Assembly (NCBI RefSeq): GCF_026210795.1
Contig: NC_089448.1
Location: forward strand, 2,480,001 to 2,544,000
Length of the DNA: 64,000 nt
Direction of reading: 5' to 3'
From: Rhizophagus irregularis
Taxonomy: Eukaryota; Glomeromycota; Glomeromycetes; Glomerales; Glomeraceae
Both the position numbers and the translations under genes were made by a program. The notes under the pieces were generated by a model, which saw only the letters and a program-made list of their open reading frames with translations, ran no database searches and was not told where the DNA came from. Positions 1 through 64,000 of the stretch are shown here, piece after piece (the first letter of the stretch is position 1; the number at the start of each line of letters is the position of its first letter).

Positions 1-945
1 ATTCTTAAATAGAACAGTTCAATTTTCTTTATATATTATTTACAATTAAAGTAATTTATTTTAATTTTTTTGTGTTTGATTTAACAAAGCAAGTCCTAGA
101 ATGTAAGAGTAGTTAATATTATTGATCATTCTTAAAATGAAAGAACTTCGAAAAAAAAGAAAAACAATACCTAAATTGCTAAACCAGCCAAAGGAACCTA
201 AGCTGAACCAATTTTTAAAAGAAAAAAGACGACATGGTTAATACTTAACACCCAAAGAAAAGTCATCAAAAGAGTCTCTGGACTTACTAGATCATCTAAG
301 ACAAAACAAAGGTAGCCAAACTATTTTCAACAAAAAGAAAGGAATAGTTGAATTCATTCCTAAAAAAAAGAAAGGAGCGGTTAATGCCATCTCAGAAAGA
401 AAAAAAAAATAAAAGAAGCAAAAAACTTACCTAAGATCGTTCTAAGAAGTTCAAGCCTAACCCGTTCCTAGAAAGAAAAAATACCTAAGATCGTTAGACC
501 AAATCCATTCCTTAAAAAAAGAAAGAAGAATTGGTTAATTTCGTTCCAAGAAAAATCTCTGTCCTGACACTTAAATTCGCCCATGCCTTAAAAAAGTGAA
601 GAAAAACAAAAAAAAAAACACGAAATCTCTCCAATACTTACTCCAAGAAGCCTAAGCCGTCAAGCTGAAGAACCCATTCCTAAAAAGTAAGAAGGAACGG
701 TTAATGCCATTCCTAGAAAGAAAAAAAAAACTTAAAAAAAAAACAAAAACCTACCTAAAGTCATTCTAACCTAGCCGAAACTATTCCTAATAAAAAGAAA
801 GGAACAGTTAATTCTGTTTCTAGAAACTAGAAAAAAGGAAAACTTTCTATATATATACATGTCGTTACCGTTTCTAAAAATTAAAAGAGAACAGTTAATA
901 TCGTTCATAAAAAAAGAAATACCAAAAAAAAAAGAAAAATTTAAC
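1..945. repeat. Degenerate purine-rich minisatellite
   Basis: About six diverged copies of a unit reading roughly CCATTCCTAAAAAAAGAAAG followed by GAACRGTTAAT occur near 325, 360, 505, 665, 780 and 870. Spacing is uneven, about 35 to 170 bases. No long ORF and no recognisable protein was found on either strand. It is either a decayed tandem array or an old transposon tail. Confidence 0.5.
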
Positions 946-1044
946 CTCTAACGGTGGTATAAGCCGCTGTTCCCTAGTTGTTCCGTTACAAAAAAAAAAA
1001 AAGGTTTTAAAAAAAAAAAAAATTTTCTTAAAAACCTATTTAAG

Positions 1045-1190
1045 ACGATCGGATTTGACGGATGATCCGATTTCATCCGAGACGGATTGTCATCCGATCC
1101 GTCAATAAAATGCCCATCCGATCTATCTAATTTATCCGACGGATGACGGATATCCAAATTTGGAACGGATAATCAGTTGACGGATTGGAA
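1045..1190. repeat. Cluster of CGGAT/ATCCG palindromic motifs
   Basis: About fourteen copies of CGGAT or its complement ATCCG lie within roughly 145 bases, alternating in orientation so that short hairpins can form (for example GACGGATTGTCATCCG). The segment is much more GC- and CpG-rich than its surroundings. The local ORFs here are by-products of the repeat. It stops just before the LINE insertion at 1241. Confidence 0.6.
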
Positions 1191-1240
1191 CTCTAGATAC
1201 AACCAATACAAAGATCTGTAGTTGAATCTTCAAAGGTAAA

Positions 1241-2042
1241 GATATGATGATGGCTACCTTGTGGATGGACCGTAAACCATGTGAATTTTTAATGAAGTGC
1301 GGTACTAGCTCATTTAAAATCATTCAAACAAGTAAAGGAAGGAGGAAACTTGTGGCCTATTTTGAGAATTGGGAGACCACACTAAAGGCCTTAGATACGC
1401 CACAGTTTTTCGTACCTGATGGTAAGGAGTTGAAATGGTGTCGACACTCCATTCCTACCTTGAAGAAAGCACAACGTAAACTGAAGGCTAAAAATACACT
1501 GAATACGAAAAAGTCAGGTAAGTCTGACATGAATTTGGATAGTAATCAGCCTAAGAAGAAGGATAAACCTGCATTCTCGAACAAAGTCTCTAAAAATAAT
1601 AACCAGGAGTACCTGAATACTCAGAAGAAGGCAAAGAAATCCTCAAAGAAAAAGGGTAATAATAAAGATAACAAGGCAGTTTTAGCAGAAATTTTGACTT
1701 TATTACAGAAACTAGTTTAGCCTATGCTTTAATTAGCGGTTTTATGAATTTCAGAATTGTATTATTTTTAGGATAGAATATGTTTATGTGTCATACCACA
1801 ATTTCTTGGAAAGAGGACTTGTCCTCTCCAATTTTTTCCCCCTCCTTTTTTTTACCCAGTGTGTTCGCCTGGACTGTTATTGGATGTGGTAGTAGTGCAG
1901 GTCCTTTTTTTTTTCAAGAAGTTCGGGTTGGCTTCCAGCTTCTCTGGTTGTTGATGGTAGATTTCGTTTAGGTTGTACTATATAGTCATGCCTTTGTATA
2001 TTTCTCTGCCGGCTTCACATAAAATAAATAAATAAATAAATA
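1241..2042 (+). mobile_element. LINE-type retrotransposon fragment with target-site duplication
   Basis: The insertion is flanked by a perfect 16-bp direct repeat, AATCTTCAAAGGTAAA, at 1225-1240 and 2043-2058. It ends in an (AAAT)n tail at about 2021-2042. It carries one intact ORF (1244-1720) and a roughly 300-base 3' segment. A long variable duplication plus a simple-repeat tail is the signature of target-primed reverse transcription. No reverse transcriptase is present, so this is a truncated or non-autonomous copy. The perfect duplication suggests a recent insertion. Confidence 0.75.
1244..1720 (+). CDS. Lysine-rich ORF1-like protein of the LINE fragment
   Basis: This 158-residue ORF starts three bases inside the retroelement. 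The first ~90 residues are mixed alpha/beta, with a stretch (YFENWETTLKALDTP) that could be the end of an RRM-like fold. Residues ~75-150 are highly basic, rich in lysine, asparagine and serine, as expected for an RNA-binding ORF1 protein. There is no zinc knuckle and no RT or endonuclease motif. The element's 3' tail follows directly, so ORF2 is missing. The first exact codon of the parental ORF may have been lost by 5' truncation; ATG-ATG-ATG at 1244 is simply the first available start. Function as ORF1 is inferred from position and composition. Confidence 0.45.
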   Translation: MMMATLWMDRKPCEFLMKCGTSSFKIIQTSKGRRKLVAYFENWETTLKALDTPQFFVPDGKELKWCRHSIPTLKKAQRKLKAKNTLNTKKSGKSDMNLDSNQPKKKDKPAFSNKVSKNNNQEYLNTQKKAKKSSKKKGNNKDNKAVLAEILTLLQKLV

Positions 2043-2058
2043 AATCTTCAAAGGTAAA

Positions 2059-2904
2059 ATGATTTAGTTACTATTCGGATGAATTGCAGAATATTTACAC
2101 AAGAAACAATGAAGAAACTAATAATTTTACCTTTACTTTCTAGGTTCTGAGGTTCTGTAATATTATTCAGTTCAACCTGTTCTATATCTATATCATGAGA
2201 AAACAAAAGTTTGAATATTGCAAAAACAAAATCAGGTAGATTATCAGAAATACTATACACTATATACCCTTATTAGTATCGTTTTGGCATACTTGTCCTA
2301 ATTCTTTCTCTGAGTTTGTATGTTTTGAAATTAAAAAACGATATTGTATCCACATAAAGCATATAAATAAAGAACTTACATACCCTCATGAGGTATTATA
2401 AACGTAAATTCTTGAACATTCAATTCAGATACGTCTATCTTGTAATGATCCTTGTTAATTTTAGGGCAAAAAAAACTTGTACATAAAGCAATAAAACTTG
2501 AAGTAAAAAGGTGAGTGAAGCGAGCGAAATGTTATATCGTGAGAATGATGAGAAAGTTTTGGTGGCATAATGGTGTCATGGTGTAATATGTATAACAGTG
2601 CATAATATGTGTAACAATGACAATAATTACAATAATTATACACATTATCATGCGATTTGTGAAGCATAATTTTGGCTAAAATTAATGCTAATTCTAATAA
2701 TTACAAGATTTAGAGCAAAAAAAGTATAATTCTGGCCAGAATTAATGACATGATTGAAAATTTCCTTTTTTGGAAATTTGTACAATACTGGTGCTACCTA
2801 CTTCCCCAAATTTGATGGGAAAAATAATTTCCTTTTTTGGAATTTTGTGCAATGTCACGTGATAAATCCGAGGTTGTTACAAAAAAAGTGTATAATAGGA
2901 TGTT
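2059..2904. other. Non-coding AT-rich stretch with dispersed repeat fragments
   Basis: No convincing gene. At about 2500-2560 there is a short GTGAGTGAAGCGAGCGAAAT segment of simple composition. At about 2740-2860 there are two copies of a TTTCCTTTTTTGGAA motif with CTGGCCAGAATTA, a family that recurs at 4.4-4.6, 6.2-6.5, 12.1-12.2 and 63.4 kb. Confidence 0.5.
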
Positions 2905-3298
2905 ACAAATACATTTTTTCATTTATTATTTTTATTAATTATTATTTTATCTATAATCTATATATTTTTAATTATAAATTATAAAAATTAAAAATTGACA
3001 ATTTAATTTATATTAATTATTTATTTTTTTATTGATAATAAAAAAAAAAATGTTAATTTCGGTAAATTGACAATTAAATCAAATAATTTTAATAAACTGA
3101 AATTATATTTTATTAAGCAAATTTAAACCTATATTATTTAGAATTTTACTATAACTTATATTTTGAGTTTTAGCAAATTAGTGTAGATTTAAAATGTAAT
3201 AATTTGATTTTTAGCAAATTAGATCTATTTTAGCAGAAGTAAAAAGTGCTAAATTCATATAGATCAGTTATAAGTTATATATGATATGTCTGGGGTCC
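2905..3298. repeat. Dispersed repeat, copy 1 (relative of the 54.2-54.9 kb TIR element)
   Basis: This stretch aligns along about 350 bases, roughly 85-90% by eye, with 54542-54898. Shared strings include TTTTATTAAGCAAATTTAAA and AACCTATATTATTTAGAATT. Its right end (TCTGGGGTCCTA) corresponds to the right TIR of the complete copy (TTTGGGATCCTG). The left third of the element is absent here, so this is a truncated copy. It has no coding capacity. Confidence 0.7.
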
Positions 3299-4224
3299 TA
3301 AATTAATTATATTTATAATAATTTTATAAATTCTTTTTAAAAAATATTATATTTTAATAAAAATTTATTTTTTTAAGTAATTATTATAATTAAAAATCCA
3401 TGGAAATTTATGAAAAATCCATAGAAATACCATGAAATATTGAATTTTGGCATTCGCTTTTAATTTTAAATGTCTAAACTATTTTAATTTTGTTAAATAA
3501 TTAAATATTTCAGTTTTATTCAGCATCTCTATCCCAAAGACTTTATACTACTACTGCAGAAGAAACCTGAACTTGAACAAAAAAGAAAGTTAAAGTAAAA
3601 AAAAAAAAAATTAAAAAAAAGGTTAATTAAAAAAAATATTAGTATTCTACAAATACAAAGTTCCATTATAGTGTCCCATTCGCTCTGCCAAGACTGAACA
3701 GTTATTCCACAAAGTGAGTTTGCCAGTTTCATTACTATTCAAACCTTTCTTCAAATTCTTGAAAGTTTTATTTTTTTTCCAAAGGCTTGCTCTCCATATT
3801 TTTGTTATTTATAGTATTTAGTTCAACCCTATGAGCTGAGTTTTAGTTCTTCGGCCATTTTTTGACAATCAATTATAACTTTTAGATAGTTTATCTAATC
3901 CAAATATCTTCATATTCTTGCAAGTTAAACTTAATATTTGTGATTTTATCCAAATCAGCCCAATTTTCATAATATGTGATAAGCTTACAGGTACTTTTTT
4001 TCTGAATTACGTTAAATGCTTTACATATCAAATGTGAGATAGGTAATTGGAAAAATCTGAAGAATACAGTATCAAAGTAAAGCTCTAAATGCTCTGGATT
4101 GGTTCAAGTTGAGAAGTAAACTAGAACCAAACTGAAAAAATTAGTTTATTTCAGTCTAGTTCAGTTTATATTAGAAGGAATATCCAGGACCAGACTGGAC
4201 CAGTCAGTCCAGTCTTATAATAAA
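3299..4224. other. Non-coding AT-rich stretch
   Basis: No gene recognised. Poly-A/T runs dominate 3300-3400 and 3590-3640. At about 4180-4215 there is a GC-richer cluster of GGAC/CCAGTC motifs (AGACTGGACCAGTCAGTCCA) that resembles the cluster near 62.8 kb. Confidence 0.45.
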
Positions 4225-4890
4225 AAAATGTTTTTGCAATGTTTTTTTGTTAAGTTAATTAAAAAAATATTGCACAAACATTTTTTAATTAAATATACTT
4301 AAAAAAAACGGTTTGCAACATTTTTTTGTTAATCTATCTATATATTAAAAAACACTGCAATCATGCTACAAGTATGCTTTAGATTAACCATATAAATAAG
4401 TCATTTGAATTGTGTAACCCTACTCCTATTCATCGCCAATGTTACACAAAACCAAAAAAGGAAATTTTATTTCTGGCAAAAACCTGAAATTTTGAGTTAC
4501 GCAGGATTTCATAAAAGGAAATTGTCAGGTACACAAATTTCTAAAAAAGGAAATTCTTTGCAGATCTTTTAATTCTGGCCGGAATTACATATTAACTGTT
4601 GTCGTAGACAACAGGTGAATACTAGTTTAATTAAAAAAATATTGCACAAACATTTTTTTTAATTAAATATACTTGAAACTGAAAATATTTTGCAACGTTT
4701 TTCTTTAAACTAATTAAAAAAATATTGTACAAACATTTTTTTAATTAAATATACTTGAAAAAATGTTTCGCAACATTTTTCTTTAAACTAATTAAAAAAC
4801 ATTAAATATATCTGAAAACCGTTTGCGCAACATTTTAATTAACTTAATGAAAAATATTGCGAAACATTTTTTTAAGTAATTATAGTGCAA
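4225..4890. repeat. AT-rich tandem array with ATTGCACAAACATT units
   Basis: A unit of roughly 100-110 bases carrying AATTAAAAAAATATTG, CACAAACATTTTTTAATTAA and TTTGCAACATTTTT repeats about five times, with decay toward the right. The array is interrupted by the Helitron-like insertion at 4333-4625; removing it rejoins two array units almost exactly. No coding potential. Confidence 0.65.
4333..4625 (+). mobile_element. Small non-autonomous Helitron-like element
   Basis: The element begins TCTATCTATATATTA after an A and ends CTAG before a T. A perfect hairpin, CTGTTGTC-GTA-GACAACAG (4596-4614), sits seven bases before the CTAG. TC at the 5' end, a hairpin then CTRR at the 3' end, insertion between A and T, and no target duplication together match the Helitron definition. 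The 293-base body has no Rep/helicase gene. It carries copies of the AAAGGAAATT and TTCTGGCCGGAATTA motifs seen elsewhere in the window. The empty site can be read from the flanking tandem array. Confidence 0.75.
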
Positions 4891-5539
4891 GTAAATTATA
4901 CTTGACAAACATGTGATGATGTTTCAATTTTCTGGCACAAGTTTAATATCACATGATCAGACATTATCCAATAAAAAATGAGAATTTTTATATATTACAC
5001 TGTTTTGTACATAATATTTTATGTCAAAACGAAAAATTTATTCATTAAAACTCTTCATATTTGAATTACATGATATTGTAATATATAATGACATTTTTTC
5101 CTAGGTATCTTACTAACTTGTTGTTGTCATTTTGTTTTACGTGACATCAGTAAAGCCAGATCGAAATTTTCTCATTACATGCGATGATTTTCTCTTACGA
5201 ATCGAAGGTTTTCTTTTCTAAAACTAATTCTGAAATCCTGAAATTTTTCTGAAATCCTGAAACTTCTGATTGGTCTATTATAAAATCACATGACTTTATA
5301 AATTTGCTAAAATTTTATCTGTATTCTAATTCCATAATTCTAGCTCTGTAGTGATCTTTCTGATACGTGTAACTTCAGAAACCCAGAAAAATTCCATTTT
5401 TATAATAAATGAATAAATCAGAATTTTTGCTGTATTATGGAATAAAATGGAATTTTCATAAATTTTAATGATTTTATTCCAACATGTGATAATTAACCAA
5501 TCATAGATGTGGATTAGCGTATTTAACATCCCTTAAAAA

Positions 5540-7200
5540 ATGCCTCCAACTTCAACGATTACTGTTTTTTCGCATATACGAGAATTTTCTGAAGACTTTT
5601 TTGCAGATAATAGGAAACTTATGTGCCATTTTTGTGATCATAGTATTAATTTTTAAACAAAAAATACAATTACTGCTCATATTAAAGATGTTAGCCGTAA
5701 TTGATTGGCCGATGCCGTAATATTACAGCATATAGCATTACAGTTATGACACTTTTCGTAATACTGTAATTAGGCCGTAATGCTGTAATTGGGTTGTAAT
5801 GCTGTAATTAGGTCGCAATGCTATAATTAGGCTGTAATGTCGTAATTTTTAATGAATTATAAAAGTAAATTACAATAGTTTATATGTCGTGTAATTTTAA
5901 TTTTTAGGGGTACATAAGACGCGTTGCGTTTTTTTTTGTATTTTGTATACACGTTCGTGTAAAGAAAAAAATTATATAATGAACTAAAATCCCTAGGGGT
6001 GGGTGGTCAGGGGGTGGAAGGTGGGAAATATTAAGTTTTTTTCAAAAAATTTATATTAAATTAGCATAATATCTTTAATAATTAGATGATTTTATGCATA
6101 ATTTACATATAAACTTTTTTACAAAAAAAAAAATTATTATTATTATTATTTTTGATATTATTTACCCCTTAAAATTGAAATTACACGGTCACATATTTCC
6201 TAAAATCCGAAATCCGAAATCCGAAATATAATTCCGGCCGAAATTAACGTAATTTCACTTAAACATGTAATTTCAGCCGAAAATCATAATTCAGCCAAAA
6301 CGGGAATGCAGATCTTTCCTTTTTTGGCGATAGCCGTTCCACAAAAATTGATTTTAGTGGGAACGACACTGGAATTTTGTGTAACAACACTTTCCTTTTT
6401 AGGATATTTGTTAATTTCTGCTAAAATTAAGTGCATAATTCTGGCCGAAATTACATACGTAATTTCGGAATTACGGCATTACGGATTAGTTACGGCATTA
6501 AGACCTAATTACAGTATTACGACCTAATTATGGCATTACAACCTAATTACAGCATTACAACTTTTGCTTTTTAATGTAGATAGGTTGCAACCTATTACAT
6601 ACGACACTGTGTCTTAATATTACAGTTATGGCTAACATCTTTAGCTCATATAGGTTCTAAAACACATATTTGTAATAAAAATGAGAAAAAAGAACAACAA
6701 ATAAAAAAAGACAACTAACTATTCAAACTATCCTTAATGCATCTGAATTAAAAAAACTGCTGTAAATAATTTAGTAGATGCATTTGTAACAGCTGATATT
6801 CCATTAGAAAAAATAGATAAACTTCAAATTAGTTGTGTGAAAATTGTAATGAAAGAGACTTTGTTCCAAAATCAGATACTTTACATTAAGATTATTTACC
6901 AAAATTATTTGAAGATCATGTTAATCAACTCAAAAAATATTTTTGTAGCAGACAAGTTTCAATTATTATAGATGAAACTACAGATAGTAAAGCACAAAGT
7001 ATAGTTAATATACTTTTTAGCTATAATGGTATAACAAAATTAGTTCAATGGGAAATTTCTTTTGATCTATCACAACTAATTGCATCAGACTTTGTAGCAT
7101 ATACTGTATGAAGAAATGCTATTGTGATGTATTAAAACTACTCATGCCGCAACTAGTCCATCTGCCTTGTTTAGCACACATATTAAACCTTATTGGGTTA
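5540..7200 (+). pseudogene. hAT-family transposase pseudogene, split by another element
   Basis: From ATG 5540 the translation has a BED-type zinc-finger start (REFSEDFFADNRKLMCHFCD) and then meets a stop. After the 961-bp insertion the hAT-like reading resumes at 6644. It shows a typical hAT core at about 6955-7025 (VSIIIDETTDSKAQSIVNIL, with the DETTD block). A second core block follows at about 7145-7200 (VHLPCLAHILNLIG). Several frameshifts and stops separate these blocks, and the C-terminal dimerisation domain was not found. The gene is dead both by point decay and by insertion. The family assignment rests on the BED finger plus these two blocks. Confidence 0.8.
5683..6643. mobile_element. 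961-bp TIR DNA transposon inside the hAT pseudogene
   Basis: The ends are inverted repeats, TAAAGATGTTAGCC followed by G/A-TAA, at 5683-5700 and 6626-6643. They are flanked by the 8-bp direct repeat GCTCATAT (5675-5682 and 6644-6651), the size made by hAT transposases. Just inside each end is an array of about four to five 19-base units (YCGTAATGCTGTAATTAGG type), facing inward from both sides. These are probably transposase-binding sites. No transposase is encoded, so the element is non-autonomous. Its centre (about 6190-6460) holds GGCCGAAATTA and CCTTTTTTGG repeat fragments, perhaps a further nested insertion. Confidence 0.8.
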
Positions 7201-7756
7201 GTATATTTTTTATTTAATATAAATTAATCCTTTATTTAAATATATATATTAAATGTATTTATATATATGATTATTTAGGATAAATAAAACAAATAAAACT
7301 AAGAATTGTATTTAATTTTTATTATATATAGTGATATCGAATGTGTGTTACTGTTAGTTATTTATACTTTATACCGAAGTTTTGGTTTTTTTTACTAATT
7401 TTGTGATTTGTAATAAACAGCTTTTATTCCAAATTAGGCTAATTTGAATTAAGTAAATAATTATTTGCATACTATTTGAATATACAGTTTTGTTAATCAG
7501 GAATGTGCAAACCAGTAAAAAACGACTATAAATTAAAAATCTCGTCAATGAACCTGTTCAAGCTTTTAAAATGTATAAAATATAAAATATTTAATGATTA
7601 TCCCATGAGCAATGATGTCATTGCGCCTTTTATTGCATAAGTTAAAGATGTCTGAGACAAAGGTTGCTTAAAACTTATTCCTTTCAGTTTGTTTAACTAG
7701 CGTAAAGATCGTAGCTGTCCTTTATAAACTATTCACCAAAAAAGTTTAAATATAAT
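7201..7756. other. AT-rich spacer upstream of YPD1
   Basis: No coding potential beyond the end of the hAT remnant. It presumably contains the YPD1 promoter, but no clear core element can be singled out. Confidence 0.4.
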
Positions 7757-8580
7757 ATGCCTTCCACTCCAAGTCCAACGCCGCATTCTGTACGTTCTAA
7801 TGTACGATCTTATTCACATTTTGTCTGCAATGATCTATCTAATAATACGCCGCTATTATTTTTTCTAAGGACGAAGAAAGAGTACCTTCCCCAAATTCAG
7901 ATCTTATTGATCACGAAACATTTGACCAGCTACTGGAGATGGACGACGACGACGACCACGATTTTTCCAAATCTATAGTCTGGAATTATTTCGAACAGGC
8001 AGAAACAACGTTTGGTAGTATGGATAAAGCACTGTGAGTAGTAGTTATTTTATTTAAATCTTGAATAAATTAAATAATTAAATCAAGAAATGGTCTAAAC
8101 CTTTCTCGATTCCAAGTTGAATTTAAATGGAATGAATCAGATATCGATTTTCTGGATCTCGTTTTTAATATTGATTGGTGAAAAAATGCTGCAATTCTTT
8201 GTATCAAGTTCTGTAGATTTATCTAGATCGTTTGAGAATGACGAGTTATTTATAAATTTATTTATAAATATAAAACTTTATATCTAATATTTCTATATTT
8301 TATATTTTAATTTCATAGGGAAGTTCGAGACCTTGATGAATTGTCTAAATTAGGGCATTTTTTAAAAGGTAGCTCCGCTGCTATTGGATTAACTAAGGTA
8401 AAAGCATCATGTGAAAAAATGCAGCATTTTGGAAATATGAAAGATGAAACAGGAACAAATACTATTTCTGAGGATGATGCCATTACAAAGATTTCGACCT
8501 TATTGGAAAAGGTGAAAGATGAATATAAAGAGGCAGAAACATATCTGAAGAATTTCTATAAAGAAAGAGATGATTCATGA
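7757..8580 (+). CDS. YPD1: Ypd1-like histidine phosphotransfer protein
   Basis: This is the small phosphorelay intermediate that carries phosphate from a hybrid histidine kinase to response regulators of the Ssk1/Skn7 type, upstream of the osmotic-stress MAPK pathway. It acts in cytosol and nucleus. Three exons give a 152-residue product: 7757-7789, 7870-8033 and 8319-8580. Splice sites are GTACGT..AAG, GTGAGT..TAG, and the reading frame joins at both. The phosphorylated histidine is His79 in GHFLKGSSAAIGL, the classic HPt motif; an acidic stretch precedes the first HPt helix. Length matches fungal Ypd1 (about 150-170). The first exon encodes only 11 Ser/Pro/Thr-rich residues, so the exact start is the weakest part of the model. 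Confidence 0.88.
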
Positions 8581-9123
8581 ATATCTGCAATTATTTAGAT
8601 GTTATTCTGACAGAAAAAATTTTTGGTTTATTTATAATTTATGTATTCATTTTTTATCTTATTTTATTTTTGATCGTTTCATAGCGAAATAATTGTCAAA
8701 ATTTTTACCATAACACAAATAATACAAGTAAGGAATTCATTATATATATAAATACAAAATTTTTATTTGTTTTAACATAATTTCATAAGAAATAAATTAA
8801 TTGAGATAAGATGATTAAGCAGAATGGATAATAGAGATAAAATCTACAAATAACTATAAATAGCACACGGGTGTAATATCCTGTGTAAAATTAGTCTTTC
8901 TAAATTAGTTAGATTAGCGTTTTTAAAAACAATGAACCATTTTCTGCTTACAGTAATTTTCCTTTAATTAACCGAAATGATGATCAAACTTGCATCAGTT
9001 TCGTGAAACTCGTGTTTATTTTCTATTAAAATAAAAATAGTTATTTCTATTATTAATTCCTAAAAAAAATAACAGTTTTTCTTTTCCTCTGGAAAGAATC
9101 GTGTAAATTATGCTTTGATAAGG
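8581..9123. other. Intergenic AT-rich spacer
   Basis: Holds the YPD1 3' region and the upstream region of the TMEM41-like gene. No other feature is visible. Confidence 0.4.
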
Positions 9124-10171
9124 ATGTTCACAAAAATGTATGTTCCAATAATGCGAGAATTTCAAAACCCTTACCTATTGCCGCATAATGGTTCAGTTAT
9201 TAAAATGTTGGTTGACTCAGGGTTTAATGACACAAAAAAATACAAGTCTGATTATAAAACAAGCACGGTAGTTGTTAATTTTGTTCCACGCATGTTTTTA
9301 CTTTTTGGTTGCTGGTTTATATCGCTTTTAGGAGTTGTCTCCTTAGTCAGAACTATTCCAGATTTATCTCTTCCCACTTCAATTGAAGCAGTAAAAAAGC
9401 AAGCTATAATATTAGAAGATTATTCCAATGGAACTTGGGAAGGATATGTACACATAGTTACCGTTTTTTCAATAATTTATATCTGGAAACAAGCATTCTC
9501 CATACCCGGAGCGATTTTCTTGGTAAGAAATTATTAATTTTAAAAAAGATTTTATTTTGTTTCATATTGAAAATTTTATTTATCATTTTTAAATCAGAAC
9601 ATTTTGGCAGGCGCTTTATATAGACCGTTAATTGCTACTATACTGACTTCTATGCTTACTGCTATAGGAGCTTTATGTGCATATTTATTGAGCAAATTTA
9701 TTGGACGGCCAATCATGGATCAATATTTATCTGATAAATTAAACTTTCTAAGAAAACAAGTTGATGATCATAGAGATGGGTTGTTCTTTTATCTGTTATT
9801 TATTCGAATGTTCCCTTTATCTCCTTGGTGGTAAGTCACATTTAATACAAATTTCACTCTAAATTCATGCATCATTATCTAATTTAATTTTATATTTTAG
9901 GCTTCTCAATTTAGCGGCACCGCTTTTATATATTCCAGTCAGAACATTTTTCATTTCATTGTTTTTTGGATCAATTCCATATAATCTTGCTTGTTGTCAG
10001 GCTGGTGACATTTTATCAGAGCTTACTTCAACCGCGGATATATGGCAACCAATTTTACTCTTAAAAATGATGATGGTATCGTTATTAAGTTTGATACCTC
10101 CTTTATATGGTAAAAAATTAAAGGAATGGACAGAATTACGTACCAAAACAAATCATGATATTATTGTATAA
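9124..10171 (+). CDS. TMEM41/VTT-domain membrane protein
   Basis: This is an ER membrane protein of the TMEM41A/B (VTT, SNARE-associated Golgi) family, whose characterised members are lipid scramblases acting in autophagosome and lipoprotein formation. Three exons (9124-9522, 9598-9830, 9901-10171) give 300 residues, with GT-AG sites and matching phases. A first hydrophobic helix lies at about residues 55-75. The VTT core follows: KQAFSIPGAIFL, NILAGALY, then FPLSPWWLLNLAAP and IPYNLACCQAGDILSEL. The F(P)-G, AGALYG-like and SxPxW/N(L)A motifs are diagnostic of this family. The start was set at ATG 9124 because the upstream codons lack an in-frame ATG. Confidence 0.87.
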
Positions 10172-11231
10172 ACATTTAAAAAGAACGCATTTATTCTTGG
10201 GTTTCCAAGTCGTTGGCTATGTTTTTGATTTGTATAATAGGTTTTTTTTAATCATTTTTAGTATTTGTACATTATCCTACAATCTTTCTTTTTTTCAAAA
10301 ATAATATAATACCTAGAATTTTTTTTCGTAATCTAGAACACACAGTTGTAAATTTATCAACGAAGATCGTTGATTTCTTAATATAATTCGCAGTTATTAA
10401 AATCTACTATATTGATCGTAATGTCTTGCATTCATTCCGACAAGTTAAAACTTGATCACCAACTATGAAGATTGATCTACAATTGTTAAATTTATTCTTT
10501 TTAATGTAAATAAAATAAATAGGAATTTTAATAATTCTTTAAAATCCCTTGTTAAATTTAGTCATTATGATGACGATGACTTCTATAATTAAGTAAATGC
10601 AATTTAAAAATGCCATCTAATTATCAAATGCTTTTTTAACTGAAGCAAATACCAGAAAAATAAGATAAAGTTTCCTTTTTCTTCCAACTATAAATAAAAA
10701 AACTCCATGCAATTATAGTATTGATTAAATTTAGCATGTTTTATATATAAATATATAATTTATTTAATTGTTTAAAAATCATTATCAACTCTCTTTATAG
10801 ATACATATTTGGAATAGTCTATATTAGATAATTATAAAGAAATATAATTACACAAATTCTAATAAAAAATGTTCAGAATCCTATTTTTATAATATATATA
10901 AATTAATATAATTTGATTAGAATTATATTTAAGTTAATATGATAAAGGTCTTTATATATTTTAGGAATATTTGTTAATATAATGGAAAAATCTGGTATAA
11001 CTAGGAAAATTTTGGTATATTATAGTACTTATATATTAAAAGTATAATTTTACATTTTGGTTAAATAAAATTGATTTTTTTTATTAATTGAAAGTTATTT
11101 ATAAATGTAAGTATAGTACTTATAAAATTTTCATAATAGTACTACTGACTTTAAAATTTTTTTTTATTATTAACTTTTTAAAATATTTAAATACAATTTT
11201 TTAAAAATATTTTTTAAACTCATTTCATATA
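10172..11231. other. AT-rich spacer, no gene seen
   Basis: Only stop-rich AT sequence on both strands. No structured repeat was recognised before the transposon nest at 11232. Confidence 0.4.
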
Positions 11232-11526
11232 CAGTCAACTTTCTTTATAGTCACACATTTGGGACAAGCCATTTTCCGTGATTATAAAGAAGTGTAACTA
11301 TATAAAACATATATAAAATTTAAATTTTTAATACATTTTATTATACTTTATTAAAAAATATATGTTAAATCAGCAACCAGTAATTGTAGAAAGATGCAAC
11401 ACAGCTTGTTAGAATCATTTCATTGAGATGAATTGAATGGTAGTAGTTTCATCTTTCTACGATCACTGGCTGATAAGATATTTAGCAAAACGTCAAAAAT
11501 TGGTATTTTAATATTTCTTAATTTAA

Positions 11527-11985
11527 CTACCCCAGTAGCACTAACAAAAATCTAGCAATCACATCACTAATTTTATCAATCATTCCCAAAAATGATAAGC
11601 AGATTTAACAAAAAAAAATTATTGTTATTATTTTTTTAGAATAAAACTTACTACAGATATTTTCTAAAATTTATATACTATATCTAAATTTACTTGCTTT
11701 GCAAGTTTACTTAGGCAATAAAGGTAGGTTTTGAATACAGATTTTTGTAAAATTAATTATTTACGAATTATCATATAAAAAGTCAAAAATTTATATTTTT
11801 GTTGTCAAGGTAAATTTGTAGAGCGTTCAAAAATACACATACTATATAAGTTTAAAAAATATATGGCATTTATATTGTGTTTTATTCTTATTTTTTTATT
11901 TTTTCATTAAATCTGCTTATCATTTTTGGGAATGATCGATAAAATTAGTTATGTAATCGCTAAATTTTTGTCGGTGTCACTGGAG
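11527..11985. mobile_element. TTAA-flanked MITE (piggyBac-type target)
   Basis: It is flanked by TTAA on both sides (11523-11526 and 11986-11989). The inverted repeats are about 75-80 bases, imperfect, and contain AAATCTGCTTATCATTTTTG near the inner end of both arms. The ends read CTACCCCAGTAGCAC and CTCCAGTGACACC. It has no coding capacity. The TTAA duplication points to a piggyBac-type transposase, which is inference because no active partner is in the window. Confidence 0.65.
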
Positions 11986-12362
11986 TTAAAGATGGTTAAA
12001 GGTCTAAAGACATGGTCCTCTCTGGTTACTATGCGTAAAAGACTCAGACGCTAGGATGCGCCCTCCCATCGGTCCTTCATAAATTTTGAAATTTACAATA
12101 ATTCTAGCTAAAATTAAATGATCATTGCAAAAAATATTCTTTTTTTGGATTCTCATGTAACCATTTTTCCATTTTGGAAGGAAATAAAATTTCCTTTTTT
12201 GGACTTGTGTAAATGTGTAATGTTACATGATCATATTTGACCAATCGTAGTGATCGGTCTTTATTAGAATCATGGATTCAAGACTGCGATCCAGTTTTAC
12301 AAAGACCGGAATTGACTTGGATCAGACTAAGACGAACGAAGTAAAACCATTGACCATCTTTA

Positions 12363-12730
12363 ACTGAAGTAGTTTCTTGATTTATGTTTACTGTGCAGTC
12401 TGTGCTAAACATTTTGCTTAATTTCTCAGCATCTAATAATTGTAAAAATATGATTAATAGCTCTTTAGAATTGCCTAATCGAGACGAATCGAATGGTAGT
12501 AAGATCATCTTTCTAAGTGCAATAAATCGTGACTTATCTAATAATTTATTATTTTAACATTTTTTTGTATAACTCACGATCTATCATACCTAGAAAGATG
12601 ATCTTACCACCATTCGATTTGTCTTGATTAGGTGATTCTAAAGAGCTATTAATCATATTTTTACAATCACTAGATGCTGAAAAGTTAAGCAAAACGTTTA
12701 ACAGCACAGTAAATGTAAATCAAGAAATAT
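12363..12730. repeat. Large inverted repeat (hairpin) with ~165-base arms
   Basis: 12363-12535 is the reverse complement of 12570-12730 with modest divergence, around a roughly 35-base centre. Each arm contains ATATGATTAATAGCTCTTTA and a GATCATCTTTCTA end. Related units at 11390-11465 and 12778-12853 share the TGGTAGTA...CATCTTTCTA end, so four diverged copies of one ~75-100-base unit sit in the surrounding element. The apparent 76-codon minus-strand ORF here is a by-product. Confidence 0.65.
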
Positions 12731-13075
12731 TAAATGCCAATTTTTGACATTTCGCTAAATATCTCATCAGCCAGTGATTGTAGAAAGATGAAACTACCAC
12801 CATTTGATTCGTCTCAATGAGACGATTCCAACAAGCTGTGTTGCATCTTTCTATGATCATTGGATGCTGAGCAATTTATTATATTCTTTATATAATTGTG
12901 ACTATAAACAGTACTTTTTAATATGAGATTTTTGAAAATAGGTGTGATAGTGACTATAGATAGATTGTGACTATATAGGATAAATTTTAATAATAAAGTG
13001 TTTTGAACATCCAACTGGTGTGACTATATAGTAGAATGTGACTATAATGAGAGTGACTATAAAGGGAGTTGACTG

Positions 13076-13965
13076 AATTATATTATTATAACTAACTATA
13101 ACTTATATTTCTAATTATTTTCTTATAATTCTTCTAACTATTCAGTTATATAATTATTTAAGAATTTTTACTTAATAATTTCTTCTCATTTTTCTATTTG
13201 ATTAATTATTTAATCTATTATATAATTATATGATTGATTATATAATCATTTTATGTAAGTAAAAGATTGATTTTCCATTTATTATAACTATCAAAAATAT
13301 TAATTAAGTGTATCAGTAGTAATTATATATCTTTTTAACTAATTATATATAATATTACACTGATTATAAATTAAATACCAGGTATTTTAGATTTATTCAG
13401 ATTTTTAACTTTATTTTCCAATTTTAATAAATTATGTTTTAAAAATTAATTTATTTGCAACATTTATTCTGTGCATATTTTAAAATAAAAGCTATTAAAA
13501 TTTTTGAAATTTTAAAACTATACTTTATGCAATAATAAAAGATTAGACAAATATACAAAAATCCAAAGAACCTCACTTTTTTAAAAATACTAAAAAAAAA
13601 TATTTTTTTTTCTTATTGAGAAGTATTTAAAACAGCTAAAAAGGCTTGAATTATTTATTTATTTTTTTTTTTTGAAAAGAAAGGTATCACATGAAAAAAC
13701 AGTATTCTCACAGAATTTGGAATAAAAATAATAAGAATTATCTAGAGTTGTGAATACATGAATTTTAAAAAATCTCTAATAATAAACTTTTATATAATAC
13801 TTTACAAAGTTTGTTGATGGTATATAAGCAAAATTATTGGATAATAATTTAATAGTTTATTATAGTTTAAGACAAACCTTACGTTTCAAAATTTCTTACT
13901 AATAAATACTTACTTATTATCTATAAGTTAGGATAATAATAATTCAAAAATACTATTAATAATAA
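13076..13965. other. AT-rich spacer downstream of UFD2
   Basis: No gene seen. It contains the UFD2 3' flank and poly-A/T runs near 13590 and 13660. Confidence 0.4.
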
Positions 13966-16900
13966 TTATTTCTTTTCTCTTTTTTCTTTTTTAAAAGCTT
14001 CAATTCTTTCCTTTAATTTCAAATCTGTTATATAATTATATAATAAAATTCTATTTAATTCTTGATTTAAACATTAAAAAAATAATTACAAATTTCTTAC
14101 CTGGAATAACTTGATCTATTGTCAAAGGTTTTCTATTAAAAGGATCTGTAGCATCACTTAAAAGATGAGTTGTAATTGATTTACGATCAATTGATATTCG
14201 TGATTCAGGTAAAATAACTGGATCTTCCATTATTACAAATAAAAGTGGATCTAAAAGAATTAAATAATAAAATATTTATTAATAAATACACTTGTGTTCA
14301 TACTGATCAAATTTAAATTTATCTTACCCAAGAAATCTTCCGGTATGTCGCCCAACTCTTCTTCACCTTGTTCTTCTTGTTTAATTACTTCTTCAACATT
14401 ATTAACAAATTTCTCCAACACTTTAATATCTCTATCTAATTTCAATCCATGTTCTTTCAAAATACTAAATGCTTTCAAAAACAATTCTTTGCTATAACTT
14501 CTACCATCTTTCGCAACTGCTTGTATGAATTCTTTGCTTTTACTTAAGTTCAAATATACAGTTATTAATTGCTGCAATAAAATTCTAGGTTGAAATCGAT
14601 ATTTTTCCCTATTTTTAACTTTAAGTCCAGTACACTTAGGACCAACAAGAGAATTTAAATTATAATCTAACATTGCTGCTAATCGATCAACAATTTGAGG
14701 TGTAAGAAATGGATCAGCTACTTCTGATGTCATATATTCAAGCATGTGCACAGTTTCATTTCCAAGAGCCATATAAGATGTAGCCTGTCGTTCAAGAGAG
14801 TGAAACAAACTTTCACGTTCTTGACGTTGTTGCTAGTCATTTTGTAATGTTATTAATGATATTTTTATTATAAGTAATATTATTAAGTGATAATCAATAT
14901 TTATATATTACCTGCGTTTTCTTTTCCCATTCATCGATATTATCCATTTCATTTTGTATGTTACGAATTTCAGTTAGTTTTGTAAGACTCTCGTCGAGGA
15001 GATAAGTTGCATCATTCATTAACAAATTAGCAAATCTTACAAAGGTATCCATTTTTCTATTGCGAAAATCATATACAAATGTATATTAATATAAATATAA
15101 ATATATATTATTCTCATTATTAATGATTTTAAAGCTTGAATAATTTACTGACCGACTTTCTTCTCTTAATTTATTCCTATACATTTGATTATTCCATATT
15201 GAATTAAATATTTGCGAAATATTATATCTAATATTAAACTTATCATAAAATTGAGTGTGCGTTCCAGTCTGCTCCACCTCTAAAAAGATCAAATAATGTA
15301 AACCTAACATCCAATATAGATAGATATGTGAAAAAGAAATTCTCTTACCAACATAAAAAGACATCAGAGATGACATTAAATGTTCCAATGCAATAGGGTG
15401 TGTATTTAATATACTTCCTATACCACCCTCATTTTCATTCCGTATTGTGTAGTAGAATAGAATCTAATAATTATAAAATATTATCAAAATGGATCCACCC
15501 ATAAAGTTAAATATAATATAATAAATAGGGCATAAAGAAATCCTCACCTCTACAAGCTTGGCTTTCAAATATGGATTTTTGATATATGTCGAAGATTTAA
15601 GAAAAGTGATGATAAAAATGACCAATTCATCACGTGAGCATGAAAGCATTACTTTAGGATTATATCTGTATTATATAAAATAATTTATACATAAATATTC
15701 AATATTGTTAATGATAAATTCATAAAATTATTACCTGGAAATGAATGAAAAAAATTCAGTAATATCTTCAATAACAAATTCAGGCAACATAATAAATTCT
15801 TCTGGTGGTGTTGGTGGCAAAGGTAAACTTTGGAAGGAAAACAGAAGATTTAATAAAACTCAATAAACATAAACATTATTATTTATAGTAAATACCTAAT
15901 TTGCTTTATAGGGTGTTGACCTGTAGGATCAACAATTCTTAACACCCAGTTAATTACTAAATTATAGAATTGTAATGTACGAGATAAAGATGTAGGATCT
16001 AACAATTGAGACTCGTACGATATTTTATGTACAGCCCATTTCTCAAGTTGATCCTATTTAATAGATATTTATGTTAACATTTATATTCATGTATATAATA
16101 TTATCTCTTAATACAAATATCATACCTTACAACGCTCTAGTAGGGCATTGTTAAATGTTTCAGCCGGAGTCTTTTTTTTTTGATTTTTAGAAATAAAGAA
16201 TAAGTTATAAATCTTATTATCCAAGACAAATCACTCAATAATATAATAAGTTATATTTACTCCTGCCCATTTTGGTTGATCAGCTTTCAACCTATCATAC
16301 TGCTTTTGTAATTCTGCAAGGTCTCTGTTCAAGTTATTGTATTTGTTATAGCATTGCAATGGTCCGTAGTGATGCATTGCTAAAGTTATGAAAAATATTT
16401 CTGATATAAAATTTGGTGATGCTATACATAAAATAATTTTTAATAATAATATTAAAATAAAATCACAAAATTAAACAGTTTAATCACAGATTAAATTCTA
16501 GTATTTCTAACCAGCTTCATTTACTGCAGAAGAATAATATGCGTCTGACTCTTGTTGGGTTGCCTTAATTTTTGTTTCTTGACTAATATCAATTCGTCTC
16601 GACTTGCGGAAATAATTAACGTCGATACGATCGATCTTTTAAAATTCACATGGAATTTAATAATATTCAAATAAAAATTATAAAAATTTTAAACATTTTA
16701 AATGTTAAAAATTAGCTACCTTAGAATAAATAGGATCTGCAAATATTAATAATATAGAACTTAAATTCATCAAAAGCCCATCCGTTCCTACTTGTGAAGG
16801 ATCAACCTATGATCGATAAGCAATGATGTTTATTAACCATAATTCCTTTAAGTGTAAATATAAGTAATAAGTTGAATACAAACCTGCATCTGTGTTCTTT

Positions 16901-19193
16901 TTTCGTTCAATTTAATAACTCTAGCAAAATAAGAAAGAACAGCTTCTTTTGAAGATGGTGAAGAGCGTACAATATTATTGAATATATTAAAAAGAGTTCT
17001 CTGAAATGTATAAAATATATATTTAATAAATTTTTTTTTAAAAAAAAAAGGGGAGGGAAGAAAAAAAAAAGGAAAAAAGAAATAACGGTATTATTAACCT
17101 GTACTCCTTGTATAGCGCCACTTAAACTTATCATAAGAGAATCAACATCAGCTTTACTTCTTTGTTGAATGTTACCAAAATACTTTTCTGGAATAGATGG
17201 CTGTGGTCGGATATTATATAAATTTCTTAATAGATTCAAAATATAAAATAAACATACATAATCCTTATAATAAAATTAAATTACCTCATCCGATGGAAAA
17301 ACAGATATCCTACAAAATGGACCTAAAAGTGACATGACCTCATATGCTTTTGCAGTTGAATTTTGAGGATTCCAGCTTCGTAGTGTTGGTAACTTATTTA
17401 CGAAATAAATAAACTATCTTTAATATGTTGAATTTAAAATGAAACGATACATATATTAGTTGATTTGTTTTTACCATTGCTGCCAAAGATTTTATCTCTG
17501 TTAAAGTTGCTAAACCCTAAAATAGAAATTTGTAAAAGAATGATTATATTAGTTATGTAAAGATAAATAAATTAGTTTGAACGCTCAGGACAGCAGCATA
17601 CATTAAGTGGTTTTAAGTAATCATTATTTAAAATGTTTTTTGTCCGCATTTGAGCCGCAAGCCCGATTAAAGCACTACCAAAAATCTATAAATTTTTGTT
17701 ATAATTAATAAAATTTAAAACTACAAATTACTATATTTAAGGGATATAATTTCTCTAACTTGATCAAATTGTTCCTCATCAACTTTTGCTGCCAATTCTT
17801 GAATAAAATCCAAAGGTAACCCTTCGGGGGAGTTTATATCGGACAATAGTCTTGAAACAAGTTGTCGGGAACCTAATTCCGTGGAACTATCATTGGTAAA
17901 AAAGTGCATCAAGAATTTTCTTTATTAATAAAAAGAAAGAGAAAAAGAAAGAAGAGCAGAAAAGCTACTAACTCATTTATTTGAGGAAACATATCAGGAT
18001 ATTGAATAACCAAACAAGCATAGTTCACTAATAGGTCTTTTAAGGCGTCCATGACCTTAACTCGTTCGTTAACAACAGAAGGTTCTAATGTCTAAGTATG
18101 AGAACATTATTAAAATAAAGAATATTATTCAATTTACAGATAAAATGAGTTTATACTTTTGAGGAGCGTGTTAACAAGTTACTCTTAATTTCAGATGCTC
18201 GTTTCCAACAATCCAGCAGATAATCAAATAAGGATATACGAGGTAATTTCGAAATAGCCTGAAAAGTCTCCTCATCATCACTCATTTGATTGGGATCAAT
18301 ATTTAATCGAGCAACTAGAGCACTTTCAAGATGAGATTGCGATAATTTGAATGATTTCTTTTCTGTTCATAATATTCAATATCTTAATTAGATTTAATAA
18401 AAAGCAAGGTATATAGGAAAAGACAATTTCTGCAAGATAATTCATACCAGGATCTTCTTTCTTTAATTCCTCAACGAGAGAATTTAAGTATACCAATTGA
18501 GAGTCTTTTTTTTCGGCTAATGATTTCTTTAAAGGCAAATTGTTTAAAGTTTTTAAGATTTTATTTATGCAAAAATGTTAAAAGAAGTGACTCATCCGAA
18601 AAAGTCTTAACAAGATCAACTTACATCAAGAGTAACTTGAAAAACCTTTGAAATGACATCATCTTGCCAATCTTCAAAAGACTTAAGAGGTTGCTTTGGT
18701 TTTTGTGAAATCAATGGCGTATTCTTTGAATAATAAAAAATAAATAAATTATACGTCTCTCAACCTTGCTGCAAGTATATTTAATAAAACAAGCATTAGA
18801 AATATAAACAATAAAATCGAAGCTATATTCTCACCATAGGCTCTTTGTTACCCTTGTCTTGTAGTTGTTGCTTTTGCGAAGTCGTCGCAGCATTCGAATT
18901 ATTTGATTTTGCGGACTTTGTGCTAGAAGACGACGCGACATTTCTTGAAGTTCCAGCCAAGTTTTCTGAACTATTCTGTTGAAGTTTTGCTAACTTTGCT
19001 AAACGTTTTAATCGAATCTAAAATAAAAGAATGCCGCAAAAAAAAAAAAAATTCAATAAAGAAACTAGGCCAACAATGCATTTCAAAAAATTATCGATAT
19101 CTGATTCCTTTTTACTTTATCTGCGTCTGTTGAAGGTGACGAAGATTCCGGTGTTACTTGTTCAGCTACTTGCTCTGGTACTTTGGGATCCAT
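13966..19193 (-). CDS. UFD2: Ubiquitin conjugation factor E4 (Ufd2, U-box)
   Basis: This is an E4/U-box ubiquitin ligase that elongates chains on substrates delivered by E1-E2-E3 and works with Cdc48/p97 in ER-associated and UFD-pathway degradation. The gene is split by about twenty short introns; the stop is at 13966-13968 and the start codon at 19193-19191. Checked exons include 19116-19193 and 18835-19017, which join in frame to the basic helix [14 protein letters not shown] typical of Ufd2 N-termini. The Ufd2 core is clearest in 14335-14835 ([26 protein letters not shown]). The C-terminal U-box includes [18 protein letters not shown] and [15 protein letters not shown], ending in a lysine/glutamate-rich tail. 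All family hallmarks are present. Internal exon borders were not all traced. It is transcribed divergently from the BTB gene. Confidence 0.9.
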
Positions 19194-19915
19194 ATCGAAA
19201 ATATAAAACGATAAGTAATGTTCTTAGAACAAAAAAATTTGATCTCGTAAATGAAATACTGAAATTTCATTATAAAAATTCCTTTTATTAAAGTCTGACG
19301 TAACAATTCACGTGCGGAATAAATCCCATAAATTTTAATCACTTTATCAGATTGATTATATCTATAACTAGATAAATAAAAAAAATTTTTTTTTAACTTT
19401 CGAACCTTCTTTATGGCAGAAAGCGAACTCTGTTCTTTTTATTTTTTGATTAGGATGTGTTCGTCTTTTTTTTGCTTTAAAGAAGAATATAAATTTCCGT
19501 CTACTTATCTACCGTACTCAATTTAAAATTATTTATGTGTGTATGGTTCGTCTAAACGGAAACATTACGAAATTAAAATATAAAATTAGACTACAAAATA
19601 TGTGTAGAAATGTAGAAATCGTAAAACTTGCTTATTAAATGGTCAATTAAAGATCAAAATTTGATTTAAACATCTTGAATATCTTGAATGTATAAAATAA
19701 AATAAAATTTTAATTCGTGTAATTAAATTGCTGTAAATTAGAATATTTGTTTGATCTCGAGGCAAAATAATAGAAAATAATAAACACTGAACTCAATTGA
19801 CGATCAGATGGCGATCATTTTAGGAGTGTTACACACCGTTTTGATATAAAGACCATTTGTGTATTACCCTTTCTCATAAACAACGTTAACGAGTGTATTA
19901 AGAATAAGTTAAATA
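19194..19915. promoter_or_regulatory. Shared intergenic region between UFD2 and the BTB gene
   Basis: These 722 bases separate two divergently transcribed genes and so must carry both promoters. No other ORF of note is present. No specific box could be assigned with confidence. Confidence 0.4.
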
Positions 19916-21717
19916 ATGGAATTTTATAGAGGATTATCTATTGACTTTAGTCATTTGCTGGACGAGTCTGATGATTATGACGTTATCATTTATGCTGGTA
20001 AAGAACCAAATGTTAGGAAATTCCACGCGCACACAGTTATTTTGCGTGCGAGATCTCCTTACTTTCGTAGAGCTTTGTCAAGAGATTGGGCTAAAAAAGA
20101 GAACGGTTCTATTGTTTTTCAGAAGCCGAACATAGCACACGAAGTATTTGATGTTATTTTAAAGTTAGTATAACATTATTATTTTGAAGTTGTATATTTA
20201 CAGTGTTTAGTCAATGTGTATGTATACCTTTTCTTTTTTTTGTTTTCTGGTAGGTATATTTACAGCGGCACAGCCGATTTACTCGCACAAGAAGGTGGGA
20301 TTATCCTTAATCTTTTGACTGCCTCTGATGAGTTAGTTCTTCAAGAATTGATCATTTATGCACAAGATCATCTTATTCAACAAAAATCCGACTGGTTGCA
20401 AGAAAATGTGATACAAGTTTTGCATACTGTTGGATATTTAGAAGCTTGTAAAGATTTACAAAATTTTTGTTTGGGTTTAATTTGTCAGGATCCTTATTGG
20501 TTATTCGAATCAAATAATTTTCGTTCATTGGATGAATCTGTTCTTATACCTCTATTAAAACGGGACGATCTTTTAATGGAAGAAATTGAAATTTGGGACC
20601 ATTTAATTGAGTGGGGAATTGCACAAAATCCAACACTAAGTGAAAATATTTCAACATGGTCTTCTGATGACTTTGAAGTATTGAAGAGTACCCTTGAACA
20701 ATGTATACCGTTAATTAGATATTTTAATATTGACTCTAGTGATTATTGGGATAAAGTGAGACCTTTTAGTCAAATTTTACCAAGTGATTTGCATGAAGTC
20801 CTCTTGCAATATTATTGTAAGCGAGGTAATATAAATTTAACCGATACAATTATATTACCACCAAGAAAGACTGGAATTCAATCAAATATTATAAAATTTA
20901 AACATATTTCTTTAATAGCAAAATGGATTGACAGAAAGGAAGGAAGTGAAACTAATTTAGAAAAGTCTAAATACGATTTTAATAGGGTTCTTTGTGGTTC
21001 AATTAGTGGCTTCACTGCCGCTAATTTTCACAAGAAATGTGATAACCAAGGTCCAACTTTAGTTGTAATTAAAGTAAAGGAAACCGGAGAGATTATTGGG
21101 GGTTATAATCCAATAAGTTGGAGAGGTTTAAATAACAATCTAGATGGTGGTTGGATGTCAGCAGCAGCTCCATCGTGGACTGTTTCAAATCGTCATCGTC
21201 CTTCTACTTTTGGAAGTTTTTCAAGATCTACTTATGAAGTAGGTCCTTATCAAAGTACCCTTAATAGTTTTATATTTTCATTAGGTGATGGAAAGGATCT
21301 TTCGAAAGCAAAAATTAGTCGAATTCTTCAAGATAATATGTCAACAGCTGTTTTTTCATCTCCACGGCATGGTCCTTGTTTTGGACAAAATGATTTACGA
21401 ATGAATGATAATTTTAACGAAGCTGAAACGTGTACATGTCAATGTTATGATTATGAAAGTGAAATAACTGAGAACCATAATTTTTCTGTTGAAGAATATG
21501 AAGTATTTCAAGTTGTGAATAAAGACGGACAAGAAACTTCAAATCAGGCTTCAACCTCACCAATGCAACAGATGCATCCTCCAAGACCTGAACTTACAAA
21601 TTATCCAACCGCTTGGTAAGAAAGAAAAAAAATTTTAATTTGCTACTTCGTCATTTCCTTAATTTTAAATATCGATTTTAATTTTTATTATTTAGGGGAG
21701 AATTCATGCATTTTTGA
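19916..21717 (+). CDS. BTB-BACK-TLDc domain protein
   Basis: Three exons (19916-20163, 20254-21615, 21696-21717) join in frame to a 543-residue protein. The BTB/POZ domain spans about residues 20-115 (DYDVIIYAGKE, KFHAHTVILRARSPYFR). A BACK-like helical segment follows. A TLDc domain lies at about 300-440 (SGFTAANFHKKCDNQGPTLV, IGGYNPISW). BTB-BACK proteins usually recruit substrates to Cullin-3 ubiquitin ligases; TLDc domains are linked to V-ATPase regulation and oxidative-stress resistance. The substrate here is unknown. This architecture is strongly expanded in Rhizophagus-type fungi (family knowledge). The tail ends after a Gln/Pro/Thr-rich segment. The last exon encodes only seven codons plus the stop. 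Confidence 0.88.
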
Positions 21718-22214
21718 AAGAATTAATTTAAACTTTAATTAATTCGATTCATATATAATGTATGCCGAAATTATCCAAGCGTGAATTTATACAATATAAA
21801 CGTTATTGTATGAATTATATGTAAAGTAACGAATTGAATTCGAGTAAAGTTGTAAAAATGTATAAAGAAAATTTTGAAAATTGATTTTGTTAATATTATA
21901 TTTCTGAATATACTTTGTATATTTTGTAAATTTTTGCAAATTTTGAGAAATGGGTGATCTTAGTTTAAGCTTTACAAGTAAAACCAATTTTATTGTAATA
22001 TACATAAAGTTTATATATATTTATTTTAAAGTTTGTAATAATCGTTATAATTCGTAAATATTTTATCATATTGACATTTTTTCATAATAAACCTGTCAAT
22101 CGGGAACAAAACACATATTGCACACGTGTAACATTAATGCCTATATGATATGTACACAAAAAAGGTAAATTTTTTTTTTATTCCCTTAATCAATGTTTTA
22201 AAAAATAAATAAAA
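21718..22214. other. Spacer between BTB gene and DPM3
   Basis: AT-rich and without ORFs of interest. It carries the BTB gene 3' flank and the DPM3 promoter. Confidence 0.4.
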
Positions 22215-22649
22215 ATGACAAAAGCAACAGAAACTGCAAGATTTCTTGGTATAATTTTGTTAACATATTTTATTTTCTTATTTAACATAATTCCCCTTCC
22301 TCAAATAATACAAGAAGAAATTTTACCAGTGGTAAGAGAAAATTTAAATATTTGATATATTGATGATAAATTTTTTAATAATATATTCTGTTATATATGA
22401 TGATAATTTATTAAAAGTTTCCTTGGTGGGTACTTGTGTCATTTGGAGCTTATTCACTTGGAAATATCGGATATCATGTTTATAGATTTAGAGATTGTGA
22501 AGATGCTTATCACGAATTAATGGCGGTAATTAATTATGTCTCAACTTTTTCATATCAAATTAAATATAATATTTTACATATTTTTTTTTTTTTAGGAAAT
22601 TCAAATAGCAAAAGACGATTTAAAAACAAAAGGTGTCACAATAGATTAA
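22215..22649 (+). CDS. DPM3: Dolichol-phosphate mannosyltransferase subunit 3
   Basis: This is the small ER-membrane subunit that tethers and stabilises the Dpm1 catalytic subunit. The complex makes dolichol-phosphate-mannose for GPI anchors, N-glycans and O-mannosylation. Three exons (22215-22331, 22418-22525, 22596-22649) are in phase 0 and give 92 residues, the usual size. Two transmembrane segments lie at about residues 9-29 and 42-62. The diagnostic second-helix motif is PWWVLVSFGAYSLGNIGYHV, followed by the coiled-coil tail with CEDAYHELMAEIQIAKDDLK that binds Dpm1. It is convergent with VMA1, with 269 bases between stop codons. Confidence 0.92.
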
Positions 22650-22918
22650 ATTAAAATTAAAATCATTTATAATTTCTTAATATAATAATTTTAGTACTTT
22701 AATTTTTCTCCTAATTATTAATGATCAAACTTAATATATTAAGTAAAGTAAAATATACTTTAATATAAAAATAAATAAATAAATAACAGTTTCATTATAT
22801 ATATGTTTATATTTGGTACTAATAATAATACATTAAGAAAAAAATTAAGTTATCTACTTATTAATAAAAAAAAATAAAATAAAATAAAAGTTTCCTATTT
22901 CAACTAATTAAATCCAAT

Positions 22919-26090
<3,172 letters not shown>

Positions 26091-26713
26091 CTCTTGAGTT
26101 AATTAGTTGGAGAAAGAAAAAGGCGTAGAGGTATAACTAGGGCGTTTTCGTTGTAACGGTTCGTTATTTCAGTTTGATCGATGAATACCAAAATGTGATT
26201 ATCATTGTAAAATCTATAAAATCTGATCACTTCATAAAGTAAATTTTCTTGTAGATCTATGACTTTGTGATTGGTTAAAATAAAGATCTAGATACCGGCA
26301 AATATGATCATTATATTAAACTGATCGCGCATCGTGTTCATATCTTTATATCAATCAAGGGCAAAGTTAATCAACATGTTTTTGACCGGAAAAACATTCT
26401 TAAAAATAAGCATATGAAAAGAAAGAGTTAAAGGGGTGTATAAGTCAATAAAATTGATGCAAAGAATCAAAAGGAAAGGAATTTTTGTACTATTGAGATT
26501 TGAAACTGCGCCATGATCAGTTTATCGGCAAAAACCGAAAAGTTTGTGCTTTCCTAGATGACGATCATTTTAGATTTTTTTTTTCTTTTTTTTTTTTTAA
26601 TAGTGAATCGTGATGGGTAAACCAAGTGTGTGGTTTTTTTATAAGATTTACAAATTCTTTTTTTTTCAAAGCTAATCCTCTTTCTTTTGAAATACGATTT
26701 AGAACGAAATAGA
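26091..26713. promoter_or_regulatory. Divergent promoter region of VMA1 and the Alb1-like gene
   Basis: This 623-base interval lies between two divergent genes. Two T-rich tracts (26573-26600 and 26633-26668) lie close to the Alb1-like start and may act as pyrimidine-rich core-promoter elements. That role is inferred from position only. Confidence 0.4.
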
Positions 26714-27076
26714 ATGCAAATGGAAATTGATAATGAACCAACATCACCTCCAAAACCTATGAATATTGATAAATGGTCTATTTCTTCACAAGAAAGTAAG
26801 TTTCATTATTGAAGTGTCTTGTGAATTTTTTTTTTTTTTAATTACGTGTTTTAGATAAGTTAGATAAATCCATTAATCCTATGTACAGGGAAAGGTGCTG
26901 ATAATTTACTTCACAAAATTAAAAAGAAACCAAAACCACTTCGAGCAAAAGCAAAAAAAAGACGAGAACAAGGCATAAAACGAGCATTGAACATTAAAGA
27001 AAAGGAAGAAATTAAAATTGCTAAATCATTAGAAAAATTGAATAAAAAGAAACGTTTGAAATCAATTCAGGAATAA
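26714..27076 (+). CDS. Small basic Alb1-like protein
   Basis: Two exons (26714-26795 and 26889-27076) give 89 residues. The acidic N-terminus (MEIDNEPTSPPKPMNIDKW) is followed by a very basic region (LLHKIKKKPKPLRAKAKKRR, then EQGIKRALNIKEKEE). This pattern resembles fungal Alb1, a small nucleolar/60S pre-ribosome protein partnered with Arx1. A nuclear RNA-associated role is likely from the charge alone; the Alb1 label is tentative. The acceptor at ..TACAG before 26889 was chosen because the alternative upstream acceptor leads to an early stop. Confidence 0.55.
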
Positions 27077-27356
27077 ATTAAAAAAGTAATTATTTGTAAT
27101 TATTTGTTTCTAATTAAGATATTATTTTTTATTTATTATTTATTTGCGTTATATCTAATTTTGAATTATTCATTTAATTTAGTGAATAGACTTTGTGCGC
27201 TTTCTTCCATTCTCTTTGTTAGTATGTAGATAAATAAAGTAAGGACGCTCCGCTTTCAATTTCAAATTAACTTTTTAAATAAACAATTAATAAATTAAAT
27301 GATTAGTTAATATATTGTATTATGATGATGAAACAATAATTAATATAAATAATATA

Positions 27357-29509
27357 TTATTTACTTCTGTCAAGTTCCAATTCAATTATACATCTATTCC
27401 TTATTAGTGCCAACATAGGCCAAGTAGATTGTTCTCCTTTCGAAATCCAATAGTCCAAAGATGAATAACTTGGATTAGAGAACAGGGTTTTAAAATCCTA
27501 AAAAAAAAAGTGAGAGAATTTATCAATTTAAGTTTTTATTAAAAATTGTGAAAAAAATATTGTACTTACCGAGAATGTAAGATAAGGAACAATGGTAACA
27601 TTTCCCGAAACCTTTTCATCAATCAAACCTCGGAAATTTTTTGGAAGTAAACCCATATGTCCAAGTTGATTGATTCGGTGTCTAAATTCAGTAGAAAAAA
27701 GATGAGCGCATTTAATCAATATATTACTACCAAATTGTTCCTTTGCTATGAAAGGAGCGATATACGGATTTGCTTGAGAGACGATGAAATGATTGACGTT
27801 AAACAATTCTGAAATTCTTGTCAACGGAGATTCACTCTCAGTCGGAACTGTATCCGACCACTTTCTCCATTTAATTTCAGTTGGAGCCCATTTCACAATA
27901 TTTCCAGCTTTATCTTTGGCCAACAGATCAACACTATCATAAAGTCCCATCATAGCAGTAGAAGCGCAAGCTGCACTACGTATTAATACGTTAGGTGCGG
28001 TCAAATAGTTAAGTAGTTGAGGAACTTCATATTTTCTAGTTGATGATACTGTGATGTTTAAGATCCTTTTTGTTTTAGCGTATGCTTCCTTTTTATATAT
28101 GTATAAAATAAAGGGTGATTTAAGAATTTTTTAATTAAAAAAAAATTAAAAAAGAGAATAAGAATAATAGAATAAGTTAATAAATTACTTCAAATGTGAG
28201 ATCTCCAACGTTACTTCGAACACAATCTTCCAACACTTTGACGTCCATAAAATAACCTAAATTTTTTTTAAAAGAAATGAATGAGAGTTAAACGATAAAG
28301 TCTTGAACCCAAATAAAATTTTTTTTTATTAAAAGATCATTTACCATGTTTTAAGAATCTACTTATTTTCCTTTTTATATTTCCTTTCTTTCCTTTCTTA
28401 GCAAAGGCACCTAAATCTACACCACCTTCTTCAAAAATACTTGGTAATTCATCATCAGTTCTAATACAAACTAAAGCGGCTATCAAAGCTCCAATGGCTG
28501 TACCACTAATAATTCTAGGTAATAGGCCATGTTTATATAAAGCTTTAACAACTCCTAAATGATATAAACCAAATGTTGCTCCACCATATAATACCAAAGC
28601 GGTACAACCGAATGATTGACGGGTATCACTTAAAAATTCTATTTTTGAATATTGTGGAAGATCTATGAAATCTTTTTCTGATATATATTCTAATTGCGTT
28701 ACCACCTCTTTTGTATAATCTTCTATCAATCTTTTGGTTCCTAAGTATGATCTACAAAATAATCTTGGATCGTTTATACCTCCCAAATTCCGTAAAAGAC
28801 CTGATCTTAAATTATAAATCATTGATAAAACATCATTTCTTTCATGAAGGTCTTTAAGATGAGTCAATCTTTTTTTAATCATAATATAATCATAGTATTG
28901 AGATGCCGGATCTTGTTTCCATTCATCATTTGCTAAAATAAATTTTTTAAAAAAAGTAAATTAAACAATCTCAGAAAAAACCACTTTGATCTATTTAGCT
29001 TACCTAAAAGACTATGATCAATGAAATTTCTCGTTAATATATATTTATATATTTTTTTTATTTTTAAAGAAAAAAAACAAATCACATATTTACTTGTCTA
29101 GCTCTTGTGCTTTTTTTTGCCATTCTGTGTATGTTTTCGCATGTTGCATTTCATTCCTTAGTATCTCCGCCGGTGTCTTTTTACGTCTCAATTTCTTGAA
29201 AAAGAGAAATAAAATTTAGAATCGATTTAAAATAATAAAATTTAGAATCAATTTAAAAATAATAATATTTAGAATCGATTTAAAATAATAAAATTTAGAA
29301 TCGATTTAAAATAAAAATTTTCAAAAAAAATAGCTTACTTGAATCCATAAATAAGAAACCTGTAATATCCGAATAACTACTGCGGATATTATTGAGGATA
29401 TAATAGTGAAAATTTTATTCTATTAAATAAAAAATGATATTGTTAAAAATAAAAATATATGTACATATATAAAAAAAATAAAATAAAATAAAATACGAAC
29501 TAGCAGCAT
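27357..29509 (-). CDS. Patatin-like (Tgl3/4/5-type) lipase homologue without the nucleophile serine
   Basis: This multi-exon protein has the fungal triacylglycerol-lipase architecture. A hydrophobic N-terminal helix lies near 29340-29425. Then comes the DUF3336-type segment (AKTYTEWQKKAQELD) and the patatin core (TALVLYGGATFGLYHLGVVK). The usual GxSxG nucleophile elbow reads SGTAIGALIAAL here: alanine replaces the catalytic serine. The downstream DG[S/A] region reads WSDTVPTESESPLTR, with the glycine after the aspartate lost, ahead of a well-conserved SELFNVNHFIVSQANPY. The last exon (ending GEQSTWPM and IIELELDRSK) matches the family. The ORF is otherwise open with proper splice sites, so a scaffold or regulatory pseudoenzyme is likelier than a pseudogene. 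The first exon (ATG-CTG-CTA before a GTTCGT donor) is tentative. Confidence 0.8.
29213..29318. repeat. 26-base minisatellite in a patatin intron
   Basis: Four tandem copies of TTTAGAATCGATTTAAAATA plus ATAAAA, 26-27 bases each, lie inside an intron of the patatin-like gene. One copy has CAATT in place of CGATT. Confidence 0.75.
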
Positions 29510-30539
29510 TTACAGTAATCTAATAATGAAAAATTTTTTCAAAGGGGAAAGAGGAATTTGAATGATCCTTTATATATGAATTATCTAAAATACCGAAAAT
29601 ACACGAATTATCATATGAAAATATAATTGAATTGCATAAAATTTTGAACCACGTGTTATGTAAATTGCATATGTAATATATAGTTCTGACTCTAATTGGT
29701 AGCACATCTTATCTTTTATGCATTAGAAAATACTTGATATAAACTTGACTTCAATGAAAGAAAATTAACAGATTATCAATATTAAAGATAATTTCTATTT
29801 TGAAAAAAAAAATGATTCGTAAGCAATGCGATGCGACCAGCGCCAAATGCTCGAATTGACATGACAAATTGACAAAAAAACATATTTTCTTATCAACCAA
29901 CAAGAAAGTCAGCTGACCAAAGTTATTATTTAGTAAAAATTTGCGCCAGACCTAATATAGATTTGAGGCGAATCTATTGGCCTATTTAAGGAATTGAGAT
30001 TGAGATTAGCTTTAAATCTTAATTTTTTTTTTTTAGTCTGCAAAGTTAGTTAGATAATTATTGCATTGTTATTGTATAAAAACGTCAGAGATGAAAGCAA
30101 ACATATAATATTTTTATATGACCATCCACTATTATAATATAATTATAATATACATACAGTATTAATTTTTTACGATTGTTCCACATTTAGAACTGATCGA
30201 TAGAAGGTCAGGATGCATATAATTGATATAAATAGTACATAAATACTGCGCAAGTAACTGCGCAATACTGCGCAATACTGCGTAAATTACACACAATTTG
30301 TTCATTACATGTAAAAAGTTTGTTTGTGATTTGTGATGTATTTTATTTAATTAATATATATAAAAAAAATCGAATATTTGGTCACATACATACATACATA
30401 CATATTACATACATATTATTTTCTATTTTACATATTTTTTTAATGCCCGTTTACGATTTATATCTCTATATTGTACAATTACATCTAACTCTTCTTATTC
30501 ATAATCTTATTTTTTTTTTTTTAGAACTTGAAAGTTCAT
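29510..30539. other. Spacer between patatin gene and first HMG gene
   Basis: No gene recognised. It contains a (CATA)n microsatellite at about 30386-30412, and a short repeated ACTGCGCAA motif at 30244-30285 that is GC-rich for its surroundings. Confidence 0.45.
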
Positions 30540-31235
30540 TTACGGAAATAATGAAAAAAATATTTCATCTTCTTTCGGTTCATCATATAATTCGAAATCG
30601 ACGTCAAATTTTGGAAAAGAGTTAACGCTCGTAGGAGGTATAATTGGCATCGAATTATTAACTAATGTCGTATTTATCGTTGTATTTATCGTTGTATTTT
30701 TCGTCGTATTTATCGTATTAATTATCGGATTATTTATAGTATTATTTTTTATCGTATGATTTATTTTTGATTCTTTTTTGTTTTCGTTGTTTTTTATCTT
30801 GACATATTTTCTCTTTGGACGATATTTTTCATGAAGTTCTTTGGAGGCCAAAGATAAGACTTCGAAGAATCGAATAACATTCGAAGGTTGATATTTCCAT
30901 TCTTTACTAGCATAATATGTTATTTCTCTTATAGTTAATTGTTGATTTTGATTTAAATTTTGTTTCTTAATTTTTGCGATATAATCCATTAGAAATAAAG
31001 TAAATGCACTCTGGGAGTTTTCAGGTGATCCATTTGACATTAATCTGGGAAGTAATAAAACGGGAAGGGATAATGTTAAATTATAAGGAGGTCCAGAAGT
31101 GACCGAAGGAGTATAATATGACATCAAAACTTGAAACGAAGTAGGTTGTGAATTTGTTAAAGTTGTTGGTGAAGTGAGAGAATTTTGGGTTTGAGGTTTA
31201 TCGTTAAGATAATTTTTTGAATTTGATTTCGGCAT
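30540..31235 (-). CDS. HMG-box protein A (degenerate box)
   Basis: Single-exon gene of 231 residues; ATG at 31235-31233 was chosen because the four upstream in-frame codons start with TTG. The shared family pre-motif PPYNLTL is at about 49-55. The HMG region spans about 72-145 (SAFTLFLMDYIAKI, ASKEWKYQPSNVIRFFEVLS) and ends in a basic PKRKYVKIK. The consensus PRPxN entry is replaced by SPENSQ, so DNA contacts in helix 1 may be altered. The tail has an unusual (INTT)n-like Asn/Thr/Ile repeat from about 170-195 and ends in acidic/aromatic FELYDEPKEDEIFFSLF. MATA-type HMG proteins are sequence-specific transcription factors; a target is not known. Confidence 0.75.
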   Translation of the reverse strand: MPKSNSKNYLNDKPQTQNSLTSPTTLTNSQPTSFQVLMSYYTPSVTSGPPYNLTLSLPVLLLPRLMSNGSPENSQSAFTLFLMDYIAKIKKQNLNQNQQLTIREITYYASKEWKYQPSNVIRFFEVLSLASKELHEKYRPKRKYVKIKNNENKKESKINHTIKNNTINNPIINTINTTKNTTINTTINTTLVNNSMPIIPPTSVNSFPKFDVDFELYDEPKEDEIFFSLFP

Positions 31236-33300
31236 TTTTTTTTCCAAAATTTCTTTACTTTTTTTCGATTTTAGAGGAAAGCAAATTTTTGCTAAAGAAA
31301 AAAAAGAAAAAAAAAGGGAAAAAAGTCTTTAAAATCATCTATTTATAAAAAAAGTACATATATATATTTATATATTAGTATATATATAATTAAAATACTC
31401 CTTTCCTCCGGTTGAATTGAAAAAAATGAACTCATTAGACCAAATTAGGTAACCGCAATCTCCGATCCTCAACATAATTTGATATGCTTTTATTACTTTT
31501 ACTACGTGACATAACAGGTAATTACAGTGAAATCAGCCCGAATATATGTTTCATCATATTCGGTTATCAATTTAGGGTATGATTAGGAATCTTGTTTATG
31601 CGTCATTTGCCCATTTTTGCTCAGTTTTCTTATTTAGGATTAGTCTTGGAATTATTTCTTAGCAGGGCAAGGTCTTGGTTATGTTTCACACCCTTTTAAA
31701 ATTCGTTTCAAAAAACTTATTCTCTTCAAAGAAAAAAAATAATAAAATAAATTAAAAAAAGAAATAAAATAAAAATATCTTTTTTTCTCATTGAAAAAAT
31801 TTACTTTTTACCCAGTTTACTAAAAAAAAAAAAAAAAAAAAAAAATTTCATTTCCTCACCCTTCTTTTCTTCGTTCTTTTCCTCCCCCCCACCATGGTCT
31901 CTTACAATTTCAATAACCTATAGGCTCGAGCGTGAAAATTTTTCCGAAAAAAATTATTGTAACAATAACAGAACTTAGGTGAAAGTAAAAAAAGAAATTT
32001 CACAAGATTTTCACAGAATTAAGGATTTTCTTTAGGAACAAAACCAATAGAAACCCGATTTTTTTTTGGTAAAATTTTTGTAGTAATTATGAGTAAAAAG
32101 AATAACAACAATATGTAACGTAAATCAATTTTAAAATGCATGCTAAATGAGTCAGTTATTTGCGCATACCTAGATTACTTTAATCGAATTCCCGTTTGAA
32201 TGTTGTTTTTTTTTACTACGCAATTTATGTACTTATAATACTCCGACCACCTTTTTAGGTTACTTTTTGAATACCTCTTTTTTTTTTGAATTGAATTTCA
32301 ACATCATATTACAATATATAATATATATTATTTATGTATTATAATGTATAATGTTTATGTATGTATATATTTATTATTTATTTAAAAGTAACACACACAT
32401 ATATATTACAGTTTAATTAAAAATCCATTCATTAGTTATGAACCTATGATAAAATTACAAAATTTAAAAAAATGTTATTGAGTTATCTTATCATCTTGAA
32501 TTTATCTGCATACTTACGTCATTTGTGAGTCATTAACTCCGTTGAATATTCGAGAGAATCCTAGAATTTATAAGTTTTAATTAGAATTATTAATCCCATT
32601 TTTTTTTCTGTTCGGAAACAACCGGATGTTAGCCCCGTCGGATTTGAGGCTGATACGTACTTGAAAAATTGTCAATAACAAAATGGGTAATTGTAATGGT
32701 AAATCTTTTGATGATCGAATATTAGTCAAGAACTCATGAAATTTTCTAGAAGTATAATAAAAACATAAAAACCGTAATCACAGGACTAAAAAGAATCATT
32801 TCGAAAAGTTACACAAAAAAGGAAATTACTAGAATTCTTTAAAGAAAATTTTTAAAGATTTTATTCAAATTTGTCCATGATTTACATATAATTGTTTTTT
32901 ATTGGATGATATATATATATTTTTTTTTTAAAAAAAAAAAACGTGATATATTCATATTTTAGTAATACTTCGGCCCTATTTGAAACGTTACTCTGTCTTA
33001 CTTTGTTAACTTACTTATTTTAGTTACTTGGTAAATCTTAAAATCTTACTATCCTTAAAAAAAAACATATTTTGAACTTATTTGACTTAAAAAGGAGATA
33101 TAAAACTATAAAAGTAAAAAAAAAAAAAAAATTAATTAATATATATATATATATATATACTATAAAAATACAGTATAAATTATACATGTATATAAATAAT
33201 ATATTAAAAAAAAAAAAAAAAAATTTTAATGTCTTAAAATAATCTTATTATATCTTATTTATCTTATTATAAACATATAAGGTAATTGCAACAAAGTTAA
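31236..33300. other. AT-rich spacer between HMG genes A and B
   Basis: No ORF of interest. It contains poly-A of about 23 bases near 31820-31843, a pyrimidine tract with CCCCCCACC at 31886-31894, and (TA)n at 33139-33160. Some GC-richer unique segments (31430-31700 and 32590-32680) have no recognised function. Confidence 0.45.
31341..31350 (-). promoter_or_regulatory. TATA box candidate of HMG gene A
   Basis: On the minus strand this reads TTTTATAAAT, about 105 bases before the start codon. Similar boxes occur at 85-110 bases before HMG genes B and D. Confidence 0.45.
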
Positions 33301-34026
33301 TTAATAATGTTTAGTATTGTTTAGTTCTGATTCTGTGAGTTCATAGAACTCTTTCAAACTTATGCTGCTTTCATTCATTGTGTTGCTATTTTGTGATAAT
33401 GAATTATAAATATCATCTAATGACAATAAATCGTATGATGGAGATGACGGGAAATCATCACCCAATGAAAATGAATTCGGTTGACATATTTCGTTCATCA
33501 ACGATGAATCTCCCTTTAAAGGAAGTTGTGATGACAGATCGGACCGTGGCGCAGTATTGCTTCTAATGTTATCGAATCGAAGTTTATATTTCCGTTCGGG
33601 TCGAAATTTGTAACCAGGAAAAATCAAGGTATGAACTTGTTTGGCGGAAACACCTAATACCTCAAAAAACTGTTTAATTTGAGGAGGTTGATTACTCCAT
33701 GATTTGCTGGCCATCGAACTTATATCCTTGATACATAATTTAACGTTGGATTCGGTCTTAATCTTGGCAGTAAAATCTTTTAAAAATATAAGCCATGAAT
33801 TAAGTGGCCTGGGGATTTTCCCCTCGCTTTTAATTTTAGGAATTAATAATTCATCGAAGGGAAGGGTTAATTTATAAGGTATTTCACTAGTTAACAATGA
33901 TATGAAGATCTGATATAAATCAGTATCATAATCTGATACGATATTATTTGAGTTGGTAGTCATAAATTGCGAAGGAAGGTAGTTGGTCATGCCTGAACTC
34001 ATATAGGTTGATTTCGATTTTGGCAT
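33301..34026 (-). CDS. HMG-box protein B
   Basis: Single-exon gene of 241 residues beginning MPKSKS. The pre-motif IPYKLTLPFDELLIP is at about 49-63. The MATA-type HMG box covers about 72-140: PRPLNSWLIFLKDF, then SMASKSWSNQPPQIKQFFEV and HTLIFPGYKFRPERKYK. The C-terminal third is Ser/Asn-rich and contains YDLLSLDDIYNSL, resembling the tail motif of the other cluster members. Likely a nuclear transcription factor; regulon unknown. It is tandem with gene A on the minus strand. Confidence 0.85.
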   Translation of the reverse strand: MPKSKSTYMSSGMTNYLPSQFMTTNSNNIVSDYDTDLYQIFISLLTSEIPYKLTLPFDELLIPKIKSEGKIPRPLNSWLIFLKDFTAKIKTESNVKLCIKDISSMASKSWSNQPPQIKQFFEVLGVSAKQVHTLIFPGYKFRPERKYKLRFDNIRSNTAPRSDLSSQLPLKGDSSLMNEICQPNSFSLGDDFPSSPSYDLLSLDDIYNSLSQNSNTMNESSISLKEFYELTESELNNTKHY

Positions 34027-36233
34027 CTTTAAAAATAGTACCGATTTTTTTTTGTTGCAATAGAAACAAAAAAATTAATTAAAGAAAGAACATAACTCAA
34101 AATTTGATGGTTTATATATAATTCTAGATGAAAGGATAAAACGCCCATATGCTATTTGCTATTTATATTAACGGAGTTGATCTTCCCATCATTAAGATCG
34201 TCGTATTACGTTTCAAAAAAAAAAAAATAAGTTAGAATTAAAAACTTAGAAAATCGAATAAATCAAATTTTAATTGATAACAAGGAAATTCATGAAAAAT
34301 ATTGCAGAATCTTGTACAGAACATTAAGTAAACAAACAAAGAAACTTTCAACCCTTTTTAAAGATAATTATGGAAAATTTTACTTTGTATTTTATATACG
34401 AGATAAATTAAATAAATGATTTATGAAAGTATTAAATATATCAAACGAAAAATTTTTTAATCCTTATTAATTAATTAAATATAATAATTGTACAAGTATA
34501 ATGAATTAATTTGGGGTATCATACAACTTATTATAGTCTAAACTGTAAGTCTGTAACTTAAATTATTGGTTTGTAATACACTAATTTATCCGATATCTGA
34601 TATCGCAATATTCGCAATGTTCGCGCGAAAGATATACGATATATTACATGTATGTATGTATACTTTGACTTTTTTTGCAAAAGAAGAAAAAAAATAATAA
34701 TAATAATCCAATAATAACCAAAAAAAAAATAAGAATTATAAATCAATATTATTAATTTAAGATAGGGGAATAGCAACAATAAAAAATAACAATACTAATC
34801 ATAATATAGTAAATAATCAATCACATTAAAATTAATATAACTTTGTATATTATGTATCACATCACATAACATCAAATAATACATAAATCATATGACAGTG
34901 AATATAGAAACTCCGAATATTCAAACGTAATTCGCGTTGGGCGGAAATTCTTGGCTGAAATTCTTTAAAAAGTAATTTCATGGTACTTTGCACGGAATTA
35001 TATGTATTTTAAAAACTTGATAATTCTTTTTTTAATATTATAATAAGTTAATTCATAATTCTAAATAAATTATTATTAAGATGTCATTCGTTCCATTCGT
35101 TCCATTCGTTCATAGTTTTTTTTCCTAAAAAAAAAAATAAAAAAAAAAATATAAAAATAAAAAAAATTAAAAATAAATAAAATAAAAAATAAAATAAAAA
35201 ATGGCAAAATGTGCCCAAAACATTAAATTTGTATATAATTAAATAATTTTTTCAATTGTGACCGGACTCCATTTTTATAAATGGGTTTTCCGATCTTATG
35301 ACGTGTTATTGTTAGATTTAGCCAAAAGATTAAACTAATGACGTTATTTAACTTCCATACGAAGAAACAATAAAAAAAAAAAATTTTTATGGTAATTTTT
35401 TTGGTAATTTTTTTTAAAAAAAAATTTTATAAAGAACCTCAATTAAGAAAGATAAAAATGTAAAACTCAAAATAATTATGAATTTTTTTATTTAAGGTAA
35501 TCCAAGACAATTGAAATTTTCGTCAATAGAAGCCAAATACCATATCGGGAAACAATTATATTATCAGTAGTACGATCTTCATGTAAAAATAGAATCTGCC
35601 ATTAGAATTAGGAATGATTGCTCAGGATTATTGAAATTACTTTATTTGGTTTAGTCTGAAATAAAAGTCATTGTTTCAATAGCTTTTTGATCCTTGGACC
35701 CATTTAAAGAATAATACGGATTTATAATAAAAAATATCATAAAATTACAGAATAATCAAATATATCAGTTATATTTTTTTAAGTTCTAATGTAATCATAA
35801 GTTAATTCATTGTTTTTGTTATATATTAAGAATATGCAATTTTCAATCCTTGGAAATATGCAATCTTATTATTATTGATGTATTAAAATTTTTGATCACT
35901 TAATAATAATTACCTGTTAAGTAATAAAAGTATAAACTTTATAAACTTTATTTATGCGTATATCCTTTATATTCAATTATATAATTATGTTAATTATCAT
36001 AAATTTCAACAAATAAATTAAGGGTCCCCTTAAGGATTATTATCCTATTATAGTATTTTTACTTCCCACTAAACCATTTTTACCATTTTTTTATATCAGG
36101 GAGTTTTTTTTTTTATTATGATTACATTGAGACTACAATTCATCTAGAAATTTTATTTTAACTAAAATTTATTTAAAGCTCTCTTCAAGTTTGATATCAT
36201 TCTTATCATCGAAACTCGAAAGAAAAAAAAAAA
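34027..36233. other. Divergent spacer between HMG genes B and C
   Basis: 2.2 kb with no recognisable gene. It contains three tandem CATTCGTTC units at about 35085-35111 and long A-rich tracts at 35130-35205. It must hold the promoters of both B and C. Confidence 0.4.
34111..34120 (-). promoter_or_regulatory. TATA box candidate of HMG gene B
   Basis: On the minus strand this is TATATATAAA, about 85 bases before the ATG at 34026. Confidence 0.45.
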
Positions 36234-37466
36234 ATGCCTAAAATTAAATCTGTCAAATTACCCTCTAATATAAATATTTCTTCTTCTTCTTCTTTATCTA
36301 CCTCTCATTTTATTCCTCTTCAACCTGCTCCGGTAGCACCTGATGATGATACTTCTTCTCAACTTAATGAAATTCTCGTTTTTCCAAATAATTCTTCTCT
36401 TCTCAATGAGGAAGAAAATTTATTAATTAATGATCCTCCTTATAAACTTACTCTTTCATTAAAAGATTTATTATCCCCTGCAAGAAAAACTCGAAAAAAT
36501 AGAAGTAAATCTGATGATAAAGTTCCAAGACCTCAAAATGCTTGGGTATTATTTCGTAAAGATTATGAAGCAAATCAACGTGCTAATTTCCCTGATAAAG
36601 CTTTGAAAATGAAAAATGTTTCAACGGATGCTGGTGAGATTTGGAGAAATCATCCTGTAAAAGTTAAACGTTATTTTGAAACTTTATCAAGATTGGCTCA
36701 TGCTCAACATAAAATTTTATTTCCTAATTATAAATATTCCCCTAAAAAAAAGTCTATTATTAAAGAATCTATTCAAAAGGATTGGGTTTTTAAGGATAGT
36801 GTTAAACATTCTATTACTTTAGAATCTTCTACTCCTATTGTGGAACATGATCAAGAATCTTCTGTAGCTTATCATACTGATCATTCTGATTCTCCTCCCC
36901 TTTTAAATGTCGTCATTTCTCCTTCATCTCCTGAAGAATCTTGGAATTCTCCAATTACTATTAATTCTCCCTCTTCTCCTTCCTCAAATTTTATTAGTCC
37001 ATCTTCAACTATCACTTCAAATGATTCAGGTTTATATTATTCTTCCGTTACATCAATTCTTACTTATTCTGAAGAAACTTTGACAAATTTATCATCCTCT
37101 TCTGCAGCTTATTATAACTATCAACAAAATTTCACTTCAAATTTAACCGATTTGAATCAATCAAATTCTGGTTATCTTAATCTTGAGAATACTTCTATTA
37201 ATGATATCAATGATCCGGTTTTTATCAATGATGAAAATTTTTGGCAACATACATCAACTTTTTCAAATTTTGATAAATTAGATTCTATAAGTTCTTTTGA
37301 TTCTTTTGATATACAAGAACAACAACAACAACAACAACAACAACAAGAGCAACAAACTCCCGTTACTAATTGTGATGTTTTAATAGATGAAAGTTTAATG
37401 GGAAATTTATCAGACTTATCATCATCATATGATGATGATAATAATAATATTCATTATTTCTTTTAG
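36234..37466 (+). CDS. HMG-box protein C (long, polyQ)
   Basis: Single-exon gene of 410 residues, the longest of the cluster. A Ser-rich N-terminus is followed by the pre-motif DPPYKLTLSLKDLLSP at about 67-82. The HMG box spans about 98-168, with PRPQNAWVLFRKDY, a box core with EIWRNHPVKVKRYFETLSRL, and HKILFPNYKYSPKKK. The remaining 240 residues are Ser/Thr/Asn-rich and carry a glutamine tract at about 361-375 encoded by pure CAA repeats, ending in acidic Asp/Asn runs. That tail looks like a transactivation domain. The start lies eleven A's after the 5' flank, a typical A-rich leader. Best-preserved HMG box of the five. Confidence 0.87.
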   Translation: MPKIKSVKLPSNINISSSSSLSTSHFIPLQPAPVAPDDDTSSQLNEILVFPNNSSLLNEEENLLINDPPYKLTLSLKDLLSPARKTRKNRSKSDDKVPRPQNAWVLFRKDYEANQRANFPDKALKMKNVSTDAGEIWRNHPVKVKRYFETLSRLAHAQHKILFPNYKYSPKKKSIIKESIQKDWVFKDSVKHSITLESSTPIVEHDQESSVAYHTDHSDSPPLLNVVISPSSPEESWNSPITINSPSSPSSNFISPSSTITSNDSGLYYSSVTSILTYSEETLTNLSSSSAAYYNYQQNFTSNLTDLNQSNSGYLNLENTSINDINDPVFINDENFWQHTSTFSNFDKLDSISSFDSFDIQEQQQQQQQQQEQQTPVTNCDVLIDESLMGNLSDLSSSYDDDNNNIHYFF

Positions 37467-38114
37467 ATAAATAGATATTTAGATAATTCATAATCATTTG
37501 CCATTTAGTACGGTCATTTCATTTTCATTTTCATTTTATTTTTATAATAAGGACATACAATGATGCTATAGATTTTTAAGATATTAAACCCTTTTTAAGG
37601 AATCAATTAAGATTTTTAAGATAATAATTTATACCGTAGTTTAAAAATATATAAGAATATTAAGCAATATATAAAATACATTAAACCTTTTATGTTTACC
37701 TGAAAGGATTGTCGATCTATACCCTTAATAATATTGAATTACGTACTTCTTTTTTTAAACAAATTAGGAAGAAAGGCTAAAAGAATTTTTTTTAAAAAAA
37801 TATATATATATAATATAATATATATATATACATACATACATATAATATATATATATTCATATAATAAAGATTTTTATTGAATTCATTGCATCATTGAGTT
37901 GGGTATGATGTAATTATACTAGTTCAAGATTTTTTATACTGATTTTTTTTTTTTACTCTTTTTATAAATTGAACAAATTATACAAATCATGGGTAATTTC
38001 ATCATATTTCTGCAATTCTCGTTACACTAAATGTCGCCAATATCGAAACCATTGGCAAGTAAAAAAAAACGAAAAAAAATGAATCATCAAACATCGTCAA
38101 TTTTCGGGACTTTA

Positions 38115-38150
<36 letters not shown>

Positions 38151-39114
38151 TACAAATAAATAAATAAAGTTATGAATTATCATTTGCGTCCCATTGAGAA
38201 AAAAAAAAGAAACGCCATAATGGTGACCTGCACCTAAAAAACAAAAATCGTTCACCTGAGGACAATAAAGTGGAAACCAAATTGGGAAGACAAATAAAAA
38301 AACGTGTATCACATAATTTTATGTATCACTATAATCTATACTCTATACCTAAAGAAATCAAAAACCCGAAATTGTACAAATCATGGTCAAATTGAAAATT
38401 CAGTGGCTTAATATTTCATCATATCATCATTTCGTAACACTTTAGGTGAAAGATTTCATCATTAGATAAACATTTAAATGTGGATAATTATCGATAAAAA
38501 AGTACAAAATTACGCAATATTAAAATGCCCACATTAAAAGTTTGACCAGAAATTATGGCGTAAAAATATGTCATCGTAATTCCGCATTCTTGTACTACTG
38601 TACTACATCACAAGTAATGGCAAATCAAAAAAATGGGGGAAAATAACAAAAACCGTGTATCACATTAACACATAGTGTTTTGATCTGCGCTTTTTTTTTG
38701 GTATTTAGGGCTGTACGGATATTCGGATAACGATCAACGATATACATCATGAAAGGAAAGAAAGAATTGGTATTCATTTGGACATTTTTAACTTAGTAAC
38801 GTTGTTTTTTTTGAATTTTAATATTATGTAATAGGTACAACAGTAAATATTACACTCTAATACTTTTTTTATCTAATAAACTCGTGACATCATATCATGA
38901 TATTTATTATATTGAAATACATATGAAATATTGAAATATTATTATTATAAGTTAGTTTAAATTTTATTCATTCTATTATTGCCTACTGTGGAGGAGAAAG
39001 AATGTATATAAAAACCCCTTCCTTCTTCATTCCTTTTTTTTTAAAAAAAAATAAAAAATAAGACTAAATAATTATTCACATACACACTGTACATATATCC
39101 TCAAAATCCTCAAA
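37467..39114. other. AT-rich spacer between HMG genes C and D
   Basis: No gene. It has (TA)n-type microsatellites at about 37798-37860 and 38118-38147. The promoter of gene D lies at the right end. Confidence 0.45.
39005..39014 (+). promoter_or_regulatory. TATA box candidate of HMG gene D
   Basis: TATATAAAAA is 110 bases before ATG 39115 and is followed by a pyrimidine-rich stretch (CCCCTTCCTTCTTCATTCC), a plausible initiation region. Confidence 0.55.
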
Positions 39115-39690
39115 ATGTCAAAAAATTATAATATCAATTCGATCGCATTTTTTGATTCTGATTCTGAATCTCAAATAGATCCTGAAATTCTTTTACGTTT
39201 ATTATTATCTCAAACTCCACCACCGTATCAATTAACACTTCCTATAGATGACCTCATAAATTCTCCTCCTAAGTCGAACGGTACTATTCCACGTCCAAAG
39301 AACTCATTTATTATCTTTAGAAATGATTATAGCGCAAGAATTAAAGCGCAATGTTCAAATATGACTGTTAGTAAAATTTCTGGGATCGTCAGCCAAGCGT
39401 GGAAAAATCAACCAACCTCTGTTTTACAGTTTTTTGAAATATTATCTATGGTCTCCTATCAAAGACACAAAATTATGTATCCTGATTATAAATATGCACC
39501 TCAAAAGAAGGAAAAGAAATCTCAAATTACACAAACATCTCTTATTCTTGTACGTGATGATATTGAAACACCCACAAATACCTCGTATGCTACGGACTTG
39601 TCTTATGATTTGTTTTCTGCTTTTGACGATGAAAATACAATTTTGATTGACAAAATGTTGGGAATCTTTTATGATAAAATTAATATGTAG
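39115..39690 (+). CDS. HMG-box protein D
   Basis: Single-exon gene of 191 residues, the shortest of the cluster. The pre-motif PPPYQLTLPIDDLI is at about 35-48. The HMG box spans about 59-126: PRPKNSFIIFRNDY, SQAWKNQPTSVLQFFEILS, and HKIMYPDYKYAPQKK. The C-terminus contains YDLFSAFDDENTIL, the tail motif shared with genes B and E. Probable nuclear transcription factor with unknown targets. Confidence 0.86.
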   Translation: MSKNYNINSIAFFDSDSESQIDPEILLRLLLSQTPPPYQLTLPIDDLINSPPKSNGTIPRPKNSFIIFRNDYSARIKAQCSNMTVSKISGIVSQAWKNQPTSVLQFFEILSMVSYQRHKIMYPDYKYAPQKKEKKSQITQTSLILVRDDIETPTNTSYATDLSYDLFSAFDDENTILIDKMLGIFYDKINM

Positions 39691-42600
39691 ATTATGACTG
39701 TACATTATATATGTATATATATGAATTTTGTTTTTTTTTTGTTCTTACTTTTTACGTATATATAATTTCATTGTAATAAAATTCAATAAATTCAAATTAT
39801 TATTTTTTTTAAAAAAAATTCCAATTATTGAAAATTTAAATTTTTACTGATTATATTATTGTGTTAATCAATTAATGCGTATTTTATTTTATTAGATATA
39901 GACTTAGACTGGGGCAATAACAAGGGAAAAAACCCTGTAGTATATATATATACAATAAACTATACATAACGTTACCCCTAATTAATTAATGCATATAACC
40001 TATCTTATATTTTATCCGATAAAATCATGTGATTTACAACTTCAATTTCACTCAAGTGAGACAAATTAATCGTGTGTTCCCTTGAGGTGCTACATGTGAC
40101 TTTAGTGGTAGTGATGGGATTTCCATGGAATTTATCGGGATCTGTGCAAATTTAACATTAGTAATACTGTACAAATCTCATAAAATTTCGCGTAACGGGT
40201 AATTAACCCCATCCCTAGTGTCACCTCAGTATAAATATACGTAACGTTTCACGTGAATAATCACGTTAATTTGCAATGTTTCTAATGTTTCTAATATTTC
40301 TCCAGCCACTCCACATACAACAATTTACAATTTAACAATAATATTTTAAAACTTCAATCAATAAAACAACAGCCACTTCACATTCAATCTCAATTAGTCA
40401 TACAATATAAACAACGGACAGCTTATTATCAGAAGTCAGAACAATACTGTAAAGACAAATATTTTTTTTAAAAAAAAATTATCATCATATTGTAGTTTTG
40501 CTAACTTATTTATTTATTTATTTTTTTTTATTTTTATATTTTTTTTATTTTTTCAAAATAGAATTTTGGAATATATTGTTATTGACTTATTGTACTGTAC
40601 AGTTCACCCTCACTATAGTGAATCTCATGTGCTGGAGATTAAAATCCGTTATAGTGAGAAATTAAATATATTGATAGCAGATAAATATTAGAATTGCTAT
40701 ATATAAATATTTTTGTGATATTCTTCAATATTCGTAAAATGATAATGTATTATGTACTTATGCAAATAAAAATTTTTTTAAAATCTAAAATATTATGCCC
40801 CCTAAAAGTTTTAATAAAACATTATTCAGGAGTTTCAATTTTAAAATTAATATTTATTTTTCTTTTTTTGAAATAAATGTACAGTCAACTCTCTCTAAGT
40901 TGGGACCATAATGAAAATTTGAAAAACGTGCATTTAGAGAGGAAGTGCATTTAGAGAAGGAAATTTTATATGACCTTTATACTTGGGACTGAGTAAGAGG
41001 GTGTATTTAGAGAAAAAATATATAATACGTGCACTTGACAGTGCGAAAATCCAAGAATTTGGACCGTGGTTTCCATTAAGATCACGTGAATGTGCTGTTT
41101 AAGTGTCTAACCGTCACTTACCATGTGATTGGCTGATTGGCGAGTTAGTATTTATCTCAGTAACATTGTTTGGTCGTCACACCTTGTAATAAGTGTCACA
41201 AACTATGTTTGGATCCGTTCTCATGGTATGGGTCCCATGGAACCAATCAAATCGCTTTCTATTTACAAAATCCTAAAAATAAAAAAACCGGTTTCCAAAG
41301 TTTCAGAATTTTAATATGAACTATGATCATTTCTGATTACGGATACAATGAATAGCCTTTTAAACTTAAATGTTGTTTAATCAAAAGTTTGGATCGTTTG
41401 ACTTTAAGGGGGGTTGGGGAGCCAGTAACACGAGTTCCATTAATTAATTAGGTTGTTTTCAACTTTTGATTTCAAGTTAGAATAAACAAACAATATTTGG
41501 TTTCAAAATTACCGCAGTACTGACAATTTCTTAAAAGTTACTGCTATGATAAAAAAAAAAAAAAAAATAATAATATATACATAAAGAATTTTTTACAAAA
41601 GATTAGTCATGAGTTTTCCACACATATTTAAAAATATTTTTTTTTCTTTTATTAACGATTAAATATTATCAACTTTTGACTTTTACTTTCATTGGATATT
41701 ATTTTTGATACAATTATATAAATAACCCATTAATTAGGATAAAGGGGTGCATGTTATGTTACCCTTTTCGGATGACATATTCCATATATTATGAATTCAT
41801 ACATGTTTGGGACGTGGAAAATATTATCCAGAAGCAAAACAATACTAGTCAATTTTGTCATTATTGCATTATTTTAATTATTTATTTTAAAAATTTGTAA
41901 TAAATAAATAAAAAATTTGTAATTTGATTCTTTCTTTGTATAAATGCACAACATCAAAAATGTTCCTATTATTTGATAATTTTGGATAATTGAGTATTGA
42001 AATTTAAATAATTTAAATTATACAGGAGCAAACAGTAACGAACCACATAAAAATAAAAAGTGTCCATTGTCTCGGCTAATGTTTGAGAAACGTATTACTA
42101 TGCCCAAATAAAGTTAAGAATGTGTCGGCTAAATGCAGATCTATTTGATCTCAAAAATTTGATTGGTGGAATTAGATTTACCAGTGATTTACCGGAGTCA
42201 TTTAAAAACAAGATTGAATTTTTTTTTTTTTGTACTATTTTTAAAGATGAAACAAAAGAATTCTATTAAGATAACTAAATTTCGTAAGTGTATTTTTTAG
42301 TAAAAAAGAATTCCAAACCATCTCCGTCGAATTGTCGAATTTTTGAGAAACTGTTTGATTGAAAGGATTATATTTTTTTCTGAAAAAAATTCATGTGTTT
42401 TAACTTTCTTTGCAAAACAAAACAATTTTCAAATCTGCACCGGATATTGTTAAGCGAAATCTTTATTAAGCGACATTTATTAAATAAGCAAACAAATATG
42501 TCAAGAAAGTCCTTGTCATTAAATTGATTTTTTTTTTATTTTTAATAATCGCGTGGAATAATCTTTTCTAATAAAAGGTTAAATAGAGGAACACTTTAAA

Positions 42601-43877
42601 TTCAAGTTATACATACTTCTTATATAATCGGAAAATGGACAATCCATCCATAATTTTATTAATAATTAATTAAATTTTTATTTATCACGCTATGATGATA
42701 TATCAATATCATAAGATTCCTTTCAATTCCTTTAAAGTTTTAATTAAATCCGATAATTTTATTATTATGTTACACTGTCACAAATTGCAACTTATTTAAT
42801 TAATCGCAATAAATATATATTTAGTAATTTATTAACATTGTTTTAACTGCGGATCTACACCGACCGGAATCATTTAACCAATCAGAATCCAATGATCATT
42901 CATTTCCTTGTTCCTTTTTTGTGTTGAGCCACAAAATTTCTTTTCGGACGTTCTTGAAACAATGAAATGAAATATATAAATTTATAAAATTGAAATTTGC
43001 TTGATCCAACAATTTTTTATTACAAAATGGAAGATATTATCCGTTTATGTGATCAATAAATCTCCGTATATCCTCCCAAATTCTGAGATGAAAGGACTCC
43101 GAAAAAAAAAAAACAGTTACTGTAAATTATAATCCAAAGATGAAAAACAAAAAAAAAATGGTTTGATCCTTCAACATGCTATAATCATTTAGTCTTTTTT
43201 AAGCCTCATGGAAACGAATCAAAGCTTGGCACGCATATTAAGGGATTATAATAATTATGTCATCATAATTATCATAATTAAAATGATGTGATATTGTTAT
43301 TTCAAGTTACTTTTCCTCCGATTACCAAATTATTTGTATTTTACTGATTTGGTAATTGTAAAATGAAAGGTTGTAGAAATTTATGGTAAATAATTCACAA
43401 AAAAATAAGCGCGTGTTCAATAAAATTATATATCAAGTTAACAAATGTAAAATATTAATATTAATATCGGAAAAGTTTTATCAGTAAAATTGCGTGCGTG
43501 TAACATTGAAGGAATAAGTTTTTATGCGAATTTAAAGTTAAACAAATCTAGAAAATTCATTTTTGAAAGGGATTCATGTAACTTTAATCTTAAAATTGTG
43601 GCTAATTGTAAATATATATGTGATCTGCACAAGCCACACATCATCTATTCCGCGAATTCACAATACTACACAATACTTGTAGTCCATATCGGATCTCAAG
43701 GTGATGGTTAAATTTTTAATTTTTTTTTCATATATATAGGGCCAAGATATCCTTGATTTTTCAAAAAAAAAAATAATAATAATAAATAAATAAATAAATA
43801 AACAATAATAAATAATAATAATATATATACGCATATACTTATATATATTTAGATTCAACACTTAAAATATTTTCAAA
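39691..43877. other. 4.2-kb spacer between HMG genes D and E with transposon ends
   Basis: No gene recognised. Two left ends of pogo-like elements are visible: TA-CAGTTCACCCTCACTATAG at 40600 and TA-CAGTCAACTCTCTCTAAG at 40882. Neither has a clear right end. A short inverted pair, TGATGGGATTTCC near 40115 and AACCCCATCCCTA near 40210, could be a small MITE but lacks a clean target duplication. Confidence 0.45.
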
Positions 43878-44549
43878 ATGCCCCGTTCTGCAAAGCCAAA
43901 GTCTTCTTTATATAGTCCTTATGATAAGGAAGAAAACAATAATCGCAACTTCGAGATCCCATTCATTTTTCAAGATTACAATCATTCCTCATCATCTAAA
44001 GTAAAGAATACCTTTGAGGAGAGCTTCGATACTTTGATTAATAGGCTGACCACAAATCCTCCTTATAAATTAACACTTACAGTTGATGAATTATTAGCTC
44101 CAAGTAAAAAAAATTTAGGTTCTCGTTCTCGTCCTAAATCTATTCCCCCACGTCCACAAAATGTTTTCATATTATTTAAAAAAGATTTAACCGCAAGATT
44201 AAAATTGGAACCATCAAATAAAGATTTATCCATATCTAGAATTTCGAGCCTTGCAAAGGTCATTTGGGCAAATTTATCTAATGAAGCCCGCCAATTCTTT
44301 GAAATTCTTTATCTTGCATGTATAGAGAAACATAAATCTTTATACCCGGGGTATAGATATACCCCTAAGAAAAAACCTCAACCTGAAGAGAATAAAAGTC
44401 GTTCAAAAAATTTAAGTTCAAATATAAAAAAACAAGTAACGGTATTTCCGAAACTTGATTATGATGATTTATTTACTGAATTGTTCCACGAGGATTCAGC
44501 TATGAACGAATTCTTCGATTTTCATTTATGGGATTCTCATCAGAAGTAA
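43878..44549 (+). CDS. HMG-box protein E
   Basis: Single-exon gene of 223 residues starting MPRSAKPKSS. The pre-motif NPPYKLTLTVDELLAP is at about 60-75. The HMG box spans about 90-160: PRPQNVFILFKKDL, SRISSLAKVIWANLSN, FFEILYLACIEKHK and YPGYRYTPKKK. The tail contains YDDLFTELFHEDSAMNEFF, an acidic/aromatic motif also found in D and, more loosely, A and B. Probable transcription factor. Confidence 0.86.
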   Translation: MPRSAKPKSSLYSPYDKEENNNRNFEIPFIFQDYNHSSSSKVKNTFEESFDTLINRLTTNPPYKLTLTVDELLAPSKKNLGSRSRPKSIPPRPQNVFILFKKDLTARLKLEPSNKDLSISRISSLAKVIWANLSNEARQFFEILYLACIEKHKSLYPGYRYTPKKKPQPEENKSRSKNLSSNIKKQVTVFPKLDYDDLFTELFHEDSAMNEFFDFHLWDSHQK

Positions 44550-47500
44550 ACGTATTATTTTGAACATTATATATATATATATATATATATGTATTTATAT
44601 ATATATTAGTAGATTTTAGCGAACATTCAGAAAAAGTTTAATTTTATTATTAGTTTATTTTTTATTTTATTTTTTATAAATATCTTTTAAATCCTTTACT
44701 TTTCTTACTAATATTTATTATGTTATAAAGAATACGATCTTTTTTTATGCCTGTTAAAATTTTTTATTAATATAGAAAAAATAAAGTTTTATTATTATAT
44801 AAAATGTAAAACTTTAAAAAAAAATCATAAGAAATATAAAATATTATGTTTAAACGTTAAGATAATTATTATGATAAGATTTTTTTGTTTTAAGAATTTT
44901 CTTTCTTTCACAAAAAAAAAAAAAAAAATACAAAAAAAAAAAGGAAAAAGAAAGAAAGAAAAAAAAACAGGAATTATGATTATGTAAGATTTGTTGTCTA
45001 TTTTTTTGGGGGGACATCCTGAAAACTTGGGAACCTGTTTTTATTCTCGGATTAAATTTGTACTACATTGAATTCAGTTATCTTCTCATGGTACAAGATT
45101 GATTAATACGTTACATATTACAATCTTAGAAATAATCCCCACTATGTATTTTTCAAAAAATATGAGTATAGTTAGTTATTATTAGTAAATAATATTAGAT
45201 ACAGTATCTTTTAGAATCGATTGTATTCTTCTTTTTTTTTAAAAGAATCACATAATTAAAGAATTTTAATATTCTTTCGCTGTCTATTAAAGAATAAAAT
45301 TATTTTATTAAATAAAGAACTGAGTAAGGAATAATATTAACCTATAAATAGAATAATTAGATAGATATATTGATAAAGGTTGATCGCAATAAATAATACA
45401 AATTAAATAATTAAATAAATGGATATGTTGTCATTGTTTGACCGTATATTCTTATGTACTATACTGTATATGTATATTAATATATTTTTATATTTTAAAC
45501 ATAACCTTACAATATATAAAATTTAGAAATCTCTTTGTGGATCTTGGATCTTGTGGATGATTGGTTTGCTCTTATTCAACTGGTTTCCCCCAAAATTCAA
45601 GTATAAGTATTACCTATACTTATTTGAATATATTAAACAGCCATACTTCATCTATCTGATCCAAGTTAATGATCATGTGTTCTATTCCCCCCAATGTTTG
45701 ATTAACATGTACTTGTACAGTTGTACTACTGTACTACCCCACAATTCCCCAAAATCTTTTTTTGTTTTCATCATTATAATTTCCAATTCAAAATACGATA
45801 TTTTTAAAAAAAAAAAAAAATTTTTTTCTTTTCCTTTGTAAATAAAATAACAAAATACATTTTACATTACATAAGAATATGATATATTATATAATTTGTC
45901 ATAATTGACATACCTTTTATAAATTTATATTTAATTTGGAACGACATGCTCCTTGTTTGACAAAATAAAAATTTGAAACTTGTTACCAACTACCAGGCAA
46001 ATTGTTACAAACATTCCCATAATACAGGTCTTAATAAAACCCGAGCTTAATAATCCTGTTAGTTATGTGGTCAAAAATTTAGGGTATTACTTTTGGTCAT
46101 ATTTTCAACAATATGGATAGTGTAAAAAGGTATGGTTTTATTTAAATTTAATTTTTCGAAAGAACCATTACAGTTAAGGAGTTATATATATTTATATATT
46201 TATATACTTTTTTTCAACGTCACATAAAAGCTGTTTTTTAACCCTAACGGTCGATATATATATATAATAGATATATTTTCGAGCTTACAATTTGGCAGTA
46301 TTAAAACAATAAGCAACATTACACGGCGATATCTGGAAAGGAACACAACACGATACTTCTGGAGTTGCGAAGCAAATATATGTTTATTACATGTCTATGT
46401 CGTACGCAAATGCAGAAAAATGAAAGAAGCTGCAGAAACTTTCTTTAACAAACATCCGTAATCACGTAATTACGTAACTCATGTATATCTCGATCAAAGT
46501 GGATTCTTCGAAGTAAAAATTATATTGGTGGTGAAATTGGAGAAAGACTTTTAATCTACCGTTTAAAGATCGTGCATATTTTTCAAATTCATGATATTAT
46601 GTATTCTCAAGATTTAAAGGTACTCCAATGAAAAATAGCAAAATAATCAATCCTAAATGAAGCCACTGCTGTCATACAAGCCACGATATTGATGTAAGCA
46701 GAACCTTAAATGTATAACTTAATTTTTTATCTTTTAAACGTTATAACTTTTTAACTCACTATCTGTTATCATTGATATCAAGATAAGATTACCGTCACCA
46801 ATGAATTGTTGAAGGAGGAAGAAATTGTACGCTATTGTCTATCATGAATGATTTTAAATTATTGAATTTTCGGCATTTCTTCAGCATATTGGATCAAAAT
46901 CCGGTATGGTTTACAGTAGCTATATTGTATGGTATGTTTATCAATTTTAAAAATATATATACACACACATATATTTTATTAATTAATGGATTATTTATAA
47001 ATACATTATTTTATTTATAATAGCAATTGCCAGGTGATGTAAAAAGAGAATGTCGCACAAAAACACCACAAGACACTATGCATGCACACTTCAATCAATG
47101 GGATTATTGATTTATCAACTAGAAAATATCTGGTAAACTCGTTCTAGAAAAATTACAATTCTAGGAAAGTGCTGATTTGGACATCATATGGGAATTTGAT
47201 TCAAGGATATCTATGGAATAAATTTTCCTAGATTTTCTCGATTTGATTATTAATTATTAAATACTATGGTAATGTATTTAATCATTCACACACACATTTA
47301 ATGAATCATTTGTGGCTTAGGCTTAGAATGAGATCATTGATGATGTGCTCATGATAATCATTATTTTACTATTAGTCCATGAAGGTATTACAAATTCATG
47401 TGTAAGATTTGAGAATGTTTGTATACATTTTTTATTCTAATCATTTAATAATCCGAATAACACTTTGTATATATATATATTTAAGGAAAGGCCAATTATG

Positions 47501-49113
47501 GTTTTTTTGATAATCAAATCAAATAATTTGGTTTCTAAGAATGATTCTTGCGGATTTTACGTAAAATTGGTGAAACTTCAAATCAATTCAACTATTTATT
47601 AAAAAAAAGTTATTTGAGTTATTAAATTTTTCATTCGATTTTACCGTTACACACAAAAAAGTCTCGCATTTTTGTGAAGGATAAGAAAAAGGATAGAAAA
47701 AGTTATTTATTAGAATAACTTAACGTTTCAATAATATTTAACAAAATTTCCAGACATTTTAATTTGAGTAATTAAACTTCTATTTAATATTAACAATATT
47801 AACAAAAAGCAATAATATTATTTAATTATCTAGTAGTAATTATATAATTGGTTTTGTTATTACCAACATTTTTGGAAAAAGTAATGCAAAAGTAATATTA
47901 TCAGTTATCAGTTTTTATTTTTGTAGTTTTACTATTGAATTCAGATTTTTGAAAAAAATCGACTTTTTTTTGGCCTTTTTTTTTGTTATTTTTCTTATTA
48001 ATTAAATACATCTTGATTTTTTTTAAAAAAAAATTATTTTATATTTTTTATATTTTACATAATTTATTTTAATTTAAGAATGTAATATAATAAAGTGTAA
48101 ATACAGATTATTGCATGGATTAAATAAATCTATTAATTAATACTAAATAAAATAAAATAAAAATGGTAATCACATATTTTTCTTTTCTATTTTTTTCTAT
48201 AAATTTTAGATTTAAAAACTTGAAAAAAAAACAAATAAAAAAAAATGATATTACTTTTAAAAAATTTCAAATATTAATAAAATTACTTATTTATAAAGTA
48301 AGTTATAATTAAATTTTATAATAGTAAAAATAATAACTAATATACTAATACATAATATTTAATCTTTAAATTAAGATTCTAAAAATATTTCTTAGCTTAT
48401 TTTTCTTATTAATAGTTTCAATATTGAAGTTTTATTAAAAACAAATTAAAGTAAATTTAAAAAACAATTTTTGTAATTATTTTACCAATTAGTAGTCCAA
48501 TTTAAACAATTTTAATAAGCTTTAAAAAATAAAAAAAGTTTATTAAATTGAATTACTAGATGGCAAAATAATTGCAATATACTAAAATAATAATTTGTAT
48601 TAATTTAAATAAAAATCAATTATAAAATTCTATTATTAGGTAATATAAATATTTATATTAATAAAAAAAATTATTATATTTTTTACATATTTATAGTAAT
48701 AAAGTTTATTTATTATAATAATTTACAAAAAACTTTAAAATAGTTTATATTTGCAGCTATAATTTATAAATATATTTGTTATTATATTTTTGTATAGAAA
48801 TCAATTTCAAAAGATATAAAGAAAAGTATTAAGATTTTTGAAATGAATTTACTTAATAATGTATCCAATAAATTTCAAATACAGTAAACTAAAGCTTAAT
48901 ATATGGAGATACTAAAATTGTCTAGTTTTTAATACTTCAAATTTCAAAATATACATTAATTTGGCAATGTATATGAAATTTAAATCTTTAATCTAATTAC
49001 AAAGCAATCCTGTTTATTTTTGCTTTAATTATATAATCCAAAAAGTAACTAAAGTAATATACAACATATAATATATATAATATAAAAGGAAAAATAAAAA
49101 AATAAAAAATAAT
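44550..49113. other. 4.5-kb AT-rich spacer with one ambiguous coding remnant
   Basis: (AT)n follows gene E at 44565-44605. Between about 46290 and 47110 base composition is less extreme and short codable stretches appear on the plus strand (for example KMKEAAETFFNKHP and VYLDQSGFFEV), broken by stops. It could be a decayed gene with a LisH-like start, but this is weak. The rest is stop-rich AT sequence. Confidence 0.4.
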
Positions 49114-51278
49114 TTACATATTTATATTGTTCACTTTACAATAATTTATTGCTTCCTCGTATTTTTTACTAGCAGCCATTATCATATAATATTTACCCAT
49201 TTCATTATTATTGTTCGCGAAGTAATAAGTAGCTACATTAAACATAGCTACAAGATGATCATTATTAGCGGCTTTAAGAAGATATTCGATCGCTACATCC
49301 ATATCTTTTTCAACGCCTTTTCCTTGCATAGCCATTAATGCATAACGAAGTTGCGCATCAGGATATTCATCACCACGGTCTGCAGCTTCCTTGTAAAGAT
49401 TGGCAGTAATTTTATATCTCTCTCCTTGAGAACATATAAGGTCAGACCAACCTTTTGAAATATAATAAGCCTTATAATATTTTGCCTTTGGATTACCCAT
49501 ATTAGCATAAGCATCAAAGCATTTGTAAATTATACTCTTATCCATGGTACCTTTTTTATGTTCCTCAACTGCTTTGTCAATCGTCAAATAATTAAACGAA
49601 CCCCAATTGAACAATGCAGTATCTTTTCGCACTGGAACACGTTTTTTGATGGATACGGGACGACTCGCGGGACTTTCAGCATCATAACTGTGAAAAATAT
49701 CCTGAAGAGCCGTTAACATCTTTGAAAATATAGGTCGAAGACCTGGATTTTGATCAACAGCGCTAGTCACAAGTTCTTGATATCTTTCTGGAATACCAGT
49801 ATTGGGTGTAAACGGTTCTCTATACCCGTCTATTACTTTTTGTGTTATTTCCATAAAGTCTTCGTATTGTGAATATGGAGTTCTACATTCGGCGATTTCC
49901 CAAAGAAGAATGCCAAAACTGTAAACTTCGCATTTAGTATCATATTTTCTTTTCGTATCCATTACTTCTCCTGTCATTCCTCTTCTCAACATTTCAGGAG
50001 AACTATGTCGAACACATTCTTTATCCACTGCTAGATTATTTGTAGCTGCTTCAATTCCTCTACTTACTTTAAAATTTGTTATTTTCGCAATATAACGATC
50101 TGTAATTACGATATTTTCGGATCTAATATCTCGATGAACGATCTACACGAAAAAGGAATTTTTAATCATATCTTAGAAATCCTTAATAAAAATATTTAAA
50201 TTACTATGATTATTACCTTAACAGCATTAAGGAAATTCAACCCTTTAGCTATATCATAAGCAAATCCTAACCTCACTTTAATTGCACTATTTGGTTCACT
50301 GCCTGAGAGATATTCACGTAAATTTTTATGTTCCGCCCATTCAGTTACTAAATAATATTTATCACTTCCATCAGTAATACCATAGAAGTGAATAATATTT
50401 TGACAATCTTTAAGTTTTTTAAGTATTGTGACTTGATTTTTAACCATATTAAAATGACCCTTTTCTACAGTTTTAAAAGCAAATTCTTCTTTAGTTTTTA
50501 CATGAATATACTTTCTCAATTTATCACCTCGAAAAATTACTGTCTCTTCATAATCATCGAATGGAAGAAGAGACTCATGAAAGATACTATCGATTTTCGT
50601 TTGATTTGCGCCTTTATCACCGAGACTTTGCATAGTAATTGCCATTGCACTAACTTTTTCGACAATGTAAGAAACTTTTTGGTCCACATTAGTGATATTC
50701 ATGCACGCACTATCCATTTTCTTGTTGGCATCAGTAATACTTTCAGCTAAAGCTTCTTGAAACTTTGTAAGTTCCTTAAGGTCATCTTGCAAAATTTTTC
50801 TTTCTTTTTCTGCATTAACCCTAAAATCGACCATTAGGGTGAGATTTAATAATTGAATACTCAATTCATATTCTTTACATAAATTGTTAAACGATGATTC
50901 AATTGTTTGAGCTCCTAAAAATTTTTGCACTTTATTATATTGAGTTATTACATCTGCATAATTTTTCATTTTTTGAAGAACTTGAACTAATCTTTGTAAA
51001 TTATAATAATGTTTTGAAGTATATAAATCATCTTCTCGCAAAATGCTAATTGCGGAATGTGCCGCAGCAACACGTTCCATCAAAAGTTTGGTAATTTTTT
51101 TATTATGTTGAGCCGTACTATATAAATCTACAATCCTTTTAAGTATATCGGCTACATCTTTAATAAGTGGGACGAATTGTGCGAAAGGAATAACTACTGT
51201 TGATACTGTTATATCAGCAGCGGAAGCAATCATTCCATCGGTTATAGATTCTGCTCCATCAATTTCAGTCATTTTCAT
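49114..51278 (-). CDS. MLKL/HeLo-like helical domain - pseudokinase - Sel1 repeat protein
   Basis: Two exons (50217-51278 and 49114-50142) join in phase 0 to 696 residues. Residues ~25-175 form an all-helical N-terminal region (FVPLIKDVADILKRIVDLYS) resembling the MLKL/HeLo-type four-helix bundle. A coiled brace follows to ~230. The kinase-like domain covers ~240-485. The ATP lysine (FAFK269) and HRD (HRD359) remain. The glycine loop is degenerate, the alpha-C glutamate position is Q282 (KNQVTIL), and DFG is replaced by N377-F-K (ITNFKVSR). SPEML and YSFGILLWEI are retained. Sel1-like repeats occupy ~540-690 (AQLRYALMAMQGKGVEKD). Loss of three catalytic elements argues for a pseudokinase, perhaps a signalling switch or membrane-acting effector as in MLKL. 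That function is inferred. Confidence 0.85.
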
Positions 51279-52017
51279 TAATTTTATAGCAGTAGGAAGT
51301 TTTTTTCTTTAAATATATGCTTACACGTATATACTGTATATTATTTTTTTGAAAAAAAAAATATTTTTCTTGGTGTATTATTGTATTATATATAATATTT
51401 TTGTTCCACAATTTATTACATTTATTAAACCTATTATGGTTAAAAAAAAATGAGGATTTAAGGAATTAGGTTTCCGTGTTTCACAGATAATTTCTCAATA
51501 ATCGGATTTGGAAGTTTGGGTACGCACCCGCATCTTATTTTTTTTATTTTTTTTTTAACCAAGGTAGTGCAATTTGTGAGTTTATTAATTATATGTAAGG
51601 ATATATAAATATCTCTTATTTTTTTTATTATCGAAATTGTATTGGTACATATATGTGTATTATATAACAAATGGTTCTAAATTCAGTTAATACATATTTA
51701 TTACTTTTTTTATAAAACATTTCAAAGGCTTAATATTATTCTAATATTTGCTATCTATACTATTATATTTTCAAATACTAGCTTTATAATCATTTATTTT
51801 AATTATTGACAATTTGGTGAATTTATTCCTCACCCTGGATGAAATTCCCCTCAAGTCATAAATTGTAAAAATGTCAAAAATGGTATTTAACTATTTATAA
51901 ATTGTATAAGACTAGTTTTCTCACCATGTGATTTAACCCAGGTAACATCACCTATGTAAAATTAAATCATGTGAACCTGGTATGTATGTATGTATATTAC
52001 ATTACTCATAAAAAAAT

Positions 52018-52150
52018 AGTAGATTAGTTAGGGTTATGATTGGGTTAGAGTTGAGTTAGGAATTTAGGGATTTAGGATTAAGGATTAGAATTAGGGTTAG
52101 AATTAGGATTATGGTTAGGGGATTAGGATTAGGGTAAGGTTTGGGTTTGC
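52018..52150 (+). repeat. Interstitial telomere-like TTAGGG stretch
   Basis: Over about 130 bases, five exact TTAGGG hexamers are mixed with TTAGGA, TTAGAG and TTAGAA variants, all in one orientation. A weaker relative occurs at about 55645-55730. It may be a decayed telomere relic or a simple repeat. Confidence 0.6.
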
Positions 52151-53550
52151 TGGAGTTGTTAATTTGATGATGTCATTTTAAAGAGTGAAATTTACAGTTA
52201 TAAAAGTTATAAATTTTAATTTTTAGTACAGGTAATGTCATCTAGGTGACATCTACCAGAGAGAAAGTTAGCAAAATTCTTATAAATTATAACCCTTCTT
52301 AAAGTATTAAGTAAATTTGTAGAGCAAGTAAAATTATCTATAAGTTATAACTTGAAGGTTATACAAAGTTTATTTTATATTAAATTTAAGGGATGAGAAA
52401 TAAATAAAAAAAATAAGTAATTTTTATAGATGCGATCTTGTCATATTATACTGTAATATTACTAATAACTTACATATATTTAACTTATTTGTTATATAAA
52501 ATAAGAAAAATAAAATATATATAAAAACTAAACTAAGTATTATGAGACTTTAAAGAAAAAGTCAACCTGTTACCTAGTATATAATTATATCATTATTAAA
52601 AATAATAATACAACTAAAATTGCTAAATAACTGTTAAAATCTGCCTAAAAATTTACTAATGCATTTTTAGCCAAAGGCCATATTTTTCTTTTTAACTAAA
52701 AGCTATACGTGTATGAACATCCTGTGTAAATTAAGAAATTTTCTTAAGTAAATTATATTAATTTTTTAATAGAAATAATAATTTTATGCAGAGATGTTAC
52801 AATGCACCCTTCCTTTTTGAAAATTATTATATAGTAAATTTGCTAATTATTTGTAATCACATATTATTATAAATTTTATTTTTTTATGAATAAACTTAAT
52901 TATAAACTTATTATAAAACCTTTAAAGTACATGTCTTATGCATATTTTTGCCTATTTTACAACTTTACCTATAAGACTAAAAAGGATTTATAATACTAAT
53001 TTTAACTTTTATATATAATATAATATAGAAGATATATTCTGCATATAAAATTTAAATTTTTTTTTAATTAAATGTTAAATTCCAATATATTATATTTATA
53101 TAAGTTAAAAAATTAATAGATTATTATATGTTCTATCAATTTCTATTCTTACTTTTTAATTTTAATAACAATTTTTTTTTTATAATTTATAAAAAAAATC
53201 TTTTTAAAAATGCACTTTTTTTAAAATTGAAGTTTAAATATAAAAAATAAGTTTTAAAAGTAAAAATATATGTAATTCTATATGTAAAAAAAAATTTTCT
53301 AAGTTTGTAATAGAAGTTATTTAGTAAGTTTTACATAAAATATGAAAAAAATAGAAAAATTATATTAAGTTAGCAAAATTAAAACTCAAATTTTGTAAGT
53401 TTATTAATAATACTGGTATAACTATTTTAATTTTTATAATTAAACTAATTTTAAATTTTATTCAGCAAATAAATTGATTTTATAAATTAAGTAAAAAATG
53501 TTCAGTAAGATTAAGAATATTTATATTTTAATTTTAATTTTTATGAATTT

Positions 53551-54020
53551 TTAGTTAATATTCATGATGCAATCATCATTATTTATATTAATTTTTAAAT
53601 TTTTTACATCTAATCAACAACTTCAGAATATATTTTTAGCATTTTGAATCTAAGTAAATTGCCTTTATAAATTAAAAAATAATTATTTAGTATTGTCAAA
53701 TTTACTCATATATTAATTATTATGTCAGTAAGGTTAAAAATATTTATATTTTAAATTTATAAATTTTTAGTTAATATTCATGATGCAATTATTATTATTT
53801 ATATTAATTTTTAAATTTTTTACATCTGATCAACAACTTCAAAATGTATTTTTAGCATTTTGGATCTAAGTAAATTACCTTTATAAATTAAAAAATAATT
53901 ATTTGGTATTGTCAAATCTACTAATATATTAATTATTATGTCAGTAAAGTTAAAAATATTTATATTTTAAATTTATAAATTTTTGATTAATACTTATAAC
54001 ATAATTATCATTATTCGTAA
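53551..54020. repeat. 216-bp AT-rich tandem repeat, about 2.2 copies
   Basis: TTAGTTAATATTCATGATGC starts copies at 53551 and 53767, and a diverged version (TTGATTAATACTTATAAC) starts at 53983. The exact 216-base spacing and about 93% identity between the first two copies by eye show a tandem duplication. No coding potential. Confidence 0.75.
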
Positions 54021-54155
54021 TAATACTAATTTTTAATCTTTTAATAGTTGAATAATAAAAATTATGTGAATAATTTTTTATTAAAATTGTAGAAGTAACC
54101 AATAAGTTTATTAATTAAACTGATTATATTATATAAATATAATGTTATATATATA

Positions 54156-55034
54156 GTTTACTCTTTCTATAGCGAATTTTGATATAATGAATCACATGAT
54201 GTTTAGCTAAGATCCTGGATATCACATATATAACTCACATTTGAGTTTTAGTAAATTCAATCAAAATTAGGTTAAATTCATAATTTTAGATAGAGTAAAT
54301 TGATTGAAAATTAATTAATAGTCATAATTATGAGTTTTAGCAAATTGTGTTAATTTTACAAAATCATATTTTATATTTAAGCAAATTGGTATTTTTTTTT
54401 AAATTTAACTTATCTTTTTTTTTTTAACTTTTATAGATAATATTTTTAAAAATAGAATTCAGATTATATTTTAGCCAAAATTAAGTATAATTCCAGCCAA
54501 AATTAAGCATAATATAGGCCAAAAACTGTCTAATTAATTTTGCAACATTTTATTTTTTAATAATTATTTATATTTAATTTATTATTTTTATTAATTAATT
54601 ATAAATTATAAAAATTAACAGTTTAATTTACATTAATTATTTATTTTTTTATTGATAATAAAAAAAAAGATTGTTAATCTACAAATAATTTTAATAAACC
54701 AAAATTATATTTTATTAAGCAAATTTAAACCTATATTATTTAGAATTTTATTATAACTTATATTTTAAGTTTTAGCAAATTAGTATAGATTTAAAATGTG
54801 CTAATTTGATTTTTAGCAAATTAGGTTTATTTTAGTAAAAGTAAAAAATGCTAAATTCATGCAGATCAGTTATGAATTATATATGTAATGTTTGGGATCC
54901 TGCTTAGCTAATAAAATATGTTAATTTTCCTTCGTATAATAAAATAACCAATCAAATTTTTCAAATTCTTTGTTAACTTGCTATAACAAATTTAAGGTGC
55001 AAAACAACTTTTTCACTATATTAAAAGTAGACTG
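54156..55034. mobile_element. Pogo-like MITE split by a second element
   Basis: The left end is TA then GTTTACTCTTTCTATAGCGAA (54156). The right end is ACTATATTAAAAGTAGACTG then TA (55035-55036). The ends match as inverted repeats at about 16 of 21 positions. Without the inner insertion (54211-54903) the element would be about 180 bases, the size of the related MITEs at 57.96-58.35 kb. Confidence 0.6.
54211..54903. mobile_element. 693-bp TIR element with 8-bp TSD, copy 2 of the 2.9-kb repeat
   Basis: Flanked by TTAGCTAA at 54203-54210 and 54904-54911, an 8-bp duplication as made by hAT transposases. The imperfect TIRs of about 27 bases share GATCC and ACATATATAA. Its right half is about 85-90% identical to 2905-3298. 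No ORF is present, so it is non-autonomous. It lies inside the pogo-like MITE at 54156-55034. Confidence 0.7.
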
Positions 55035-55036
55035 TA

Positions 55037-57956
55037 ATCTAAATTTTTTTATATTAATTAAATTTAGACTGGTATTATAAATCTGGTCAGAATTAACAAA
55101 ATTTTTTTTATCAGCTTTGATGAAAAAAAATTGTCTTCTTTTTTTGTGATATTTCCAATAATTGATATAAAAATAAATAATAATTAATAATAAATTTTCT
55201 AAAAATTATATAAAAAAATAGTTTATAATTTTAAAGAAAAAAACTAGTTATCATTATAGGTAATTTTATCTAATTATGTGAATTATTATTATAATATCAT
55301 TTGATTAAACTATTAATAAACTTTTTTTTTTATAAATTGCCTTTTTTAATTTTTTTCTTTTTCGTTAATCTATCTTCTTTCTTTTATTACACATTTTAAT
55401 AATAGGCTGTTATGAATATGTTAATGAAAGTTCCACTTTTAGTGATGAGAAAAACAAACTTTATATTATGTTAGTTTTAGGTGCAAAGTTTTAGATATGG
55501 AAAGAACTAGATCATCTGGAATGATATGCTTTGTAAAAAAGATTTTCTTATAAAAAAATAAGAGTTGAGTATTATTTAAGTTTAAATAAAATGAAAGGTT
55601 TAATAATAGAGTAAAAAAGCATGAAATTAACGAAAAACTTAAGGTATAGATTAGGATAAAGAATTAGAATATAAATTAGGATAAGAATTAGGATGTGGAT
55701 TAGGGTGTGGAATAGAGTGTGGATTATTATATGGATTTTTTTGTTAAATATTACTAATACTTATTTGCTTTTCATATTTTTAAAATACAGATTATGATGA
55801 TTATAAGAAGAATTTCTGTGAAGATGATTATGAAGATCACAAACTTTACTTTAATTCATAATTAGAAATGTACAAAATGAAATGTTTATTGAAATTTCAA
55901 ATATTTATAAATAAAAAATAGCAAGAATTACTTTAAAAGAACTAAACTATCAATAAAAAGAATAGTGACGATCATCAAAGAAATAATGAATCTAATATTA
56001 TTTGTTCTAATTTAGTAACTTCAAAAAGGCATGAATGTCCTTTAAATTAATATCTAAAGGAAAATAAAACAAGCAAAAATAAGAAGCAAAAAATGATTAT
56101 TGATTTGGAATTACAATGTATTCCAGAAAATAATAATAATACAAATAACAAGAAACAAAAGAAATGTAAGAAATATTAGAGTTTAGGTCACGATTTATGT
56201 AATTGTAAAAGTAAGATTCTTAGTAAAAGAAATTAATATTGTATTTAGATAGTTATTAGAATTTTAGTTCAATTGTAATTTATTAATAAAAAATAAAATT
56301 TATTGTGATACTGCAATTACTGTGGTATAATCATGTAATTTATTTATACCGGTAAAATCACTTATGGTAATAAAGAAATTTTCAATTTTAAAATCACTTT
56401 TTTAAAAATATTTAATTATATATACTATAAAAAAAATTTAATACTATAATAAACTGTAATCTTATTAAGAATATTGGTTATTATTTTTATATTAATTATT
56501 ATTTTAAATTAAATATAATATATACAAAACACTATAAAACTAATTAGTAAATCTTTATATATCAATATAATTAATTATACAAAACACTATATAAAACTAA
56601 TTAAATCTTTATATATCAATATAATTAATTGTTTTTAAAAAATATTATCAAAATGTAAATTATTAGCAAATTATAATGTAAATCAAAATTTAATTCTAAT
56701 TCATTAATTTTTTATAAGCTAATAATTTAATATAATATAAAAATTTTAAACTTTAATATATAATAGTTAAAATTAAATTAGTTAATATACTTAGAGTAAT
56801 GACAGATATTACCTAATATTAATTTATTATAAGAGCTTACACCACTGCCCTTATTATACTGTATATTTATATATTATATTAAAGTTTTTTATAATAAATA
56901 TTTTTTTTATTAAGAAAATTACTTTTATTCTGTAAATAAACTTATATAGTATATATTACAAATAATTATATATATATATTATAAGAATTTTATATTTAAA
57001 TTATTGTTAATTTGCAATTATTTAAATATTTTTACCTTATATAAACTTATAAAATTAGGTAATTTTATTTATAATAATTCATAAAAATCAAAAATATGAA
57101 GTAAAAATGAAATTATAAATTTAAATATAAAAAAAAAATAAAATAATTCTAATTAAAATAAAAGAAATTTAAAAAGAAGAAATTCAACAAAATTATAGAA
57201 ACTTAAAAAGAAATACAAAAAAAAATTTAAAGAAAAATCCAAAAAAAAATCTAAAGAAATCCAATAAAATCCAAGCTAAAAAGAATTAAAAAGAAGAAAA
57301 ATACTAATTAATTATTATAAGAAAATTAATTTCTGAAATCTGAAATTTACTATTTATTAAAATACTAAAATTAAAAATTTACAAAAAAGAAAATAAGTAG
57401 TTAATAAACAATAGTAAAAAAAAAGAAAACAAACAATCTAATTAATTTTTAAAAATATATACATTTTTTTTAATAAAAAGTGAAATGAATAAATCTGCAA
57501 TATACTTATTAATGTTAAAATAATTGAATTTATTAAAAAATTTATCAAAAGAAAAAAAAAGGTATTAAAAAATATTAAAAAATATTAAAAATTTAAAGAT
57601 GTTAAAGAATATTAAAAAAAAGTTATCTGTTATTGATAAATAAATAACCAAAAAATTAATCAAGTAATATCACTTTAATATGTTTTAAAAATAAATTTAT
57701 TAGATTATAATATTATAATAGTAAAAATTAATAGGTGATATCTACCTGCTGAACATAATTATCCACCTGACAGTACACATGTAAGATATTTAATAATATT
57801 AGGGTTTAATTTTTTCAATAGTTGCATTATATATATTATTCTATGAATATTTACTTTAATAAAATTACAAATGCACTGCAAAATAAAAAAAATCAATAGG
57901 TGATATCATCTAAGTAATTTTACTTTAAATGCTATATAATTATTATATTTTAATAT
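55037..57956. other. AT-rich gene-free region
   Basis: No intact gene. At about 55795-56200 a stop-riddled plus-strand translation has an Asn/Lys-rich part and then a zinc-knuckle-like CKKY-SLGHDLCNCK, possibly the tail of a dead transposase. 57100-57300 is A/AAG-rich low complexity. Confidence 0.4.
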
Positions 57957-57958
57957 TA

Positions 57959-58156
57959 CAGTCAGACCTCCATAATTGCACACCACTTGGAACCATATGC
58001 ATAATTTTCAAAATAATGCATTTAAAGATGATGTGCATTTATAGAGGTAAAATAATTAGAGATTATATAAGCTTAGGACCAAACCAAAGGATGCATTTAG
58101 AAAGGGTATACATAGTGGGTGCAATTATGGAGAGTGCAATTATAGAGGTCTGACTG
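57959..58156. mobile_element. 198-bp pogo/Tigger-like MITE
   Basis: Ends are CAGTCAGACCTCCATAATTG and its near-perfect complement (CAATTATAGAGGTCTGACTG), flanked by TA on both sides (57957-57958 and 58157-58158). Internal copies of GTGCATTTATAGAGG and GTGCAATTATGGAGA echo the ends. It has no coding capacity. Confidence 0.85.
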
Positions 58157-58169
58157 TATTTGGCAAATA

Positions 58170-58348
58170 CAGTCAGTTCTCAATATAATGAACCCTAGTT
58201 TTATATTACAAGATTATAGCAAAGAATTCAAAGAATTTAATTGACTGATTCATTATAACAAGAGATATTTGATGTATTTAATTGGTTAAATATCACATAT
58301 TAAAAAAATTTTGTTATAAAGCAAGTTTGTTATATTAAGAGTTAATTG
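58170..58348. mobile_element. 179-bp pogo-like MITE, second family
   Basis: Ends CAGTCAGTTCTCAATATAAT and, in complement, CAATTAACTCTTAATATAAC, with TA at 58168-58169 and 58349-58350. It lies only 13 bases from the previous MITE. The TIRs are more diverged, so it is older. Confidence 0.7.
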
Positions 58349-58536
58349 TAATATGCATTAGGTATCAATTTATATTTAATATATATCAGCTAATAAAAGT
58401 ATATAAATATATTATATATCTGTTATGTTTCAGAAAGTAGTAATACTTACTTTAGAATAGGACGTGTGAAAAAATCATTATCCCGGTGAAAAACCACGTA
58501 CACCATTCCGTTCCAAACACCAACCAGTTGACCACT

Positions 58537-60070
58537 TTACCAAGAATATTCGTCAAAATCGTCGAAAGAATCATAGTTCATATCCTCATAGATTATTTCA
58601 ATAGCTTCCCATGTTTCAGTAGAATTTGGATCCAATCTCGGACTGAAAGATTATTATCAACAGGTTTGGAAAGCATGAGCTTCTTTAGCTCACGTGTTTG
58701 GTTTATGAGCCCTCTGAAAATCAAATATAAATGTTAGACTGAAACTCTCATGAGATCCGATGGCAGATTTAGAAATACCCACTATCAAAGCATAAAGTAG
58801 TTCAAAGACCTCTCAGAACTTGCCAATCTCATCAAATGAGAAGGGTATTGATGCCGATTTTATTTGCGAAACTGTGTAAAAAATGTTTTCTATCAAGGCG
58901 AAGTTCACTTTCACTTAGTGTAACTCGATCACCTAACATAAATCATCAATGTAAGAATTTATACCATTCAAAAGAAACTAGTATATCACAATAAATACAT
59001 TGCCGATACACTGCACCATAAACGTGCGCAGGTTCTTAACATTTTCTGCACTCTTATTTAGGTAGTCTCTGAGTAGAGACAAAAATCCAAACATATAAGC
59101 TTTTCGGTATCCTCTTTTACATGTTTTAAAACAGCCTTTTCGGTACCTCAATGAATACAATCTCTTTGTTATACCGTCTACCTTATTTAATGTCAAATCG
59201 AACTCTGGAAATAACAACATCACATCTTTGATACAATCAGCTTGCACCTCGATCCAATCAAACATATATTCTTTATAGAATGATTGAATTGCTTTGAACA
59301 AAGAGCCAATTCTATCTACGATGTATTTCCTTTCCTATTTTGGTCTAATGTACTTTCGCTGGTCATAGAGAAACTGAGTTTAAGCAGTATGAGTTAGTCT
59401 GCCATCCCATGAAAGAGAATCCATCGAAAATATACTCACAAATCGTAGAGAATAGTTTCGCAAACCTTCCGAAATTGATGATTAGGGCTCAATGGAGTAA
59501 TTATAGCACTCTTGAATACATCTTTTTCCAAAGAAATCTTTAAATATTAATCACTTTTAAAGATGTTATATCAAAAATATATTATTTACGTTAGTGCAGT
59601 TACAAGACAACTGCGAATTTCTTCCGGAATTGTATCAACTTGGTAAGTCTCCATGATTACACATTGACCGTTAACATTTACCGAAATGTGTTTGGCCAAA
59701 TATTGTATAGAAAGCTCGCTGAGGGACGGTGGCCCTAATAGAATTTTTAGTTAGGCTATTGTGAAATTTGTTTTCAAGACTGTTTCAAGCTTACCTCCAA
59801 AGCTTTAACTGCGGAGGCGGATGTTGCATTAATCTTACAAGCTGTATCAAATCCACGTTCGTCTTGCTCCTCTCGAAGTTTATCGACAAATTCTTTCACT
59901 TCGGCCGTAGAGAACAATTTCTCGAAATCAGTTATAACCTTGTCCAATTTACTATTTACGTATACATGATTTACATGATTGTCGTCTTTTTTGTAACATC
60001 GTAGCGATGCACTCTTAAGATCATTGACGGAATCTGAATATAGTCGACATTTTGATTTGGTGTATTCCAA
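58537..60070 (-). pseudogene. Decayed multi-exon gene of unknown family
   Basis: Several minus-strand exon-like blocks with plausible splice sites line up. They include 59774-60070 (KLDKVITDFEKLFSTAEVKE), about 59600-59735 (SELSIQYLAKHISVNVNG), 58978-59301 (FDWIEVQADCIKDVMLLFPE) and a last block ending TETWEAIEIIYEDMNYDSFD with the stop at 58537-58539. Between them I see a frameshift and in-frame stops near 58850-58870, and no in-frame ATG at the 5' end. I do not recognise the family. Confidence 0.5.
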
Positions 60071-60903
60071 AATAGAAATAATTGACCAATGTTTGTATTT
60101 CAGAGAGAATAAAATAAAATTAAGTTGAATTGTATTAAACTACATTGATTATAATAATTAACGAATCGCTCCCTCGAGTAAATAATTAATTTGCCAAAAA
60201 ATTAATGCTAATTTAGCACATCATACACATGAAGAATTATACGTTTTATAATAACAGATAACAATGACTAATAATTCTCCTTCGACTCAAGCAAGTGAAC
60301 TTTTTTAAATAATAGTCAAGGTATACTGGAAAGCAGCATGCAGGGATCAGGCCTTAATCAAGTACTTCCTTGGAGACTGTCTCCAAACATCTAACGCAGG
60401 AAGATATGGCCATACGCCAGTAGGGATACGCTTGACTTGTATATGTAAATATACATGGAACTTGCACGAAAACATTAATAAATTAGACTGATCTTGTAGT
60501 TAAGAAGCTTTTTAAGCTATTTACAATAAGCGCGACTTTTGAATGATGATCACATGTATTACATAAATGTCACGTGTGATTACGCAATGCCTTACTTGTC
60601 GTATATATTAAAGTTTATCCAAGCATCTCTAGCATCTCTACCACAAGCTATGAAATCGTGTCCATCTCTGATGCTTGAAAATTAACAGAGCCGTCATCAT
60701 CATTTATCATCATCTGACACGGATTCATCATCGTCTATTAACCCTAGAGTCACGTATTTTACCAAAAGAACGGAATCGTTTGGTAAGACTCGTTCCAAAT
60801 CCTAGTCCTAATCTACGGTTTACACTAAAATACTTATCTTCATTTGCCGTTCTTCTAGAAACAGCATTGAATATTTCTTACCACGTATGTAACACCATCA
60901 ACC

Positions 60904-61258
60904 ATGTCTGTTTGTGATAGTGGAACAGCAAACCTATCCGAGCTTGAGGTTTTGAGACAGTACAACACTGAACTTAAGGCCAAGGTTGCCGAGCTTGAGG
61001 TATTTAGACGGCGCAACACTGAGCTTGAGTAAATTATTATCAAGCTCAGGATGTCTCTATCTAGCATTTGAAACCTTGCTTATAGTATCCTAAAGAAACT
61101 AGGGGACGATATCGTTAAGGACACTGGATTTACTGGATAAAGACATCCTTTCTCCTTCGTTCGAAGCATTTACTGTGTTATCTTGTGGGCATTTGTTTCA
61201 TAGGGAGTGCGTCGAAAAATCCTTTCTACTTACATGCCAAACTGAATGCAAAAAATAA
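60904..61258 (+). pseudogene. Coiled-coil plus RING-finger remnant
   Basis: From ATG 60904 the translation is a short leucine/glutamate coiled coil with tandem SELEVLRQYNTELKAKVAEL-type heptads, then a stop at 61028. In another frame, 61140-61258 encodes a RING-like end (EAFTVLSCGHLFHRECVEKS) that stops before the last cysteine pair. The combination resembles a coiled-coil/RING family found in Rhizophagus, broken here by a stop and frameshift. Confidence 0.55.
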
Positions 61259-61483
61259 AACATTAAGATTTTAGCATGGAAATTTCGCAATGTACTATTT
61301 TTTTATAGCAACCGATACATATAAATGTTATTCTGTAAAATGTAATTTCTATTACTTTTTTATTATCTGCTTTATTTATGAAAAAAAATGAGCAAACAAC
61401 TAAATGAGACATTGTGTTTAGTTTAGAAAGAGAAACAGACGTTCTGTACTATGGTATTAGCAATGATCATAAATTCTTAAAAA

Positions 61484-62328
61484 TTATGATAAAATCTTAA
61501 GAATATGATTGAATTCAATTGTCCACCCACATCTGAGTACGACATGCAGGTTCCAGTTCAATCTGTAGTAAACTCGGTTGAAGTTCGCATTCCAATGGAT
61601 AAGATACGGCGCTCCAGGTACACCATGGTGTTGAATAGCAGCAGTAGAAGCTGCCTGAGGATTTGGATTCTTACCGAAACGATTAAGATTATTTGGAAGA
61701 GCGACACCAACAAATTCAATACGAGGACGTTGTCGATGAACTAGGGCAATTTTATTTAACGCGTTGCTACGATCAGAGTCTTTATCATAAAATACCTATA
61801 AAATTTAATTCTGATAAGTAAAAGCGTTTACAAAATTTCTTTCAGCAGAAACTTAATACGATTACCTCCACCCAGACATCTGGTGGCGGGCATCTACTAA
61901 TTATGGGATTTTGCTGTTGGCGTCTTGTAAGGTTTTGAAACCACACACCAACGTCGGGAAGATATTGATCGCCTGCAACCACGCATATTCCTTTAGATAC
62001 TACGATCCAATTTTGATTATGTGCCATCGCTGAGACCACTAATGCGACATGAACTTTTTCTTTTAGTACACCGTCATACTAGTATATTTAGCAAGATCAA
62101 TAAATAATATGAATGTGTAGTTGCGTAAGCTAGAACTAAACTTACCTTAATAAAAATATCGTTTCCAATTATTTCAACGACATACTTGTAATGTATAGCT
62201 TCGAGCACATGTTCGTCAATTTTACTCATGTCTAGGTCAAGGCTAATTTTAACAATATCTTTATCCGTTTGTTCTTGTTCTTGCAGCAAATCATCAATCT
62301 GCGTGCAAATCTGTGTGTTCGTTAGCAT
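61484..62328 (-). CDS. Uma2-like PD-(D/E)XK nuclease-fold protein
   Basis: Three exons (62146-62328, 61866-62078, 61484-61795), all phase 0, give 235 residues without internal stops. The N-terminal 60 residues are acidic and helical. The middle matches the Uma2/restriction-endonuclease-like pattern: LPDVGVWF (Asp103), then CPPPDVWVEVFYDKDS (Glu132) and RIEFVGVALP. In bacterial Uma2 proteins the equivalent PD..PD-x-E core binds metal. The C-terminus ends with NWNLHVVLRCGWTIEFNH-type sequence. Substrate and activity are unknown, and Uma2 functions are poorly defined even in bacteria. An upstream exon near 62400 is possible, so the start is provisional. Confidence 0.7.
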
Positions 62329-63187
62329 ACTTAGACATTATTCATAAGTAGTCTCCAGCCACTTAGATACCTGATTAATCATAGAGGTTTGTCTGGTCAT
62401 CCGAGTGGACGTGGACGTTTCTTCTGTACCTTCAATTTCAATTGCTCAAAGGGCAACGGGAGATACAAGATAAACGGAGAAGCAGCAAAAAGAAACCGTT
62501 TCCATTATATAGAGATCGCAATATATATATACTAATAAATTTAATATCTAATATGTATAATATGACTAACATGTTCCATATGTCGATCATGTTCGATATG
62601 TTAATTAGGTTCGACATGTTAATGTTAATCATGATCAATGGCTCCGCAGCGCAACGCATCTATCACAATAATTGGCAGTCGCATCAAAAGGGCGTTCTTT
62701 CGCCTCTGAATAGTTTCTCCACATTTTGTTGAACTGCATATCTGCTTTACTTTCAAGTCTAAGAAAAATGCGAGTGTGCTTACTTCTGTGCGAGGGTATT
62801 TTTAGCAAAGACCAGTCCTGCATCGGTCTTGGGACCGGTCCTCACGGTCTTCTGTCCGGGGACTGATCCTTTTGATTTATATCCAATAAAAATGTTTGTG
62901 CTCATTTATTTCTAATTTGATATTTTTGTTCGATTTTTTGATTCAAAAAATTTTTTCTTTTTAAATTTTCAAAATAAGTGTATTTGTAATAAAGTTATTA
63001 TTAAAGTTTGAAATCTGACTCCAAAGATCTATAAATCGTATTCTAAAATGTTTCTTTACACCATAATAGTACAATACTCGATTCAAATTTCCATTTAAGT
63101 TATTACTATGATAATTTTCTATTTAAATACGTTAAGTCAATAGAAACACGCAAACTTTTCAATCTCAATACATTTGTGTAAATTAAA
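62329..63187. other. Spacer with short AT and GACCGG-type repeats
   Basis: 62560-62640 has repeated ATGTT(C)GA(T/C)ATG motifs. 62800-62870 has a GC-rich cluster of GACCAGTCC, GGACCGGTCC and GGGGACTGATCC. No gene is recognised; a short minus-strand coding-like stretch (EGTEETSTSTR) near 62400-62450 may belong to the Uma2-like gene. Confidence 0.4.
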
Positions 63188-63338
63188 ATGGGGAAGAGCA
63201 AAGATTATTCAAAAGAATATGAAGACGCTACTGAACTTGAAGATGAAGATGATGAAACTATGAATGACAGAACCAAGGACGAAGATGAGTACAGAACCAA
63301 GGATGAGAATGAGGATGAACTCATAGCTGAAGATGAAC

Positions 63339-63563
63339 AGGACCCCGCTTACTTATAAGATAGGTCACCTCCAGGCCTAAGGTAAAAATCATATATAAAA
63401 TTCTTTGCAGATCCTACTATAAAAGGAAATTTTATGTTACATTGTTATGATTTTTTCTTTTTTAGCTAATTAACCAATAGAATTTAAGAAAAAAGTAAGG
63501 TAAAAACTATTAGTAAAGGGCCAATTTTTTACGGTAACCTTTATTATAAGTAAGCGAGGTCCT
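63339..63563. mobile_element. 225-bp hAT-like MITE inside the BED-finger gene
   Basis: TIRs are AGGACCCCGCTTACTTATAA and its complement at the right end (one mismatch in 20). They are flanked by a perfect 8-bp duplication, AGATGAAC, at 63331-63338 and 63564-63571. It has no ORF. Excision in silico restores the reading frame of the host gene exactly. Confidence 0.88.
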
Positions 63564-63564
63564 A

Positions 63565-63655
63565 GATGAACTCATAGCTGAAGATGAACTCATGGCTGAA
63601 GATGAACTCATGGCTGAAGATGAACTCATGGCTGAAGATGAACTCATGGCTGAAG
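63565..63655 (+). repeat. 18-bp coding tandem repeat (ELMAED)
   Basis: Five near-perfect copies of GATGAACTCATGGCTGAA encode repeated Asp-Glu-Leu-Met-Ala-Glu, with later diverged copies (KLVAEKED, ELVARNEN). The first part of the repeat lies before the MITE at 63309-63338, so the insertion fell inside the repeat. Confidence 0.85.
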
Positions 63656-64000
63656 ACAAACTTGTGGCTGAAAAAGAAGACGAACTTGTGGCCAGAAACG
63701 AGAACGAACCTGTGACTGAAGACGAAGAAGAACCCAGGGCTGAAGTCGAAGTAGAACTTAGGGATGAAGACGAAGATGGAACTAGGCCTGAAGTTCCTAT
63801 CCAAGTAATCCAACGTAGTAGAAGAAGAACACGAGCTATTAAATCACGATCAAAAAATAAGGGAAGTACTTCTAAGTCAATCGTATGGAATCATTTTGAT
63901 ACTAAAATGGCTAAATATTCTGGTCGTTCTGTTTGTCAAAAATGCAATGCTTTATTTTTGGCTGGATCAGGAACTTCTACTTTAAGAAGACACTTGTCTT

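Follow-up and report, generated by a model that had tools for sequence, protein, structure and literature searches.

MLKL-like bundle–pseudokinase genes with Sel1 or kinase C-termini in Rhizophagus irregularis

Closest described systems

AM fungi share cytoplasm and nuclei across their hyphae and harbour bacteria and viruses. Fungal pseudokinase expansions were reportedly described by Kwon et al. in 2019 in a catalogue of pseudokinase families. Human MLKL departs at HRD and DFG in ways other than those found here, and plant MLKL and RPW8-type CC proteins contain, to our knowledge, no Sel1 part. In animal MLKL (PDB 4btf, 6zvo, 6vc0), a bundle is followed by a helical brace and a TKL pseudokinase, and the protein described here has its parts in the same order, with a predicted helical linker in the place of the brace, as well as sequence kinship in both domains and a modelled core that resembles the MLKL fold. 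It differs from animal MLKL in its Sel1 C-terminus, in about 40 residues ahead of the bundle, in belonging to a family of dozens of copies, and in its apparent mode of inactivation, by which DFG has become NFK and the alphaC Glu has become Gln while HRD is kept. Plant MLKL (AtMLKL2, PDB 6lba) and RPW8-type CC domains (NRG1.1, 7l7v) are further near systems.

The bundle of the present gene has the four-helix-bundle superfamily in common with the fungal HeLo, HeLo-like, Goodbye, and basidiomycete MLKL-like domains (PMC9815663, PMC12881547). According to the accessible text of PMC12881547, a review, some HELL domains sit within kinase- or pseudokinase-containing proteins. In contrast to HeLo-type proteins, no NLR part was seen in the gene of the window, i.e., the whole stretch of 64,000 nucleotides that was analysed.

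The basic make-up is already in print in one sentence of PMC8778642 (2022), which, in its available part, reports MLKL homologues (TCDB 1.A.105) bearing Sel1 that among fungi were mapped only in Glomeromycotina, with assignments made by blastp against TCDB and those alignments uncurated. These homologues are very probably the same family as the window gene, and the statement of an earlier note, made from the sequence alone, that no protein of this exact make-up had been described was thus too strong. Unlike in the present work, no analysis of the bundle, the pseudokinase or the C-terminus was found in the accessible part of that paper. In the portions of the literature available to us, we found no mention of MLKL kinship for the bundle as well as the pseudokinase, of an inherited Gln/Asn signature, of obligate pairing of the two domains or of Sel1 being exchanged for a kinase, nor any report of a bundle–pseudokinase–kinase fusion, and a search for papers combining Rhizophagus irregularis, Sel1 and tyrosine kinase-like retrieved none. 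An expanded kinase repertoire of 2,533 members is given for R. irregularis in the accessible text of PMC10234402.

Gene structure and domains of the locus

The gene is real, lies on the minus strand like all of its features given below, and consists of two exons (51278–50217 and 50142–49114) that encode 696 aa, with the ATG at 51278 and the stop at 49114–49116. Exon 1 (50217–51278) is an open frame for residues 1–354, and exon 2 (49114–50142) encodes residues 355–696 and the stop. The predicted GT..AG intron of 74 nt (50143–50216) falls within the kinase domain just before VHRD, and the tblastn alignments of relatives are interrupted at this position too, near residue 355. Degenerate TTAGGG-like repeats, internal to the contig, are located immediately upstream of the gene (52020–52150). 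No Rfam matches were found in the window.

The N-terminal extension (residues 1–40, 51159–51278) has a pLDDT below 50 in a single-sequence model. It contains the most hydrophobic 19-mer of the protein, residues 21–39, whose mean Kyte-Doolittle value of 1.63 is borderline; this stretch adjoins the bundle N-terminally, and some form of it is present in most family members. It is followed by a putative four-helix bundle of the MLKL_N type (residues 41–157, 50808–51158), identified by Pfam, profiles, and models, and by a helical linker at the position of the MLKL brace (residues 158–242, 50553–50807), which is predicted by a low-confidence model and partly aligns within the family. The TKL-type pseudokinase domain (residues 243–500, 49705–50552) spans the intron and is recognised by Pfam, PDB matches, and motifs, with PK_Tyr_Ser-Thr matching residues 261–499 of the spliced 696 aa at E 1.8e-38. 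A linker (residues 501–575, 49480–49704) leads to the Sel1-like part (residues 576–696, 49117–49479), whose best repeat, 615–650, is matched by Pfam Sel1 at E 7.3e-7 with 30.0 bits, slightly below the cut-off of 30.7. The anatomy proposed by the earlier note, with a helical N-terminus, a linker, a kinase fold with Gln and NFK and no glycine loop, and a Sel1 end, thus holds by Pfam and motifs. Its plural Sel1 repeats stand only in part, as a Sel1 part is present but just one repeat approaches the curated Pfam cut-off.

Comparison of the window gene with four relatives gave dN/dS values of 0.27–0.37 for the pseudokinase, 0.30–0.34 for the Sel1 part, 0.43–0.58 for the bundle, 0.25–0.45 for the brace, and 0.37–0.58 for the linker, together with 0.12 and 0.64 for the short N-terminal extension where estimable; all values are rough because synonymous change is high. 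In closer pairs, dN/dS reached 1.7 in the linker and 2.2 in the brace, values that are based on a small number of changes. There is no sign that the Sel1 part evolves fast, and it is among the more constrained parts, which weakens the earlier idea of Sel1 as a fast-changing receptor.

Kinship of the two domains with MLKL

A search of the genome (146,748,485 bases, 32 contigs) with the N-terminus of the window protein gave 134 matching places with an E of at most 0.1, including four on the same contig that are 51% identical. Its own match to Pfam MLKL_N (residues 41–157) had an E of 2.9e-4 in the full protein and of 4.8e-5 with residues 1–242 alone (23.3 bits, cut-off 27), and 23 of 25 aligned N-termini matched MLKL_N at E 0.01 or better. 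When the Pfam model itself was run over the genome, 71 places were detected at E 0.001 or better, including 61 over the Pfam cut-off, five of these only together with neighbours in frame, while no places were found in 14 control genomes. The N-terminal stretch of the window itself is absent from the 71 places; its relatives at C20:2333401, C20:2087494, C20:2095087, and C20:2107047 are among them and above the cut-off.

Family profiles searched against the PDB led to MLKL. The seven best matches of a profile of 16 fungal N-termini were all MLKL (7.5e-9 to 6.1e-7; next match 0.087), although this profile is not wholly independent of Pfam because its members were picked by their Pfam MLKL_N score. 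A profile of 30 sequences with the window protein as its first row also had MLKL as its seven best matches (2.1e-5 to 3.2e-4; next 0.044), and the clade of the window protein (8 sequences) aligned with 13 of the 16, with no common member, at 99.9% probability, E 1.3e-32, over 182 columns. Other queries were negative or weak. With phmmer, the window N-terminus alone found no MLKL in the PDB up to E 10, and neither did profile A5 of the eight closest relatives. Profile A1, which comprised 24 of the 28 N-domain segments found plus the window and was weighted to the window's clade, reached MLKL only at E 0.74–0.82. Profile A3 was made of 14 of 17 extra N-termini plus L028 and L033. It omitted L060, which looked unlike the rest, L063, which nearly duplicates L061, and L069; profile A4 likewise omitted L060 and L063.

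A first single-sequence model (pLDDT 64.7, pTM 0.40), of low confidence and with helix over residues 123–222, matched generic bundles, with MLKL not among the 50 matches listed. When the helical core of the window protein was modelled without an alignment, Foldseek against the whole PDB ranked the MLKL executioner domain first, and seven of the top nine chains were MLKL, with a best E of only 0.052. Judged from sequences and models, the N-terminal bundle appears homologous to that of MLKL at the family level, and the MLKL-like make-up looks like homology. Resemblance to the MLKL fold, named by the earlier note as one of two points on which its proposal would stand or fall, was found in the family profiles and the core model, and its proposal of an MLKL-like make-up is supported for the bundle, by these and the family's Pfam matches, and for the pseudokinase, by PDB matches.

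The earlier note also named fungal HeLo/HELLP domains as relatives of MLKL; for a kinship of the window N-terminus with these in particular we found no support. Pfam HeLo matched one of the 25 N-termini, at E 0.0043, compared with 23 for MLKL_N, and did not match the window N-terminus; HeLo/HELLP was therefore rejected as the main label.

In the pseudokinase of the window protein, the VAIK Lys is kept (Lys269, in FAFK), Gln282 (50433–50435, in NQVT) occupies the alphaC Glu position, the HRD triad is kept (residues 357–359, 50128–50136, in HRDIRSEN), NFK (residues 377–379, 50068–50076) replaces DFG, and there is no GxGxxG. The earlier description of a degraded kinase is right about Gln, NFK, and the lost glycine loop, but the degradation is partial, since the domain still has HRD and the Asn of the catalytic loop. 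The best natural match of the window kinase domain in the PDB was the MLKL pseudokinase (6vc0, E 6.2e-23), with an engineered Src-Abl ancestor above it. A seven-member pseudokinase profile found MLKL in 11 of its 60 best chains, with JAK1, EGFR, ZAK/MLT, and B-Raf entries outranking the first MLKL chain, whereas a control search with the DFG-bearing kinase of a fused relative had no MLKL among its 60 best matches. By its sequence, the domain is a kinase-like domain of TKL type, near the pseudokinase of MLKL, with catalytic motifs lost but HRD kept.

The same changes recur in the relatives. Among 21 kinase units that we chose from 20 fetched loci, Asn replaces the Asp of DFG in 20 and Ser replaces it in one, and the alphaC Glu position holds Gln in 19, Leu in one, and Glu in one. 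The HRD Asp is kept in 19 of the 21 units and the catalytic-loop Asn (Asn364) in all 21. By alignment, 16 units keep the VAIK Lys, and some of the others are misaligned. Eight of these loci also contain DFG-type kinases, in which DFG is unaltered. The Gln and Asn changes, being common to the relatives and absent from those neighbouring DFG kinases, are thus inherited. Close homologues with intact DFG and Glu, which the earlier note had set as a refuting test, are not what the alignment shows. Sequencing error was rejected as the source of NFK and Gln, given Asn in 20/21 and Gln in 19/21 units.

The gene family and its possible mode of action

A genome search with only the catalytic exon, in which 150 of 2,083 candidates were scored, yielded 66 places with an E of at most 1e-10. 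When these were compared with the 134 N-domain places, an N-domain was located on the same strand within 1.5 kb upstream at 63 of the 66 and within 3 kb at 64, and the opposite strand had none at either range. When places were drawn at random (500 draws, with the sizes of contigs C9, C17, and C23 approximated), the mean was 0.34 and the maximum 3. With a co-occurrence of 63/66, the bundle and the pseudokinase therefore travel together, as in MLKL. Dense bundle–pseudokinase clusters are found on contigs C15 and C29. No relatives were obtained from viral contigs (29 pattern matches) or from bacterial and archaeal genomes (21 pattern matches).

What follows the pseudokinase varies. A Sel1 part is present in 13 of the 20 fetched loci; five others (L040, L045, L048, L050, L051) lack a Sel1 match but have a DFG kinase on the same strand; two (L056, L058) have N-domains and a DFG kinase with no pseudokinase match. 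In L040 (C20:2084500–2091500) and L048 (C1:396500–405000), a tandem series of three or four bundles of the MLKL_N type precedes the pseudokinase and the kinase, and a single open frame runs from the NF motif of the pseudokinase via its C-lobe into the glycine loop, Lys, and alphaC Glu of the next kinase, whose glycine loop, Lys, Glu, and DFG are all intact. A predicted intron with several solutions is needed at the pseudokinase–kinase join in L045, L050, and L051, and L050 has a stop within the second N-lobe. The one fused kinase tested was nearest to ZAK/DLK, ABL, and JAK entries in its 60 best PDB matches, and RIPK3 was not among these. From these sequences, the C-terminus is apparently swappable between Sel1 and a kinase, with fusion apparent in some relatives.

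Sequences and models show which parts the protein has and in what order, that these are conserved throughout a large family in this genome, and that the Gln/Asn changes are common to it. We give about even credence to the reading that the protein is an MLKL-type switch, in which the bundle (41–157), brace (158–242), pseudokinase (243–500), and Sel1 part (576–696) operate by latch and release at a membrane. The pseudokinase would no longer phosphorylate and would serve as a latch, and an upstream kinase would alter the shape of the protein, in trans for the window protein and apparently fused in cis in some relatives. The released bundle would then oligomerise and act at the membrane; for the Sel1 part, docking to a partner is the likeliest role. 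The whole would most likely end in permeabilisation of the hyphal compartment as a defence or non-self reaction. The stretch 21–39 would suit a membrane role, but a buried helix is just as conceivable, comparable to the additional N-terminal helix that the accessible text of PMC9815663 describes for basidiomycete MLKL-like forms.

It is also possible, with rather less probability, that the bundle serves for oligomerisation or docking without being lytic and that the protein is a scaffold of the expanded kinase signalling, in which the pseudokinase and Sel1 gather partners and no membrane is attacked. Tandem bundle arrays in one frame (C1:400837–402645, C20:2087395–2088678) and the fusion of the bundle–pseudokinase unit to a kinase with intact motifs would fit such a scaffold, as would the co-expansion of the Sel1 and kinase families in R. 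irregularis reported in the available part of PMC8647823. However, the best bundle matches of both the model and the family profile are the MLKL executioner domain and not an adaptor, and the borderline hydrophobic stretch directly precedes the bundle.

That the kinase domain is alive, binding ATP and phosphorylating by an unusual route as an active MLKL-shaped kinase, is unlikely. The retained VAIK Lys, HRD, and catalytic-loop Asn speak for it, but the metal-binding Asp of DFG is replaced in every unit, the alphaC Glu in most, and the glycine loop is lost, whereas other kinases at the same loci retain DFG. A transposon-borne, largely functionless family with a drifting window copy is very improbable, as the high copy number and the dN/dS of 0.3–1.7 or more of close same-contig pairs in some domains, notably the linker, are countered by open frames, correct splice sites, conserved motifs, and a dN/dS well below 1 in the estimable domains between the window gene and its four relatives.

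To return to the MLKL-type switch, the large MLKL-like gene family suggests, without proving, that this root-symbiotic fungus has its own necroptosis-like machinery. Should this function be borne out, a deep fungal branch would have MLKL-type execution in the form of an expanded gene family, which would supply candidate genes for non-self and defence reactions in these fungi; the cis pseudokinase–kinase fusion, if true, would offer a one-chain system for studying how the pseudokinase latch opens. A wider and more doubtful proposal is that AM fungi possess a home-grown necroptosis-like system of dozens of MLKL-type proteins with a swappable regulator, in which Sel1-tailed members await a kinase in trans and others carry it in the chain, as if kinase and substrate had been fused into one switch. 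Such a repertoire could police non-self fusion or microbes in the shared hyphal cytoplasm.

Elsewhere in the window, five HMG-box-like ORFs form a cluster on both strands (30540–44549). Pfam HMG_box confirmed 36234–37466 (E 2.7e-9) and was weak for 30540–31247, and the other three were recognised by eye. An ORF with BACK and TLDc domains is located on the plus strand (20216–21619). On the minus strand, 28337–28882 is an exon of a DUF3336 + patatin lipase-like gene with four related places in the genome. Its nucleophile elbow reads GTAIG where a patatin-type elbow is expected as GxSxG, and the catalytic Ser may be lost.
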